In this document: piece after piece, positions 1 through 64,000 of the stretch
Numbering within the stretch: position 1 is the stretch's first letter
Layout: the number at the start of each line of letters is the position of its first letter
Origin: Vibrio sp. SCSIO 43137
GTDB taxonomy: Bacteria > Pseudomonadota > Gammaproteobacteria > Enterobacterales > Vibrionaceae
NCBI RefSeq assembly: GCF_028201475.1
Contig: NZ_CP116383.1
Location: 620,001 to 684,000 of the forward strand
Direction: 5' to 3'
DNA length: 64,000 nt
Translations under genes and position numbers: made by a program
Notes under the pieces: model-generated
Database searches by the model: none
What the model was told of the DNA's origin: nothing
The model's input: only the letters and a program-made list of their open reading frames with translations

Positions 1-412
1 GCACCAGACCATCTTCATCAATTAGGAAAGAACCACGGAATGCAACACCTGCTTCTGGGTGCTCTACATCGTACGCTTTGCAGATTTCGTGCTTAACGTC
101 AGCAATCAGAGGGTATTTCACCTGACCGATACCGCCGTCTTCGATCGCAGTGTTACGCCATGCGTTGTGTGAAAACTGAGAATCGATAGATACACCGATT
201 ACTTCAACGCCTTTTTCCTGGAAATCTTCAAAACGCTTGTCAAAAGCGATTAGCTCTGATGGGCAAACGAAGGTGAAGTCTAGCGGATAAAAGAATACAA
301 CTGCTTTTTTGCCTTTAGTGAACTCTGCGAAGTTAAAGCTATCAACGATCTCACCATTACCTAATACTGCTGCAGCAGTAAAATCAGGGGCTTGACGACC
401 AACTAATACCAT
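1..412 (-). CDS. 2-Cys peroxiredoxin (AhpC/PrxC type), 3' part cut by window edge
   Basis: Thiol peroxidase that reduces hydrogen peroxide and organic hydroperoxides in the cytoplasm. The 137 codons visible on the minus strand read as the N-terminal two thirds of the family. The peroxidatic cysteine is Cys50 in the motif FTFVCPSE, followed by the conserved FDKRF and GVSIDSQFSH stretches; the resolving cysteine lies outside the window. The ATG at 412-410 is preceded by AGGAG. The gene is divergent from oxyR, the classic arrangement for peroxide-inducible peroxiredoxins, so OxyR control is likely (inferred). Whether the protein is named AhpC, PrxC or TsaA cannot be settled from this fragment. 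Confidence 0.93.
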   Translation of the reverse strand, partial: MVLVGRQAPDFTAAAVLGNGEIVDSFNFAEFTKGKKAVVFFYPLDFTFVCPSELIAFDKRFEDFQEKGVEVIGVSIDSQFSHNAWRNTAIEDGGIGQVKYPLIADVKHEICKAYDVEHPEAGVAFRGSFLIDEDGLV

Positions 413-597
413 TTTTTTGCTCCTATTATAGAATTTTGTAAACCATTTTTGGTTTCAATCCGTGTTTCAACAAACAAACTATAGTACATTTTTGACCATG
501 TAAAAAAGCGAATTAAATAGATTGATTTAATCGAAAAAAGCGATAAGGTACATCCTTACCTTATTGACTGAATACCCAGTAAGAATATATAGTTATC
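413..597. promoter_or_regulatory. Divergent peroxiredoxin/oxyR control region
   Basis: This 185-bp AT-rich gap separates the two divergent genes. An inverted repeat ATAAGGTA-N6-TACCTTAT lies at 543-564, about 35 bp before the oxyR start, and could be an operator or a leader hairpin. I could not align a full OxyR tetra-ATAG motif with confidence, although ATAG-like half-sites occur near 482 and 517. No clear Shine-Dalgarno precedes the oxyR ATG. Confidence 0.5.
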
Positions 598-1503
598 ATG
601 AATAAATGGCCAAGTCTTAAACAGTTACATTATCTCATTACTCTATATGAAACAAGACACTTTAACGACGCCGCTCAGCGCTGTTTTGTTAGTCAGTCAA
701 CCCTGAGTAAAGGGATTCAGAATCTGGAAGAAATGATTGGTTGTCCTTTATATGAAAAGAAGGACAAAAAAAGTCCCCTTGTGTTTACTCCGGCAGGAGA
801 ACTGATTGTCTCGCACGGCAGAGAGCTGCTTGCAAAAGGTCAGGATCTGATGGAGCTTGGCAGGATCTGCCAGGGAGATACTATGCAGGGACGACTGAAA
901 GTGGGCTGCATCCCTACCATTGCCCCCTTTCTCCTATGTGATCTGGTTCAGGAGCTGAACCAGAGTTTTCCACAACTCGATCTTCTGTTACGGGAAGATA
1001 CCACGACAAATTTGCTTCAGGCGTTAAAACACGGTGATCTGGATGTGTTGATTCTGGCGTTACCTGTTGATATCGGCAATATGCACAGCAAAGTAGTCGG
1101 GCAGGACCCTTTCAGAATGGTTATCAGCAGAAATCAGGCTGACACAATTCGGGTTCCAATCAGATACGACGATTTACCCGATGAGTCTGTATTTCTGCTT
1201 GAGAACGAGCACTGTCTGACGGAGCATGCCGTATCGGCCTGTAAGCTGACAGAGCGTGAGAAGATAAACCCGTTCACGGCAACCAGTTTGCACACCTTAG
1301 TACAGATGGTAGCGAATGGCTTAGGTACAACATTTATTCCACAGATGGCGATTGAGCATGGCTTGCTGGATAACCAGAACTTAATTGTTGTGGATCCTCC
1401 GGGTCAGAAAGCGTACCGGGATATCGGCTTGGTCTGGAGACCGAGTTCCTCCCGTTATGAGACTTTCGAACAACTCGCAGAAGTCGTTTCTGAACTTTTA
1501 TAG
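598..1503 (+). CDS. oxyR: OxyR, hydrogen-peroxide-responsive LysR-type regulator
   Basis: Transcription activator of peroxide defence genes. It is 301 aa, the usual length. The N-terminal winged helix-turn-helix (about residues 4-62, with SQSTLSKGIQNLEE) is followed by the LysR substrate-like domain. The two redox cysteines are present as Cys206 and Cys215 in EHCLTEHAVSAC; the nine-residue spacing matches E. coli Cys199/Cys208, whose disulfide switches the protein on. It is divergent from the peroxiredoxin gene, a probable target. The ATG at 598 has no strong Shine-Dalgarno, but the protein begins where the family begins. Confidence 0.95.
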   Translation: MNKWPSLKQLHYLITLYETRHFNDAAQRCFVSQSTLSKGIQNLEEMIGCPLYEKKDKKSPLVFTPAGELIVSHGRELLAKGQDLMELGRICQGDTMQGRLKVGCIPTIAPFLLCDLVQELNQSFPQLDLLLREDTTTNLLQALKHGDLDVLILALPVDIGNMHSKVVGQDPFRMVISRNQADTIRVPIRYDDLPDESVFLLENEHCLTEHAVSACKLTEREKINPFTATSLHTLVQMVANGLGTTFIPQMAIEHGLLDNQNLIVVDPPGQKAYRDIGLVWRPSSSRYETFEQLAEVVSELL

Positions 1504-1514
1504 AAGGTTGATCT

Positions 1515-1546
1515 GAAAAAGGCTCTCTATAAAAGGAGAGCTTTTT
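1515..1546 (+). terminator. Rho-independent terminator after oxyR
   Basis: The stem GGCTCTC / GGAGAGC with an A-rich 5' flank and a run of five T follows the oxyR stop by 12 bp. Confidence 0.75.
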
Positions 1547-2074
1547 AGATGATTGTACTTTTTGACATGTAAAATTTTACAACTCCAAAATTTCTCTCTT
1601 TTTATGTAGCTTTCATTCACAACTAACAAGAAGAATGTGCTGCATCACATCTTGTTAATAAGATTTAATGTTAGGGCTAAACATTAGCCTTTCATTAATT
1701 AAATGAAATCTATAGATATTTGAGCCTTTTTCAAACAAGTGTATGAAATTACAAAATTACACATTTGTAATTTTACAACGTAATTTAGGTAAAAAATTAA
1801 ACATTTTTCAATCGAATGTTTGAAACAGTTAAAGATACTGTTTTTGACGTTTTTTAATTTTTGCTCTTTAGCGGGGAGGTGTAATGAAGTAACTTAAAAA
1901 CAAAGGATTGCTAAGACTTATGTCGGATACACTAGTCTGAAAAACCAACTAAGATACTCATGTAAATCGGGATTGATTTAAAACAGAGACCAACAGAAAT
2001 AACCCTACTTATTTATCTTGTTGTTGCTATTGCATGTGGTATTTAAGTTACAAATGTAATTTTAAGGAAGAACT
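1547..2074 (+). promoter_or_regulatory. Long AT-rich leader of aceBA with repeated TTACA/TGTAA palindromes
   Basis: There is no convincing gene in these 528 bases. Three related palindromic elements are visible: TGTAAAATTTTACA at 1568-1581, a cluster at 1746-1778 (arms AAATTACAAA and TTTGTAATTT, overlapping TTGTAATTTTACAA), and TTACAAATGTAA at 2048-2059. A promoter-like pair TTGTTG-N16-TATTTA at 2018-2045 ends just before the last one, a place where a bound repressor would block aceB transcription. A strong GGGGAGG sequence at 1873-1879 precedes a two-codon frame ATG AAG TAA at 1884-1892. The regulator is unknown; the elements do not resemble the IclR or FadR sites I know. Confidence 0.5.
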
Positions 2075-3700
2075 ATGCTGATGGATACAAAACAACCGCC
2101 GAAAACGGACTCTCTTTCTGCTCAACTGGATATTGTTGGTCAAGTAACAGCCGAACATCAGGAAATTATCACCAAGGAAGCCCAAGAATTCCTTGCTTAC
2201 CTCTGCTCCCGTTATGCCGGACGTATTGACGAGCTGCTTGAGGCAAGGGAAACCCGCCAACAGGCGATCGATGCCGGTCAACTTCCTGACTTTCTGCCTG
2301 AAACAGAAGGCATCAGGGAAGGAAGCTGGAAAATTCAGGGAATACCAACTGATCTTCAGGATCGCAGAGTTGAAATTACCGGTCCTACTGACAGAAAAAT
2401 GGTCATCAATGCCCTGAATGCCAATGTAAAAGTCTTTATGGCTGACTTTGAAGACTCTATGTCTCCGGCCTGGAGTAAAGTTCTGGACGGCCAGATAAAC
2501 CTACGTGATGCCGTTAACCAGACCATTGAATATACCAATCCGGATAACGGTAAACATTACCAGCTCGCTGCCGATCCGGCCGTATTGATTTGTCGTGTTC
2601 GTGGACTGCACCTGAAAGAGAAGCATGTCACCTTTAACGGCACAATCATTCCGGGCGCGCTGTTTGATTTTGCACTCTACTTTTTCAATAACTACAAAGC
2701 CTTACTGAAAAAAGGCAGCGGCCCTTATTTTTACCTGCCAAAACTGCAGGACCATCAGGAAGCTAAATGGTGGAGTGAAGTATTCCACGCCACTGAAGAC
2801 TACTTCGGTCTGGATACCGGAACCATCAAAGCGACGGTTCTGATAGAAACCCTTCCGGCTGTATTTCAGATGCATGAAATCCTGTTCAACCTGAAAGAGC
2901 ATATTGTCGGCCTGAACTGCGGACGCTGGGACTATATTTTCAGCTATATCAAAACACTTAAGAATTACCCGGATCGCATTCTGCCGGATCGTCAGGCGGT
3001 CACCATGGATAAGCCCTTCCTTAATGCTTACTCACGGCTTCTGGTAAGAACCTGTCATAAGCGTGGTGCTTTTGCCATGGGCGGAATGGCGGCATTTATT
3101 CCGGCCAAAGATCCGGTAACCAACCAACAGGTTCTGAATAAAATTCATCATGATAAATCATTGGAAGTGAGTAACGGCCATGACGGTACCTGGGTTGCAC
3201 ATCCCGGGCTGGCTGACACAGCCAAAGCGGTATTTGATGAAGCGCTTAAAGAGAGAACAAATCAGCTTGATATCCGCCGTGAGCAGGATGCGCCGATTAG
3301 CGCCGCTGAACTTCTGGCGCCTTGTGAGGGAGAAAGAACAGAGCAGGGAATGCGACACAATATCAGGGTGACACTTCAGTATATAGAAGCGTGGATCTCA
3401 GGTAATGGCTGCGTACCTATCTACGGCCTGATGGAAGATGCCGCAACGGCAGAGATCTCCCGGGCTTCTATCTGGCAATGGATCAAGCATGGCAAAGCGC
3501 TCGATAACGGAGAAACGGTAACTAAGCCTCTGTTTGAGCAGTACCTGAAAGAAGAATTTGAAGTGGTTAAACAGGAGTTAGGTTCTGAACGATTTGAATC
3601 GGGAAGATTTGAAGAGGCAGCAGAACTTATGGCCAGACTGACCACCAGTGATGAACTTGTGAACTTCCTGACTGTACCCGGTTATGAGTTCTTAGAGTAA
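2075..3700 (+). CDS. aceB: Malate synthase A
   Basis: Condenses glyoxylate with acetyl-CoA to malate in the glyoxylate shunt, allowing growth on acetate and fatty acids. At 541 aa it has the length of the A isoform rather than the longer G isoform. Family stretches are clear: VFMADFEDSMSP, the catalytic-barrel region ETLPAVFQMHEIL, GLNCGRWDYIFSYIK, the GAFAMGGMAAFIP loop and a C-terminal helical domain ending WIKHGKAL through TVPGYEFLE. AAGGAAG precedes the ATG at 2075; an in-frame ATG at 2081 is equally possible. aceA follows after 111 bp, so the pair probably forms an aceBA operon as in enterobacteria, but without aceK in this window. Confidence 0.95.
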   Translation: MLMDTKQPPKTDSLSAQLDIVGQVTAEHQEIITKEAQEFLAYLCSRYAGRIDELLEARETRQQAIDAGQLPDFLPETEGIREGSWKIQGIPTDLQDRRVEITGPTDRKMVINALNANVKVFMADFEDSMSPAWSKVLDGQINLRDAVNQTIEYTNPDNGKHYQLAADPAVLICRVRGLHLKEKHVTFNGTIIPGALFDFALYFFNNYKALLKKGSGPYFYLPKLQDHQEAKWWSEVFHATEDYFGLDTGTIKATVLIETLPAVFQMHEILFNLKEHIVGLNCGRWDYIFSYIKTLKNYPDRILPDRQAVTMDKPFLNAYSRLLVRTCHKRGAFAMGGMAAFIPAKDPVTNQQVLNKIHHDKSLEVSNGHDGTWVAHPGLADTAKAVFDEALKERTNQLDIRREQDAPISAAELLAPCEGERTEQGMRHNIRVTLQYIEAWISGNGCVPIYGLMEDAATAEISRASIWQWIKHGKALDNGETVTKPLFEQYLKEEFEVVKQELGSERFESGRFEEAAELMARLTTSDELVNFLTVPGYEFLE

Positions 3701-3811
3701 GAGATATAACAATTAGATTGAACAACGTGAAATAAACATGGCTCCTTAGGCTATATCAGGCAAGGAATGCAGGACGAAGTGCGCAAGCACATAATCAAGA
3801 GGGATAGAACG

Positions 3812-5122
3812 ATGAGATTAACACGCCAACAACAGATCGAAGCGCTGGAAAAAGACTGGGCAGAGAATCCACGCTGGAAAAACGTAAAGCGCACTTACAC
3901 AGCTGCAGAAGTAGTGGATTTACGTGGTTCGGTAGTACCGGAAAACACCATTGCCCAGCGTGGTGCTGAGCAGCTATGGAGCCTGGTTAACGGCTCGGCG
4001 AAAAAGGGCTATGTAAACTGCCTTGGTGCCCTGACAGGCGGGCAGGCAGTGCAACAGGCTAAAGCCGGTATTGAAGCTATTTATCTGTCTGGCTGGCAGG
4101 TAGCTGCGGATAATAATACAGCTTCAAGTATGTATCCTGATCAGTCGCTGTATCCGGTCGATTCTGTTCCGGCTGTTGTTAAGCGTATTAATAACTCGTT
4201 CCGTCGTGCTGATCAGATTCAGTGGTCTAACGGCAAGTCTCCGGAAGATGAAGGTGGTATTGATTACTTCCTGCCGATTGTTGCTGATGCCGAGGCCGGT
4301 TTTGGTGGCGTTTTGAATGCTTATGAGCTAATGAAGTCCATGATCGATGCCGGTGCTGCTGGTGTGCACTTTGAAGATCAGCTTGCTTCCGTTAAGAAGT
4401 GTGGTCATATGGGCGGTAAGGTACTTGTTCCTACTCAGGAAGCTGTACAGAAACTTTCTGCCGCACGTCTGGCAGCAGACGTTGCAGGAACAACCACTCT
4501 GGTAATTGCCCGTACCGATGCCAATGCGGCAGACCTGCTGACCTCTGACGTTGACCCGTATGATAAAGACTTTATTGTCGGTGAGCGCACTTCGGAAGGT
4601 TTCTACCGTGTTCGTGCCGGTATTGATCAGGCAATCGCCCGTGGTCTGGCATATGCTCCGTATGCTGATTTGGTCTGGTGTGAAACCGCTAAGCCTGATC
4701 TGGATGAGGCAAGAAAGTTTGCCGAAGCGATTCTGGCAGAGCATCCGGATCAGTTGCTGGCGTATAACTGTTCACCTTCATTCAACTGGGATAAGAACCT
4801 GGATGCTGAAACCATCGCTAAGTTCCAGCAGGAGCTGTCAGATATGGGGTACAAGTATCAGTTTATTACTCTGGCGGGCATCCATAACATGTGGTTTAAC
4901 ATGTTTGAACTTGCTCATGCCTATGCACAGGGTGAAGGTATGCGTCACTATGTTGAAAAGGTTCAGCGTCCTGAGTTTGAAGCGGCAGAAAAAGGCTATA
5001 CCTTTGTGGCTCACCAGCAGGAAGTGGGAACTGGTTACTTTGATAAGATGACCAACACCATTCAGGGCGGCAACTCATCGGTTACCGCACTTACCGGCTC
5101 AACAGAAGAAGAACAGTTCTGA
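3812..5122 (+). CDS. aceA: Isocitrate lyase
   Basis: Cleaves isocitrate to glyoxylate and succinate, the first step of the glyoxylate shunt; soluble tetramer. The catalytic cysteine is Cys197 in the signature KKCGHMGGK. The conserved [17 protein letters not shown] and YNCSPSFNW stretches are also present. The frame is open from 3767, but the start is placed at ATG 3812 because AGAGGGA lies just upstream and the protein then begins [16 protein letters not shown] like the family; this gives 436 aa. It follows aceB and ends at a strong terminator, so aceB-aceA looks like a two-gene unit. Confidence 0.95.
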
Positions 5123-5148
5123 GTGAGTTGATAAAAGCAGTTACCTCT

Positions 5149-5174
5149 AAGAGCAGCTTTGGCTGCTCTTTTCT
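5149..5174 (+). terminator. Terminator after aceA
   Basis: AAGAGCAGC-ttt-GGCTGCTCTT forms a stem followed by a short T run. It sits between aceA and the convergent CBS gene and could act in both directions. Confidence 0.8.
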
Positions 5175-5230
5175 TTAGCCGTTTATATTAGTGCTGGTGG
5201 TGACTATTTTTACTCTCAGCTCAACAGTAT

Positions 5231-5713
5231 TTAATACTCGTCATCGTACTCTTCAAAAGTTTCTGCATCCTCAAGATCACCTAAATCCGGCTCAACTTCT
5301 TCCTGTAGCTCCAGAAGATGAATAGCAATCATGACAAAGTCGCTATCAGTAATGATGCCGACCAGATGTCCGTCAGCTACCACAGGTAAACAGCCAACCT
5401 TATGTTTTTGCATATAGGTGGCGCTCTCTTTTAACCCTGCCTGAGGATCAACCGTCATAACGTTTTTTCGCATGGCAATATCGAGCGGGGTAGTCAGGGT
5501 GTGAGACTGCTCTTCAGAGATTTTTTGCAGGCTGGACTCTTGCGCGGAGAGAACATCTCTCTGAGTGACGACACCCAGCAATTTATTATCGGTATCGACC
5601 ACGGGCACATGACGGATATCGTGGTTTTCCATCAGGTGTTTGGCATCAGAAAGTGAATGAGAACGCAACAAGGTATGAGGGTTGCGGGTCATCATGTCTT
5701 CAACTTTGATCAT
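5231..5713 (-). CDS. Two-CBS-domain protein
   Basis: 160 aa consisting almost entirely of a tandem CBS pair. CBS1 (about residues 5-60) contains MMTRNPHTLL and HVPVVDTDNKLLGVVTQRD; CBS2 (about 75-135) contains AMRKNVMTVD and GCLPVVADGHLVGIITDSDF. An acidic tail ends the protein. Such stand-alone pairs bind adenosine nucleotides and often regulate a partner, but no partner is evident here: aceA lies convergent on one side and queA divergent on the other. The ATG at 5713 has a near-perfect AGGAGGTCG upstream. The specific function is unknown. Confidence 0.88.
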   Translation of the reverse strand: MIKVEDMMTRNPHTLLRSHSLSDAKHLMENHDIRHVPVVDTDNKLLGVVTQRDVLSAQESSLQKISEEQSHTLTTPLDIAMRKNVMTVDPQAGLKESATYMQKHKVGCLPVVADGHLVGIITDSDFVMIAIHLLELQEEVEPDLGDLEDAETFEEYDDEY

Positions 5714-5897
5714 CCTCGACCTCCTTTTGGTTGTCTAACTTAACTATAGGCAGAATCTGGCCGGATAACTGAGAGCTAAAGCAGTATTTTGAGTGATATT
5801 CGCACGCAATAATTGTTAAAAATGTTCAGTAATCTTAACAAGATAATTGCTTTGCAGACTGTAGGTGAAAAAATGTGCAATTAGGCGGTAACAATCC

Positions 5898-5925
5898 TTG
5901 CTATCTCTGGCGTGCAGCCTATACT
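5898..5925 (+). promoter_or_regulatory. Probable sigma-70 promoter of queA
   Basis: TTGCTA-N16-TATACT lies about 45 bp upstream of the queA ATG, within the divergent gap to the CBS gene. Confidence 0.5.
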
Positions 5926-5970
5926 AGCCCACTGCAAAAAATTTAGTCATTAGAGCAAAAGATCATACCT

Positions 5971-7029
5971 ATGCAAGTTTCCGATTTTAACTTTGAACTC
6001 CCTGATGAGCTGATCGCTCGTTATCCGAAAGCTGAGCGAAGCGCCAGCCGACTGTTGCAGCTAAACGGCAATAGCGGAGAGGTTGCCGATGGTACCTTTA
6101 AAGATGTGTTAAGTCTGGTAAATGAGGGTGATCTTCTGGTGTTTAACAACACCCGGGTAATTCCTGCGCGTATGTTTGGCCGTAAAGCGACTGGTGGAAA
6201 AATTGAAGTGCTGGTGGAAAGAATGCTGGATGAGCACTCTGTTCTGGCTCATGTCCGTTCATCGAAAGCACCGAAACCGGGCGCTGAACTGCTGCTTGGC
6301 GAACAAGATCAGTATCAGGCAGAGATGGTTGCCCGCCATGATGCGCTATTCGAGATTCGTTTCAAGTCTGACAAAGTGGTGCTGGATATTTTAAACGACA
6401 TCGGTCATATGCCGTTGCCGCCTTATATTGATCGCCCTGATGAAGATGCAGATAAAGAGCGTTATCAGACGGTTTATAATGAAAAACCGGGTGCTGTTGC
6501 TGCGCCTACTGCCGGTTTGCATTTCGATGATGAACTGATGGCGGCCATAAAAGCAAAAGGTGCAGAGTTTGCTTATGTTACTTTGCATGTTGGTGCGGGT
6601 ACCTTCCAGCCGGTTCGTGTAGATAATATTCATGATCACCACATGCATGCAGAGTATGTGGAAGTAACTCAGGATGTTATTGACGCTATCCACAAAACCA
6701 AAGCCCGTGGCGGCAGAGTGATTGCTGTAGGAACGACGTCAGTCCGCTCTCTGGAAAGTGCGGCTCAGAGCGCGCTAAAAAATGGTACAGAGCTGGTGCC
6801 TTTCTTCGATGACACTGAGATCTTTATTTATCCGGGTTATGAGTATCAGCTAATCGACTGCCTGATCACTAACTTCCACCTTCCGGAGTCTACGCTGATT
6901 ATGCTGGTAAGTGCTTTTGCCGGTTACGATAATGTCATGGCGGCCTATCAGCATGCGGTACAGGAGAAGTATCGTTTCTTCAGCTACGGCGATGCTATGT
7001 TTATTAGCAAAAAAACAGTGACTGAATAG
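5971..7029 (+). CDS. queA: S-adenosylmethionine:tRNA ribosyltransferase-isomerase
   Basis: Transfers and isomerises the ribosyl part of SAM onto 7-aminomethyl-7-deazaguanine in tRNA to form epoxyqueuosine. At 352 aa it has normal length. Hallmarks are [22 protein letters not shown] at the N terminus, [26 protein letters not shown], the glycine-rich [13 protein letters not shown], and [14 protein letters not shown] with [12 protein letters not shown]. tgt, the next-acting family in the same pathway, follows directly, as is usual in gammaproteobacteria. Confidence 0.97.
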
Positions 7030-7079
7030 CAGCAAAGCAGAACAAAGCTTGGGCTAAATGAGCTCTGATATAGCAATAA

Positions 7080-8279
<1,200 letters not shown>

Positions 8280-8287
8280 GCCATTGC

Positions 8288-8325
8288 AGAAAACGAGTCT
8301 CCGCCCGCGGAACTCGTTTTCTTTT
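8288..8325 (+). terminator. Terminator after tgt
   Basis: AGAAAACGAGT and ACTCGTTTTCT form a long stem with a GC-rich 13-base loop and a T-rich tail. It may separate queA-tgt from yajC-secDF. Confidence 0.75.
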
Positions 8326-8413
8326 AAAAGATTTGGGATTCAGGCACTTGAAAAAATGCTGTTGTTCCCCAAGTTTAATTAATTACATAAACCTTAATAG
8401 AGGAAGTTTCTGA

Positions 8414-8749
8414 ATGAGTTTATTCATTTCTCAAGCTCACGCAGCCGCGGAAGGCGCACCACAGGGTGGTGGTTTCGAAATGCTAATCATGCTTGGTATG
8501 TTTGGTGTTATTTTCTACTTTATGATTTTCCGTCCGCAGTCTAAGCGCGCTAAAGAGCATAAAAACCTGATGGCTTCTATGAGCAAAGGCGACGAAGTTC
8601 TGACTGGCGGTGGTCTGGTTGGTAAGATCAGCAAAATCGCTGAAGACAACGACTATATCGTTATTGCTCTTAACGACAACAACGAAGTAACAATCAAAAA
8701 AGATTACGTTACTGCTGTACTGCCTAAAGGTACGCTTAAATCTCTATAA
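8414..8749 (+). CDS. yajC: YajC, Sec translocon accessory subunit
   Basis: Small inner-membrane protein of the SecDF-YajC complex, which assists SecYEG export. 111 aa with one membrane segment (about residues 21-40, MLIMLGMFGVIFYFMIF) followed by the typical RPQSKRAKEHKNLMASMSKGDEVLTGGGLVGKI and a cytoplasmic beta domain. GAGGAAG lies upstream of the ATG. secD and secF follow at 21 and 9 bp, so the three form one operon. Confidence 0.96.
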   Translation: MSLFISQAHAAAEGAPQGGGFEMLIMLGMFGVIFYFMIFRPQSKRAKEHKNLMASMSKGDEVLTGGGLVGKISKIAEDNDYIVIALNDNNEVTIKKDYVTAVLPKGTLKSL

Positions 8750-8770
8750 TACAGCTCAAGGGTCCTCGCT

Positions 8771-10627
8771 GTGCTAAACCGATATCCTTTATGGAAGTAT
8801 CTGATGGTGATTTTTGCAATCGCCATCAGTGCGCTCTACGCACTTCCGAATATCTACGGTGAAGATCCGGCTATTCAAATTACAGGGGCGCGTGGCGCCG
8901 CTGTTGATATGTCAACGCTGGATTCTGTCACTGATGCTCTTGATAAAAAGAGCCTTTCTCATAAATCCATTGCTTTAGAAAATGGATCGATTCTCGTACG
9001 TTTTAATGATACTGACACGCAGATAAGTGCGCGCGATATCATCAGTGAAGCGCTTGGCAAAGATACTGTTGTTGCTTTGAACTTGGCGCCGGCTACCCCT
9101 GACTGGCTGGAAAGCATTGGTGCAGCACCAATGAAGCTGGGTCTTGATCTTCGTGGTGGTGTTCACTTCCTGATGGAAGTGGATATGGATGCTGCGATGC
9201 TTAAGCTTCAGGAGCAGCAGGAAGAAGCCTTCCGTTCAGAGCTTCGTGAAGATAAGATTCGCTATCGTGCCATTCGTAAGCAAGGCAAAGATGGCGTAGA
9301 AGTGGTTCTTCGCAACGCTGAGCAACTGGCTCAGGCGAAAACCAGCCTTTCCCAGAAACATCCTGACATGATTTTCACTGACAGTGATTCTGACGGACGT
9401 TTTATTCTGACAGCGACCTTCTCTGAAGCGCGTCTGGCAGAAGTGCGTAACTACGCTGTTGAACAGAACATTACTATCCTTAGAAACCGTGTTAACGAAC
9501 TTGGTGTTGCTGAGCCGTTAGTACAGCGTCAGGGTGCCAGCCGTATTGTGGTTGAGCTACCGGGTGTTCAGGATACTGCCCGCGCTAAAGAAATTCTTGG
9601 TGCAACGGCAACACTTGAATTCCGTGCTGTGGATGAAAAAGCTGATCTAGCTGCGGCGGCAAATGGTCGTGTACCTGCCGGCAGTGAGCTGAAGTTTGAT
9701 CGTGACGGTCGTCCGGTTGTTCTGAAGAAGCGCGTTATCCTTGGTGGTGCCAGCATTACTGATGCCAGCTCAAGCATGGATGAATATGGTCGCCCTCAGG
9801 TAAATATCTCTCTGGATAGTGAAGGCGGCAGTAAGATGTCGGCATTCTCTAAAAAGAATGTCGGTAAGCTGATGGCAACGGTTTTTGCTGAGTACAAAGA
9901 CAGTGGCCGTAAGACTCCTGAAGGCAAGGTTATCCTGTCTAAAAATGAAGAAGTGATTAACCAGGCGACAATTCAAACTGCCCTTGGCCGTAACTTCCGC
10001 ATTACCGGTATCGACTCTGTGGCAGAAGCGCACAACCTCGCACTGCTACTTCGTGCCGGTGCTCTGATTGCGCCGATCTCCATTGTTGAAGAGCGTACTA
10101 TCGGTCCTTCAATGGGTCAGCAGAATATCGACATGGGTATTCAGGCTTGTATTGCAGGTATGGTAGCGGTAATGCTGTTTATGCTGGTCTACTACCGCAA
10201 GTTTGGCTTTATCGCAAACCTTGCACTGGCGGCCAACCTGATCTTGATTGTCGGTGTAATGTCTATGATCCCGGGGGCAACTATGACCTTGCCGGGTATC
10301 GCAGGTATCGTTCTTACTGTCGGTATGGCGGTGGATGCCAACGTGCTTATATTTGAGCGCGTGCGTGAAGAGCTGCGCGAAGGGCGTAATCCTCAGCAGG
10401 CAATCCATCAGGGCTATGCTAACGCATTTAGTACCATTGCCGATGCGAACATTACCACATTGATTACAGCCATCATTCTGTTTGCTGTCGGTACCGGTGC
10501 CATTAAAGGTTTCGCCGTTACTCTGTCAATTGGTATCTTGACCTCAATGTTTACTGCTATTGTCGGGACACGCGCTGTTGTGAACCTGATCTACGGTGGT
10601 AAGCGCATTAAGAAACTGTCGATCTAA
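8771..10627 (+). CDS. secD: SecD, protein-export membrane protein
   Basis: Proton-motive-force-driven subunit that helps pull secreted proteins into the periplasm. 618 aa, with an N-terminal membrane segment ([21 protein letters not shown]), a large periplasmic region with the P1 domain ([17 protein letters not shown] and the [19 protein letters not shown] segment), and five C-terminal membrane helices with [21 protein letters not shown]. The start is GTG at 8771, with AAGGG nearby. It lies between yajC and secF in one operon. Confidence 0.97.
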
Positions 10628-10636
10628 GGAAAAGTT

Positions 10637-11584
10637 ATGTTTCAGATAATGAAAGCAGACAAAACGATCGACTTTATGCGTTGGTCTAAATTAGCGTCTG
10701 TTTTGTCGGTAATTATGATTGCTACTGCAATCTTTACCTTGTCCACCAAGTGGTTGAACTGGGGACTGGACTTTACCGGCGGTACGTTAATCGAAGTAGG
10801 TTTTGAGCAGCCGGCCGATCTGGAAAAAATCCGTGGTGCCCTGCAGGAAAAAGGCTTTGGTGATGCAACGGTTCAGAACTTTGGTTCTGCCCGTGAAGTG
10901 ATGGTTCGTCTGCGTCCGCGTGAAGATGCTCAGGGTGAAAAACTGGGTAACCAAATCCTGACAGCACTGGAGCAGGGCACAGGTGAAGCGGTAGAGATGC
11001 GCCGGATTGAGTTTGTCGGCCCGAATGTGGGTGATGAACTGACAGAAGCGGGTGGCCTGGCCATTCTGGTCTCACTGATCTGTATCCTGATTTACGTATC
11101 TATGCGTTTTGAATGGCGTCTTGCGGCGGGTGCGGTATTAGCACTTACCCACGACGTTATTATTACCCTTGGTGTATTCTCACTGATGCAGATTGAGGTT
11201 GACCTGACCATTGTCGCAGCACTGCTGACGGTGGTAGGTTACTCACTCAACGATACCATTGTTGTATTTGACCGTATCCGTGAAAACTTCCGTAAGATGC
11301 GTAAAGGTGACTCGGCTGAAGTGATGAACAGTTCAATCACTCAGACACTAAGCCGTACCCTGATTACCTCAGCGACAACCCTGTTCGTGGTTATTGCCCT
11401 GTTTACACAGGGTGGTGCTTTGATCCACGGTTTCGCTACTGCACTTCTGTTAGGTATTACCGTTGGTACATACTCTTCAATCTATGTTGCTTCGGCTCTG
11501 GCTCTGAAACTGGGTATCCAGCGTGAGCACCTGATGCCACCTCAGATTGAGAAAGAAGGCGCAGAGTTTGACGAGATGCCTTAA
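10637..11584 (+). CDS. secF: SecF, protein-export membrane protein
   Basis: Partner of SecD in the export accessory complex. 315 aa, with an N-terminal membrane segment (LASVLSVIMIATAIFTLS), the DFTGGTLIEVGF periplasmic start, and C-terminal helices with VVGYSLNDTIVVFDRIRENFRKM, the SecF signature. Start ATG at 10637 has AAGGA upstream and follows secD by 9 bp. A terminator closes the operon. Confidence 0.97.
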   Translation: MFQIMKADKTIDFMRWSKLASVLSVIMIATAIFTLSTKWLNWGLDFTGGTLIEVGFEQPADLEKIRGALQEKGFGDATVQNFGSAREVMVRLRPREDAQGEKLGNQILTALEQGTGEAVEMRRIEFVGPNVGDELTEAGGLAILVSLICILIYVSMRFEWRLAAGAVLALTHDVIITLGVFSLMQIEVDLTIVAALLTVVGYSLNDTIVVFDRIRENFRKMRKGDSAEVMNSSITQTLSRTLITSATTLFVVIALFTQGGALIHGFATALLLGITVGTYSSIYVASALALKLGIQREHLMPPQIEKEGAEFDEMP

Positions 11585-11610
11585 CTGGTAAACCTGCAAA
11601 CTAAACTGAG

Positions 11611-11637
11611 AACCGTAGCTTAGGCTGCGGTTTTTTT
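11611..11637 (+). terminator. Terminator after secF
   Basis: AACCGTAGC-tta-GGCTGCGGTT followed by seven T, 27 bp after the secF stop. Confidence 0.85.
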
Positions 11638-11757
11638 ATGCCGCTATTTTAAGAGCGGATATGAGGCGAAACTATCAATTAATTATCAAATATATAGCTT
11701 TAGTGGCAGCTGCTCTTATAGGATAGTGATGGATTAGATCTGGTTTATGGAGAAACA

Positions 11758-12474
11758 ATGATTATTTTAAGGCAATCCAAAAAGCAGTTTGACGGCATCA
11801 ATGCCAGCCCGTTTTGTGCTAAGCTGGAGCTGTTTCTTAGCTATTACAAGATTCCCTATACCGTAAAGTTCGCCCTGCCGAATCAGGGACCCTACAAGAA
11901 AATACCTTATATTGAACAGGATGGAGAGGTACTGGGTGACTCTGAACTGATTATCGAGCAGTTGCTTAAACAGCATAATATTCAGCAGGGGCTGACAGAG
12001 CAGCAGCATGCACAGGGCAGGGCATGGCAGATGATGCTTGAACAGCACCTGAACTGGATATTGGTCTATTGTCGCTGGATCCCTGAGGCAGAATGGCAAC
12101 GGCTGGAGCCGGCATTTTTCAAAGGGTATAAGTGGCCTTTACGGGCTTTGATTGGCCGTTATGCCAGAAATTTGGTGAGAAAAAATTTATATACTCAGGG
12201 GCTGGGGCGTTTTACGACACAACAGATTTTACTTGAGGGAGATAAAGACCTACAAGCGTTAAGTGATCATTTATCGGCAAACCGGTTTATCTGCGGGGAG
12301 CAATTTAGTCGGTACGACTTTTTTGCTTACGTTATGATCATATGCATCAACAGCAAGGATATGCCGACCAGATTAACGGAATATATACAGAAGTATCCGG
12401 TACTGCTTGAGTATCAGCAGCGTGTGGAAGCCGAGTTAGCGATCGGTTACCACAACGAGAGTATTGCCTGCTGA
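11758..12474 (+). CDS. Glutathione S-transferase-like protein (FAXC/metaxin-type)
   Basis: 238 aa with a thioredoxin-fold N-terminal domain: SPFCAKLELFLSYYKIPY resembles the CxxC/SxxC region of GST relatives, and GPYKKIPYIEQDGEVLGDSELIIEQL matches the cis-Pro and D-S glutathione/strand region. An all-helical C-terminal half contains FICGEQFSRYDFFAYVMI. The pattern fits the failed-axon-connections/Tom37-like GST group found in many proteobacteria, whose substrates are unknown. GGAGAAACA precedes the ATG. It appears monocistronic, closed by a terminator. The exact activity is not known. Confidence 0.75.
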   Translation: MIILRQSKKQFDGINASPFCAKLELFLSYYKIPYTVKFALPNQGPYKKIPYIEQDGEVLGDSELIIEQLLKQHNIQQGLTEQQHAQGRAWQMMLEQHLNWILVYCRWIPEAEWQRLEPAFFKGYKWPLRALIGRYARNLVRKNLYTQGLGRFTTQQILLEGDKDLQALSDHLSANRFICGEQFSRYDFFAYVMIICINSKDMPTRLTEYIQKYPVLLEYQQRVEAELAIGYHNESIAC

Positions 12475-12488
12475 GTACCCGAAACTAA

Positions 12489-12514
12489 AAAGCCTCTGTC
12501 TGAGACAGAGGCTT
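12489..12514 (+). terminator. Bidirectional-type hairpin between GST-like gene and suhB
   Basis: AAGCCTCTGTC-tga-GACAGAGGCTT is a near-perfect inverted repeat with A and T flanks. It lies between convergent genes and can serve both. Confidence 0.8.
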
Positions 12515-12535
12515 AACCGGAAGTGCTATAACTGA

Positions 12536-13339
12536 TTATTTCAGAATTGCAGAGTTACCGTTTTCACGTACGTGCTTAAGGATGGCTTTAACGCCACGTG
12601 CACTTGAACCAACAATGTTGCCGGAATCCATGTAGTTAGTACCGCCAGAGAAGTCTGTCAGGATAGCACCGGCTTCGCGGGCAATCAGTTCACCTGCTGC
12701 CATATCCCAAGGCTTAAGGCCAAGCTCGAAGTAACCGTCAACACGGCCGGCTGCAAGGTAGCAAAGATCCAGAGCAGCAGAACCAGTACGACGGAAATCA
12801 GCACATTCAGTAAACAGAGCGCCTACGATCTTAATATAAGATTCAGAGTGCTGCTTTTGCTTGAACGGGAAACCAGTAGCAAGAACAGTACCTTGCAGGT
12901 CTTTAAGTTGTTTAACACGGATTCTTGCGTTGTTTAGCTGAGCACCGGAGCCGCGCTGGGCAGTAAACAGTTCGTTCTGCATTGGATCGTAAACACAGGC
13001 AACTTCAGTTTTACCGTTAATACGAACAGCAATAGATACAGAGAAGTGTGGGAAGCCTTTCAGGAAGTTAGTCGTTCCATCTAATGGGTCGATAATCCAC
13101 TGAATACCGCTGTCTTTGCCTTCAGTCAGTCCGCTCTCTTCAGCCACAATAGTGTGCTCAGGATAAGAACCTTTGATGGTATCGATGATGATTGTTTCAG
13201 CTTCTTTGTCTACGTTGGTTACAAAGTCATTTGTACCCTTTTGTGAAGCTTCAATTTTGTCAGTCGTTTCTAGTGATTTTGCAATATGATTGCCTGCTTT
13301 TCGCGCAGCGCGAATAGCAATATTTAGCATAGGATGCAT
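12536..13339 (-). CDS. suhB: Inositol-1-monophosphatase / SuhB
   Basis: Mg-dependent phosphatase of the IMPase family; in E. coli SuhB also joins the rRNA antitermination complex. 267 aa starting MHPMLNIAIRAARKAG. Metal-site motifs are visible: VAEESG, the signature WIIDPLDGTTNFLKGFPHF, and the C-terminal WDMAAGELIAREAGA. The ATG at 13339 is used; AAGAT-type sequence upstream is weak. It is divergent from trmJ, an arrangement kept in E. coli. Confidence 0.95.
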   Translation of the reverse strand: MHPMLNIAIRAARKAGNHIAKSLETTDKIEASQKGTNDFVTNVDKEAETIIIDTIKGSYPEHTIVAEESGLTEGKDSGIQWIIDPLDGTTNFLKGFPHFSVSIAVRINGKTEVACVYDPMQNELFTAQRGSGAQLNNARIRVKQLKDLQGTVLATGFPFKQKQHSESYIKIVGALFTECADFRRTGSAALDLCYLAAGRVDGYFELGLKPWDMAAGELIAREAGAILTDFSGGTNYMDSGNIVGSSARGVKAILKHVRENGNSAILK

Positions 13340-13539
13340 AAATTAATACCCAAAAGATGTTAAAGAACGGAAAGCGGCGGCGAGTATATCAGGAAATAGA
13401 AAAAAGTGAAGCGGTTAATTTTTGTTCAGGATGATTTAATCGTTTTCGATCTGACCTCAGGTTACTTAGTTAAGCTTCTCGCGCCTTGTAGTCTGCTATG
13501 TTAACATTCGTCGGTTTTTAATTTTCGGTTTATTAACCC

Positions 13540-14268
13540 ATGCTCAACAATGTAAAAATCATTCTGGTCGGAACCTCTCATTCAGGAAATATTGGTTCTG
13601 CTGCCCGTGCCATGAAGGTGATGGGGCTTTCTCAACTTGTTCTGGTTGACCCTCAATGTGAAGTAGACGAACAAACCCTTGCTCTTGCTGCCGGCGCTGC
13701 AGATATTGCAGAAAATGCCACTATTGTTTCTACTCTGGAAGAGGCCATCAGTGATTGTGCGTTAGTGGTTGGTTCCAGTGCCCGTTCACGTACCCTTGAA
13801 TGGCCTATGCTGGAGCCGAGAGAGTGTGGTGAAAAGTTTGCTCAGGAGAGCAGCCAGCATCCGGTAGCATTAGTGTTTGGCAGGGAGAGAACCGGCCTGA
13901 CTAATGAAGAGCTGCAGAAGTGTCATTTCCATGTATGTATTCCGGCTAACCCTGAATATAGCTCGCTGAATCTTGCAATGGCGGTACAGACTCTTGCCTA
14001 TGAAGTAAGAGTGGCGCACCTGAATCTGCAGCAGGCTGAGTTTGAAGAGAAAGAAGAAGTCTACCCACGTCACAAAGAACTAGAGATGTTCTATCAGCAC
14101 CTTGAAAAAGTGATTACCGATACCCAGTTTATCTCGCAGGATAAGCCAAACATGGTGATGACAAAGCTGAGACGACTATTTAGTCGCGCCCGTCCGGAAA
14201 TAGGCGAAATTAATATTCTCAGGGGCATTTTATCGTCCATAGAAAAGCAGAATAAGTCTGGTAAATAA
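13540..14268 (+). CDS. trmJ: tRNA (cytidine/uridine-2'-O)-methyltransferase TrmJ
   Basis: SPOUT-class methyltransferase that 2'-O-methylates position 32 of certain tRNAs. 242 aa: an N-terminal knot fold with [21 protein letters not shown] and [14 protein letters not shown], and the SAM-binding [17 protein letters not shown] near residue 140, followed by a helical extension. It lies directly upstream of the isc operon, as in E. coli, with the IscR operators in the gap between. Confidence 0.95.
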
Positions 14269-14289
14269 CCATTTTTACAAAAAGGTTAA

Positions 14290-14339
14290 ATACCTGACTA
14301 TTTTAGTCAAATAAATACTTGACCAGTTTAGTCAGGTAT
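14290..14339 (+). promoter_or_regulatory. Two tandem type-1 IscR binding sites
   Basis: Two abutting 25-bp sites at 14290-14314 and 14315-14339 both fit the known [2Fe-2S]-IscR type-1 pattern, with GACTA-N4-AGTC and GACCA-N4-AGTC cores flanked by ATAC and TAT/ATA ends. They sit between trmJ and iscR, 41 bp before the chosen iscR start, and predict autorepression of the isc operon when clusters are plentiful. The second site overlaps an alternative upstream ATG at 14338, which argues against that start. Confidence 0.88.
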
Positions 14340-14379
14340 GAAAAACTTTATTCATGTAAACACGTGGATAGAGTGTGAT

Positions 14380-14886
14380 ATGAGACTGACATCTAAAGGA
14401 AGATATGCTGTAACAGCAATGCTTGACGTTGCGCTTCACTCGCAATCAAGCCCGGTGCCATTGGCAGATATTTCTGAGCGGCAGGGAATTTCGCTCTCTT
14501 ATCTGGAGCAGCTATTTTCCAAGCTGCGTAAAGCCAGTTTGGTAGACAGCGTCCGTGGTCCCGGTGGCGGATACCGGTTGGGACAAGACGCATTTAATAT
14601 TTCTATTGGTACTATCATTGCCGCCGTCGATGAGTCGGTAGATGCGACAAAATGTTCAGGCAAAGGCGACTGTCAGGGGGGAACGCGTTGTTTAACCCAT
14701 ACCCTCTGGCGCGATCTAAGCACCCGAATCAGTGATTTTCTGAATAACATCACTCTGGGTCAGTTGATGAATGATAATGAAGTACTGGAAATTTCTGACC
14801 GTCAGGAACTAGAACTGGTGGTTAACCATGGGTTTTCTCAAACAATAACAAGTACTGCACCCATCAGTACAAATGCTCGCTCATAG
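14380..14886 (+). CDS. iscR: IscR, Fe-S cluster-sensing transcription regulator
   Basis: Rrf2-family regulator that carries a [2Fe-2S] cluster and represses the isc operon. With the ATG at 14380 the protein is 168 aa, begins [15 protein letters not shown] as in E. coli, and its cluster ligands fall exactly at Cys92, Cys98 and Cys104 ([14 protein letters not shown]); the winged helix has [16 protein letters not shown]. The frame is open 14 codons further upstream, but that start lies in the operator. It heads iscRSUA-hscBA-fdx-iscX. Confidence 0.96.
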
Positions 14887-14914
14887 CGGCAATGTTTTTA
14901 CATTGGAGTAATAG

Positions 14915-16129
14915 ATGAAACTGCCTATATATTTTGACTATTCGGCTACCTGCCCGGTAGATGAACGTGTTGCTGAAAAAATGGTTCAATTTATGACCAT
15001 GGATGGGACGTTTGGTAACCCTGCCTCCCGTTCTCACCGTTATGGCTGGCAAGCTGAAGAAGCAGTTGATACCGCTCGTGAGCAGATTGCTGATCTGCTA
15101 AACGCAGATCCAAGAGAAATCATTTTTACCTCAGGTGCAACAGAGTCAGATAACCTGGCGATTAAAGGTGTTGCTCACTTTTATGGTAAGAAAGGTAAAC
15201 ACATCATTACCAGTAAAACGGAACACAAAGCCGTTTTAGATACCTGCCGCCAATTAGAGCGTGAAGGTTACGAAGTCACTTATATGGCACCAGAAGCAAA
15301 TGGTCTGATTGACCTGAATAAGCTTCAGCAAGAGATGCGTGATGACACCATCCTTGTTTCTATCATGCATGTGAACAACGAAATCGGTGTTATTCAGGAT
15401 ATCTCTGCCATTGGCGAGCTGTGCCGTGAACGTAAAGTCGTTTTCCATGTAGATGCGGCACAGTCTGCAGGCAAACTGCCTATCGATGTGCAGGAAATGA
15501 AGGTTGACCTTATTTCACTTTCCGGCCACAAAATGTATGGCCCTAAAGGTATTGGTGCACTTTATGTACGCCGTAAACCACGTATCCGTCTTGAAGCACA
15601 GATGCACGGTGGTGGTCATGAGCGTGGTTTCCGCTCTGGTACTCTTGCCACTCATCAGATTGTTGGTATGGGTGAAGCTGCCCGTGTTGCCAAACAAGAT
15701 ATGCAGAAAGATCTGGATCATGCCAAAGCTCTTCGCGAGCGTATGCTGGAAGGTCTGAAAGATCTGGAAGCTGTAACGATTAACGGCGACTTAGAGCAAC
15801 GTCTGGCGAATAACCTGAACATCAGTTTCGCTTTTGTTGAGGGTGAATCACTGCTGATGTCACTGAAAGATCTGGCGGTTTCTTCCGGTTCAGCCTGTAC
15901 ATCAGCAAGCCTTGAGCCTTCGTATGTTCTGAGAGCTCTAGGACTAGATGACGAACTGGCACACAGTTCTATCCGCTTTTCATTCGGACGTTATACCACG
16001 GAAGAAGAAGTTGATTATGCAGTGACACAAATTATAGCTGCTGTGAATAAACTGAGAGACATGTCTCCTCTATGGGATATGTACAAGGAAGGGGTTGATT
16101 TGAGCACCGTTGAGTGGGCTCATCATTAA
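14915..16129 (+). CDS. iscS: Cysteine desulfurase IscS
   Basis: PLP enzyme that removes sulfur from cysteine and passes it to IscU and tRNA thiolation partners. 404 aa, the normal size. The PLP lysine lies in [12 protein letters not shown], the substrate region is [11 protein letters not shown], and the mobile active-site cysteine loop is [31 protein letters not shown] upstream gives a good ribosome site. Second gene of the isc operon. Confidence 0.97.
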
Positions 16130-16166
16130 TCTCAGGTTACAAGAATAGAGGAACGAGGAAGTAATT

Positions 16167-16550
16167 ATGGCTTACAGTGAAAAAGTGATCGATCACTACG
16201 AAAACCCACGTAACGTAGGTTCATTTGATAAAGAAGATCCAAGTGTTGGTAGTGGCATGGTTGGTGCACCGGCATGTGGTGACGTGATGAAGCTTCAGAT
16301 AAAAGTAACGCCGGAAGGCATTATCGAAGATGCGAAATTTAAGACTTACGGTTGTGGTTCTGCAATCGCCTCAAGCTCGCTGGTTACTGAGTGGGTAAAA
16401 GGTAAAAGTGTTGATGAAGCTGCAGCGATTAAAAACTCTGAAATCGCTGAAGAGCTTGAACTGCCACCAGTGAAGGTTCACTGCTCAATTCTGGCAGAAG
16501 ACGCTATTAAAGCAGCGGTATCTGACTATAAGAAGAAGCATCAGGAATAA
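16167..16550 (+). CDS. iscU: Fe-S cluster scaffold IscU
   Basis: Scaffold on which new [2Fe-2S] clusters form before transfer by HscA/HscB. 127 aa. The three ligand cysteines are present in GAPACGDVMKLQI, KTYGCGSAIASSSL and PVKVHCSILAEDAI; LPPVKVH holds the HscA-recognition segment LPPVK. Ribosome site GAGGAAG precedes the ATG. Confidence 0.97.
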   Translation: MAYSEKVIDHYENPRNVGSFDKEDPSVGSGMVGAPACGDVMKLQIKVTPEGIIEDAKFKTYGCGSAIASSSLVTEWVKGKSVDEAAAIKNSEIAEELELPPVKVHCSILAEDAIKAAVSDYKKKHQE

Positions 16551-16564
16551 CACGTTTTCGCTAC

Positions 16565-16584
16565 GGGGGAGGGTTTCCTCCCTC
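16565..16584 (+). other. Short hairpin between iscU and iscA
   Basis: GGGAGG-gttt-CCTCCC, extendable by two pairs, lies 14 bp after the iscU stop with no T run. It could slow decay or cause partial attenuation and so set the ratio of iscU to iscA; this is inferred from position only. Confidence 0.5.
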
Positions 16585-16619
16585 TCTAATTAAAAAGATA
16601 ACAAGCAAAAGGTTGTAGT

Positions 16620-16943
16620 ATGGCCATCACCATGACAGAAGCGGCAGCAAGCAGAGTAAAAACTTTTCTGGATAACAGAGGAAAAGGAATAGGCTTGCGT
16701 CTTGGTGTGAAAACAACGGGTTGTTCCGGCATGGCTTATGTACTTGAGTTTGTCGATCAACTGAATGACGAAGATCAGGTTTTTGATATCAGTGACATAA
16801 AGTTGATAGTTGACCCTAAAAGTCTGGTTTATCTGGATGGTACCGAGTTAGACTTTGTAAAAGAAGGATTAAACGAAGGTTTTCAGTTTAATAACCCGAA
16901 CGTTAAAGACGAGTGTGGTTGTGGTGAAAGCTTTACCGTCTGA
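16620..16943 (+). CDS. iscA: A-type Fe-S carrier IscA
   Basis: Carrier that delivers clusters, mainly to [4Fe-4S] targets. 107 aa, with the three family cysteines in [14 protein letters not shown] and [10 protein letters not shown] at the C terminus. Fourth gene of the isc operon, between iscU and hscB. Confidence 0.97.
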
Positions 16944-16996
16944 GTTACTGTTAATCAGTTAATTTATTCAGATATCGATATTTAGGTCATAACTTG

Positions 16997-17500
16997 ATGA
17001 ATCATTTTGAATTATTCGGGCTACCAATCCAGTTTGAACTGGATGGTAGCCTTCTTTCTACTCAGTTCAGAGAGCTGCAAAAGCAGTTTCATCCTGACAA
17101 CTTTTCCACAGCCTCAGAGCGTGACCGGTTAATGTCGGTTCAGAAAGCGGCGCAGATCAATGACGCTTATCAGGTGTTGAAGCAGCCGGTTTCCCGCCTT
17201 GAGTATATTCTTCAGCTAAACGGGCTGGATATACGTGGTGAGCAGAAAACACTGCAGGATCCTATGTTTTTGATGCAGCAGATGGAGCTGCGTGAAGAGC
17301 TGGAAGAGATCAGTGACGAAGAGGCTCTGCTGGATTTTGACGCTAAAGTAAATAAGCTTTATAAACAACATCTGCTTGAAGTTCAGCAGCAACTGCAAGA
17401 CGCTATGTGGGAAGCTGCCGCAGAGCAGGTCAGAAAACTAAAATTTATAGAAAAGCTTAAGCAAGAGATAGAACAAACTGAAGATCGACTGTTCGGTTGA
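16997..17500 (+). CDS. hscB: J-type co-chaperone HscB
   Basis: Stimulates the ATPase of HscA and brings it IscU. The J domain occupies the first ~75 residues with HPD at 32-34 (QFHPDNF); a helical IscU-binding domain follows with LMQQMELREELEEI. The ATG at 16997 is preferred over an adjacent in-frame TTG at 16994, giving 167 aa. The upstream AGGTCATAA is only a weak ribosome site, so translation may be modest. hscA follows 29 bp later. Confidence 0.95.
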   Translation: MNHFELFGLPIQFELDGSLLSTQFRELQKQFHPDNFSTASERDRLMSVQKAAQINDAYQVLKQPVSRLEYILQLNGLDIRGEQKTLQDPMFLMQQMELREELEEISDEEALLDFDAKVNKLYKQHLLEVQQQLQDAMWEAAAEQVRKLKFIEKLKQEIEQTEDRLFG

Positions 17501-17529
17501 GGTTGCTTGATTAAAATATAGGAAGCCCA

Positions 17530-19380
17530 ATGTTACTTCAAATTTCGGAGCCGGGACTAAGTCCTGCACCGCATGAACAAAAGCTTGCAGTAGGTATCGA
17601 CCTTGGAACAACTAATTCATTAGTTGCCTCTGTCCGTAGCGGTACCGCTTCTCCCCTTTCTGATGAAAGCGGCAACAATATTCTACCTTCAGTTGTTCAC
17701 TACACAGAAGAGGGGCATCAGGTTGGTGCCTTGGCTAGAGCGAATGCCCAGTCAGATCCCGCTAATACCGTAATATCTGTTAAGCGTCTAATCGGCCGTT
17801 CTTTGGACGATATCCAGAAGCGTTACCCATCTCTGCCATATCAGTTTAAAGCCAGTGATAATGGCCTTCCCCTGCTGCAAACCGCGGCGGGTATTAAAAA
17901 TCCGATTCAGGTATCGGCAGATATTCTGAAAGCGTTGAATGAAAGAGCCGAAGCGAGTCTGGGCGGAAGTTTAGAAGGTGTGGTTATTACCGTTCCTGCT
18001 TATTTTGATGATGCCCAGCGTGCCGGAACCAAAGATGCGGCGACTCTTGCCGGATTGAAAGTACTTCGCCTTCTTAATGAACCCACTGCTGCCGCTATCG
18101 CTTATGGTCTGGATTCAGGTCAGGAAGGGGTGATTGCGGTTTATGATCTGGGTGGCGGTACCTTTGATATTTCGATTCTCCGCTTATCAAAAGGTGTATT
18201 TGAAGTACTGGCAACCGGTGGCGACTCTGCCCTTGGCGGTGATGACTTTGACCATCTGGTCGCCGACCATCTGCAAGCAGAAATCGGCCTTGATAGCCCA
18301 CTTTCTGATGAACAGAACAGGGCTTTACTGGATGCGGCGACAGAAGCGAAGATCAACTTATCTAAGCAGGAGAGTACAGAAGTTACGGTTCTTGGCTGGA
18401 CAGGTACGCTTACCCGTAGCCAGTTTGAAGAGCTGATTCGCCCTCTGGTAAAGAAGACGCTGCTCTCTTGCCGTCGCTCCCTGAAAGATGCCGGGGTTGA
18501 CGCAGACGAAGTAAATGAAGTGGTTATGGTCGGTGGTTCTACCCGTACCCTTCTTGTCAGAGAGATGGTAGGCGAGTTTTTCGGCCGTACACCATTAACC
18601 AGCATTAACCCGGATGAGGTGGTTGCCATAGGAGCCGCGATTCAGGCGGACGTTCTGGTGGGTAATAAGCCTGACTCAGAAATGCTGCTGCTGGATGTGA
18701 TTCCCCTTTCCCTTGGCATTGAAACCATGGGCGGACTGGTTGAGAAAATCATTCCGAGAAACACCACTATCCCTGTCGCCAGAGCTCAGGAATTTACCAC
18801 CTTTAAAGATGGCCAGACAGGTATGCTGGTTCATACAGTTCAGGGTGAACGTGAGTTGGTGGACGATTGCCGCTCTTTAGCGCGATTCTCCCTTAAAGGT
18901 ATTCCGCCGATGGCGGCAGGTGCTGCTCATATCAGGGTAACTTATCAAGTGGATGCTGACGGCTTGTTGTCCGTGACGGCAATGGAAAAGAGCACAGGTG
19001 TGCAGGCAGAAATTCAGGTGAAACCTTCTTACGGCTTAAGTGACGATGAAGTAGCCGGAATGCTGAAAGATTCCATGACCTACGCCAAAGAAGATATGCT
19101 GGCACGTGCTCTTGCAGAGCAGCGTGTGGAAGCAGACAGAGTAATTGAAGGGCTGCTGGCAGCGATGCAGGCAGACGGCGATGAACTGTTAAACGATGAA
19201 GAGCGTCAGCAACTGCTGAAAGCCATTGAATCGCTTATCGAGTTACGCAACGGTGATAACGCAGATGCCATTGAGCAGGGTATAAAAGAGACTGATAAAG
19301 CCAGTCAGGAATTTGCTTCACGCCGCATGGACGTATCGATTCGTAAAGCGTTATCCGGCCAGTCTGTTGATAATGTATAG
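17530..19380 (+). CDS. hscA: Hsp70-class chaperone HscA
   Basis: Specialised Hsp70 that drives cluster release from IscU. 616 aa, the HscA length. ATPase motifs: [29 protein letters not shown] and [14 protein letters not shown]; the substrate domain begins after [20 protein letters not shown] precedes the ATG at 17530. It sits between hscB and fdx as usual. Confidence 0.97.
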
Positions 19381-19404
19381 CCCTTTGCTGATTAAGGAAA
19401 AAAT

Positions 19405-19743
19405 ATGCCTAAAATAGTTGTATTGCCACATGAAGAACTTTGCCCGGAAGGCGCTGTATTAGAAGCCGAGTCGGGAGAAACAGTTCTGGATGTTGCGCTG
19501 AAAAATGGTATCGGCATTGAGCATGCCTGTGAAAAATCCTGCGCCTGCACTACCTGTCATGTCGTGGTTCGTGAAGGCTTTGATTCACTTGAAGAGAGTG
19601 ATGAGCTGGAAGATGACATGCTGGATAAAGCCTGGGGTTTAGAGCCTGAATCAAGGCTGGGTTGTCAGGCAAAAGTTGCCGATGAAGATTTGGTGGTTGA
19701 GATCCCTAAGTACACCCTTAACCACGCTGCAGAAGATCATTAA
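19405..19743 (+). CDS. fdx: ISC [2Fe-2S] ferredoxin
   Basis: Adrenodoxin-type ferredoxin supplying electrons for cluster assembly. 112 aa; the ligands are in CEKSCACTTC (C-x5-C-x2-C) and the distant LGCQAK. Located between hscA and iscX with AAGGAAAAA upstream. Confidence 0.97.
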   Translation: MPKIVVLPHEELCPEGAVLEAESGETVLDVALKNGIGIEHACEKSCACTTCHVVVREGFDSLEESDELEDDMLDKAWGLEPESRLGCQAKVADEDLVVEIPKYTLNHAAEDH

Positions 19744-19770
19744 TCTAAAAAGATTTAGAGGATAGCCAGT

Positions 19771-19965
19771 ATGAAATGGACAGATTCCCGTGACATAGCC
19801 ATAGAGTTATGTGATTTATATCCAGATCTTGACCCTAAAACGGTGCGATTTACCGATATGCATAAGTGGATCACAGAACTGGAAGAGTTTGATGACGATC
19901 CTCAGCGATCAAATGAAAAAATCTTAGAAGCCATTCTTCTCTGCTGGCTGGATGAAGTTGATTAA
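19771..19965 (+). CDS. iscX: IscX
   Basis: Small acidic protein (64 aa) that binds IscS and iron and tunes cluster synthesis. The family pattern [22 protein letters not shown]...[10 protein letters not shown] and the C-terminal [13 protein letters not shown] are complete. Last gene of the isc unit before a strong terminator. Confidence 0.96.
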
Positions 19966-20000
19966 TCATCCAATCAGGATTGAGATAAAGGGTTCATTTG

Positions 20001-20027
20001 ATAGAAGGGCAATTGCCCTTCTATTTT
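20001..20027 (+). terminator. Terminator of the isc operon
   Basis: A perfect inverted repeat with arms ATAGAAGGGCAA and TTGCCCTTCTAT, followed by TTTTG, lies 35 bp after iscX. The following 160 bp before pepB contain no other clear element. Confidence 0.85.
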
Positions 20028-20187
20028 GTATATGCCTGAGTGATTTAGATTATCAGAGCTGACAGTAAATCAGAGAAACTCTTGGCTGTTTTCAGAGTCA
20101 AAATCGTTCAGAAGCGAAAAACCTCAGGGCAGAACTCTGACGGAAAGATAAGCGACAGAAAGTCGCAACAGAAGACAAGGAGTAACC

Positions 20188-21480
20188 ATGTCAACACAGA
20201 TGTTAGTTCATATTTCTAAAACGCCTGCTGCAGCTCAGTGGGGTGAAAAAGCCATTTTATCTTATAGCGATTCAGGTGCTGTTATTCACCTTGATGCCAG
20301 CCATGACCTTGGTGCAATTCAGAAAGCAGCCAGAAAACTGGATGGCAGCGGCATTAAATCTGTCTCCCTGACAGGTAAAGAGTGGGGGCTGGAAGAGATC
20401 TGGGCGTTTTATCAGGGCTATCGCTCTGCAAAAGCGGCACCGAATGTAGAGTGGGCAGAGCTGAAACAAGCAGACGAGAAAGAGCTGAAAGCGCGAATTG
20501 TTGCCGGTGACTGGGTACGGAATATCATCAACAAGCCTGCTGAAGAAGTTGCCCCACGACAACTGGCTACCATGGCTGGCGAGTTTATTAAATCTCTGGC
20601 ACCGGAGCAGGTGAGCTATAAAATCGTCAAAGACAAAGATCTGCTGACAGAAGGCTGGACTGGTATCTATGCGGTAGGTCGTGGTTCTGAGCGTACTTCG
20701 GCAATGCTGCAACTGGATTTTAACCCGACGGGGGATGCGGATGCGCCGGTATTTGCTTGTCTGGTCGGTAAAGGTATTACCTTTGATTCCGGCGGTTACA
20801 GCCTTAAACCTTCTAACTTTATGACTGCCATGAAGGCGGACATGGGTGGTGCAGGAACCATTACCGGTGGTCTGGGGCTGGCAATTATGCGTGGCCTGAA
20901 CAAGCGCGTTAAGCTGATCCTTTGCTGTGCGGAAAACATGGTGTCTGGTCGTGCCCTGAAACTGGGTGATGTTATTACCTATAAGAACGGCAAAACCGTA
21001 GAGATCATGAATACCGATGCCGAAGGTCGTCTGGTACTGGCTGACGGTCTTATCTATGCCAGTGAGCAGAACCCTGAACTGATCATCGACTGTGCCACAC
21101 TAACCGGCGCGGCAAAAAATGCGCTGGGCAATGATTTCCATGCTCTGCTTAGCTTTGATGATGAACTTTCTCATCAGGCACTAACCAGTGCCGCGGAAGA
21201 AAAAGAGGGGCTATGGCCACTTCCGCTGGCGGACTTCCACCGGGGTATGTTGCCGTCCAGTTTTGCTGATTTATCCAACATCAGCAGCGGTGATTACTCT
21301 CCGGGTGCCAGTACAGCAGCGGCATTTCTTTCCTATTTTGTGAAAGAGCACAAAAAAGGGTGGTTACACTTTGACTGTGCCGGCACTTATCGTAAGACTG
21401 CTAATGACAAGTGGTCTGCCGGTGCAACGGGTATGGGGGTGAAAACTCTGGCCCGCCTTCTGGTAGAACAGGCAAAATAA
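20188..21480 (+). CDS. pepB: Peptidase B (leucyl-aminopeptidase family M17)
   Basis: Cytosolic Mn/Zn aminopeptidase. 430 aa, shorter than PepA. The catalytic C-terminal half has [26 protein letters not shown] and the signature [20 protein letters not shown] lies upstream of the ATG. Position after iscX and before ndk matches the E. coli order. Confidence 0.95.
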
Positions 21481-21536
21481 TAAAAATGGCGATTCAAGAT
21501 GAGTTGCCCGAGTAAAGTAGTAAAAAGGGATATTAT

Positions 21537-21968
21537 ATGGCACTAGAAAGAACGTTTTCCATTGTGAAGCCTGACGCAGTAAAAAGAAACTTAATTGGTG
21601 AAATCTATAATCGTATTGAAAAAGCAGGCTTTAAGGTAATTGCAGCTAAAATGCTTCATCTGACCGATGAGCAGGCAAGTGGCTTTTATGCTGAACACGA
21701 AGGTAAGCCTTTCTTTGCTGATCTGAAGGCGTTTATGACTTCAGGGCCGGTTATGGTTCAGGTGCTGGAAGGTGAGAATGCAATTGATGCCTACCGGGAG
21801 CTGATGGGAAAAACTAACCCTGAAGAAGCGGCTTGTGGCACGATTCGATCCGATTATGCCCTGAGCATGAGATTTAACTCTGTTCACGGCTCAGACAGCC
21901 CGGCTTCTGCGGCAAGAGAAATTGAATTTTTCTTCCCTGAGTCAGAAATTTGTCCGAGATCTGAATAA
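21537..21968 (+). CDS. ndk: Nucleoside diphosphate kinase
   Basis: Balances NTP and dNTP pools through a phosphohistidine. 143 aa. The active-site histidine is in [13 protein letters not shown], and [17 protein letters not shown] starts the nucleotide fold. AAAGGGA precedes the ATG. Confidence 0.97.
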
Positions 21969-21978
21969 CATAGCAAAT

Positions 21979-22004
21979 GGGCGGGAATTTCCCGCCCTTT
22001 TTTA
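21979..22004 (+). terminator. Terminator after ndk
   Basis: GGGCGGGAA-tt-TCCCGCCC followed by six T, 10 bp after the ndk stop. Confidence 0.9.
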
Positions 22005-22128
22005 TCTTTCCTATCCTCCCATTCCTGCTTGCTTTCTGTAGTGTGATCTGGCTCAATTCTCTTGTTGTAGCTGGGCAAACCCTGTACAATTCGCGCCCTT
22101 ATTTGTATTTCTGTCGTTAAGAGGTCAT

Positions 22129-23247
22129 ATGACTACTGCAAAAGTCAATTTAATGGATTTTGATCGCCAAGGTCTTCGCCGTTATTTCGCGGAAGAGCTG
22201 GGTGAGAAAGCTTTCCGTGCAGATCAGGTGATGAAGTGGATCTATCACTTCGGCATCGATGATTTCGAGAAAATGACCAATATAAATAAAAAGCTACGTG
22301 AAAAGCTGCTGAATGTGGCTGAAATCCGTGCTCCGCATGTTTCAGAAGCGCAACACTCTTCAGACGGCACTATCAAGTGGGCGATGCGTGTTGGTGATCA
22401 GGATGTGGAAACGGTTTATATTCCTGAAGATGACAGAGCGACCTTGTGTGTCTCTTCACAGGTAGGCTGTGCCCTTGAGTGTAAGTTCTGTTCTACTGCC
22501 CAGCAGGGATTTAACCGTAACCTTAAAGTGTCAGAGATTATTGGTCAGGTCTGGCGTGCTGCCCGTGAAATTGGCCTGGAAAAAGAGACCGGCCGTCGTC
22601 CTATTACCAATGTGGTAATGATGGGCATGGGTGAACCTCTGCTTAACATGAAGAACCTGTTGCCGGCACTGGAAATCATGTTGGATGACTTAGGCTTTGG
22701 TCTGTCTAAAAGACGTGTAACGGTATCCACGTCTGGTGTGGTATCTGGTTTGGATCAAATGACCGGCAATATTGATGTCGCTTTGGCTATCTCACTGCAC
22801 GCACCGAACGATGAGCTTCGCCGTCAGATAATGCCGATTAATGATCGCTGGAATATTGAGACACTGCTGGAATCAATTCACCGTTATATTGCCTCTTCTA
22901 ATGCTAACCGCGGTAAAGTGACCATCGAATATGTTCTGCTGGATCATGTAAACGACGATATGGACCATGCAAGGCAGCTCGCAGAACTGCTTAAAGATAC
23001 CCCTTGTAAGATAAATTTGATTCCGTTTAACCCGTACCCTGGCTCACCATACAAGAAGCCAAGTAACTCACGCATCGACCGTTTTATGAAAACGCTTATG
23101 CAGTACGACAACACAGTAACCGTACGAAAGACCCGTGGTGACGATATTGATGCAGCATGTGGCCAGTTAGTTGGTGATGTGATTGACCGAACAAAACGGA
23201 CAAAACAGAAGCCGCAAGGGGAACCTATTGAGGTGAAATCAATCTGA
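22129..23247 (+). CDS. rlmN: Dual-specificity rRNA/tRNA methyltransferase RlmN
   Basis: Radical-SAM enzyme that makes 2-methyladenosine at A2503 of 23S rRNA and A37 of some tRNAs. 372 aa. The radical-SAM cluster motif is [15 protein letters not shown], and the C-terminal methyl-carrying cysteine region is [14 protein letters not shown] lies upstream of the ATG. It heads the rlmN-pilW-rodZ-ispG-hisS series as in E. coli. Confidence 0.97.
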
Positions 23248-23280
23248 GTTAAATAGATTGAGCTAATTGGATGATTTTTT

Positions 23281-23314
23281 AATAAAACCCTTGCCGTCAA
23301 ACAAGGGTTTTATT
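23281..23314 (+). terminator. 13-bp hairpin between rlmN and pilW that covers the pilW ribosome site
   Basis: The arms AATAAAACCCTTG (23281-23293) and CAAGGGTTTTATT (23302-23314) pair perfectly around an 8-base loop. The only ribosome-site candidate for pilW, AAGGG at 23303-23307, lies inside the 3' arm, and the arm ends two bases before the pilW ATG. The stem plus T-rich 3' arm also looks like a terminator for rlmN. It may therefore act as terminator, as translation block, or both. Confidence 0.75.
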
Positions 23315-23316
23315 TT

Positions 23317-24036
23317 ATGAATATACGGGTAATATTGGGTTGCGCTGCTGCTCTGTTAAGCGCTTGTGTATCAAGTCCTGAATTAGAAAGTAATGATATA
23401 AGGGCGGCTGACGCGAGGATTTCTCTGGGGTTAAACTACTTATTCAGGGAAAATTGGCTAAAAGCGAGAGAAAACCTTGAGATAGCCTTAAAATATGCAC
23501 CAAACTACTATCGCTCTTTGAATTCAATCGCTTATTATTATCAGCTGGTTGGTGAGAATGAGCTGGCTGAAAAGCATTATAAAAAAGCATTACGGCAATC
23601 ACCGTCAAATGGCGATGTTCTTAATAATTACGGTGTATTCTTATGTAAACTCGGCAACTATAAACAAGCCGATGAATTGTTTAACCGTGCTATTAAACAG
23701 CCTGACTATTATCAGGTCGCAAAAAGTTATCAAAATGCCGCTTTCTGTTCACTTAAAAGTGATGATAAAGAACAAGCTGCATACTATTTTAAACGCAGTC
23801 TGGATTATCAGCCTCATCAGATATTGGTGATGTATAAGCTGGCCAGACTAGAGTTTGAAATGGGACAGTTGGCTGAGGCCAAAGACAGATTAATTAAAAT
23901 TCACTCGAAGTTCGGGTATCAGAAACAGAGTTTGATGTTGCTGATAGAGATTGCAGGGCAATTAAACCGTTCAGCAATGGCTGAGAAATACAGCGCTATT
24001 CTGGAAAGATTGTACCCGGGCTCAACACAAGATTAG
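23317..24036 (+). CDS. pilW: Type IV pilus biogenesis lipoprotein PilW/PilF
   Basis: Outer-membrane lipoprotein that helps assemble the PilQ secretin. 239 aa; the lipobox is LLSAC, with Cys17 as the lipidated residue, followed by a string of TPR repeats (for example NYYRSLNSIAYYYQLVGENELAEKHYKKAL and later copies). The ATG at 23317 is supported by the complete lipoprotein signal, although the ribosome site is buried in a hairpin. rodZ follows after 13 bp. Confidence 0.9.
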   Translation: MNIRVILGCAAALLSACVSSPELESNDIRAADARISLGLNYLFRENWLKARENLEIALKYAPNYYRSLNSIAYYYQLVGENELAEKHYKKALRQSPSNGDVLNNYGVFLCKLGNYKQADELFNRAIKQPDYYQVAKSYQNAAFCSLKSDDKEQAAYYFKRSLDYQPHQILVMYKLARLEFEMGQLAEAKDRLIKIHSKFGYQKQSLMLLIEIAGQLNRSAMAEKYSAILERLYPGSTQD

Positions 24037-24049
24037 AAGTACATTACGT

Positions 24050-25030
24050 ATGAGTTCTGAAACAGAAAACCACAACACAGAAACGGAACAGCCACAGCAA
24101 CCAGTTGTTCAGGCAGGCGACTTACTGCGGGAAAAGCGTGAAAAACTAGGCTTGTCTCAAAAAGAGATTGCTGACCGCTTAAGGCTGCGCCTCTCCATAA
24201 TTGAAAGTATCGACAACAACAATTATGAGTTTGATCAGGTCGCTACTTTTACCCGTGGCTATTTACGTTCCTACGCTAAAGCCGTCTCTCTGGATGAAAA
24301 GCTGGTTCTGTCTGCCCTGAATCATACCAATGAAGCTCAGCATACCGAGCAGGAGATGCAGAGCTTTTCGCGTAAAACCAAACGGGAAAAGAATGACAGC
24401 CGCATAATGAAGCTCACCTGGGCGATCTTCGCGGTTATTATCGGTATCTCTTCCATCTGGTGGTATCAGAATCAGCAAGACACGCTGAATGAAACCCTTG
24501 ATGAAGGGAGTGTCGAGATTAACCTGACAGAAGAGCCGGCTTCTCCGGCTGTTGTTAGCGATCCCGTTGCGGAGCAAGAGACCATTTCTCAGGATGCTGA
24601 TCAGGTTGAAGAAGCTGTGTTAGCGGAAGAGAGCCCGACAGAGACAACAGAAGAAGTTACCCCGGTAGCGGAAAAAGAAATCACAGCAGAAGTGGAACCA
24701 CAGCCAGAAGTGGTTGAAGTTGTGACAGAAACAGTGACAGAAGCAGAAGCACCTGTAACAGAGCAAGCTTCAACCCCGACAACAGATAGCGTGGTATCGC
24801 CACTGACAATGAGCTTTAGTGCCGACTGCTGGATTCAGGTTAAAGATGCTACCGGTGCAACGCTGGCGACTGGTGTTAAGAAAGCGGGTCGCGAGTTTGA
24901 GTTACTTGGTGAGGCTCCGTTCAGTATTATTCTTGGTGCGCCAGAAGGTGTATCAATGACATTTGCAGGTGAACCTGTTGACCTTTCTGGGTATACTTCA
25001 GGCAAAGTAGCCAGATTCACTCTACCTTAG
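24050..25030 (+). CDS. rodZ: RodZ, cell-shape protein
   Basis: Bitopic membrane protein linking MreB filaments to the elongasome. 326 aa in the usual order: cytoplasmic Cro/CI-type helix-turn-helix (about 22-85, LGLSQKEIADRLRLRLSIIESI), basic linker, one membrane helix (about 122-140, LTWAIFAVIIGISSIWWY), a long Glu/Thr/Val-rich periplasmic linker, and a C-terminal DUF4115 domain (LTMSFSADCWIQVKDATGATL). Located between pilW and ispG. Confidence 0.93.
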   Translation: MSSETENHNTETEQPQQPVVQAGDLLREKREKLGLSQKEIADRLRLRLSIIESIDNNNYEFDQVATFTRGYLRSYAKAVSLDEKLVLSALNHTNEAQHTEQEMQSFSRKTKREKNDSRIMKLTWAIFAVIIGISSIWWYQNQQDTLNETLDEGSVEINLTEEPASPAVVSDPVAEQETISQDADQVEEAVLAEESPTETTEEVTPVAEKEITAEVEPQPEVVEVVTETVTEAEAPVTEQASTPTTDSVVSPLTMSFSADCWIQVKDATGATLATGVKKAGREFELLGEAPFSIILGAPEGVSMTFAGEPVDLSGYTSGKVARFTLP

Positions 25031-25039
25031 AAGCAAAAT

Positions 25040-26173
25040 ATGCAACACGAATCCCCTATTAAACGTCGCCCGTCGTCCAGAATCTACGTGGGCGACGTAC
25101 CTATTGGTGACGGTGCACCGATTGCAGTGCAGTCGATGACAAATACCCGCACAACGGATGTAGATGCCACAGTGGCACAAATCCGCGCTCTTGAAAAAGT
25201 CGGAGCTGATATTGTGCGCGTTTCTGTGCCGACCATGGATGCCGCAGAGGCCTTCAGACAGATTAAGCAGCAAACATCCATTCCTCTGGTAGCAGATATT
25301 CATTTTGACTACCGCATTGCGCTAAAAGTGGCGGAATATGGTGTGGACTGTCTGCGTATTAACCCGGGTAATATCGGCAACGAATCCAGAATCCGTTCTG
25401 TAGTTGATTGTGCGCGGGACAAAAACATCCCTATCCGTATCGGTGTTAACGGTGGCTCACTGGAAAAAGACATTCAGGAAAAATTCGGTGAACCGACACC
25501 TGAAGCTCTGGTGGAGTCTGCTATGCGCCATGTGGATATTCTGGATCGTCTGAACTTTGATCAGTTTAAGGTGAGTGTTAAGGCCTCTGATGTATTTCTG
25601 GCTGTGGACTCATATCGCTTACTGGCCAAACAGATTAAGCAGCCTCTGCACCTGGGTATTACCGAAGCTGGTGGTGCCAGAGCCGGATCGGTTAAATCGG
25701 CAGTTGGTCTGGGTATGCTTCTGGCAGAAGGTATTGGTGATACGCTTCGGGTCTCCCTTGCTGCGGATCCTGTTGAAGAGATTAAAGTGGGCTTTGATAT
25801 CCTGAAATCTCTGCGTATACGCTCAAGAGGGATTAATTTTATTGCCTGTCCTACCTGCTCCCGTCAGGAGTTTGATGTTATAGGGACAGTTAATGAGCTG
25901 GAGCAGCGTCTGGAAGACATTATCACCCCGATGGATGTATCTATCATAGGTTGTGTGGTAAATGGCCCCGGCGAGGCCGAAGTGTCGCATCTGGGTGTTG
26001 CCGGTGGTAACAGAAAAAGTGCTTATTATGATGACGGTAATCGTCAGAAAGAGCGGTTTGATAATGATAATCTGATTGATCAACTGGAAGCAAAAATCCG
26101 GGCGAAAGCATCAATGCTGAATACGGAGAACCGTATTGACGTCAATCAGATAACTGAAAATAAAGAATCTTAA
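25040..26173 (+). CDS. ispG: 4-hydroxy-3-methylbut-2-enyl diphosphate synthase (flavodoxin)
   Basis: [4Fe-4S] enzyme of the MEP isoprenoid pathway. 377 aa. Barrel residues [19 protein letters not shown] and LRINPGNIG are followed by the cluster domain with [13 protein letters not shown] and [11 protein letters not shown], which carry the three ligand cysteines. It starts 9 bp after rodZ. Confidence 0.97.
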
Positions 26174-26190
26174 CGATACGGTAAAAGACT

Positions 26191-27459
26191 GTGGCAAAAA
26201 CAATTCAAGCAATACGGGGCATGAACGACTGCCTTCCAACGGATTCTCCACTTTGGCAAAAAGTGGAAGGTACAGTAAAGAAAGTAATCAGTGCGTATGG
26301 ATATAGTGAAGTACGCATGCCGATCGTTGAGCAGACTCATCTATTTAGTCGTGCTATCGGTGAAGTCACTGATGTTGTCGAGAAAGAGATGTATACCTTT
26401 GAAGACCGCAATGGTGACAGCCTGACTCTTCGTCCTGAAGGGACTGCGGGTTGTGTGCGCTCAGGTATCGAAAACGGTTTATTGTACAATCAGGAACAAC
26501 GACTCTGGTATATGGGGCCAATGTTCCGTCATGAAAGACCTCAGAAAGGTCGTTATCGTCAATTTCACCAGGTCGGTGCCGAGGTATTTGGCCTGAACGG
26601 ACCTGATGTCGATGCAGAAATGATCATGATGACGGCGCGTTTATGGCGTGAACTGGGTATCAGTGACCATGTACGTCTGGAACTGAACTCGATCGGTTCT
26701 CTGGAAGCCCGTGCCAATTACCGTGATGCTCTTGTGGCCTATCTTGAGCAACACGAAGAAGTACTTGATGAAGATTGCAAGCGCAGAATGTACACCAACC
26801 CATTACGGGTTCTGGATACGAAAAACCCAGATGTACAGGCGATTTTAGGTGATGCACCTAAGCTTTCTGCTTTCCTTGATGAAGAGTCAAAACAGCATTT
26901 TGCCGGTCTGTGTGAACTTCTTGACGCTGCCGGAATCGAATATCAGGTTAATGAGCGTCTGGTACGTGGTCTGGACTACTACAACAGAACCGTATTTGAG
27001 TGGATCACTGAAAGCCTGGGCGCTCAGGGCACAGTATGTGGTGGTGGCCGTTATGACGGTCTGGTAGAGCAACTAGGCGGTAAAGCGACTCCGGCAGTCG
27101 GTTTTGCAATGGGGCTGGAGCGTTTGGTACTGCTACTGGATACTCTTGGCCTGAATGATGTACGTCGTGCGGTTGATGTTTATCTGGTCACGGCCGGCGA
27201 AGGCACCATGATGTCAGGCATGAAACTGGCAGAGCAGTTACGCGAGTCAGTTCCTGGTCTGCGGGTAATGACTCACTTTGGTGGCGGTAGCTTTAAGAAA
27301 CAATTTAAACGTGCAGACAAGGTCGGCGCAGCAGTCGCTCTGGTATTGGGTGAAAATGAGGTTGCAGAGGGTACAGTAGTGGTTAAAGACCTTGCTGGCG
27401 GAGAGCAACAGACAGTGGCTCAGGCTGAAGTCGCATCTCAACTGAAGAATTTGATTTAA
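26191..27459 (+). CDS. hisS: Histidyl-tRNA synthetase
   Basis: Class II synthetase charging tRNA-His. 422 aa from a GTG start at 26191. Class motifs: [16 protein letters not shown] (motif 2), [15 protein letters not shown] (His-specific) and [13 protein letters not shown] (motif 3), then the anticodon-binding domain. Follows ispG by 17 bp. Confidence 0.97.
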
Positions 27460-27470
27460 GAGGACAGGAC

Positions 27471-28085
27471 GTGGAACTGTACGATAGCGAAGAACAACAA
27501 GTTGAAGCCATTAAAGAGTGGTGGAAGGAAAATGGTAAGGCCGTTATTTTAGGTGGCGTTCTCGGTCTGGGTGGTATTCTGGGCTGGAATTACTATCAGG
27601 ACTCTGTGATTGCTGAAAAAAATGCAGCATCTGATAGCTACACGCAGGCAATTACTTTGCTAGCGGAATCAGGCAGTAATGCAGTTACTGAGGTTCAGAG
27701 CTTTATCGATGCCAACGCTTCAACGGAATATGCTGTGCTGGCTGCTATGCAATTAGCAAAAGTTCAGGTAGATGCTGGTAATATTGACGCCGCAATGACT
27801 CAACTGAACTGGGCAAAAGCCAATACAAAAGATGAAACCGTGAAACCTCTGGTTGATTTCCGTATTGCCCGTATCTCTGCTCAGCAGGGGGAGGCAGATA
27901 AAGCGCTGGAACAACTTGCTGCTATCTCTTCGGCGGCATGGCAGGGCAGAGTTGCTGAACTAAAAGGCGATATTCTTCTGCAAAAAGGCGATAAAGAGGC
28001 TGCATACAGCGCTTATGTTGAAGCTCAACAAGCAGGTGATGCAAGCTCAGCGATTCAGATGAAACTGGATGATCTGGCTAAGTAA
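27471..28085 (+). CDS. yfgM: YfgM, ancillary SecYEG subunit
   Basis: Inner-membrane protein with a periplasmic TPR-like domain that associates with SecYEG and periplasmic chaperones. 204 aa from GTG at 27471 preceded by AGAGGACAG. One membrane segment (about 22-42, AVILGGVLGLGGILGWNYY) follows the conserved EQQVEAIKEWWKENG. Between hisS and bamB as in E. coli. Confidence 0.93.
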   Translation: MELYDSEEQQVEAIKEWWKENGKAVILGGVLGLGGILGWNYYQDSVIAEKNAASDSYTQAITLLAESGSNAVTEVQSFIDANASTEYAVLAAMQLAKVQVDAGNIDAAMTQLNWAKANTKDETVKPLVDFRIARISAQQGEADKALEQLAAISSAAWQGRVAELKGDILLQKGDKEAAYSAYVEAQQAGDASSAIQMKLDDLAK

Positions 28086-28095
28086 GGGCTGAGTA

Positions 28096-29256
28096 ATGAA
28101 AAAAGTACTTGGCCGGGTTTTAGCCGGAACCATGATTCTGGCAGCCCTTGCAGGCTGTTCCAGCGAAGAAGATACGGTAATTATGGCGCCTGTTCCTCAG
28201 GTTAACAGCCAGTTCACTCCAGAAAAGCAGTGGAGCGCTTCCATTGGTGATGGTGTGGGTCATTACTTCTCTAAGCTTCAGCCTGTTATTGCCTACGAGA
28301 AAATCTTTATTGCCAGCCGGGATGGGGAAGTTAAAGCTCTTGATCCTGAGAGTGGTAAAATGCTTTGGCGTACCGATCTTGAACAAGATGATCCTGCCCG
28401 CTTGTCAGGAGGCCTGAACGCTTCTTACGGTAAAGTGTTTGTCGGTTCAGAAAATGGTGACATGTTTGCCCTTGATGCTGAATCGGGCGAACTGGTCTGG
28501 CGCAGTGAAGTTGCCGGAGAGGTGTTAGCAAAGCCTGCAACGGATGCTAACCTCGTCATGGTTCACACCAGCCGCGGTATTCTGGTCGCCCTTAATGCTG
28601 AAACGGGCGAAGAAGCATGGAGCATCAGTACTGAAGTTCCTAACCTGACGCTTCGCGGCGGCAGCGCACCGGTAACGGTTTCCGGTGGCGTGTTCTGGGG
28701 AACGGCGAACGGAAGACTGGCTGCAGCGGTAGTTTCTCGCGGACAGTTGATTTGGCAGCAGGCAGTAGGTACACCAAAGGGCTCAACAGAGATTGATCGT
28801 CTTATCGATGTAGACTCTTCTCCTGTTGTACTTGGCAGCATGTTGTACACGGTAGGTATCAACGGACAGTTAACAGCCATTGATCTGCGTTCGGGCTCTC
28901 CGGCGTGGAAGAGAAGTTACTCCTCTGCACTGGATATGGCGACAGATGGTGCAAAACTTTACCTTGTGACCGATAAAGATTACCTGGTTGCGGTTGATGT
29001 CAGAAGCGGTACTGAGCTATGGCAGAACAAACAACTGGAAAACCGTCTGCTGACATCACCGGTACTGATTGACAATTATATCGTGGTTGGTGACGCAGAA
29101 GGTTATCTGCACTGGCTTGATAAAGAGAGTGGCGAGTTTGTCGCTCAGCAGCTACTGGATAGCAGCGGCTTTGCAGTAGCACCGTTAGTGCTTGATGACG
29201 GTTATGTGGTTACAACGCGTGATGGCGATGTACGCAAACTGAAAGTTGAGAAGTAA
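28096..29256 (+). CDS. bamB: BamB, outer-membrane assembly lipoprotein
   Basis: Beta-propeller lipoprotein of the BAM complex. 386 aa; the lipobox is LAGC (Cys21). Repeated PQQ/WD-like blades are visible, such as VKALDPESGKMLWRTDL, MFALDAESGELVWRSEV and VALNAETGEEAWS. It begins 10 bp after yfgM and ends before a terminator. Confidence 0.95.
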   Translation: MKKVLGRVLAGTMILAALAGCSSEEDTVIMAPVPQVNSQFTPEKQWSASIGDGVGHYFSKLQPVIAYEKIFIASRDGEVKALDPESGKMLWRTDLEQDDPARLSGGLNASYGKVFVGSENGDMFALDAESGELVWRSEVAGEVLAKPATDANLVMVHTSRGILVALNAETGEEAWSISTEVPNLTLRGGSAPVTVSGGVFWGTANGRLAAAVVSRGQLIWQQAVGTPKGSTEIDRLIDVDSSPVVLGSMLYTVGINGQLTAIDLRSGSPAWKRSYSSALDMATDGAKLYLVTDKDYLVAVDVRSGTELWQNKQLENRLLTSPVLIDNYIVVGDAEGYLHWLDKESGEFVAQQLLDSSGFAVAPLVLDDGYVVTTRDGDVRKLKVEK

Positions 29257-29337
29257 TAAAACGGCTGAATTTCTGACTGGAGTGAAATGAATCCGGCAGA
29301 AGTTACTTGCAGATAAAACTGTGATAGAATTCACGTT

Positions 29338-29370
29338 CGGCTCCTGACTTAGCGGTCAGGAGCCGTTTTA
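29338..29370 (+). terminator. Terminator after bamB
   Basis: CGGCTCCTGAC-ttagcg-GTCAGGAGCCG followed by TTTTA; 81 bp after bamB and 100 bp before der. Confidence 0.85.
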
Positions 29371-29470
29371 TTGAAATTGAAATGTAAATAATAAATGTGG
29401 TTATAGGTAAGTAGATTAATAGTGTCTGTTTACCTATAACTACATAAGTAAAAGAACTTTAGAGGTTGTT

Positions 29471-30958
29471 ATGATTCCTGTTGTTGCTCTGGTAGGGCGT
29501 CCTAACGTAGGTAAATCAACACTGTTTAACCGCTTGACACGTACGAGAGATGCTCTGGTTGCGGATTTTCCCGGCCTGACGCGGGACCGTAAATATGGTC
29601 AGGCTAAACTTGGTGAACATGAGTTTATTGTCATCGATACCGGCGGTATTGACGGTACAGAAGAGGGCGTGGAAACCAAGATGGCAGCTCAGTCTCTGGC
29701 GGCAATCGATGAAGCGGATGTTGTGCTGTTTATGGTAGACGGCAGAGCCGGACTGACAGTTGCCGATGAAGCCATTGCTATGCACCTGCGTAAAATTGAA
29801 AAGCCAGCCATGCTGGTGGTCAATAAAGTGGATGGTGTCGATGCTGACGCTGCCAGCGCGGAGTTCTGGCAACTTGGTATGGAGAATATGTACCAGATTG
29901 CTGCAGCTCACGGACGTGGCGTAGGCGCACTTATTGATCGTGCTCTTAACCCGTTTGCGGAACAACTTGCAGAACAGGCTAAAGGTGAGATTGAAGATCT
30001 TACTGAGTTTGAAGATGCAGAGGAAGAGAAGCTGGACTACTCAGAGGAAGAAGCTGAGGAAGAGTTTAAGCGCCTGCAGGAACAACCTATCAAGCTGGCA
30101 ATCATTGGTCGCCCGAACGTAGGTAAGTCAACCCTGACAAACCGTATTCTGGGTGAAGAACGTGTTGTCGTTTACGATATGCCGGGTACTACGCGCGACT
30201 CTATCTATATTCCGATGGAAAGAGATGGCCGTGAATATGTACTGATTGATACCGCTGGTGTGCGTCGCCGTAAGCGTATCAATGAAACGGTAGAGAAGTT
30301 CTCGGTCGTTAAAACTCTTAAAGCGGTCGAAGATGCCAACGTCGTTCTGCTGGTTATCGATGCCCGTGAAAATATTTCTGATCAGGATCTGAGCCTGTTA
30401 GGCTTTGCCCTGAATGCCGGTCGCTCAATCGTTCTGGCGGTTAACAAGTGGGACGGTCTGGATACCGATGTAAAAGAGCATGTTAAGAAAGAGCTGGACA
30501 GAAGACTGGGCTTTGTCGACTTTGCCAGAATTCACTTTATTTCAGCACTGCACGGTACTGGTGTTGGTCATCTGTTTGAGTCTGTGCAGGAAGCTTATAA
30601 GTCTGCAACTACCCGTGTAGGAACCTCTGTACTGACCCGGATTATGAAGATGGCGACAGATGACCATCAACCGCCTCTGGTAAGAGGCCGCAGGGTTAAG
30701 CTTAAGTATGCTCACGCAGGTGGTTATAACCCGCCAATCGTTGTTATTCACGGTAATCAGGTTAATGAACTGCCTGACTCTTATAAGCGCTACCTGATGA
30801 ACTACTACCGTCGTTCTCTGGAGATTATGGGTACGCCTATCCGTATTCAGTTCCAGAGTAGCGAAAACCCGTTTGAGGGCAAAGGCAGCAAGCTGACATT
30901 GTCACAAGAGCGTAAACGCAAACGTGTGATGAGTATGATGAAGAATCGTAAAAAGTAA
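29471..30958 (+). CDS. der: Ribosome-assembly GTPase Der (EngA)
   Basis: Tandem GTPase needed for 50S assembly. 495 aa. Two G domains each begin GRPNVGKS (residues about 8-15 and 213-220), with DTGG/DTAG G3 and NKVD/NKWD G4 motifs; a strongly acidic linker ([20 protein letters not shown]) separates them and a KH-like domain ends the protein. GAGGTTGTT precedes the ATG. Confidence 0.97.
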
Positions 30959-30983
30959 TGCTTTTACTGATGATTTGAATATT

Positions 30984-31018
30984 ACCCCGGAGAGTTAGCG
31001 ATAAACTCCGGGGTTTTT
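30984..31018 (+). terminator. Terminator after der
   Basis: ACCCCGGAG and CTCCGGGGT pair around a 14-base loop and are followed by six T, 25 bp after der. Confidence 0.85.
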
Positions 31019-31020
31019 TC

Positions 31021-31436
31021 TATCTGCGGAAACATAACAGCAATTTACATAGATTGTATTTGCATTTTTAAAAAATAAGATCGATTTTATAGAATACTGA
31101 GATCTGTGGTTTTTGACTTGCGTTTATAGATAAATAAACTGTCTAAAATCCAAAAACAGGATATGTAACTTATGCTTTCGGGTTGTGGTGATATAAATAT
31201 TCTTAATAGGGCAGATCGCTGATCAAAATAGATAAAGCAGATGATCTTATAAAGATCATAGTAAACCAAAAAGAGTAAAAGGATCATGGGTGTCCTTTTG
31301 CAATAATAACTTTTTCTGCCGTTGTAACGGAAAGGTTACCTATGATCCTAAAGCTATTTAAGCTGACAAGTAAAGGAGTTTAGAGAGCCATACATTAGGT
31401 TATAATGGCGTTTTGTTTCGGGTTTCGGGAGTTAAG
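31021..31436. other. Gene-free region with eight GATC sites and a long hairpin
   Basis: No credible gene lies here. Eight GATC tetramers fall between 31079 and 31347, several times the roughly one per 256 bp expected by chance. A 19-bp palindrome ATGATCTT-ata-AAGATCAT is at 31241-31259. A longer inverted repeat occupies 31280-31349 (separate entry). Near the 3' end, CATTAGGTTATAAT at about 31393-31406 could hold a -10 element for yfgJ. Confidence 0.6.
31280..31349. ncRNA. Candidate structured element: 19-bp imperfect inverted repeat
   Basis: The arms 31280-31298 and 31331-31349 pair over 19 positions with 16 exact matches, two possible G-U pairs (as RNA on the plus strand) and one U-U mismatch. 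The 32-base loop contains an inner CCGT-tgta-ACGG hairpin. It could be a small RNA, a transcription stop or a DNA element; on the minus strand the repeat is followed by a T-rich stretch. No coding potential and no recognised RNA family. Confidence 0.4.
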
Positions 31437-31667
31437 ATGTCTACACAAAATTTATGTCCTCAGTGTACTACTGAGCTGGAATGGGACCGGGATGGTTACC
31501 TTTGTTCTGACTGCAATACAAAATATAAAAAGATCGCTTTCTGTCCTGAGTGCGACCAGTTACTTGAAAAACTTCAGGCCTGCGGCGCAGCCAGTTACTT
31601 CTGTAATCACTGCAACGAATTAAAGTCTAAATCACGGGTACGAATAGAGTTTTATGCTGCGGATTAA
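31437..31667 (+). CDS. yfgJ: YfgJ-like double zinc-ribbon protein
   Basis: 76 aa small zinc-ribbon protein. Four CxxC knuckles are visible: CPQC, CSDC, CPEC and CNHC, with the family stretch [15 protein letters not shown]. coli YfgJ has the same architecture and sits at the same place between der and xseA, which supports the name. The ATG at 31437 is preceded by CGGGAG; the frame is open eight codons upstream but without a better start. Its stop overlaps the convergent xseA stop by 4 bp. Molecular role unknown. Confidence 0.85.
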
Positions 31668-32989
31668 TCTACCGTTGAATGAAGGGTACCGGAATCTAAC
31701 TGGGTGATCAGACGGTCACCTGTAGTGACTTGATCTGCATGTTTCACTATTTTGCCTTGGTCAGTGCGGGTAATCGAGTAACCGCGTTTTAAGGTTGCCA
31801 GCGGGCTGACGGCATCGAGAGTTTCAGCTGCTAGTGCCAGTTTGTGTCTCTCTGTCAGTAGTTTCTTATCCATTGCGTCCAGCATCTTCTGCTGCAGGCG
31901 GGCAATATAATGTTGCTGACCCTGAATAAGCTGATCCGGAGAATGTAACTGAAGCTTGTGGTTGAGTTGTTGCAGGTTTAATTGCCGTTCGCTCTGCATA
32001 CTTTGCATATGCTTGATTAGTCTGGATTCCAGATCATCTAGCTGTTGGCTCTGTCTTTGCAGACGATAGCTTGGGTGTTGCCTGTCGAGCTGGTGAGTAA
32101 GCTGGCGCATATGCAGCTGATGTTCGGACAGATAGGCTTTTACTGAACTCTGAAGCCGCGACTTGCTGTTCAGGAGAGCCTGCACTTTACTGCTTTGATC
32201 ACGGCTAACTAACTCTGCGGCAGCAGATGGGGTCGGCGCTCTCACATCAGAAACAAAGTCAGCAATAGTCACATCGATTTCGTGGCCGACGGCACTGATA
32301 ACAGGGATGGAGCTTGCGGCAATGGTTCTGGCAACAATTTCATTGTTAAAACACCAGAGATCTTCCAGAGAACCGCCGCCACGTCCTACGATCAAAACGT
32401 CACACTCATTTCTGGTGTTGGCTCTGCCGATAGCCTGAGCAATTTCAATGGCAGCTGAATCACCTTGTACCATAGTCGGGTAGACAATCACCGGCAGGCT
32501 TGGGTCTCGTCGTTTTAATACGTCAAGAATATCGTAAAGTGCCGCACCAGTTTTAGAGGTTACCACACCGACAGTAGTTGGGTTTTCCGGCAGACTTTTT
32601 TTCGCTGACTGGGCGAATAAGCCTTCTGCTGCCAGTTGCATCTTGAGTGCATCAAACTGCTGCTGAAGTTTTCCGTCTCCCTCAGGCTGCATACTTTCAA
32701 CAATAAGCTGATAGTCGCCCCGTGGTTCATATAAAGAGAGACGAGCTTTAACTAAAACCTGATTACCGTTAGCAGGTTTAAAGGTGACCCGGCGGTTGTT
32801 CCCTCGAAACATGGCACACTTTACTTGTGCCCGGTTGTCTTTAAGTGAGAAGTACCAGTGGCCGGATACCGGCGCAGAGAAGTTGGAAAGCTCTCCGACC
32901 AGCCAGACAATACCCATTTCATTCTCAAGCAAAAGACGCACTTCGGCATTGAGTCTGGATACGGTAAAAATATTTTCGTTTCGTTGCAT
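31664..32989 (-). CDS. xseA: Exodeoxyribonuclease VII large subunit
   Basis: Large subunit of the single-strand-specific exonuclease VII. The N-terminal OB fold ([39 protein letters not shown]) is followed by the catalytic region ([58 protein letters not shown]), a long coiled coil of Gln/His-rich helices, and the C-terminal [13 protein letters not shown]. The start at 32989 matches the family N terminus (441 aa); the frame is open to 33061 and no strong ribosome site marks either start. It is divergent from guaB as in E. coli. Confidence 0.94.
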
Positions 32990-33123
32990 GGAGTAGGATG
33001 TATGCGACACGAGGGGAACCACTGGGACGTGAGTATGGAAATTAGCGGCAATATAATACATATCAAGGGGTGAAATGCAAATTAAAATTAAAAAAATGTG
33101 TAGCTAACCGATTGCGTCCTGCG

Positions 33124-33129
33124 TATAAT
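33124..33129 (+). promoter_or_regulatory. Probable -10 element of guaBA
   Basis: A TATAAT hexamer about 100 bp before the guaB start is followed by a CCGTC discriminator. No consensus -35 sits at the right distance, so only the -10 is called. Confidence 0.45.
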
Positions 33130-33228
33130 CCGTCTGCAATATTTAATTAGATTCATTCAGAAGATTCATCCTTTAGCAGTTAAACAGGGATGAATTTTTG
33201 TTTTAACCATTTGTTGAGAGATATTGCA

Positions 33229-34692
33229 ATGCTACGAATCGCAAAAGAAGCCCTTACTTTTGACGACGTTTTACTCGTCCCTGCACATTCGACAGTACTT
33301 CCTAATACCGCAGATCTGCGTACCAAGTTAACCAAAAACATTGAGCTGAACATTCCTATGTTGTCAGCGTCTATGGATACCGTAACGGAAGCCCGTCTTG
33401 CAATTGCTCTGGCACAGGAAGGCGGCATAGGTTTTATTCATAAAAACATGTCTATTGAGCAGCAGGCTGAGCAGGTTCGCCGGGTTAAGATCTTTGAAGC
33501 CGGTGTGGTTTCTCACCCTGTTACCGTTAAGCCAACAGCGACCATTGCTGATGTACTTGCCCTGACAGAAAAGAACGGCTTTGCCGGATACCCTGTTGTT
33601 GCTGAGAACAATGAACTGGTTGGTATTATCACCGGCCGTGATGTTCGTTTTGTAACTGACCTGTCTAAAACCGTGGATAAGGTAATGACACCGAAAGCGA
33701 GACTGGCAACAGTAAAAGAAGGTGCCAGCCCGGAAGTGGTTCAGGAAGAGATGCACAGAGCCAGAGTGGAAAAAGTACTGGTAGTGAATGATGCATTTCA
33801 GTTAAAAGGTATGATTACCGCCAAAGATTTCCATAAAGCTGAACGTAAGCCTAATGCCTGTAAAGATGCTCAGGGCCGCCTTCGTGTCGGGGCAGCGGTT
33901 GGTGCCGGTGCCGGTAATGAAGAGCGGGTTGCTGCATTGGTTGAAGCTGGTGTTGATGTTCTGCTGATTGACTCTTCTCATGGTCACTCTGAAGGGGTTC
34001 TTACCCGTATCCGTGAAACGAGAGCTGCTTATCCTGATTTAGATATTATTGGTGGTAATGTAGCAACTGGTGCTGGTGCGAAAGCGCTTATCGAAGCTGG
34101 TGTTAGTGCGGTAAAAGTGGGTATTGGCCCGGGCTCGATTTGTACAACCCGCATCGTAACGGGTGTTGGTGTTCCTCAGATTACCGCTATTTCTGATGCA
34201 GTAGAGGTTGCAGACCAACACGGTATTCCGGTTATTGCCGATGGCGGTATCCGCTTCTCCGGCGATATCTGTAAAGCTATTGTCGCTGGTGCGTCATGTG
34301 TAATGGTTGGTTCAATGTTTGCCGGTACAGAAGAAGCGCCGGGTGAAGTGATCTTGTATCAGGGTCGTTCTTACAAATCTTACCGTGGTATGGGCTCTCT
34401 GGGTGCTATGTCTCAGGGTTCTTCAGACCGTTACTTCCAGAGCGACAATGCAGCAGACAAACTGGTACCGGAAGGTATTGAAGGTCGTATTGCTTATAAA
34501 GGCCGCCTGAAAGAGATTGTTCATCAGCAGATGGGTGGATTGAGATCAAGTATGGGACTGACAGGTAGCGCTACCGTTGAAGAGATGCGTACTAAGGCAG
34601 AGTTTGTACGAATCTCCGGTGCCGGTATGAAAGAGTCTCACGTACATGATGTGCAGATTACCAAAGAAGCGCCAAACTACCGCTTGGGCTAA
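33229..34692 (+). CDS. guaB: Inosine-5'-monophosphate dehydrogenase
   Basis: Oxidises IMP to XMP, the first committed step to GMP. From ATG 33229, preceded by GAGAG, the protein is 487 aa and begins [21 protein letters not shown]. Two CBS domains are inserted around residues 93-205. The catalytic cysteine loop is [19 protein letters not shown]. The frame is open 13 codons upstream but those are not family-like. guaA follows after 51 bp. Confidence 0.97.
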
Positions 34693-34743
34693 TTGTAGAA
34701 GTGAGCCTTAAGACTCACTACGGATGTTTTCGAGAGAGAAAAA

Positions 34744-36321
34744 ATGACAAAAGATATTCATGACCAACGAATTTTGATTTTAGACTTCGGTTCTCAGTAC
34801 ACCCAGTTAATCGCACGTCGTATACGTGAAATCGGTGTTTACTGTGAGCTTTGGAGCTGGGATGTTGATGAAGCCGATATCCGTGATTTCAACCCTAACG
34901 GAATTATTCTGTCCGGTGGCCCGGAAAGTGTAACGGAAGAAAACTCGCCACGAGCACCTCAATATGTATTTGATGCCGGTGTACCAGTATTCGGTGTCTG
35001 TTACGGCATGCAGACCATGTCTGAGCAGTTGGGCGGAAAGGTTGCCGGTTCCAATGAGCGTGAGTTTGGTTATGCTCAGGTCGAAGTGGTCGGCGAATGT
35101 GAACTGTTCCGTAATATAGAAGATGCTATTGCTGAAGACGGAAATCCGTTGTTGGATGTCTGGATGAGCCACGGTGATAAAGTTGTCGAGATCCCAGGCG
35201 ACTTTGTCAAAATTGCCAAAACAGATACCTGCCCATATGCGGCAATGGCCAATGAAGAGAAAAAGTTCTACGGTGTTCAGTTCCACCCGGAAGTAACTCA
35301 TACCCGTCAGGGCATGCGAATGCTGGAGAACTTTGTACTGAATATCTGTGGATGCGAGAAGCTATGGACTTCTCAGTCCATCATCGATGATGCTGTTGCC
35401 CGCATTAAAGAACAGGTAGGCGATGATGAAGTGATCCTTGGCCTCTCCGGTGGTGTGGACTCTTCTGTTGTTGCTATGCTGGTACACAAAGCAATAGGCG
35501 ATAAGCTGACTTGTGTATTTGTGGATAATGGCCTTCTGCGTCTGAATGAAGCCCAGCAAGTTATGGAGATGTTCGGCGATCATTTCGGCCTGAATATCGT
35601 TCATGTTGAAGCGGAGCAGCGTTTTCTTGATGCCCTGAAAGGGCAGAGCGATCCAGAGGTTAAGCGTAAGACCATCGGTCATGTGTTTATCGACGTGTTC
35701 GATGAAGAGTCGAAGAAACTGGAGAACGCAAAATGGCTGGCTCAGGGCACCATTTATCCGGATGTGATTGAATCAGCGGCATCGAAAACCGGTAAAGCTC
35801 ATGTGATTAAATCGCACCACAATGTAGGTGGCCTGCCTGATGATATGGCAATGGGGCTGGTGGAACCGCTACGCGAACTGTTTAAAGATGAAGTACGTAA
35901 GATTGGTCTGGAACTTGGTCTTCCATACAATATGCTTTACCGTCATCCATTCCCGGGGCCGGGTCTGGGTGTAAGGGTTCTTGGTGAAATCAAGAAAGAG
36001 TATTGTGATTTACTTCGTCGTGCAGACGCTATCTTTATCGAAGAGCTGCATAACGCTGATCTGTACCATAAGGTTTCTCAGGCCTTTACTGTATTTCTGC
36101 CGGTACGGTCGGTAGGTGTTATGGGCGACGGCCGCAAGTATGACTGGGTTGTTTCACTACGTGCTGTAGAGACCATCGACTTTATGACCGCTCACTGGGC
36201 ACATTTACCTTATGACTTCCTTGGTAAAGTCTCTAACCGCATTATCAATGAAGTAGATGGTATTTCCCGGGTTGTTTACGATATTTCCGGTAAACCGCCA
36301 GCCACCATTGAGTGGGAATAA
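34744..36321 (+). CDS. guaA: GMP synthase (glutamine-hydrolysing)
   Basis: Converts XMP to GMP using glutamine. 525 aa. The amidotransferase domain has the nucleophile loop VFGVCYGMQ and FHPEVTHT; the ATP-pyrophosphatase domain has the P-loop [11 protein letters not shown]; the C-terminal dimer domain ends KPPATIEWE. Its natural terminator 25-45 bp downstream is interrupted by an insertion sequence. Confidence 0.98.
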
Positions 36322-36351
36322 CTCTCACAAGTAAGTCCTATTACAGAACCA

Positions 36352-36361
36352 GCCTGCGGGC
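36352..36361. repeat. Target-site duplication, left copy
   Basis: GCCTGCGGGC directly abuts the left end of the insertion sequence and is repeated exactly at 37851-37860 on its right side. Confidence 0.88.
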
Positions 36362-36379
36362 CTGTCTTTTATACAGAAG

Positions 36380-36408
36380 TCCCTCGCATAATGTGAGGGA
36401 TTTTTTTT
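36380..36408 (+). terminator. Hairpin with T run just inside the IS left end
   Basis: TCCCTC-gcataatgt-GAGGGA followed by eight T. It lies 58 bp before the transposase start, where it would stop transcription arriving from guaA and so limit transposase expression; it may also now serve as the guaA terminator. Confidence 0.8.
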
Positions 36409-36465
36409 GAACTTAATTCTTGGTTCACGATCAGATCTTTAACGGACTTAGTTGAGGGTTTTGAG

Positions 36466-37839
36466 ATGATTAAAAGCAATAGTGATTGGGCTGAAGAGCA
36501 ATTTGGTCATGCTAAACTTGGAGACCCAAGAAGAACGGCTAGACTTGTAAAAATGGCATCAGACTTAGCTCAGCATCCAGGTAAATCGGTAGTGAAATCA
36601 TCTCATTCTCCAGCAAGTATGGAGGGCGCTTACCGATTTATTCGGAACGACAATGTCTCATCAGACGATATTGCCGAAGCAGGCTTTAAAGCAACTGCAG
36701 ATCAAGTTCATCGTTACCCTCTCCTTCTCGCGTTAGAAGATACAACTACCTTAAGCTACAAACATCGCTCTATTAGAGCGGACTTAGGACATGTAAACCA
36801 AGGTAATCGTTATAGGGGGTTGTTTGCCCATAGTATTTTGCTGTTTGCTCCTGAAACTCTCGACGTTATTGGGTTAGTTGAACAACAACGATGGACGAGA
36901 GATATCAAGACTCGAGGTATCCGTCGTAAGGGGTTGAAACGACCTTATGAAGAAAAAGAAGGTTATAAATGGGAAAGAGCATCACGCAATATGGCAGCCC
37001 GTTTAGGTACCTCGATGGTTAACGTAATATCAGTTTGCGATCGCGAGGCCGATATCTACGATTACCTCATTTATAAAATGGCGAATCAGCAACGTTTTGT
37101 TGTGCGGTCGATGATGAGCCGTCATATAGAAGAAGGCTCAGACAAGCTTTATCACTTTGCATCAGAACTTCAAAGTGTGAAGCAACGTCAAATCCAAATA
37201 GCTCAAAGGGGTGGCCGGAAAGCTCGTGAAGTCACTCTGGATGTAAAATATGCAGCAGTGACTTTAAAAACACCCTCAAACAAAAAAGGAGCTCCTATTT
37301 CTCTCAACTATGTTGGCTGCTCCGAAATCGGTGATGGAGAAAAGAGGCTCAATTGGCATATTTTAACTAATGAGCCAGTTAATAGTGCAGAAGATGCATT
37401 AAAAATTATTGGTTACTACGAAAAACGCTGGTTGATTGAGGAGTATCACAAGGTCTGGAAAACTGAAGGGACAGGAGTTGAAGAGCTTCGGTTACAAAGT
37501 AAAGATAACTTAGATAGGTTAGCAACAATTTATGCGTTTTTAGCAGTAAGAATTTTCCAATTGAAATTTGCCAATGAGCAAATCGAAGACGTTAGTTGTG
37601 AGAAAATCTTGTCCTCAAGAGCATGGAAGTTGCTTTGGCTGAAAAGAGTAAAGACACCACTTCCAAAGGAGGTTCCAACAGCAAAATGGGCTTATGAACA
37701 CCTCGCAAGACTTGGCGGTTGGAAAGACAGCAAAAGAAATGGAAGAGCGTCAGTTAAGACGCTCTGGGAAGGATGGCTCAAACTACAAGCCATCCTTGAA
37801 GGCTACGAACTCGCTCTGTCTCTTGAGCAGGACTTGTGA
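36466..37839 (+). CDS. IS50/Tn5-type DDE transposase
   Basis: 457 aa, close to the 476 aa of the Tn5 transposase, with no frameshift. The N-terminal DNA-binding part (WAEEQFGHAKLGDPRRTARLV...SMEGAYRFIRN) matches the Tn5-type domain. The DDE triad reads Asp92 (LALEDTTT), Asp192 (SVCDREADIYDY) and Glu325, and the family signature Y-x2-R-x3-E-x6-K is exact at Tyr318, Arg321, Glu325, Lys332. GAGGGTTTTGAG precedes the ATG. The gene ends 11 bp before the right terminal repeat. Probably active. Confidence 0.95.
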   Translation: MIKSNSDWAEEQFGHAKLGDPRRTARLVKMASDLAQHPGKSVVKSSHSPASMEGAYRFIRNDNVSSDDIAEAGFKATADQVHRYPLLLALEDTTTLSYKHRSIRADLGHVNQGNRYRGLFAHSILLFAPETLDVIGLVEQQRWTRDIKTRGIRRKGLKRPYEEKEGYKWERASRNMAARLGTSMVNVISVCDREADIYDYLIYKMANQQRFVVRSMMSRHIEEGSDKLYHFASELQSVKQRQIQIAQRGGRKAREVTLDVKYAAVTLKTPSNKKGAPISLNYVGCSEIGDGEKRLNWHILTNEPVNSAEDALKIIGYYEKRWLIEEYHKVWKTEGTGVEELRLQSKDNLDRLATIYAFLAVRIFQLKFANEQIEDVSCEKILSSRAWKLLWLKRVKTPLPKEVPTAKWAYEHLARLGGWKDSKRNGRASVKTLWEGWLKLQAILEGYELALSLEQDL

Positions 37840-37850
37840 TCAAGAGACAG

Positions 37851-37873
37851 GCCTGCGGGCTGGTTTTTTTTTT
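37851..37873 (+). terminator. Right half of split guaA terminator, with right copy of target duplication
   Basis: 37851-37860 repeats GCCTGCGGGC and is followed by TGG and a run of more than ten T. Joining the left flank (AACCA before 36352) to this right flank with one copy of the duplication recreates AACCAGCC-tgcg-GGCTGGTT plus T run, a textbook terminator. As it stands, only the short GCC/GGC core remains on each side. Confidence 0.8.
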
Positions 37874-38023
37874 TATCCTTTGTTTAACGGTAAACCTTAT
37901 ATTGCAATAAAAAACATGGTGAATAGTAACTGATGGTATTGAAACTGAGTGGGTAATCGATTAGCATGCGCTCGTTAAAATTTATCTGTAGTTTTTAAAC
38001 TAAATTTGAGTAAGGTCGCTACT

Positions 38024-38626
38024 ATGTCAACTAAACTTGCCAATCCGGCTCCGTTAGGTCTAATGGGGTTTGGAATGACTACCATTCTTCTGAACATTCA
38101 CAACGCAGGATATTTTCCGGTCGATTCAATGATCCTTGCGATGGGGATTTTCTATGGCGGCCTGAGTCAGGTAATTGTCGGCATTATGTGCTTCAAGCGT
38201 GGCGATACTTTCGGTACTACCGCTTTTACTTCATACGGACTGTTCTGGTTGACTCTGGTTGGTCTGATTGTGATGCCGAAAATGGGCTTAGCCGCCAGCC
38301 CTGCACCGTTTATGGGATGGTATCTGGCACTTTGGGGCGTATTTACCGGCTTTATGTTTATCGGTTCACTGTGCTATCCGACGGCTAAGCAGGTAGTATT
38401 TGCCTCTCTGACAATTCTGTTTGCTCTGCTGGCTATCCGTGACTTTACCGGTGACGAATACATCGGTCATATTGCTGGATTTGAAGGTATTTTCTGCGGA
38501 GCAAGTGCTATCTACTTTGCTATGGCTCAGGTACTGAATAATGAGTTCGGCCGTGAAGTGCTTCCGGTAGGCAAGCCTTTGATTGGCAGGGTAAAAACAA
38601 TAGCGGCAGAGCCTGTAACAGCATAA
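38024..38626 (+). CDS. satP: Acetate/succinate uptake transporter SatP (YaaH/AceTr family)
   Basis: Six-helix inner-membrane acetate channel/transporter. 200 aa from ATG 38024 (AAGG eight bases upstream; an in-frame TTG at 38006 is less likely). The signature [25 protein letters not shown] stretch at the N terminus is diagnostic, and hydrophobic segments fill the protein. It would supply acetate to the aceBA shunt of the same window, though the genes are far apart. Confidence 0.92.
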
Positions 38627-38641
38627 TAAGAACATAACTGA

Positions 38642-38673
38642 AACCCCGGCAGCTGATGTTGCCGGGGTTTTTA
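38642..38673 (+). terminator. Terminator after satP
   Basis: AACCCCGGCA and TGCCGGGGTT pair around a short loop and are followed by a T run. Confidence 0.85.
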
Positions 38674-38853
38674 TTTGTCTGAAAATCTTATTAATTAAAG
38701 TATCAATAATGAGATAAAAAACAGTGATGTTAGTTCTAAACTTAAAATTGAGTTAATAGTCGCATAAATATATCTTCAGCCTTTTCAAGTATTGACCCCG
38801 AATTTTCTGGGCAGACATGCGACTGTGCAGTGGTATCGCAGAAGGAGTAGCCC

Positions 38854-39837
38854 ATGTCAGAGAGCAGAGAGCATACTTGTACATTTTGTAATGAAGATGG
38901 CTGGCAGTGTCAGGAGCCTGCCGCTGAATCTGGTCTCTGTTACTGGCACGATCCAGCGATTGATAAGAGCAAGGATGATATTAAAGAGCAGATAGAGCAG
39001 TGGGCCCGTGACGGCAAGCCACTGGATGGCTTTCAATTGGCCAGAACCAAACTACAGGATATAGATTTAGTGCACAGGGGCAGCCGGGTTGGTTATAAAT
39101 GCCGTAATGCCGACTTCTACCGTGCCGATCTGACAGACGCTCACTTCTTTGCTTTGGATCTGCGTGGCTCTTCTTTAATGAAAACAAAACTGGTGTGCGC
39201 CAATCTTCACTGCGCCAAACTGGATAACTGCAACTTACTTGGTGCCGATCTTACTAATGCCCGGTTAGAAACCATAGATTGGGGCAATATGTTTAAGCAG
39301 GAACGTAAGGCACTGCAGGCCATGAGTAAGTGGCACAGGGAAGAGTCTATTTCTTTGTGTCAGGAGGCGGAAGAAGTCGCGAGAAATATCCGCAAACAGT
39401 GTGAGCGACAGGGGTTGTTTGAAACGGCCGGATACTTCTTTAAAAAAGAGATGACATACCGTCGCTACCAAATGCCCAGAACCAGTTACAAACGCTGGAT
39501 ATCCAAAGCGGTCGATATTTTTTGTGGTTACGGAGAGTCGCCCCTCAGAGTGGTGATATTTTCCCTCGCCTTTATTTTTATCTGCGCACTAGCTTATTTC
39601 TTTTTAGGAACCGCTGCACAGAACCCGATTTATCCTGATATAACAACTGGCTTTGCCGGCTTCGCCCTTGAGTTTCTAAACGCGGTTTACTTTAGTGTAG
39701 TGACCTTTACCACGCTAGGCTACGGAGATATATCACCTTCGGGCATTGCCCGTCTGATTGCCGCTTTTGAGGCCTTTCTGGGCAGCTTTACTATGGCGCT
39801 GTTTGTGGTGGTATTTGTGAAGAAAATGACGCGCTAA
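38854..39837 (+). CDS. Pentapeptide-repeat protein fused to a two-helix K+ channel
   Basis: 327 aa inner-membrane protein with three parts. Residues 9-33 hold a Cys/His cluster C-x2-C-x7-C-x9-C-x2-H that resembles a zinc knuckle. Residues about 75-145 form pentapeptide repeats (ADFYRADLTDAHFFALDLRGSSL, AKLDNCNLLGADLTNARL). After a basic helical region come membrane helix 1 (about 228-250), a pore loop with the potassium selectivity filter TLGYGD (about 288-293), and membrane helix 2 (about 302-323). This predicts a tetrameric potassium channel gated by a cytoplasmic N-terminal sensor. AGAAGGAGTAG precedes the ATG. What it senses is unknown. Confidence 0.85.
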   Translation: MSESREHTCTFCNEDGWQCQEPAAESGLCYWHDPAIDKSKDDIKEQIEQWARDGKPLDGFQLARTKLQDIDLVHRGSRVGYKCRNADFYRADLTDAHFFALDLRGSSLMKTKLVCANLHCAKLDNCNLLGADLTNARLETIDWGNMFKQERKALQAMSKWHREESISLCQEAEEVARNIRKQCERQGLFETAGYFFKKEMTYRRYQMPRTSYKRWISKAVDIFCGYGESPLRVVIFSLAFIFICALAYFFLGTAAQNPIYPDITTGFAGFALEFLNAVYFSVVTFTTLGYGDISPSGIARLIAAFEAFLGSFTMALFVVVFVKKMTR

Positions 39838-39860
39838 AGGGATGGTGTTCTTTAGCGCGT
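39829..39860. terminator. Shared hairpin between the channel gene and the NqrM-like gene
   Basis: ACGCGCTAAAG and CTTTAGCGCGT pair perfectly around a 10-base loop; the 5' arm contains the channel-gene stop codon. It can serve both convergent genes, though T runs are short. Confidence 0.65.
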
Positions 39861-39880
39861 TGATATTTTGGGTTATATGA

Positions 39881-40084
39881 CTATTTGTCCTGCTCTCCCG
39901 GTTCAGAGATCTGATAAAGCTTATGTTCATCGCAGGTCTCTTCACAGTTGCACGCTTTATCAACCCCTACATTGCTTAAACCACCACAACTGCCTTTGAT
40001 GGTTTTTTTATTCAGAATGACGCCGATTGCCATAAGCAAAATAACGATCATAAAGATGCCAAAGGTAATGAGCAGTGTTGTCAT
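39881..40084 (-). CDS. NqrM-like (DUF539) Fe-S/Na+-NQR maturation protein
   Basis: 67 aa: one N-terminal membrane helix (residues about 3-24) followed by a cysteine motif GSCGGL...KACNCEETC with Cys33, Cys45, Cys47 and Cys51. This matches the NqrM family, needed in Vibrio to mature the Na+-translocating NADH:quinone oxidoreductase, probably by delivering iron to its membrane Cys4 site. The usual neighbour is the nqr operon; here it is the last gene of a unit with a NifX-like and a UPF0251 protein, 5 bp after the former. It may be a second copy, with a related iron-delivery task (inferred). Confidence 0.78.
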   Translation of the reverse strand: MTTLLITFGIFMIVILLMAIGVILNKKTIKGSCGGLSNVGVDKACNCEETCDEHKLYQISEPGEQDK

Positions 40085-40089
40085 AATAT

Positions 40090-40614
40090 CTACCTGTTTG
40101 TGTTAAAGGGCTTTACTGATGATATCCCAGTGAAAGCTCTGCGCATAGTTTTGCCCTGATGTAACCCGGAAGGCTTTCCGTGAGCATGTTGATGTTTCGA
40201 ACCACAACATTGGTGAGCTGCGCCGTGATCACTTCCACAGCCACCAGAGCAGCCGCCTTTCTTGTCATGTTTGTGGGAGGGTCTCCCCTGAGATGCTTGT
40301 GTCAGTTCCGTCATCGGGCCTGACAGGGCTTCTGTCACTGGTGTCTGGCTATCTAGTTGATAGACACGAATACCTGCTTTAAGCAGCTTTCCGAGGGCAC
40401 GTTCGCCAATATTTCTGACGATAATGGCGTCGGTATTCATATTCTGGATAGCAGAAATAAGCGCTTTTTTGTCCTGACAGGATGAGTTACCTGCTCCGGC
40501 CGGATTGTGCATATTATGAATAAGTGAGTTATCTTCATCGTAAAATGAAAAATTTGCCGCTTTCATAAAGTGGTTTGCGACACAGTTTCGTGAGTGTGGG
40601 ATCGCATAGATCAT
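40090..40614 (-). CDS. NifX/NifB-type dinitrogenase cofactor-binding domain protein with His/Cys-rich tail
   Basis: 174 aa. The N-terminal ~100 residues resemble the Nitro_FeMo-Co fold (MIYAIPHSR... DAIIVRNIGERALGKLLKAGIRVYQL). Residues 112-152 form a metal-binding-looking tail with many His, Cys and Gly (GCSGGCGSDHG, HQCCGSKHQHAHG). Its ATG overlaps the stop of the upstream UPF0251 gene as ATGA, indicating translational coupling. There is no nitrogenase in the window, so a general iron or molybdenum binding/trafficking role is likelier. Exact function unknown. Confidence 0.8.
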   Translation of the reverse strand: MIYAIPHSRNCVANHFMKAANFSFYDEDNSLIHNMHNPAGAGNSSCQDKKALISAIQNMNTDAIIVRNIGERALGKLLKAGIRVYQLDSQTPVTEALSGPMTELTQASQGRPSHKHDKKGGCSGGCGSDHGAAHQCCGSKHQHAHGKPSGLHQGKTMRRAFTGISSVKPFNTNR

Positions 40615-40901
40615 TGTTCTGACTCCTTCTCTTCAAGAACAAGTGCATTTCCTTCCACCAGACTTTTGGCCAGCTTGTATCTTGCTTTGCTGACTATGTT
40701 GCCAAAGGTCTGCCTTGAAACCCCCATTTGATCAGCGGCCTGCTGCTGACTGAGATTTTGATAGTCAGCCAGACGGAGCGCTTCAAATTCTTCAGAGAGA
40801 AGTTCTACTTTTTCAAGTTTATTCATGGGAACGCCATTGGGCTTAAAACAGCTGTGTGCAGGGCGTCCGCATATCCGGCGGCATTTCTTAGGTCGTGCCA
40901 T
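40611..40901 (-). CDS. UPF0251 (DUF134) helix-turn-helix protein
   Basis: 96 aa from ATG 40901, which has AGGAGA upstream; the frame extends to 40955 but would run into the operator. The family start MARPKKCRRICGRP carries Cys7, Cys11 and Cys18, suggesting a metal or Fe-S site; residues about 32-75 form a sigma-region-4-like helix-turn-helix (LSQQQAADQMGVSRQTFGNIVSKAR). First gene of a three-gene operon with NifX-like and NqrM-like proteins; it most likely binds the palindromes just upstream (inferred). Confidence 0.85.
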   Translation of the reverse strand: MARPKKCRRICGRPAHSCFKPNGVPMNKLEKVELLSEEFEALRLADYQNLSQQQAADQMGVSRQTFGNIVSKARYKLAKSLVEGNALVLEEKESEQ

Positions 40902-40938
40902 GTTCTCTCCTGAGGTCAGTGGGGCTACTATACGATCA

Positions 40939-40991
40939 TTATTGGCATATGCCAATAACTTAAAGAAAAAATAAATAGCATATGCCAGTAA
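40939..40991 (-). promoter_or_regulatory. Two operators centred on GGCATATGCC upstream of the UPF0251 operon
   Basis: 40939-40958 is a perfect 20-bp palindrome with arms TTATTGGCAT/ATGCCAATAA. A second, partly degenerate copy (AGCATATGCCAGTAA core) is centred 33 bp away at 40981-40982, about three helical turns, so both face the same side of the DNA. They lie 38 bp and more before the UPF0251 start, fitting autoregulation. Confidence 0.75.
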
Positions 40992-41071
40992 TTTTTATTC
41001 TAGCCTAAGTTGTTTTGTAATTCGAGAAGGCGGCGCAGATAGCGCCACCTAATGCTTATGCTCAACGGATA

Positions 41072-41500
41072 TTAGGGCAACGGGACAATCAGAATATCGA
41101 TTGGACTGGACTTAAGGATCTGCTTGGCTGAAGAAAGAATGCTATGCCAGAAGTCCTGATGATGGCCACATACAATCAGATCGACATGGTGAAGTCGTAC
41201 AGCATCCTCCAGTTCATCAACAATATCCCCGGCACCGACAAGACTCATCTTGATGGGATAGTCACTGTTATCGATAAAAACTTGTAATACCTGATGGGAC
41301 TGTTTAATCGCTTTTTCTGATGCATGGGAGATAATTTCTGCATTGGTAACCTGCCCGGGATAGATCTCACCAAAGCGCTGCTCTACATGAATCAAAGAAA
41401 GTTCACTATTGAGTGCTTTTGCCAGAGCAGTTGCTTTCTCAACAAGGATCCGGCTCTCTTCAGTCAGGTCTACGGCGACTAATATATGTTGGTAGCTCAT
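41072..41500 (-). CDS. Universal stress protein (UspA family)
   Basis: 142 aa single-domain Usp from ATG 41500, preceded by GAGGGA; an upstream in-frame extension to 41575 is not family-like. The fold is clear: YQHILVAVDLTEESRILVEKATALA at the start and the C-terminal LIVCGHHQDFWHSILSSAKQILKSSPIDILIVPL. The usual ATP-binding G-x2-G-x9-G-S/T loop is degenerate here (GHHQDFWHSILSSAK), pointing to the non-ATP-binding UspA subgroup. Cytoplasmic stress-survival role, partner unknown. Confidence 0.88.
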   Translation of the reverse strand: MSYQHILVAVDLTEESRILVEKATALAKALNSELSLIHVEQRFGEIYPGQVTNAEIISHASEKAIKQSHQVLQVFIDNSDYPIKMSLVGAGDIVDELEDAVRLHHVDLIVCGHHQDFWHSILSSAKQILKSSPIDILIVPLP

Positions 41501-41697
41501 CGTTTTTCCCTCATTGCTGAACCTTACTATAAGCATAGTCTTATTCCTTCTGAACGGCAGAAGATTCCTGAGCATTGTCGGCCTTTCCCGTATATGAAAA
41601 AACCATCAACCTTATACAGTTTGAGTAGCTGATTGCTCTGGAGAGGTGGCTCTGTTGGACTACACTTTCTTTAGAGGTGAACAGGGAGGTTAATGTG

Positions 41698-42264
41698 ATG
41701 TGTGGACGGTTAAATGTAATTGATGACCCACTGGCTCAGGCGGTCAGTGCGACACTGGGAATTACGTTTTATCCAAGGACTAACCGTGATCTCAGGCCGA
41801 CACAACACGTTTCGGTTATCGGAACGGAAGGGTACTCACTTACCCAGTTGGAACTGCTTTGGGGGATAAAGCCGGAATGGGCTAAAAAGGTGATTATTAA
41901 TGCTCAGGCAGAAAGTGTTGCCAGTAAGCCGACATTCAAATCTGCTTTTCGCCACCAGAGGGTAATTGTCCCTGTCAATGGTTGGTATGAATGGAAAGGG
42001 GAAAAGGGGAAAAAAGATAAGTACCTGTTTTCAGATCCAGAGAGTCAGCCCCTTTTTATGGCTGGTATTGCCCTTGAGCAGAGCGGTCATCTGGTAACCC
42101 TTACCACACAACCTAACCGTCAATATGCTCAGTACCATCACAGAATGCCTCTGTTGTTCGATTCAGATCAGCTAGAACTCTGGTTACATGGCGGCGTTGA
42201 AGATGCAGGTCAGCTGCTTAGCCGTATTTACAATAGGGAGTTAATAGCAGAAATAGAGCATTAG
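41698..42264 (+). CDS. SRAP-domain protein (YedK/HMCES family)
   Basis: Forms a covalent thiazolidine link to abasic sites in single-stranded DNA, shielding them. The ATG at 41698 is chosen because the catalytic Cys must be residue 2 after Met removal (MCGRLN); 188 aa. Other active-site elements are VPVNGWYEWKG (Glu) and YHHRMPLL (His). GGGAGG lies 10 bp upstream. It is monocistronic. The frame opens at a GTG at 41677, which would bury Cys2 and is rejected. Confidence 0.92.
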   Translation: MCGRLNVIDDPLAQAVSATLGITFYPRTNRDLRPTQHVSVIGTEGYSLTQLELLWGIKPEWAKKVIINAQAESVASKPTFKSAFRHQRVIVPVNGWYEWKGEKGKKDKYLFSDPESQPLFMAGIALEQSGHLVTLTTQPNRQYAQYHHRMPLLFDSDQLELWLHGGVEDAGQLLSRIYNRELIAEIEH

Positions 42265-42337
42265 ATATCAGCGGGGGTAAAGATGTTAGATACTCCTTTA
42301 GATATTGATCGACAATCTAACATCATCCTTGTCCTGA

Positions 42338-42544
42338 TTAATTGATAAAGCCTTGCTCTCCAAGTGACTCGGCTTTATGTGTAGCCTGAGGGTAAAAGAC
42401 CTGCTGTTCACAGCATGGGCATGTAGGTAACTTGCCGACTTCTTCATCAATATCAACCACGATATTACAGTTTTTACAAAGATAGCTCCCCTTAGCCGCT
42501 TCTTCTCCGGTGATTAAGCAACAGACATCATCATAATGATTCAT
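42338..42544 (-). CDS. Small zinc-ribbon/rubredoxin-like protein
   Basis: 68 aa with two CxxC knuckles, YLCKNCN and LPTCPCCEQQ, plus Cys8-Cys9 near the start. The 18-residue-plus spacing is typical of zinc ribbons or small rubredoxin-like proteins. AAGGAG lies upstream of the ATG at 42544. I do not recognise the family; a structural zinc or redox role is possible. The neighbours give no clue. Confidence 0.7.
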   Translation of the reverse strand: MNHYDDVCCLITGEEAAKGSYLCKNCNIVVDIDEEVGKLPTCPCCEQQVFYPQATHKAESLGEQGFIN

Positions 42545-42780
42545 TCGTATACTCCTTTATAGGTATCACTGGCATTAGTTATAGTTGAAAGTTGGTTAAA
42601 AAGCGAACAGCGTACTGAATAGATTCAAGGGTGATCTCGCATTTTTATGAAATACAGTGAAAGAACTATTGGTTACTGTGATGTTTGAGCTAATTAGTGA
42701 ACTGTAATTTTGCTTGGTTTCTTTGTTTTGTTTGGCTTACTGCTTTATTTGCTTCTTTTTGTTTAAAGTGGTGCGCCAAT

Positions 42781-42808
42781 AAATAAAGCCCTTAACAGGG
42801 CTTTATTT
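42781..42808 (-). terminator. Terminator of the Cache chemoreceptor gene
   Basis: AAATAAAGCCC-ttaaca-GGGCTTTATTT lies 28 bp beyond the stop of the minus-strand receptor gene, with T-rich flank in that direction. Confidence 0.75.
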
Positions 42809-42836
42809 ACTGATAGTTACGGGCCAAAGCTTCAAC

Positions 42837-44906
42837 TTAGACCTTAAATTTTCCGACCAGCGAGCTTAATTGGTCATTCGCTGCGGCAAGATTTTGGGTA
42901 CTGTCCAGCGTCGCTTTACCGTTGTCTGTCAGGTTGAGCACCATCTCCCGGATGTTGGTCATGTTGCGGTTTACCTCTTCGGTTACCGAGCTTTGCTCTT
43001 CTGAAGCGGTGGCAATCTGGGTGCTGAGATCATTAATCTGCGTAATAGAGTCACTCATAGAGTCCAGACCTTCCGCTACCCGATCGGCATTTTCAGCCGT
43101 TTGTTCACAACTCTGTTTGGTTTCATCCATGGCTGATACGGCCTGAGCGGCATCTTTCTGTAAGCGTTCCAGCAGTTCATTAATTTCCTGAGTGCTGCTT
43201 TGAGTACGGGATGCCAGCGCACGAACTTCATCGGCTACTACAGCAAACCCTCTCCCTTGTTCGCCGGCTCTTGCTGCTTCAATGGCGGCGTTTAGTGCCA
43301 GTAGGTTTGTCTGTTCTGCAATATCACCAATCACACCCAACACATTAACAATTTCTTTGGTGTTGTCATTCATGGTGTGGATGTTATTTGCTGCATTATC
43401 TACCTCACTCATAAGGGTAGACATACTCAGGCTGGCCTGTGTGACACTCTCTTTAGAAGCGCTGGCTTCAAGATTGGCTTGCTGGGTATTTTTAGCGGTA
43501 TCCGCCGCACTCTGGGCGACGGTTTCAGCGGTAGCGCTCATCTCAGTGATGGCGGTAACCACCTGCTCAGTCTCCGCTGAGTGGGCGATTAGTGCCTGAT
43601 TGCTTGTTTCTGATTGCTTACTCAGCTCCTGAATACTATCAGTAATATGGGTACTGGCCGCCGTTACTTCTTTGATCATGGACTGCAGGTAGATAATAAA
43701 GTCATTTACAGAGTTACCGATATCGCCCAGCTCATCCTGATTTTTGATTTCAACTCTGGAGGTGAGATCCGCTTCTCCTGTAGAAAGAGTGTCAATTTTT
43801 TGCTTCAGCTCGACCAGTCCGTTTACCAACCGGTTAATTACCCAGATAGTGATAGCCAGAGATAAAACAATAATGGCTATGCCTATACCGATGCCCTGAT
43901 AGACCTTCTCATCAAAAATTTTGGTGGTGGAACTGATCAGGCTCTCTTCAATGGACATAATGTCACTTTCGTAAGCACCGGTCACAATGGTCCATCCCCA
44001 GTCAGGGAAGATGTTTCTGGCGTAGTTGATTTTGTTTTCGGTTTTTTTAGTGGCCGGATTCTCATACTGAGTCAGTACTACTGCGTCCTCTTTACCACTG
44101 ATAGCAGCGGCAATTTTGCTGGTGGTGCCCAGTGTCTGGCCAATGATCTCATTCTTAGGGTGAGTAAGGATGACACCGTCTTTATCCTGTATCCAGAAAT
44201 AGCCATTCTTACCATAATGGGACGCTTTAACCGCATCCAGAGCGGCATCCAATTTGTCCTGTTTAAGAGTGGTGAGGTACTCACCTGTGGCAATAACCAG
44301 ATTCATAGGAGCAAAAAAGACAGAGGCAGTCAGTTTTTCTTCAATTTGCCCGGTAGCCGGGTTTTTAAAGTAGTAGCTGGAGAAACCGACCTTATCCTGT
44401 TTAGCTGAACTGACGATATCCTGAGCATAATAAATGCCTTTTACATCTTCAGCGTCGGCGGCACTGGTTCCGATAATATCCGTATTTGCGCCATTGGCAC
44501 GGTAGACAATGGAGTCAGCATCATAAGCAAACAGGTAGCGTCCGTTATTCCAGCGATAGTTATTAATAAAGGCAAAAACTGCCGACTCGGACTGCTCAAA
44601 AAAGTCTGAGGATTGATAGATCTTCTCTACAGTATCAGCAAAAACGTTGATCTCATCAGCAAGGGTTGCCTTGATATTCTGAAATTGAGTTTGTTGATAT
44701 AAGTTGGCGATTGAGTAGGTGACGGTATCAACCTGACCGCGAAGGTTATTGTCCTGTAGTTGAGATACTTGCTTATTGACGTTTTCTCTGGCTGTTTGGA
44801 GGACTACTTTTTCGGTAAAAAACAGGTCGGCAACAAAAAAGGCACCTAAGATGAGCAATGCGCTGCTGACCATAAGAATGAGCTTGGCTCGGATTGTTAA
44901 ATTCAT
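42837..44906 (-). CDS. Methyl-accepting chemotaxis protein with periplasmic Cache domain
   Basis: 689 aa transmembrane chemoreceptor. Membrane helix 1 lies at about 9-29, a long periplasmic region (30-340) contains Cache-type elements ([68 protein letters not shown], repeated [17 protein letters not shown]), and membrane helix 2 lies at about 342-362. HAMP and a signalling hairpin follow, with the tip [38 protein letters not shown]. Ligand probably a small organic acid or amino acid, unknown. GAGGAAG precedes the ATG. Confidence 0.93.
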
Positions 44907-45131
44907 AATCTTCCTCGTGTGACAGTTCAGAGGTGGTTAAGAATCCAACGACGTTATTACTATTATTATTAATATGGTAAATGCTTGGTAAGTATATTAT
45001 AAATATCTGAAATTAAACATAAGACCAGTTAGGTATATTGACGGTTTTATTAAATGAGATGTCTGTTTTAACTAAGCACTCTGTTTAGTATAGACAAAGT
45101 GTAATTAAGTTAAACTTTTTCGGGGGCTGCC

Positions 45132-45434
45132 TTATTTGGCAATTTGAGTTTCATCAGCGCAACATTCATCCTGCAAAAAGCCGATAACCTGTTCAAGACA
45201 TTCATAGTTGGCCACACAAAAAAGCGTTCTGCCTTCGCGGCGTTGAGAAATAAGACCGGCAGATGCAAGGCCGGAAATATGGTGTGAAAGGGTAGAACCG
45301 GGAATATTGAGTGCTTGTTGTACACCGCCTACGGCTATGCCCTGAAATCCGGCTTTAACCACACACTTATAGATGCTTAGCCTGGTCGGGTGACCGAGCT
45401 CTTTCAGTGCTTTTGCCACTTGCTTAATATTCAT
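45132..45434 (-). CDS. ArsR/SmtB-family repressor
   Basis: 100 aa winged helix-turn-helix protein: LGHPTRLSIYKCVVKAGF, VGGVQQALNIPGSTLSHHISGLASAGLISQRREGRTLFC. Cys91-Cys92 near the C terminus plus Cys24, Cys73 and Cys79 could form a metal(loid) site. AAGGTGAG precedes the ATG. It is divergent from a permease gene, with two inverted repeats between them, so it likely represses the permease and itself and responds to a metal, metalloid or sulfur ligand (inferred). Confidence 0.9.
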   Translation of the reverse strand: MNIKQVAKALKELGHPTRLSIYKCVVKAGFQGIAVGGVQQALNIPGSTLSHHISGLASAGLISQRREGRTLFCVANYECLEQVIGFLQDECCADETQIAK

Positions 45435-45530
45435 TTGCTACTCACCTTAGGTTGACTAAGCAGATGTTAATGGAAATGCAGTGTGACTGCAAATTAGGCT
45501 ATCTTATTGAAATTAAATAACTAAAAAATC

Positions 45531-45599
45531 ATTTCGATATTTATCGAAATAATGGTTGATCTTATCTCGCAAGTTTCTATAATTCGAAAAATATAGAAA
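45531..45599 (+). promoter_or_regulatory. Permease promoter framed by two inverted repeats
   Basis: A promoter TTGATC-N16-TATAAT lies at 45556-45583. ATTTCGATA-tt-TATCGAAAT (45531-45550) sits just upstream of the -35, and TTTCTATA-N10-TATAGAAA (45574-45599) overlaps the -10 and start region. These are the natural operators for the divergent ArsR-type repressor. Confidence 0.65.
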
Positions 45600-45617
45600 T
45601 ATTTAACGAGGTAAATT

Positions 45618-46679
45618 ATGAGTCCTGAAATTCTCTCTATGGCGAAAGAAACATTAAATATGTTTGCCTTTTTAGCGGCTGAACTGACACTGCTGTTTCT
45701 GCTAATCAGCTACTTTGTGGGAATGTTGCAAGAGTTTATTACACCGGAAAAAATTCAATCCATACTGAGCTCGAAAAATGGCAAAGGCTATATAATTGCT
45801 GCCCTTCTTGGATCCATTACGCCGTTTTGCTCTTGTTCGACAATTCCTTTCCTGAAAGGCTTACTAAGAGCCCGCGCCGGTTTTGGCCCTATGATGGTTT
45901 TCTTGTTCGCCAGTCCATTACTAAATCCAGTTATTATAGGCTTGTTTGTTGTAACCTTCGGCTGGAAAGTCGCACTGTTCTATTTTGCTGTTGCTTTGTC
46001 TGTTTCCGTTATCGGGGGCGTGGTGCTGGAAATGCTCGGTTTTGAACGTTATGTAAAACCGGAAGCGTACACGCAAGCTGACTCTTCTGCCTGTGGTTCC
46101 TCCTGCTCCGGCAGCAAGCCTGAAGAAAAGAAAACCAGTTGTGGTGAGCCGGCAACGGTTAGCTGTACTTCTGCTAGTGAGTCAGTTGAAGTTAAGGCGG
46201 AAGCGGAAATCAGTTGCTGTAACTCTGCAGGTGCTGCAGCCATGGTATTAGAACAACCCAAACCAATCAGCCGTTGGCTAAAAGTATGGCAGTCAACATG
46301 GAAAGACTTTAAGCAGGTATTCCCTTATCTGTTACTGGGTATTTCACTGGGTTCGTTTATCTATGGTTTTATCCCTACCGAGTTAATCGCTAAGTACGCC
46401 GGTGAAGGACATTGGTATGCCATTCCTGTTGCGGCGGTGATTGGTATTCCGCTCTATATCAGGGCCGAGGCAGTCATTCCTTTAAGTGCAGCTCTTGTTC
46501 AGAAGGGTATGGCTCTGGGATCGGTGATGGCGCTGATAATAGGCAGTGCAGGAGCCAGCCTGACAGAAGTTATTTTGCTAAAAGCCATCTTCAAAAATCA
46601 GATGATTGCTGCTTTTCTGGTGGTGATTCTGGGAATGGCGATTGGTGCAGGTTTTGCCTATAGCTATTTGTTCACTTAA
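45618..46679 (+). CDS. YraQ/ArsP-like permease (DUF318) with Cys-rich loop
   Basis: 353 aa inner-membrane permease. Two blocks of about four helices each (about 15-150 and 230-353) flank a hydrophilic loop. The family motif TPFCSCSTIPFLKG (Cys71, Cys73) is present, as is GIPLYIRAEAVIPLSAALVQKG in the second half. The loop at about 155-205 holds Cys159, Cys163, Cys175, Cys183, Cys200 and Cys201, suggesting metal or metalloid capture. ArsP relatives export organoarsenicals; the substrate here is not established. AACGAGG precedes the ATG. Confidence 0.85.
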   Translation: MSPEILSMAKETLNMFAFLAAELTLLFLLISYFVGMLQEFITPEKIQSILSSKNGKGYIIAALLGSITPFCSCSTIPFLKGLLRARAGFGPMMVFLFASPLLNPVIIGLFVVTFGWKVALFYFAVALSVSVIGGVVLEMLGFERYVKPEAYTQADSSACGSSCSGSKPEEKKTSCGEPATVSCTSASESVEVKAEAEISCCNSAGAAAMVLEQPKPISRWLKVWQSTWKDFKQVFPYLLLGISLGSFIYGFIPTELIAKYAGEGHWYAIPVAAVIGIPLYIRAEAVIPLSAALVQKGMALGSVMALIIGSAGASLTEVILLKAIFKNQMIAAFLVVILGMAIGAGFAYSYLFT

Positions 46680-46708
46680 ACAGTTGTCGGTTAGGTTCAG
46701 TTGTTTTG

Positions 46709-46731
46709 AGATGCGTCTTTATGGCGCATCT
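46709..46731. terminator. Hairpin between permease and HD-GYP genes
   Basis: AGATGCG-N9-CGCATCT with a TTGTT tail lies between the two convergent genes, 30 bp after the permease stop. Confidence 0.5.
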
Positions 46732-46747
46732 TGTTATTTGGTTTAAG

Positions 46748-47947
46748 TTAATAATATTGAGAGATATCAATCCCCAGAGAAGCAGGAGCAATGGCTTGTT
46801 CTATTGTCAGATCAGAATGATTCAGCTGTACTGAAGTTACTTCAATAAAGCGGTTATATTTATTGGAGTAGAAGCATTTTACTTCCGGGCTTAATGGCTG
46901 TTTTTTATTCGCCGTCTCAACCAGCCCGACTTTACCGTCACTAAGCTGAACCAGAGAGCCGACCGGATAAATACTGATACAGTTAATAAACTTATACACC
47001 AGTTCCTGATCCAGTTGGTTAGGCGTCATGCTAAGAAGGATCTTAAAGGCATCAGAGGGGCTAAGGCCGCTTTTATAACAGCGCTCTGCCGTCAGGGCGT
47101 CATAAATATCGACAATACTGCTCATCCGGCCATAGAGAGGAATTTCTTCTGCGCTTAACCCCAGTGGGTAGCCCTTACCATCCAGCTTTTCATGGTGCAT
47201 CAGACAGACCATTTTACTTATCTCGGTAATCCCGGGTACATGATGAATTATTTCAGAAGCGTAAACCTGATGTAGCTTCATATGTTCAAATTCTTCAGCA
47301 GAGAGTTTCCCCGGTTTGTTGAGTACTTTACTTTTAACCTTTGTTTTGCCGATATCATGCAACATGCCGCCAATGGCTAGCTGCTTTAATATCTCTCTGT
47401 CAAGTTTGAGGTATTCGCCGAACGTAACCAGAAGGCAGGCTACATTGACTGAGTGCTCCAATAGATAGGTATCTTTATTTCTGAGAGCAGAAACAAATTT
47501 AATCGCATCCGGGTTGATTAGCACCGTCTCAATAACATCTTCAGCCCAGCTATCTAACCGGCCTACATCAATAGGGTTACCTTCAAAGGTATCCTGAAGA
47601 ATCTTAGAAGCCAGCCCTTTTGCTTCGTTGATCAGCTTCTCTGCCCGGTATTTTTTATCTTTAGGCTTTTTACGCAGAGGGCTTTTTGTAGAAGGTGGCG
47701 GAGTTAATTCCTGCTCAACTGGTTTTTCCATCGCTGGTGTGATGGTGCATTTTCTCGAGGAGAGTTTTTTATCTACCCAGATAAACTTCACACCGCTTGC
47801 TATCAGTTGATCGACCCCTTTTTGCTGGGTCACTCTGCCTGGATTGCTTAGTACAACAAGGGAGTTTTTCTCGATCGCAGTAACGAACATACCAAACTGG
47901 ATGTCCTCGATAGCGATTCTTACCGACTCTTCTTGTTTATAATGCAT
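46748..47947 (-). CDS. HD-GYP domain protein (probable c-di-GMP phosphodiesterase)
   Basis: 399 aa. An N-terminal DUF3391-type region (about 5-90, RIAIEDIQFGMFVTAIEKN) precedes an HD-GYP domain (about 140-330). Metal and signature residues are intact: LLEHSVNVA, MLHDIGKTKV (HD) and HHEKLDGKGYPLGL (GYP), so hydrolysis of c-di-GMP is likely. Divergent from an Aer-like receptor gene. It would lower c-di-GMP and favour motility. No strong ribosome site precedes the ATG. Confidence 0.92.
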   Translation of the reverse strand: MHYKQEESVRIAIEDIQFGMFVTAIEKNSLVVLSNPGRVTQQKGVDQLIASGVKFIWVDKKLSSRKCTITPAMEKPVEQELTPPPSTKSPLRKKPKDKKYRAEKLINEAKGLASKILQDTFEGNPIDVGRLDSWAEDVIETVLINPDAIKFVSALRNKDTYLLEHSVNVACLLVTFGEYLKLDREILKQLAIGGMLHDIGKTKVKSKVLNKPGKLSAEEFEHMKLHQVYASEIIHHVPGITEISKMVCLMHHEKLDGKGYPLGLSAEEIPLYGRMSSIVDIYDALTAERCYKSGLSPSDAFKILLSMTPNQLDQELVYKFINCISIYPVGSLVQLSDGKVGLVETANKKQPLSPEVKCFYSNKYNRFIEVTSVQLNHSDLTIEQAIAPASLGIDISQYY

Positions 47948-48234
47948 AGAAATTCATTATTAGAAAACATTGATGTACTAATTGAAATCTTAATCGATTT
48001 CTGGTCTTGCATCCAGAGGCTCTTAATCGTTTAAGCATCATTTTCTTCTGCTTTTATCTTGTATTCAGAATTAAAAGTTCGCGTTATTAATATGTTACTA
48101 ATATAACGTAGCGAAATATTATGTATGACTTTTATATCCTTGTGGTATTAATTTTAACCACATATACTGGCGTCATAATAATTACAAAATTGTCAGTTAG
48201 CTTGTTTGCCTTGGGTTTGCCAACGGAGGAAGAG

Positions 48235-49788
48235 ATGAGCAAAACTGATATGCATGGAAAAAACTATTCAGAGCACCTGAACCTGATTTCCACAACGGAT
48301 CCCGACAGTATAGTCACTTATGCTAATTCTCATTTTTGTGATGTATCTGAATTCACAGAAGAGGATTTGCTGGGCAATCCACATAATGTGGTCCGTCATC
48401 CTGAAATGCCTAAAGCTGCTTTTGCTCAGATGTGGCAGTACCTTAAATCCGGTCAGAGCTGGATGGGGTTGGTAAAAAACCGTTGTAAAGAGGGGGGACA
48501 TTACTGGGTCTCAGCCTTTGTCACCCCGATTAAGGCACAAGACGGTAGTACCACCGAGTATCAATCGGTACGCAGTAAGCCGAGTAAAGAACAAATTGAA
48601 AGGGCTGAACAGACTTACCAGAAATTAAACTCGGGATCGAAAGCCAGTTCATTTCGTATACCTTATCTCAAACTCTCCTTTATTCTTTGCGCTGTTATGC
48701 TGCTGGCTTTTGCTGCCTCAATAATGATGCCTTCGCTTTCTTCCTATCTATCTGTTGCCGGCCTTATATCCGGAGGGACACTTTTGTTTGTGTCTGTTAA
48801 GCAGGCGGGTCGGTTCAGACATATCCGGCAACTGGCTGAACAGAGCTATTCGAATCCATTGATGGAAAAAATCTACACCGGCCACTTTGATGATTTTTCA
48901 ACGGTAGAGTTAGCCCTGATAATGAAAAAGGCTGAGCTAAGAGCGGTTGCCGGCAGAACCGGGGAGACAGCAGAGTGTATTGCAGCCTCTGCTGATAAAG
49001 AGTTTAAGTCGATGCAGGGGGTTGAACGGAGTCTTGAAGAACAGTTCGCTAATACTGAACAGGTTGCTACGGCGGTAGAAGAGTTATCACACTCCATCAG
49101 AGAAGTGGCCGACAGCGCCAGCTCAGCCACCAGTGTTACCGATGAGGCTCAACAGGAGTCTGAAAAAGGACTGGCCAGTATTTCAGAAACTATCGAGGTA
49201 ATTGATCAGCTTTCCGTTGAGCTGGTTAACTCCGGACGTGTCATTAACCAGTTGTCAGAAAGCAGCCAGAAAATAGAGAGTATTCTGGATGTTATCGGCA
49301 ATATCTCCGAACAGACCAACTTGTTGGCTCTCAATGCGGCTATCGAAGCGGCACGAGCCGGCGAAGCAGGACGCGGATTTGCCGTAGTGGCAGATGAAGT
49401 TCGTTCTCTGGCGAACAAAACACGTTCTTCTACTGATGAGATTCAGCAGATGATTGCAGAGCTGCAAAGCAGTGCTGGTGATGCTGTTGAAATCATGGGT
49501 AAAGGAGAGAGTTTATCGCAGCAGTGTTTAACCAGAGCGAATGAAACCGGAGAAGTCCTGAACAACATCTCATCAAGACTGAATGCAGTAACAGACAATA
49601 GCCACCAGATAGCGGTAGCGGTTGAAGAGCAGGCCAGCGTGACACAGGAAGTGAGCCGTAATGTCTCTAATATACGTGTGCTGGCGAACGATACTCTTAG
49701 CTCATCCCGTGAATCTGTCAGCCGGACAGAAGAGTTGGTCGTTAACCTTAACGGCCTGCAAAGGCTGATAAAACAGTTTCAGAGCTAG
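48235..49788 (+). CDS. Aer-like PAS-domain chemoreceptor
   Basis: 517 aa energy/redox receptor. The PAS domain at about 10-110 closely follows the Aer FAD-binding type ([45 protein letters not shown]). A membrane anchor (about 143-190) and the signalling hairpin follow, with tip [37 protein letters not shown]. The start at 48235 is chosen for the ribosome site GGAGGAAGAG right before it; the frame is open to 48121 and that extension would add a membrane helix. PAS placement before the membrane anchor implies sensing of cytoplasmic redox state. Confidence 0.88.
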
Positions 49789-49809
49789 TTTTGCTTATCC
49801 ATCAGACTT

Positions 49810-49833
49810 AAGTGCCACCGTTTAGTGGCACTT
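49810..49833 (+). terminator. Terminator after the Aer-like gene
   Basis: AAGTGCCAC-cgttta-GTGGCACTT with a TGTGTCTT tail, 22 bp after the stop. The rest of the gap to 50032 shows nothing recognisable. Confidence 0.65.
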
Positions 49834-50032
49834 GTGTCTTGCCCGGAACAACTTACTACAAGCTCTAATTTAGGTCTCTTTCCTGAGTTGTTTTGTTTTC
49901 TCACCTTTTATCCCTGTAAATGTGAACCAGCTAGCTGTTTCATAGGGAGTTCTTTTCATATCTGCGATGCAAGTAACCGACTGACTTCTATACTCAAAAT
50001 GGAATTTATATACCAAATGTCAGGGTTAGATT

Positions 50033-50929
50033 ATGAAAATAATGTCTTTTGTCAGCAAACTATGTCTTTTAGTCCCGTTTCTGGGAGTCACTATTTCCAC
50101 AGCCTACGCGGCACCAACGCCAGCCGAGTATGGTGTGGTACTTAACCTTTCCGGTAAACAACGCATGTTGTCGCAGAAAATGTCTAAGGAAGTGGCACTG
50201 GTTGCTTTAGGGGTTGAGGCAGAAAACAACCTTAAAAATCTGGCTGCCACTTCGTCTCTGTTTGATAAAACCCTGAAAGGATTGAGAGACGGAGATAACT
50301 CACTTGGTTTACCTGCTACAGAAAGCAAACGTATTTTGCGCCAGTTAACTAAAGTGGATGAGATTTGGGCGGGCTTTTATCCGGTAGTGAAACAGATCAT
50401 TGCATCGAAAACTGTGAATGAACAACAGCTTGATAGCATTGCCAAACAGAATCTGCCGTTGTTGAAGCAGATGAACAAAGCGGTAGGTTTATATGAAAAA
50501 GACGCGAAAAAAACCGGTCTGAAATCCGCACCGGGGCTGGCTGCCACCCTTAACTTGTCGGGTAAGCAGCGTATGTTGTCGCAGAAAATGAGCAAAGAGT
50601 ACTTTTTGATTGCCTTGGGCTATCAGGTCGAAGATAACAAACTGAACCTGCTGGAAACCTACTCCCTGTTCGATCGTACCCTGAAAGGCCTCAAAGATGG
50701 TGACGATACGTTGGATCTGCCCGGAACTAAACCGGAGCATATTCGCCAGCAATTAGATGTGGTTAACGGCTTATGGCAGGAGTTCCAGCCATTGGTGGCA
50801 GAAGGGGCTGCCCATAGTAGTGCCGGAATGAGTTCAGAGCAGGTAGGGCAGATTGCACGCCTTAACTTACCACTGCTGAAGGAGATGAATGCGGCGGTTC
50901 AGCTTTATGAGGCGGAAGCGGCGAAGTAA
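50033..50929 (+). CDS. Secreted protein with two tandem PilJ/NarX-like sensor repeats
   Basis: 298 aa, no membrane helix after the signal peptide. Residues 1-26 form a Sec signal ending AYA. Two homologous halves follow; each opens with the same LNLSGKQRMLSQKMSKE (residues 37-53 and 173-189) and continues with SLFD.TLKGL.DGD..L.LP and a closing LPLLK.MN.AV.LYE. This matches the helical-bundle domain found at the N terminus of PilJ and NarX sensors. Without a membrane anchor it should be a periplasmic ligand-binding protein. The next gene, 40 bp downstream, is a chemoreceptor, the probable partner (inferred). Confidence 0.82.
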   Translation: MKIMSFVSKLCLLVPFLGVTISTAYAAPTPAEYGVVLNLSGKQRMLSQKMSKEVALVALGVEAENNLKNLAATSSLFDKTLKGLRDGDNSLGLPATESKRILRQLTKVDEIWAGFYPVVKQIIASKTVNEQQLDSIAKQNLPLLKQMNKAVGLYEKDAKKTGLKSAPGLAATLNLSGKQRMLSQKMSKEYFLIALGYQVEDNKLNLLETYSLFDRTLKGLKDGDDTLDLPGTKPEHIRQQLDVVNGLWQEFQPLVAEGAAHSSAGMSSEQVGQIARLNLPLLKEMNAAVQLYEAEAAK

Positions 50930-50969
50930 TGCAAGTGATTGTTACAGCTAACCAGAGCAAGGAGGGCTT

Positions 50970-52646
50970 ATGCTGATAAGAACAAAACTGATAGCCATTG
51001 GTCTCTTTCTGTTTATCACCCTTATCGGTGTGGGAATTGCCGCTAAGCTTTCCTTCTCTACGTTAACTAAGGACTTTGAGCAGGTGGTTCTTGGTGCAAC
51101 AGACAGTGCCGAGAGTGCTCAGTTGGCCAGTGAAGGCGCTAACAGCGGCAGTCAACAACTGGCTGATATCAATACAGATATGCTACAGATAGTGGATGGT
51201 ATTAAAACCGCCAATCAGCGTAATAAACTTATCAGTAAAAAAGTGGAAGATATCAGTGCCACATTAGGTGAACTGATGGAAACCATTGATGAGTTATCGG
51301 AAGAGGTATATGACGAAGAAGCTCTGGCGATTCTTGAGGAAGTAAGCGACGAAGTCGGCGATATTGACGAGCGCCTTAAACGGGAGGCTTTGCTCAACAT
51401 TATGGCTTCTTCAGAAGCGCTGGATAAGTTTGCTGAGCGAATTGGTAGTGAAGCCAGTCAGGTTGATGCCCTGAACAGCTACCTGAAGCTTCAGGTGGAT
51501 ATTAGTGAGTCGAGCAGCGCCAGCAGTGAGTCGATACAGGCTCTGGCTCATCAGTCATCTCAGAATATCATCTGGCAGGAAAAGCTAATAGTTTACTCCC
51601 TGGTTGCCTTGGCATTTTCTGCCCTGATCATCACTTTTATTATTGTTAAAGTGATTGTTCTCCCTATCAATAAAACTGTTAAGCTGATGAAAAACATCGG
51701 TGAAGGGGAAGGGGACCTGACCCAGAGGCTGGAAGTATCCGGTAAGGATGAAATGGCATTAATCGCTATGGCGTTTAACCAGTTTGTCAGCAGGATACAG
51801 CATCTGATAGAGGATATTTCTGAGTCAACGGAGCAGCTTCGCCGTTTATCCGGTGAAACGCTGATGGCAATGCAGGAAGGCGATCAGGCAATGCGAAGTC
51901 AGCAGAGTGAAGTTGAACAAATCGCTACCGCGGTGAGTGAGATGAATGCCACCTCGCAGGATGTGGCTGAGAATGCCAATCTGGCAGAGGGAGCGTCACT
52001 TGAGGTGAATCAACATACTCAGTCTGGTCAGAAAGTGGTTGGTGAAGCGGTCAACTCGGTTACTCACCTGGTGGATGAAGTAGAAAATGCGGTGCAGGTT
52101 ATCGGCCAGCTTAGTGATAAATCGACATCGGTAAATTCTGTGGTGGACGTGATTCAGTCCGTTTCTGAGCAGACCAACCTGCTGGCACTTAATGCCGCCA
52201 TTGAAGCAGCAAGAGCCGGAGAGCACGGTCGTGGTTTTGCCGTAGTTGCAGATGAAGTACGAGCACTAGCAGCTAAGGTAGAGAGCAGCACATCTGATAT
52301 CCGGGATATCATAGATGAAATGCTCTCAATGACGGATAAAGCAGTAACCGTTATGGAGTCAAGCAGAGAGGTCAGCAATGAAACTCTTGAAGGCTCAAAT
52401 CAGGCGAGTGAAGCTCTCAGTGCTATCACCAATGCCATGCATACAGTGATTGATATGAATGCCCAGATCACCGGCTCCGCTAATGAGCAGAGAGGCGTGA
52501 CAGAACAATTGAACCAGAGAATCTCTCAGGTACATGAGCTCTCTAATCACACCTCAATTCAGCTATCGAGAACACTGGCGACCTGCCAGTCACTGGATGA
52601 AATCAGCCAGCACCTGTCAGGAAAGCTCCAGCAGTTTAAGGTGTGA
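50970..52646 (+). CDS. Methyl-accepting chemotaxis protein with helical periplasmic region
   Basis: 558 aa. Membrane helix 1 at about 7-29, a highly acidic helical/coiled-coil periplasmic region (30-205, with [28 protein letters not shown]), membrane helix 2 at about 206-232, HAMP ([27 protein letters not shown]), then the signalling hairpin with [43 protein letters not shown] precedes the ATG. No recognised ligand domain; its operon partner is the tandem PilJ-like secreted protein, which may present the ligand. Confidence 0.9.
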
Positions 52647-52678
52647 TATCTGAGTATTCAGGCCAATAGTTATAGTCG

Positions 52679-54130
52679 CTATTGGTCGCTAACTGCCATT
52701 TTTACAGCATTATAAGCACCGTCGTAGATACCGATGGACTGGGCATCAAGAATGCTTTTGCACATCTGTTCCACTATGCTCGGGTCATCGAGCATCAGAT
52801 GAAGCATCTGCACAACCTCTTCAACGGTCTCGAACTCAATAGTGCCGTCGCCCAGCTCTGAAGCCCTTAAAGCTCCATAGGCTTCATGACCACCGACGCG
52901 CTTAATCAACAGCTTGGGGACTGGATAGAATGCCAGTTCACTTGGTTTTGTCACCATAATGTCCGTTGCCCGCATTAACAGATTGGTAGTGTATACCGCA
53001 CTGTAAATATCCTGATTATGGAAGGCGTAAATACCGCTGATGTCACTGTCCCGTGCCATTTCGGCAAACTCTTCCGTTCCCTGCCAATTATTATCAAAGC
53101 AGTTTGAGACTTGTTCCAGCTCCGGTATCTCTTTACACAATGACTGCCAGATCTCTTTGTAGTCACCAACATTGATCAACAGGCAGACTTTGTTCTCTTT
53201 AACCAGAGGCATCATCTGGCAAATGATCTGTTTATAGATGCCAAACTGAGCTCCGGCACCACCAACGGTCAGAAGAACTCTGATGGATTCATGACCATTT
53301 GCCCTGCTGACACGTTTACGGCAGTCTTCGGCAAGATCTGCTAGTAACTCATGATCGATAAAATGGCCGGCGCAATGAATATCTGCGGCAGGCATTGGAG
53401 CGTTTTTCTTGTTATCACTCATTCCTTTTAGCATACGGTAGCCGAAATAACTTGATGGTGTCTGCACCAGATGTGTTGCTCCTTCGGCCAGATGCAGCGC
53501 CATAGGCCAGTTATCCGGAACAATATTGATAACATTTTTCAGTCCGGCATGAACCGCAGCCTGAGCCGGCCAGGTATGAGTGGCGATAAATGGCATCTCT
53601 TTTGGCAGGTTGCCATAAACAGGTGTCATTAGCTCAGCGACCTTTTGGTCCACGGCGTTATAACTGAGTTTACGGAAGCCTTCGCTGTTGAGTTTTTCCC
53701 AATAGAGCTTATTAAACAGAGGGATTTTCTGCGATAGGCGGGAACCGAGGGAGTAGAGCTTGTTCAGGTGAGCAATGACTTTACCGCCGGTAGTTTCCTG
53801 ATAAGCATTGAGATCAAACCAGTAAGGCTGGTAACCCAGATGATGAGCAACAGAGGCGATAGCCATTGAGATGCGGTAGTGGCCATATCCCATGCGGATA
53901 TTACCGACAAGAATCCCTTTTGGATTCCACTGATGTGAACTGTCGTTTTCTATAGTTATGTTCTCAATTCCAAGGTGAGAATGGAGCGTCGGGTTGGCTT
54001 TAGCGGAGAGCGGATAGTTTATCAGGCTGTCGTCGCCAAACTTTTTTCTGTATCTGGCCTTGGTTTTTACTGCTTTGTTTATTGTTGAACTCTTTTGCGG
54101 ATTACCAAAAACAGTACTGGAACGATCCAT
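52679..54130 (-). CDS. Glycosyltransferase-like protein (MurG/MGDG-synthase fold)
   Basis: 483 aa from ATG 54130, which has AAGG eight bases upstream; a GTG at 54136 in frame is too close to that site. The N-terminal half holds a glycine-rich GNIRMGYGHYRISMAIASVAHHLGY, like the GxGHxR loop of MurG and diacylglycerol glycosyltransferases. The C-terminal half has LLTVGGAGAQFG and TKPSELAFYPVPKLLIKRVGGHE, which resembles the nucleotide-sugar site of GT-B enzymes. No signal peptide. It is divergent from the galactoside operon and shares its control region. Substrate and product unknown; I do not recognise a named family. Confidence 0.65.
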   Translation of the reverse strand: MDRSSTVFGNPQKSSTINKAVKTKARYRKKFGDDSLINYPLSAKANPTLHSHLGIENITIENDSSHQWNPKGILVGNIRMGYGHYRISMAIASVAHHLGYQPYWFDLNAYQETTGGKVIAHLNKLYSLGSRLSQKIPLFNKLYWEKLNSEGFRKLSYNAVDQKVAELMTPVYGNLPKEMPFIATHTWPAQAAVHAGLKNVINIVPDNWPMALHLAEGATHLVQTPSSYFGYRMLKGMSDNKKNAPMPAADIHCAGHFIDHELLADLAEDCRKRVSRANGHESIRVLLTVGGAGAQFGIYKQIICQMMPLVKENKVCLLINVGDYKEIWQSLCKEIPELEQVSNCFDNNWQGTEEFAEMARDSDISGIYAFHNQDIYSAVYTTNLLMRATDIMVTKPSELAFYPVPKLLIKRVGGHEAYGALRASELGDGTIEFETVEEVVQMLHLMLDDPSIVEQMCKSILDAQSIGIYDGAYNAVKMAVSDQ

Positions 54131-54151
54131 AGTCACTACCTTGCGTATTAA

Positions 54152-54174
54152 TAATGTGAATTCGATTCACATTA
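54152..54174 (-). promoter_or_regulatory. TetR-type operator A (glycosyltransferase side)
   Basis: A perfect 23-bp palindrome TAATGTGAAT-N3-ATTCACATTA lies 22 bp upstream of the glycosyltransferase start. The half-sites are TGTGA and TCACA spaced by 7, one more than a CRP site. Confidence 0.78.
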
Positions 54175-54188
54175 TTGTGCGAGAGAGG

Positions 54189-54224
54189 TTGCAGGAAAGT
54201 CAAAAGGTGAATTATATTCACATT
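54189..54224 (+). promoter_or_regulatory. Hydrolase-operon promoter with overlapping operator B
   Basis: TTGCAG-N18-TATATT (54189-54218) is the best promoter. Operator B, GGTGAAT-tat-ATTCACA (54206-54222), covers the -10, so a bound repressor would exclude RNA polymerase. Centre to operator A is 51 bp. Confidence 0.7.
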
Positions 54225-54265
54225 TAAAAATGAGTGTGTATTCACAAAAGTTCGGACAGTGTGCT

Positions 54266-55228
54266 ATGAAGACAATAGAGAAGATCGCCGGTAGTTTTGG
54301 CAGAGAGATTGCCCTGCGACATTGGCGCATCAGGCATCAACAACCGCGTCTGGTGGTGGTACTGAGCCATGGAATGGGAGAGCATATCGACAGGTATGAT
54401 CCTTTTGCTCAGTTCTGCAACAGTAAAGATATTGTTGTACTGGGACTGAACCACAGAGGCCATGGGGAAGAGACTTCTCACCTTGGGCATTTTGATGATG
54501 AACAGGGCTGGATAAAGCTACTCGGTGATCTGGACAATGTGGTCGACTTTTCCCTTGAGCAATACGCCTGCCCGGTAGTGCTGCTTGGTCACAGCATGGG
54601 TTCTTTTGCTGCCCGCCATTACGCCATTCTGCACGGAAAAAAACTGTCCGGCCTGATTTTGTGTGGCTCTGATTACCGGCAACCTCCTCTGTTCAGGCTG
54701 GCGTCAGCAATTGCTTCCGCTCAAGTGACACTGTTCGGCAAGAGGCACCCTTCATGGCTGATGGAACTACTGAGCTTCGGCAGTTTTAATCTAAGGGTTT
54801 CTAAGCCGAGAACCCGGTATGACTGGTTAAACCGGGTTGATTCAGAGGTAGATAAATACATCCGGGATCCTTTCTGTGGAGGACGTAGCTCTGCTCAATT
54901 CTGGGTTGATTTTATGTCTGCACTGGCATGGTCAAGTAAACTATCTCATCTGAAACTTATTCCTCAGGAGCTGCCTGTCCTCGTTGCTTCCGGTGATGCC
55001 GACCCTGTTTCCCGAATGGGGAAAGGAGCAGAGGCGCTTACAAGTGCCCTTAGTCGCGCCGGGCTGAACAGTGTTGTTGTCAAACTCTACCCTGAAGCAA
55101 GGCATGAGCTGCTTTTAGAGCAAAACCGCACAGAGGTTTATCAGGATATTTATCGATGGCTTGAACTGTCGGGCATTGCAGAGGCTTCTGCTTCAGAAAC
55201 CTATGACAAGAAAAAGAGCAACGGATAA
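54266..55228 (+). CDS. Alpha/beta hydrolase, monoacylglycerol-lipase/lysophospholipase type
   Basis: 320 aa serine hydrolase. The nucleophile elbow is GHSMGS, preceded by LSHGMGEHIDRYDPFAQF and LNHRGHGE typical of Hydrolase_4 lipases; the acid is probably in ASGDADPVS and the His in EARHELLLE. No signal peptide, so it acts in the cytoplasm. The ATG at 54266 is preferred to the one at 54230, which would lie five bases from the predicted transcription start without a ribosome site. First gene of the symporter/galactosidase/TetR operon, suggesting it removes an acyl group from an imported galactoside (inferred). Confidence 0.82.
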   Translation: MKTIEKIAGSFGREIALRHWRIRHQQPRLVVVLSHGMGEHIDRYDPFAQFCNSKDIVVLGLNHRGHGEETSHLGHFDDEQGWIKLLGDLDNVVDFSLEQYACPVVLLGHSMGSFAARHYAILHGKKLSGLILCGSDYRQPPLFRLASAIASAQVTLFGKRHPSWLMELLSFGSFNLRVSKPRTRYDWLNRVDSEVDKYIRDPFCGGRSSAQFWVDFMSALAWSSKLSHLKLIPQELPVLVASGDADPVSRMGKGAEALTSALSRAGLNSVVVKLYPEARHELLLEQNRTEVYQDIYRWLELSGIAEASASETYDKKKSNG

Positions 55229-55239
55229 AGGACAATAAG

Positions 55240-56658
55240 ATGAACTCTAAATGGAAACTAATGCTCTTTTCGCTGGGAAATTTTGGCTGGTGTCTGGCTA
55301 CTTTCTCTTACACCATACTGATTACCTACTTTTACTATCCGCCTGCGACAGAAGCGGGTAGTGCTATTCCGGAATTTATCAGTCGTTCTCCGGTATTTAT
55401 GGGAGTCACGGTTGTCGGGTTAGTGTATGCCCTAAACAGGATACTTGATGCAGTAACGGATCCGATAATTGCCAGCCTCAGCGACCGCTCAACCAGCCGT
55501 TTTGGACGTAGGCGTTTCTTTATGATGCTGAGCTTTGTTCCGACCGGCCTGATGTCGGCTGCAATATTCTTTCCACCTTCAGATACAGCATCACCACTCA
55601 ATATTCTCTGGCTGGTGGTTTGCTGCGTTATCGTGACAGTAAATGTCACCATGTATGTCGTGCCCTATATGTCCCTGATCCCAGAGCTTGGCAGAAGTGA
55701 TCATCAGCGAGTGATGATTTCAACCTTCTGTTCAGTGTCGTGGGCACTGGCTTTTGCACTGGGACAGACTATCTGGGTAATCAAGGATACATTGCAGTCA
55801 ATGGGCTACACAGCTGTGGAGGCTATTCAGTTATCCGTTTCTCTCTTTTCCGTTCTTGGTATTGCTGCCATGCTGATACCGATTCTGATTATTGATGAGA
55901 AGAGAGATTGTCGCGGACATATAAACCAGAATGAGAATATGCTGGCGTCCCTTAAAGGGGCGATGAAATGCCGTAACTTCAGAAACTTTACTATTAGTAA
56001 CGGCTTGGCATTTATGGCCCGCTTCTTTCTGGAAGTCGGTGCAATCTACTATGTCACCATGTTAATGGGGCTAGAGGAGTCGACGGCCTCTCTGGTAATG
56101 ATACTACTCTTTGCCGCCAGTTTTGCCCTGTATCCCGTGGTGGTTCGGTTGTCCCGTAGTTATTCTAAAAAATCTCTATTCCGGCTGGCGTTATTAATTC
56201 AGGGCGTGTTGTTATCCGCCTTTACTTTATGTACCTCGGTTCCTGATCCCGAGCTTTTTGGCTGGTGTTTACTGGCGATTATGCCGTTTCCGTTAGCGAT
56301 TATGGGCATCATTCCTAACGTAATTGTGGCCGATCTGGCGCTGGCTGACGGAGCGCGGACGGGTCAATACCGTGAGGCGATGTTCTTTGGCGCTAATATG
56401 TTTGCCTATAAAGCGGCCACTTCATTTACTGCCCTGTTATTCCCTTCCATTATCATTATTGGTTCTTTTGCCGGTAGCGACTCACCGGAGCCCACCATAA
56501 CGGGGGTTACTATCTCTGCGGCGGTAGCCGGCTGTCTGGCTTTCTGTGGGGTATTTATTATGCGTAAGTATGATGAGCAGGAAGTGAAATCCATGATTCA
56601 GAGTGAAAGCTCTGAGCTGGGGGCGACTGATAAACAACTACTAACGGAGCCATTGTGA
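55240..56658 (+). CDS. GPH-family sugar:cation symporter (MelB-like)
   Basis: 472 aa with about 12 membrane helices. The GPH hallmark is ALNRILDAVTDPIIASLSDRSTSRFGRRRFFM in the first cytoplasmic loop, which carries the Asp residues of the cation site. The family imports galactosides, pentosides or glucuronides with Na+ or H+. It lies 11 bp after the hydrolase and 4 bp before the alpha-galactosidase, so an alpha-galactoside is the expected cargo. AAGGA precedes the ATG. Confidence 0.9.
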   Translation: MNSKWKLMLFSLGNFGWCLATFSYTILITYFYYPPATEAGSAIPEFISRSPVFMGVTVVGLVYALNRILDAVTDPIIASLSDRSTSRFGRRRFFMMLSFVPTGLMSAAIFFPPSDTASPLNILWLVVCCVIVTVNVTMYVVPYMSLIPELGRSDHQRVMISTFCSVSWALAFALGQTIWVIKDTLQSMGYTAVEAIQLSVSLFSVLGIAAMLIPILIIDEKRDCRGHINQNENMLASLKGAMKCRNFRNFTISNGLAFMARFFLEVGAIYYVTMLMGLEESTASLVMILLFAASFALYPVVVRLSRSYSKKSLFRLALLIQGVLLSAFTLCTSVPDPELFGWCLLAIMPFPLAIMGIIPNVIVADLALADGARTGQYREAMFFGANMFAYKAATSFTALLFPSIIIIGSFAGSDSPEPTITGVTISAAVAGCLAFCGVFIMRKYDEQEVKSMIQSESSELGATDKQLLTEPL

Positions 56659-56662
56659 AGGG

Positions 56663-59029
56663 ATGATTCATTACTGCGACAATAATAAGCTGTTTCATCT
56701 TCAGACTGAATCCACAAGCTACATTCTGAAGGTGTCGGATTTTGGTCATCTGCTAAATCTTTACTTCGGCGAAAGGCTGTCTCACCGTAGCAATCTGGAT
56801 GTTCTGGATCACCAGTATCAGGCTTTACTGGGTTCAACAACGGCATATTCTCAGCAGGATCCCCGTTATACATTAGAGACTCAGAAGCTTGAGGTAAGCA
56901 CTAACGGTAAAGGAGATTATCGTGATGCCAGTCTGCATCTGACTTTCAGTTCTGACGGCAGTACGGTGTCCGATTTTCTTTATCACTCCCATAAAATCCT
57001 TGATGAGAAACCGCAACCAGAGGGGCTACCCGCCACACATAGCACAGAAGATGGTGATATCAGCCTGATTATCCGCCTGAAGGAGGCGGTTCACGATATT
57101 TATCTGGATCTGCATTACACCTGTTTTTCTGATTCAAATGTTATTAGCCGTCGCATTGAAGTACACAATGAAAGTGATACAGACGTGACGCTGAACAAGG
57201 CGATGAGCTTTAATCTGGATCTGGATTTACAGCAGGCGCACGAGGTTGTGCACCTTACCGGAAAATGGATAGCAGAAGGTGATGTGCAGCGCGAGCCTGT
57301 CAGTAAAGGTTTACTGGTTCTGGATAGCAAGCGCGGAGTCAGTAGTAGTCAGCATGCCCCTTATCTGGCGCTTGTTTCACAACAATGCGATGAGTTTCAC
57401 GGAAGCTGTTACGGCTTTGGCCTGCTATACAGCGGCAATTTTAAAACCCAGCTAGAACGCTCCCCGTACGAGCAACTAAGAGTGAGTATGGGCATCTCCG
57501 ATTTTGATTTCAACTGGCCGCTTAAACCGGGGGAGTGCTTCTCGGCACCAGAGGCGGTAATGACTTACAGTGGCTCCGGACTGAACGCAATGAGCCGTAA
57601 TTTACATCATTGTGTAAACCATCATGTTGTTCAGCCGCGCTGGAAAGAGTGTCCAAGACCTGTTCAGGTAAACAACTGGGAGGCAACTTACTTTGATTTC
57701 GATAGCAGTAAGTTACAGACCCTTGCCCGTAAGGCGAAGAATCTGGGTGTTGAGCTATTTGTTCTGGATGATGGTTGGTTTGGCAAGCGGGATGATGACA
57801 GTAGCAGTCTGGGGGATTGGTTCGATCACGCAACTAAACTAACTGGTGGAGTAGAAAGGCTGGCAAATAAAATCCGTCAGCAAGGGCTGGAGTTTGGTAT
57901 CTGGGTTGAGCCGGAAATGATCTCTCCTGTTAGCCAGTTGTATAAACAGCACCCTGAATGGGCGATGACAGTTCCGGGACGGGTCGCCTCTCTTGGACGT
58001 AATCAGCTGGTTCTTGATCTCTCCAATCCGGAGGTTGTCGATTACCTGTATCAACAATTGAGTGACCTGTTCCGCCGCACTAAGGCCAGTTATGTTAAAT
58101 GGGATCACAACCGAAACCTGAGTGATGTCTATGCACCGGCTCGGGGCAGGGATCAGCAACACAGCCTCTATCACAGCTATGTTCTTGGTTTGTATCGCTT
58201 ATTGTTTCGTCTTCAGCAGAGTTTTCCGGATATTTTGTTTGAAAACTGCTCAAGTGGTGGTAACCGGTTTGATTTGGGTATGAGTTACTTTATGCCTCAG
58301 ACATGGATCAGTGATAACACTGATGCCCATGCACGGGTAGCGATTCAGAAGGGCTTTTCATATTTTATGCCGCCTTCCACCATGAGTGCTCATGTTTCCG
58401 GACGTCCTTCTCATCAGGCACTTCGTCAGATCCCTATCGAAACTCGTTTTAATGTGGCGGCTTTTGCCAATCTGGGTTATCAGTTGGATCTGACTAAACT
58501 GACCAAGTTTGAACAGCAGGTCATTGCACGGCAGGTGGCTTTCTATAAGAAGCACCGGAAGCTACTTCAGTTTGGCCGGTTTTACCGGCTTGAAACTCCG
58601 CAGGGAGAAGGTTGGTTAGTAATAAATGCTGAACAGACCGAAGCCTTAATGGGACTGTTTCAGGCACAACAGCCATGTAATGGTGAGCTTGAACGGGTTC
58701 GCCTGCCAATGCTTAATGCGGAGTGCGAGTACCTTATTCAGTCGAGGGAGCAGTTCCAGAATATCCGTCAGTTCGGCAGCCTGATTAATGAGCATATTCC
58801 TATCCGTATTAAAGACAGGGGCGTGTTGCACGGTGTGGTCGCGAATCATGTTTTACACCCCGTCACTCAGGAGGAGTACCGCTTATTCGGAGATCAACTG
58901 GCCAGTTTTGGTTTACCGCTGAAGAGCCAGTTTCTGGGTACAGAGTTAACTGAGAGTGTGAGGTTTATGGGAGATTACGGTTCACGAATGTATCTTTTGC
59001 AGCTTTGCCAAGATCAATCAAGGGAGTAG
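56663..59029 (+). CDS. GH36 alpha-galactosidase
   Basis: 788 aa, full length for the large GH36 type. An N-terminal beta-sandwich (1-330) precedes the barrel: NNWEATYFDFDSSKL, VLDDGWFGKRDDD, the nucleophile Asp481 in VKWDHNR, the substrate-binding ENCSSGGNRFD, and the acid/base Asp551 in WISDNTDAHAR. No signal peptide, so the sugar is cut after import. It starts 4 bp after the symporter stop with GAAGGG upstream, and the TetR gene follows. The oligosaccharide specificity is not readable. Confidence 0.95.
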   Translation: MIHYCDNNKLFHLQTESTSYILKVSDFGHLLNLYFGERLSHRSNLDVLDHQYQALLGSTTAYSQQDPRYTLETQKLEVSTNGKGDYRDASLHLTFSSDGSTVSDFLYHSHKILDEKPQPEGLPATHSTEDGDISLIIRLKEAVHDIYLDLHYTCFSDSNVISRRIEVHNESDTDVTLNKAMSFNLDLDLQQAHEVVHLTGKWIAEGDVQREPVSKGLLVLDSKRGVSSSQHAPYLALVSQQCDEFHGSCYGFGLLYSGNFKTQLERSPYEQLRVSMGISDFDFNWPLKPGECFSAPEAVMTYSGSGLNAMSRNLHHCVNHHVVQPRWKECPRPVQVNNWEATYFDFDSSKLQTLARKAKNLGVELFVLDDGWFGKRDDDSSSLGDWFDHATKLTGGVERLANKIRQQGLEFGIWVEPEMISPVSQLYKQHPEWAMTVPGRVASLGRNQLVLDLSNPEVVDYLYQQLSDLFRRTKASYVKWDHNRNLSDVYAPARGRDQQHSLYHSYVLGLYRLLFRLQQSFPDILFENCSSGGNRFDLGMSYFMPQTWISDNTDAHARVAIQKGFSYFMPPSTMSAHVSGRPSHQALRQIPIETRFNVAAFANLGYQLDLTKLTKFEQQVIARQVAFYKKHRKLLQFGRFYRLETPQGEGWLVINAEQTEALMGLFQAQQPCNGELERVRLPMLNAECEYLIQSREQFQNIRQFGSLINEHIPIRIKDRGVLHGVVANHVLHPVTQEEYRLFGDQLASFGLPLKSQFLGTELTESVRFMGDYGSRMYLLQLCQDQSRE

Positions 59030-59034
59030 AATAC

Positions 59035-59685
59035 GTGTTTTCAGACAGCCGGAAAAGAAGCATTACAAATATGGACTTATCTCAGGTAACAAATCGAAGA
59101 AACCCCAGCCAGGCGCGGAGCAAGGAGCGGGTATCGGCTATTCTGCAAGTGGTGAAAGAACTTATAGAGGAGAAAGGTATTAATAACCTGAAAGTGTCTG
59201 AAGTTGCCCACAGAGCAAATACTTCTCCTGGATCAATCTATCAGTACTTCAAAAATAAACAGTCCATTATTATTGCTTTAGCTGAACATTACATGGAACA
59301 AATTCATACCATTCTGGATGACAACCTTGCCCATCTTGAAAGTGTCGATTCTATGGCAGTGATGCTGGCGAGAAACTTTGATGATATTCATCAGTTGCAT
59401 GTCAGGGAGTCAGCTCTTCGTCAAATCTGGTTTGAGTCTATTGATCCCAAACTGAACAAGCTGGCAATGATTGATTGCCAGGTAAATACAGACAGAATTT
59501 ATAAGAAGCTAATTCAGGTAGCAGAACCGAAAGACAGAGAGAAACTGAAGAAGTTTATTCTGTTAATGAGCGTACAGTTTGGCTCCGTTATGCAGATCTG
59601 CTTTCAGGAAGGTGAGCAGAGTGTCGCTGACTACCGGGATATTTATATTCAGAATATCAGCCGTTCAATTCAGGATTACTTTTAA
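59035..59685 (+). CDS. TetR-family repressor of the galactoside cluster
   Basis: 216 aa from a GTG at 59035, which has AGGGAG at the right distance; an ATG at 59071 is the alternative. The N-terminal helix-turn-helix (ARSKERVSAILQVVKELIEEKGINNLKVSEVAHRANTSPGSIYQYFKNKQSIIIALAEHY) is classic TetR; the ligand domain is unassigned. It is the last gene of the hydrolase-symporter-galactosidase operon, and the same palindrome occurs at both control regions, so it most likely represses the whole cluster and its own operon. Inducer unknown. Confidence 0.88.
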   Translation: MFSDSRKRSITNMDLSQVTNRRNPSQARSKERVSAILQVVKELIEEKGINNLKVSEVAHRANTSPGSIYQYFKNKQSIIIALAEHYMEQIHTILDDNLAHLESVDSMAVMLARNFDDIHQLHVRESALRQIWFESIDPKLNKLAMIDCQVNTDRIYKKLIQVAEPKDREKLKKFILLMSVQFGSVMQICFQEGEQSVADYRDIYIQNISRSIQDYF

Positions 59686-59723
59686 GTGTAGTTCTAGCCT
59701 ACTTCATTGATTATCTTACCTTT

Positions 59724-59747
59724 AAGGCCTGTGAAAACAGGCCTTTT
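59724..59747 (+). terminator. Terminator after tetR
   Basis: AAGGCCTGT-gaaa-ACAGGCCTT with a T run, 38 bp after the stop. Confidence 0.88.
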
Positions 59748-59800
59748 TCATTGCTGAATAACTTTCTTCTTTAACAGAAATCTGTAGCTAGCTCACATAA

Positions 59801-59899
59801 TGTGAAACTGATTCATGTATTTGATAGGGTTGCTTTCTTAATGTGAACCTCATTCACTTTTTGTACATGACGATAAGTAATAATATAAATGTGATTCAT
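59801..59899 (+). promoter_or_regulatory. Porin promoter with operators C and D
   Basis: Operator C, GTGAAA-ctg-ATTCAT (59802-59816), and operator D, GTGAAC-ctc-ATTCAC (59843-59857), keep the same 7-base spacing between TGTGA and TCA. The promoter TTGTAC-N17-TATAAA (59861-59889) starts four bases after D, and a further GTGATTCAT sits just past the -10 at 59891-59899. C and D centres are 41 bp apart. Confidence 0.7.
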
Positions 59900-59954
59900 G
59901 TTTACTAAAAAGGAATGCAACGTTTCGTTGTGATGAAAATAACAATCAGGACCT

Positions 59955-61457
59955 ATGACCATGATTAGAAAAACGCCTCTTGCTCTCGCAACTACATTAT
60001 TAATACATCAGAGTGCTTTTGCTTCTGTCGAACAGTTTTTTCAGGATTCTTCGGTAGATTTGAAGTGGAAAGTAAACTACTACGATATCTCCGGTGAAAG
60101 TACGGCAAATATTCCGATTAAGAAACAAGAGTTATTGGCTCTGAACTCTAATCTGGCACCTATTTCGGGATTGCTACCAGACTCTGTTGATGCTCAGGTA
60201 AAAAGAGATATGAGTATTAAAGATTCGGGAACCTCCGTCTGGGTAAACTGGCATTCGGGCTGGTTACTTGATCATTTCGCCATAGAGCTGGAGACACAGG
60301 GAGCTGGTATCTTTGATCAGACTGGTGAGAATATTGTAACGGCAACGGCCACTTTACCTGTGGTTGGTCAGCAGACGATTCCGCAACGAGCTGACAACCC
60401 TTACTACTATATGCGTGATGCCGATGAAAATTTTATCGGAAAAATCGGCAATGCGAACCTACGACTGAAAGTGGGGGAAGAAGATGCTCATGTTCAGTTG
60501 GTCGCGGGTCGCTTTACCCCGACTATTTATGATCTGCTGCACCGTCCCGATGAGATTTATTACGGTATGCATCAGGTATATCAGGGGGCTTCTGTTCAGG
60601 GGCACTACAAATGGTCATGGGGTTCGGTTAACCCATGGTTTAACTACTTCACCGGTTTCAGCAGTGAGTACAACGAGGGAACCGTTGATTTTAAGGATGA
60701 CCTGAAAGACAACTTCAAAGGTGATTATCTGGACGGTAGTTACGATGAGATTTATAACATTGGTTTTCATACGGTTACCGACTATTTCACCAGTAGCGCA
60801 TCACTCTCTTACGCTGAAGATTATCTGAGTAACGGTATTATCGAAATTTACTCAGGTATTCCTTATTCACTATTAGGCTGGGGAGAAGCCTCAGAAGATG
60901 CGAAACACCGTATTAAGTACATGGTGAAGTATGGATTTGAAAAGGGTAAAGGGGTTAACAGTGACCATAAAACCGATGTCTGGGAAGCAGCTATCGGTGT
61001 TGAACATGGTAACTTCGACATTCTGACCGGGATAACCCAGATTGGTGATGAAAGCTTTGCCGGCTTTGATACACAAGATAATTCCAGTGCTGGCGGCGGC
61101 ACAGCTGTATGGGGGGATGTTGCCATACTTAACCCGTTTGACCGGGCCGGTCAACGCACCTATTTTGCTGTCGGAGGCTATAACCTTGATGGCTTTAATC
61201 TGCCGGGTTGGAGGGTTCAGGGTGTTATTGCCAGTGCCCACGATACAGACTTAGCTGAACTGTCCCTGAAAGATCGTCTGAAAACGCCGAAAGAGGATTA
61301 CACCGAAGTCAACCTGGACATTATCTACGGCAAAAACGGTTATCAGGGAGAAGGTATGAGTTATCTGCTGAAAATTGGTAAGGACAATAACTTTGACGCC
61401 TTTGGCTTTGGCTTCTTCGTTGAGTACAACGGTGATCTGACTAAGCTGATAGATTAA
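59955..61457 (+). CDS. Outer-membrane porin-like protein, substrate-specific (OprD-like)
   Basis: 500 aa. A Sec signal (MTMIRKTPLALATTLLIHQSAFA) is followed by alternating amphipathic beta strands, YYYMRDADENFIGKIGNANLRLKVG, VAGRFTPTIYDLLHRPDEI and DAFGFGFFVEYNG, as in OprD-type channels. The last residues are TKLID rather than the usual terminal aromatic residue of outer-membrane barrels. AGGA lies upstream of the ATG. Shared operators with the galactoside operon suggest it lets the same substrate through the outer membrane. The family call is tentative. Confidence 0.68.
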   Translation: MTMIRKTPLALATTLLIHQSAFASVEQFFQDSSVDLKWKVNYYDISGESTANIPIKKQELLALNSNLAPISGLLPDSVDAQVKRDMSIKDSGTSVWVNWHSGWLLDHFAIELETQGAGIFDQTGENIVTATATLPVVGQQTIPQRADNPYYYMRDADENFIGKIGNANLRLKVGEEDAHVQLVAGRFTPTIYDLLHRPDEIYYGMHQVYQGASVQGHYKWSWGSVNPWFNYFTGFSSEYNEGTVDFKDDLKDNFKGDYLDGSYDEIYNIGFHTVTDYFTSSASLSYAEDYLSNGIIEIYSGIPYSLLGWGEASEDAKHRIKYMVKYGFEKGKGVNSDHKTDVWEAAIGVEHGNFDILTGITQIGDESFAGFDTQDNSSAGGGTAVWGDVAILNPFDRAGQRTYFAVGGYNLDGFNLPGWRVQGVIASAHDTDLAELSLKDRLKTPKEDYTEVNLDIIYGKNGYQGEGMSYLLKIGKDNNFDAFGFGFFVEYNGDLTKLID

Positions 61458-61526
61458 AAGACGGAATCATCTGAACGGTTTGTTAGTTGGATAAGGCTGC
61501 CATTTTGGTGGCCTTACTTTTTCCGG

Positions 61527-62123
61527 TCAGGCTATAAAGCTGATCTTTGATAGCAAAACTAAAGCCAGCCCGATAAAAAACAGGCCGCTGATTTTGTGTA
61601 ACAACTGAATATTGACTTTAGCCAGCCATTTCCTGCCAGCGTAAATTCCCAGTAATGAAGTCGCCGTCAACGCCAATGTTGAGCCAATCCAAACCGATAC
61701 CGGTGAATAGGTGCTACTCATAGTGAATACCGCAAGTTGGGTTTTATCGCCTAGCTCAGCCAAAAAAATCATTATAAAAGTGGTGAGCAGAATTCCTCTC
61801 TTTTTGATCGGTTGGGAAAGATCACCAGCACTCTCTTCTTCATGGTTTGCGAATAGTGAATGCAAACTGAATACAATAAACAGTATCGCTGCTGCAAGAG
61901 TAACCCACTGTTGGGGTACCAGTTGAGATAGGTTGCTACCCAGAGTGACAGCAAACAGGTTAAGTAGACCGAATGCAGCGATAGCACCGAATGCAACAGG
62001 ACGGGTTTTGTGCCTGGATGCTAATGCCATACAGACTAACTGACTTTTATCTCCCATCTCAGCCAGAAATATGGCGGCAAAAACCGGCAGGGTTGATGAA
62101 AATAGTTCAGTGAAAAGGGTCAT
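61527..62123 (-). CDS. mneA: Manganese exporter of the TMEM165/GDT1 family (MneA-like)
   Basis: 198 aa, six membrane helices in two repeats, each with the family signature: EMGDKSQL (residues 22-29) and ELGDKTQL (about 121-128). Vibrio cholerae MneA, of this family, exports Mn2+; the name is transferred on that basis. It lies tail-to-tail with the porin gene and is followed upstream by a LysR gene on the same strand. A hairpin stands 22 bp upstream of the ATG. Confidence 0.85.
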   Translation of the reverse strand: MTLFTELFSSTLPVFAAIFLAEMGDKSQLVCMALASRHKTRPVAFGAIAAFGLLNLFAVTLGSNLSQLVPQQWVTLAAAILFIVFSLHSLFANHEEESAGDLSQPIKKRGILLTTFIMIFLAELGDKTQLAVFTMSSTYSPVSVWIGSTLALTATSLLGIYAGRKWLAKVNIQLLHKISGLFFIGLALVLLSKISFIA

Positions 62124-62144
62124 GGCTCTGTATTAATAATTAGC

Positions 62145-62184
62145 AGTAAAAAATTTCAGGACGCGAAGCGTATCATTTTTTACT
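62145..62184 (-). other. Hairpin in the leader of the mneA-like gene
   Basis: AGTAAAAAAT and ATTTTTTACT pair over 10 bp, with an inner ACGC-gaa-GCGT stem. It ends 22 bp before the start codon. It could be a terminator or control element; it does not match the yybP-ykoY manganese riboswitch as I know it. Confidence 0.5.
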
Positions 62185-62262
62185 AATGCAGGGGTAGTAG
62201 ATTGTGTAACAGGACTTGTATGCTCAAGTCGTCATCAAGATAGATGCTTTTCTGCGAAAACA

Positions 62263-62328
62263 GACTGGCCTGAGGTCAATGCAAAAACTTGCATCCAGTC
62301 AGGCACAGAGTGTATTTGCTCCGTGCCT
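62263..62328. other. Two adjacent structured stems between mneA-like and LysR genes
   Basis: Stem 1 stacks GACTGG/CCAGTC on ATGCAA/TTGCAT with a 10-base bulge on one side (62263-62300). Stem 2 is AGGCACAGAG against CTCCGTGCCT with one mismatch (62301-62328). Stem 2 lies 37 bp beyond the LysR stop and may be its terminator. No clear T run. Nothing else recognised in this 240-bp gap. Confidence 0.5.
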
Positions 62329-62364
62329 CTGGTTAATTTTTGTTACGGTGTAGTTTTGTACAGT

Positions 62365-63255
62365 TTATTTCTCGCTATTTAGCAAGTGATCAATAAAGGT
62401 TTTGACTTTATGGGGAGAAACCGTTGTACTTGGATAGACAACATAAAGCTCTGTCGACCAGGTATATTCCTCTAACAGGCTGACCAGTTCACCACGCGCT
62501 ATATACTCCTCAACCAGAAAGTCGAGAGCGCAGGAGATACCAACATCGTTGCGGGCCATCTCAATCAGCATAGATTCAGAGTCGGATCGGATGGTAGATT
62601 TCAGTTCAATAAACTCCTGAGAATTATCGGAAAAGTTAAACTGCCATTTATCTTTGGTTAAACAACTGCGGTAGTTCATACAGCGGTGCTGTTTCAGCTC
62701 AGAAGGCTGTTTGGGTTCCCCGTGAGTGGCGATATAGCCGGGAGAAGCAACTACCTGAGTGCCTAAGTCTTTTATCTTGCGGCATTTGTAGCTGCTGTCG
62801 GGGATAGCGCCGATATGAAAGGCGACATCAATATCATCCTTGAGCAGATCTTCGAGGGTGTAGCCATAGGTGACTTCTAGCTCCAGATGCGGATAATGCC
62901 GGGCAAAACGGCTTACTCTGGTCATCAAATCAATATCGTGTTCCAGTACAATAGGCAGGCGGATTTTCAGGGTACCGCTCAGGGTTTCGTTACTCTGGTC
63001 AAGAACGTCGTGACAATGCTTAATATCGTCGATAATTCTGGCGTAACTTTGGTAGAGATAGCGCCCCTGCTCAGTCAGCGAAAGGCTTCGGGTTGTGCGC
63101 TGGATAAGGGTACACTGAAGTTCATTTTCCAGCTGCCTGATCTGTTTACTGACCACAGATTTAGACAGAACAAGCTCGTCTGCAGCCTGTGAAAAAGAGT
63201 TGTACTTCACTACGGTATAGAAGGTGACCAACAGGTTCAGGTTAAGGTTCTTCAT
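62365..63255 (-). CDS. LysR-type transcription regulator
   Basis: 296 aa from ATG 63255, preceded by a perfect GGAGGAGG; the open frame to 63345 is not family-like. The helix-turn-helix is FSQAADELVLSKSVVSKQIRQLENELQ, followed by the substrate-like domain with IRLPIVLEHDIDLMTRVSRFARHYPHLELEVTYG. It belongs to the AaeR/CrgA-like LysR group. It is divergent from the adenosylhomocysteinase gene and could regulate it. Effector unknown. Confidence 0.9.
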   Translation of the reverse strand: MKNLNLNLLVTFYTVVKYNSFSQAADELVLSKSVVSKQIRQLENELQCTLIQRTTRSLSLTEQGRYLYQSYARIIDDIKHCHDVLDQSNETLSGTLKIRLPIVLEHDIDLMTRVSRFARHYPHLELEVTYGYTLEDLLKDDIDVAFHIGAIPDSSYKCRKIKDLGTQVVASPGYIATHGEPKQPSELKQHRCMNYRSCLTKDKWQFNFSDNSQEFIELKSTIRSDSESMLIEMARNDVGISCALDFLVEEYIARGELVSLLEEYTWSTELYVVYPSTTVSPHKVKTFIDHLLNSEK

Positions 63256-63548
63256 AATTCCTCCTCCAGCATAGGCACCGATTATACCGCACTGATTCAG
63301 CCAGTATGCGAGGCAGACTCCATGATTGTTCTTTTCAGGAAACACTTTGTTCTTTTGTGTGCATAATGTGCCCCTTTTTAGCCGTGCTTATTCGAAGCCA
63401 GATAAATCAAAGTAATAGACTCCTTGCTTAGAGATAAATCACATTATCGTTTTTGTGGGGAAACACTCTTTGCGATTATCTCTGTTTTTCCCTGCTCTCA
63501 CCTGACGCATTCTTTCTGCAACAGAAAACCCTTGCAGAGGAAATAACC
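63256..63548 (+). promoter_or_regulatory. Divergent LysR/adenosylhomocysteinase control region
   Basis: 293 bp without a gene. CTGCAA and TTGCAG pair around 10 bases at 63516-63537, the 3' arm touching the ribosome site AGAGGA (63536-63541) of the following gene. No SAH- or SAM-riboswitch consensus was recognised. Confidence 0.45.
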
Positions 63549-64000
63549 ATGACACAAACACCTTTCAACTCTCCGGAAAGCGGCTCATATGATGTGGCTG
63601 ATATTAGCTTAGCGCTGGAAGGGACCAAACGTATCGACTGGGCGAGAGCCCATATGCCAATTATGCGCAGCCTGACAGAAAGGCTGGAGAAGGAGAAACC
63701 TTTTGCCGGACTAACCATAGGGATCTGCCTGCACGTAGAAGCTAAGACAGGTGTCTGGATGGAGGCACTGACTAAAGGTGGTGCCAAGGTGGTTCTGACG
63801 GGATCTCCCGGCTCTACACAGGATGAAACCGCGGCGGCACTGGTGAAGGATTACGGGGTACATGTTTTCTCCCGTCGCGATGAGAGCTTTGAAGACCATA
63901 TGCGCTATTGTCAGAATGTGCTGAGCTTTAATCCGGATATTATCGCCGATAATGGTGCCGATCTGCATGAACTGGTATTTACCAACCCTGAGTTTACTCA
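63549..64000 (+). CDS. ahcY: S-adenosylhomocysteine hydrolase, N-terminal part (cut by window edge)
   Basis: The 150 codons visible encode MTQTPFNSPESGSYDVADISLALEG at the start, then IDWARAHMPIMRSLTERLE, GLTIGICLHVEAKTGVWMEAL and GSPGSTQDETAAAL, and the IIADNGADLHELV segment, as in SAHH. The enzyme reversibly splits SAH into adenosine and homocysteine using NAD. The IDWA..HMP..R pattern looks nearer to the shorter archaeal/Thermotoga-like forms than to the usual bacterial ones. Vibrios generally use Pfs/LuxS for this task. AGAGGA precedes the ATG. Confidence 0.88.
   Translation, partial: MTQTPFNSPESGSYDVADISLALEGTKRIDWARAHMPIMRSLTERLEKEKPFAGLTIGICLHVEAKTGVWMEALTKGGAKVVLTGSPGSTQDETAAALVKDYGVHVFSRRDESFEDHMRYCQNVLSFNPDIIADNGADLHELVFTNPEFT

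Follow-up and report, generated by a model that had tools for sequence, protein, structure and literature searches.

What do the six genes at positions 52679..61457 of the 64-kb stretch of Vibrio sp. SCSIO 43137 DNA analysed here (the window) do together, and does one repressor govern them all? The leftmost gene (52679..54130, minus strand) encodes a glycosyltransferase-like protein with DUF6937 and DUF6938 domains and is divergent from an operon on the plus strand; we moved its start from 54136 to 54130, the position of a Met that is almost invariant among homologues. The operon encodes a monoacylglycerol-lipase-like alpha/beta hydrolase of the Hydrolase_4 type (54266..55228, its frame open from 54230), a GPH-type sugar:cation symporter (55240..56658), a GH36 alpha-galactosidase (56663..59029) and, last in the unit, a TetR-family repressor (59035..59685). 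Downstream of tetR lies a terminator-like hairpin (59724..59745, plus strand), and the region 59680-59960 holds 2 terminator-like sites against 0.1 expected. Next on the plus strand comes an outer-membrane porin that is probably distantly related to OprD (59961..61457, its frame open from 59955). The starts of the hydrolase (about 54266) and the porin (59961) were set by comparing them with relatives. Taken as a whole, the locus is probably best explained as a TetR regulon for the import and breakdown of an alpha-galactoside.

The enzyme and transporter assignments point to such a pathway. The GH36 protein matches PF02065 at 1.1e-138, with PF16875 and PF16874 also over cut-off; phmmer matches it to AgaB at 1.4e-183, and it carries the motifs KWDHNR at 479 and SDNTDA at 550, whose aspartates we take to be the catalytic residues. 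The symporter matches PF13347 at 3.7e-41 (141.5 bits; cut-off 27) and TIGR00792 at 1.3e-25, the latter with a score of 89.9 that is under its cut-off of 231. For the hydrolase, PF12146 is matched at 1.1e-43, PDB relatives include monoglyceride lipases, and the motifs GHSMG, SGDADPV and ARHE are present. At least 33 homologues of the porin were found, one of which (P0137, 48% identical) matches the OprD family PF03573 at 4.1e-8; the OprD Pfam profile has no match in the window porin itself nor in 8 of the 9 homologues scanned, a profile of the porin gave a sole PDB match with an E-value of 0.11, and its AlphaFold model has a pLDDT of 30. The GH36 and GPH assignments thus uphold the alpha-galactoside pathway proposed in a first-pass annotation, and the role of the module is most probably alpha-galactoside catabolism, with the substrate itself suggested by these assignments. 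The molecule would enter via the porin and then the cation symporter, and GH36 would cut galactose off in the cytoplasm; the hydrolase and the DUF6937/DUF6938 protein would deal with the remainder, while the imported molecule or a breakdown product would free the repressor from DNA.

There is about an even chance that the substrate is an ordinary soluble alpha-galactoside (melibiose, raffinose, galactinol or floridoside) with no lipid link, in which case the hydrolase would deacetylate or deacylate a sugar. The GH36 and GPH proteins are compatible with any alpha-galactoside, as is the presence of galK or galT within the fetched stretch of 4 of 17 DUF6937 neighbourhoods surveyed outside the genus (L011, L039, L048 and L049). 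However, a soluble sugar leaves unexplained both the conserved MGD1-like protein and the lipase-like enzyme beside it, which adjoins the glycosyltransferase-like gene in 3/3 genus genomes that bear the latter. If the substrate is a special one, its likeliest class is galactosyl-glycerol or galactolipid-derived molecules, a tentative proposal that we regard as rather doubtful; examples would be galactolipids of algae or plants in the form of their headgroups or lyso-forms. The 17 neighbourhoods, which come from Clostridia, a spirochaete and a Silvanigrella bin, have a GH36-type gene nearby in 15, GPH in 12 and TetR in 8, all as raw counts with no random-clostridial-gene baseline for GH36 and with some close kin among them (L046 and L047 share 94% identity over adjacent open frames of 224 aa). 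The clostridial DUF6937 genes showed no relative of the window hydrolase nearby, and this counts against the lipid reading.

DUF6937/DUF6938 is a strongly conserved, uncharacterised domain pair, with 67% mean column identity across 49 sequences, most of them drawn from the top 120 among 5340 homologues. It has a predicted GT-B fold, for which VIA-align places MGD1 first and MurG among the top matches and Foldseek ranks MGD1 only ninth, and an N-terminal GxGH motif like that of MGD1 and MurG. Alignment to MGDG-synthase-family proteins by hhalign gives a probability of 92.7% over 327 columns, an NCBIfam match to diglucosyl diacylglycerol synthase (2e-4) is far under cut-off, and PDB sequence searches returned no match. 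Identity to plant MGD1 is 16%, and the match leaves out roughly 70 residues at the N-terminus. We consider it plausible, if on balance doubtful, that the protein is an ordinary UDP-sugar glycosyltransferase using the freed galactose for a glycolipid or surface glycan, which would make the module partly biosynthetic. The fold, its top VIA-align matches, the hhalign result and the weak diglucosyl diacylglycerol synthase match all favour this, but the gene accompanies uptake and hydrolysis genes, and the donor loop is altered. Among 13 MGDG-family proteins, 12 carry a TKPGGxTxSE loop, the thirteenth being probably a wrongly chosen frame; across the best 120 of 5340 homologues, TKPG(G/A/S) occurs in 0/120 and is replaced by TKPSELxxYPxPKL in 119/120, and the loop is five residues shorter than in those 12 proteins of the GT28/MGDG-synthase family in 120/120. 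It is also conceivable, though improbable, that this relative of galactolipid synthases has turned degradative, having lost its donor loop, and cleaves beta-galactosyl-glycerol after the GH36 step. The reaction might be, for example, a phosphorolysis to galactose-1-phosphate and glycerol.

The common control of the six genes is suggested by a set of palindromes. The first-pass annotation had described four, with TGTGA-N7-TCACA exact twice in the divergent gap. All four are present where it placed them, the 17-mer being exact at only one of the two in the gap, and a fifth site, operator E, had been overlooked. With the 23-bp pattern AAAYRTGAATnnnATTCAYRTTT, the predicted operators in the divergent gap are A, TAATGTGAATTCGATTCACATTA (54152..54174; core TGTGAATTCGATTCACA at 54155, exact), and B, AAAGGTGAATTATATTCACATTT (54203..54225; core GGTGAATTATATTCACA at 54206, one change). 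Preceding the porin gene, at spacings of 41 and 42 bp, are C, TAATGTGAAACTGATTCATGTAT (59798..59820; core TGTGAAACTGATTCATG at 59801, two changes), D, TAATGTGAACCTCATTCACTTTT (59839..59861; core TGTGAACCTCATTCACT at 59842, one change), and the newly found E, TAATATAAATGTGATTCATGTTT (59881..59903), which has the top matrix score of 26.4. A promoter scan places a minus-strand TATAAT at 54211-54216 within operator B, confirming that this site covers a predicted -10, and by eye a plus-strand TATATT occupies the same place. The claim that operator D abuts a -35 holds by eye, with TTGTAC at 59861-59866 and its partner TATAAA (59884-59889) falling within operator E, but this plus-strand porin promoter is under the threshold of the scan and absent from its output. 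Spacings between neighbouring operators are 41, 42, 46, 46, 51, 56, 57 and 58 bp; since they vary from 41 to 58 bp, we rejected a fixed helical phase or conserved cooperative geometry. The short TGTGA-N7-TCACA motif shows no enrichment in the window when up to 2 mismatches are allowed (28 seen against 31.6 expected); the signal resides in the longer 23-bp site.

Relatives within the genus carry the same association. The symporter is found in 4/227 genus genomes, each of which has same-type sites ahead of the corresponding genes, and the glycosyltransferase-like gene in 3/223, every one a symporter holder; early samples (1/247, 1/394 and 1/369) had given the latter gene in this genome alone, not in G609 or G679. 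The module of the three relatives (G609, G669 and G679) is arranged differently from that of the window, yet at least two copies of the 23-bp site occur in 7/7 module promoter regions of the four genomes. The porin-symporter gaps of the three relatives have no site, as expected within an operon. In G679, a genome-wide match 974 kb from tetR turned out to mark the gap between the divergently oriented glycosyltransferase-like and hydrolase genes. G669 has neither GH36 nor the glycosyltransferase-like gene near its symporter, and the latter gene nowhere in its genome; only tetR, porin and symporter are left, between ruvC- and ruvA-like frames, with their sites kept. The hydrolase frame of G609 is interrupted near the C-terminus and the remainder matches in another frame, so the gene may be broken or the assembly in error. 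The window porin is 59-62% identical to the tetR-adjoining porins of the three relatives.

A leave-one-genome-out matrix, built solely from the relatives' sites and then run on the window, puts the five sites first in 64 kb with scores of 19.8-26.4, the next best being 10.4; in 30 sequences of the same 64-kb length generated by a first-order Markov model, the best scores had a mean of 10.2 and a maximum of 17.4. Across the whole genome, the 23-bp pattern at up to 3 mismatches has 10 matches, five of which are operators A-E; the remaining five all have 3 mismatches, and a reversed-pattern control also gave 5. At this threshold this genome (G000) totals 10 matches (control 5), G609 9 (control 5), G669 3 (control 5) and G679 10 (control 4), and most of the remaining matches are chance. 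At up to 1 mismatch, matches lie in the module in 4/4 cases in G609, 2/2 in G669 and 2/2 in G679 (the tetR-porin region and the unlinked gap); this genome has a single match, also within the module, and 3/3 at up to 2 mismatches. The closest matches thus fall only at module genes, which bears out the genome-wide search proposed earlier, although these strict counts are not independent because the pattern was picked from the sites of these genomes. Two parts of the site evidence are independent: the leave-one-genome-out matrix and the unlinked locus of G679.

Some other matches were also inspected. The short pattern at up to 2 mismatches occurs 204 times in the genome, as does its reversed control. 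A third exact copy, GTGAATNNNATTCAC at C1:1931319, was taken as chance because it is missing from the 23-bp matches; we interpret the frames flanking it as trpA and a symporter of dicarboxylate type. Among the single-mismatch short-motif matches, the four loci inspected (L004, L005, L007 and L008) showed no module gene. One of these four, C1:294518 past an ssb frame, is accompanied by a 2-mismatch site 41 bp further along (294559), neither of them among the 23-bp matches, and an additional target may lie beside it. In G679, near-sites at C1:596411 (2 mismatches) and 597039 (3) were rejected as lying inside two tandem membrane-protein-like genes. The other four non-module matches of that genome each have 3 mismatches, one of them (C2:1663067, stretch L058) between two unrelated frames.

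The neighbouring repressor is predicted to bind these sites. Its N-terminal HTH domain matches PF00440 at 3.1e-12 (46.5 bits; cut-off 24), and short palindromes at the promoters of the regulator and its targets are conserved with orthologues in all 7 regions. That the palindromes are conserved and travel with this gene set is observed directly; that the window TetR binds them we infer from sequence. Regulators may control distant genes, and the sites could on that account serve a different one, with the adjacent TetR governing something else or part of the set. We judge this very unlikely: tetR lies beside or within the site-bearing genes in 4/4 genomes, G669 keeps its sites though reduced to three genes, and the stretch SPxSxYQYF, presumably the recognition helix, is common to the HTH regions of all four TetRs. 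The TetRs of the three relatives are 40-44% identical to that of the window. Catabolite control by CRP, named earlier as an alternative, is more improbable still: the TGTGA/TCACA halves do resemble the CRP half-site consensus, and N6 matches occur at 59929 (TGTGATGAAAATAACA, 1 mismatch) and 54231 (2 mismatches), but the operators are spaced by N7 and CRP sites by N6, ATG or ATA stands at the relevant position in 12 of 20 half-sites from the relatives and GTG in only 5, the window shows no excess of N6 sites (24 seen against 32.2 expected), and near matches to the long palindrome are restricted to module genes. The cross-genome sites, including the unlinked G679 pair, therefore support the earlier proposal of one regulon over six genes, and it is very likely that the module is a single TetR regulon. 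TetR would repress three transcription units, the leftward glycosyltransferase-like gene, the rightward hydrolase-symporter-GH36-tetR operon and the porin gene, via paired or tripled 23-bp palindromes overlapping promoters, and, being encoded inside that operon, would repress itself.

The module resembles known systems in part. Melibiose and raffinose operons likewise join a cation-coupled sugar transporter (MelB or RafB) to an alpha-galactosidase (GH36 or GH4), with AraC- or LacI-type regulators, and to our knowledge lack a DUF6937 protein or lipase-like hydrolase. Sulfoquinovose is used by E. coli through the yih cassette, whose sulfoquinovosidase is GH31-type. This cassette (ompL-yihOPQRSTUVW) shares with the window module a porin, sugar transport (there by MFS transporters), a glycosidase (there acting on the headgroup sugar of a plant lipid) and a local repressor (its block lifted by the substrate in E. 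coli); that repressor is CsqR rather than TetR, the glycosidase of the window module is GH36, and neither a DUF6937 protein nor an acyl hydrolase is among the yih genes listed there (PMC12608037). Plasmid pTS2 of Treponema saccharophilum (NZ_AP025290.1) has GH36, DUF6937 protein, TetR and GPH genes in a row, as here, with the DUF6937 protein 50.5% identical to that of the window; it differs in its short GH36 type, in having no hydrolase or porin annotated alongside, in a TetR of 26% identity and in being plasmid-borne. Exact-word searches of one open-access library found no paper naming DUF6937 or DUF6938, and none combining floridoside, or digalactosyldiacylglycerol, with Vibrio and alpha-galactosidase. 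Further searches there on galactolipid, GPH and alpha-galactosidase (among the matches listed, including PMC9626764), on galactosylglycerol gene clusters and rumen galactolipid, and on TetR, alpha-galactosidase, regulon and porin gave no such system in the accessible portions of the texts.

With five sites and an unlinked case to try it on, what was a guess from a single sequence has become a regulon open to testing, and the uncharacterised DUF6937 and DUF6938 domains gain a functional setting. Galactolipids are very abundant membrane lipids, and the galactosyl-glycerol reading, if true, would show how marine and rumen bacteria exploit their sugar heads. If the DUF6937/DUF6938 protein were indeed degradative, a lipid-making glycosyltransferase fold would have been redeployed for breakdown, and TetR-controlled catabolism of galactolipid headgroups in Vibrio, Endozoicomonas, rumen Clostridia and spirochaetes would form a galactose counterpart to sulfoquinovose catabolism.

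The module spans window coordinates 52679-61457 in the 4.94-Mb, two-contig genome of Vibrio sp. SCSIO 43137. Its first gene, pointing leftward, encodes the DUF6937+DUF6938 glycosyltransferase-like protein (GT), and a rightward run follows of monoacylglycerol-lipase-like hydrolase, GPH symporter, GH36 alpha-galactosidase and TetR regulator, with intergenic distances of 11, 4 and 5 bp. The porin gene comes last, past a terminator-like hairpin (59724-59745) that separates it from tetR. This layout indicates that the six genes probably form three transcription units rather than a single operon. Genes for a PilJ-domain protein and a chemotaxis receptor occupy 50033-52646, ending immediately beside the GT gene.

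All four palindromes proposed by the first-pass annotation were found, two in the divergent gap (54152-54174 and 54203-54225; centres 51 bp apart) and two before the porin gene (59798-59820 and 59839-59861), and we identified a fifth at 59881-59903, with centre-to-centre distances of 41 and 42 bp among the three upstream of the porin. As for TGTGA-N7-TCACA, the short motif in which they were first described, it occurs in the window no more often than expected by chance and, in its loose form, genome-wide as often as the control. The 23-bp form AAAYRTGAATnnnATTCAYRTTT discriminates better: allowing up to 3 mismatches, the window genome holds 10 matches, 5 in the module and 5 elsewhere, with a count of 5 for the reversed control pattern. 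The 15-bp core also recurs as a weak pair, spaced by 41 bp, 3' of an ssb frame on the first contig (C1:294518-294573; about 1501-1556 of stretch L004); neither copy is in the 23-bp match list.

GT was found in 3/223 genomes of the genus and a close symporter homologue in 4/227, and we read the module loci of three relatives, G609, G669 and G679. All six genes are present in G609, reordered so that hydrolase and GT are divergent, followed by tetR divergent from porin-symporter-GH36. The G609 hydrolase frame (L019 3500-4389) stops early near the C-terminus, with a matching C-terminal stretch in another frame, so this is either a broken gene or an assembly error. In G679 tetR is likewise divergent from porin-symporter-GH36. 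About 430 bp past GH36 lie frames (L018 13178-17398) that read as anaerobic glycerol-3-phosphate dehydrogenase subunits, the first with FAD oxidoreductase and BFD domains; these neighbours would fit a glycerol-containing substrate, but may be there by chance. G669 carries tetR, porin and symporter only (L020 8235-12303), flanked by ruvC- and ruvA-like frames, which suggests that a reduced module was inserted into a housekeeping operon. Every divergent gap of the three relatives contains two palindrome copies, and their porin-symporter gaps contain none.

At up to 3 mismatches, the match totals were 9 in G609, 3 in G669 and 10 in G679, against control counts of 5, 5 and 4. Of these matches, 4 in G609 and 2 in G669 fall in the module, and 4 in G679 fall at its two module places. 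One of these places, C2:1669530-1669598, holds a perfect 23-bp match with a 3-mismatch partner 46 bp off, the same spacing as in the G609 GT-hydrolase gap, and lies ~974 kb from the tetR locus of G679. The pattern was matched before any GT or hydrolase gene had been seen there, a test that could have failed; reading the locus revealed GT (56% identical) and hydrolase (50%) genes pointing away from the site-bearing gap. The site therefore tracks the gene pair and not the neighbourhood. With a matrix built from the ten sites of the three relatives, leaving out those of the window, the five window sites ranked top (scores 19.8 to 26.4; next 10.4), and the best score among 30 random 64-kb sequences was 17.4.

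CRP is an unlikely owner of the sites, the TGTGA- and TCACA-like halves being separated by seven bases, and no enrichment of CRP-type N6 sites was found in the window. Over 30 half-sites (15 sites, both strands), A3, T6, A8 and A9 are invariant and G7 occurs in 27. GTG at half-site positions 5-7, counted by eye, is commoner in the window (7/10) than in the relatives (5/20), and the TGTGA look is therefore mostly local flavour.

The porin has at least 33 homologues among 7,997 candidates. In one Moritella MAG a porin homologue carries number 254 and a DUF6937 protein number 256, with equal contig sizes, and a second porin/DUF6937 pair falls on contigs of identical size (250645); from these matching sizes, porin and GT appear linked in Moritella too. 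The OprD profile matches one of nine scanned homologues and does not match the window porin.

DUF6937+DUF6938, named in no paper of the searched literature, shows 67% mean column identity across 49 chosen sequences. Beyond the genus, 17 of its neighbourhoods were read. A genome-collection scan supplied four, and twelve came from genomes belonging to the same order as an Oscillospiraceae genome (gene in 13/295 genomes of that order, the thirteenth already among the first four); the last is on a Treponema saccharophilum plasmid. GH36-type genes lie near 15 of the 17; those of L011, L037 and L039 are of the long form, and the other 12 are of a short melibiase-like form of less certain specificity, the L012 copy also matching GH31. 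The two exceptions are L038 and L010, the latter on a contig that begins 188 bp ahead of GT. A GPH symporter accompanies GT in 12/17 and a TetR gene in 8/17 (a TetR gene being counted when its product resembled that of L045, in which the Pfam domain is present), and galK or galT is within the fetched stretch in 4/17. A GH2 enzyme adjoins GT in two clusters (L037 9808-12213 and L038 9981-12323; ~62% mutual identity), and GH2 plus GH36 could jointly dismantle a digalactosyl headgroup.

TGATAG...CTATCA palindromes occur in the gaps between clostridial GT and divergent TetR genes of L040 (9890-10010), L042 (9040-9195), L044 (2628-2780) and L045 (9864-10012). By eye there are two copies per gap, the second of L045 degenerate; a palindrome finder returned a single copy in each gap except that of L044, where it listed none. 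TTGACA-like boxes lie near these palindromes. None was seen in the differently arranged gaps of L043, L046 and L047. Because such palindromes sit beside clostridial GT/TetR pairs, TetR control of the DUF6937/6938 gene may be general, with a different operator sequence.

The regulon predicted by the first-pass annotation, with TetR controlling all six genes, is well supported by the sites across relatives, including the unlinked G679 locus. It is a variant of a familiar type in which genes for sugar uptake come under a putative local repressor. New here are the fifth candidate operator, the demonstration by way of an unlinked locus, and a widespread modular setting for DUF6937/6938.
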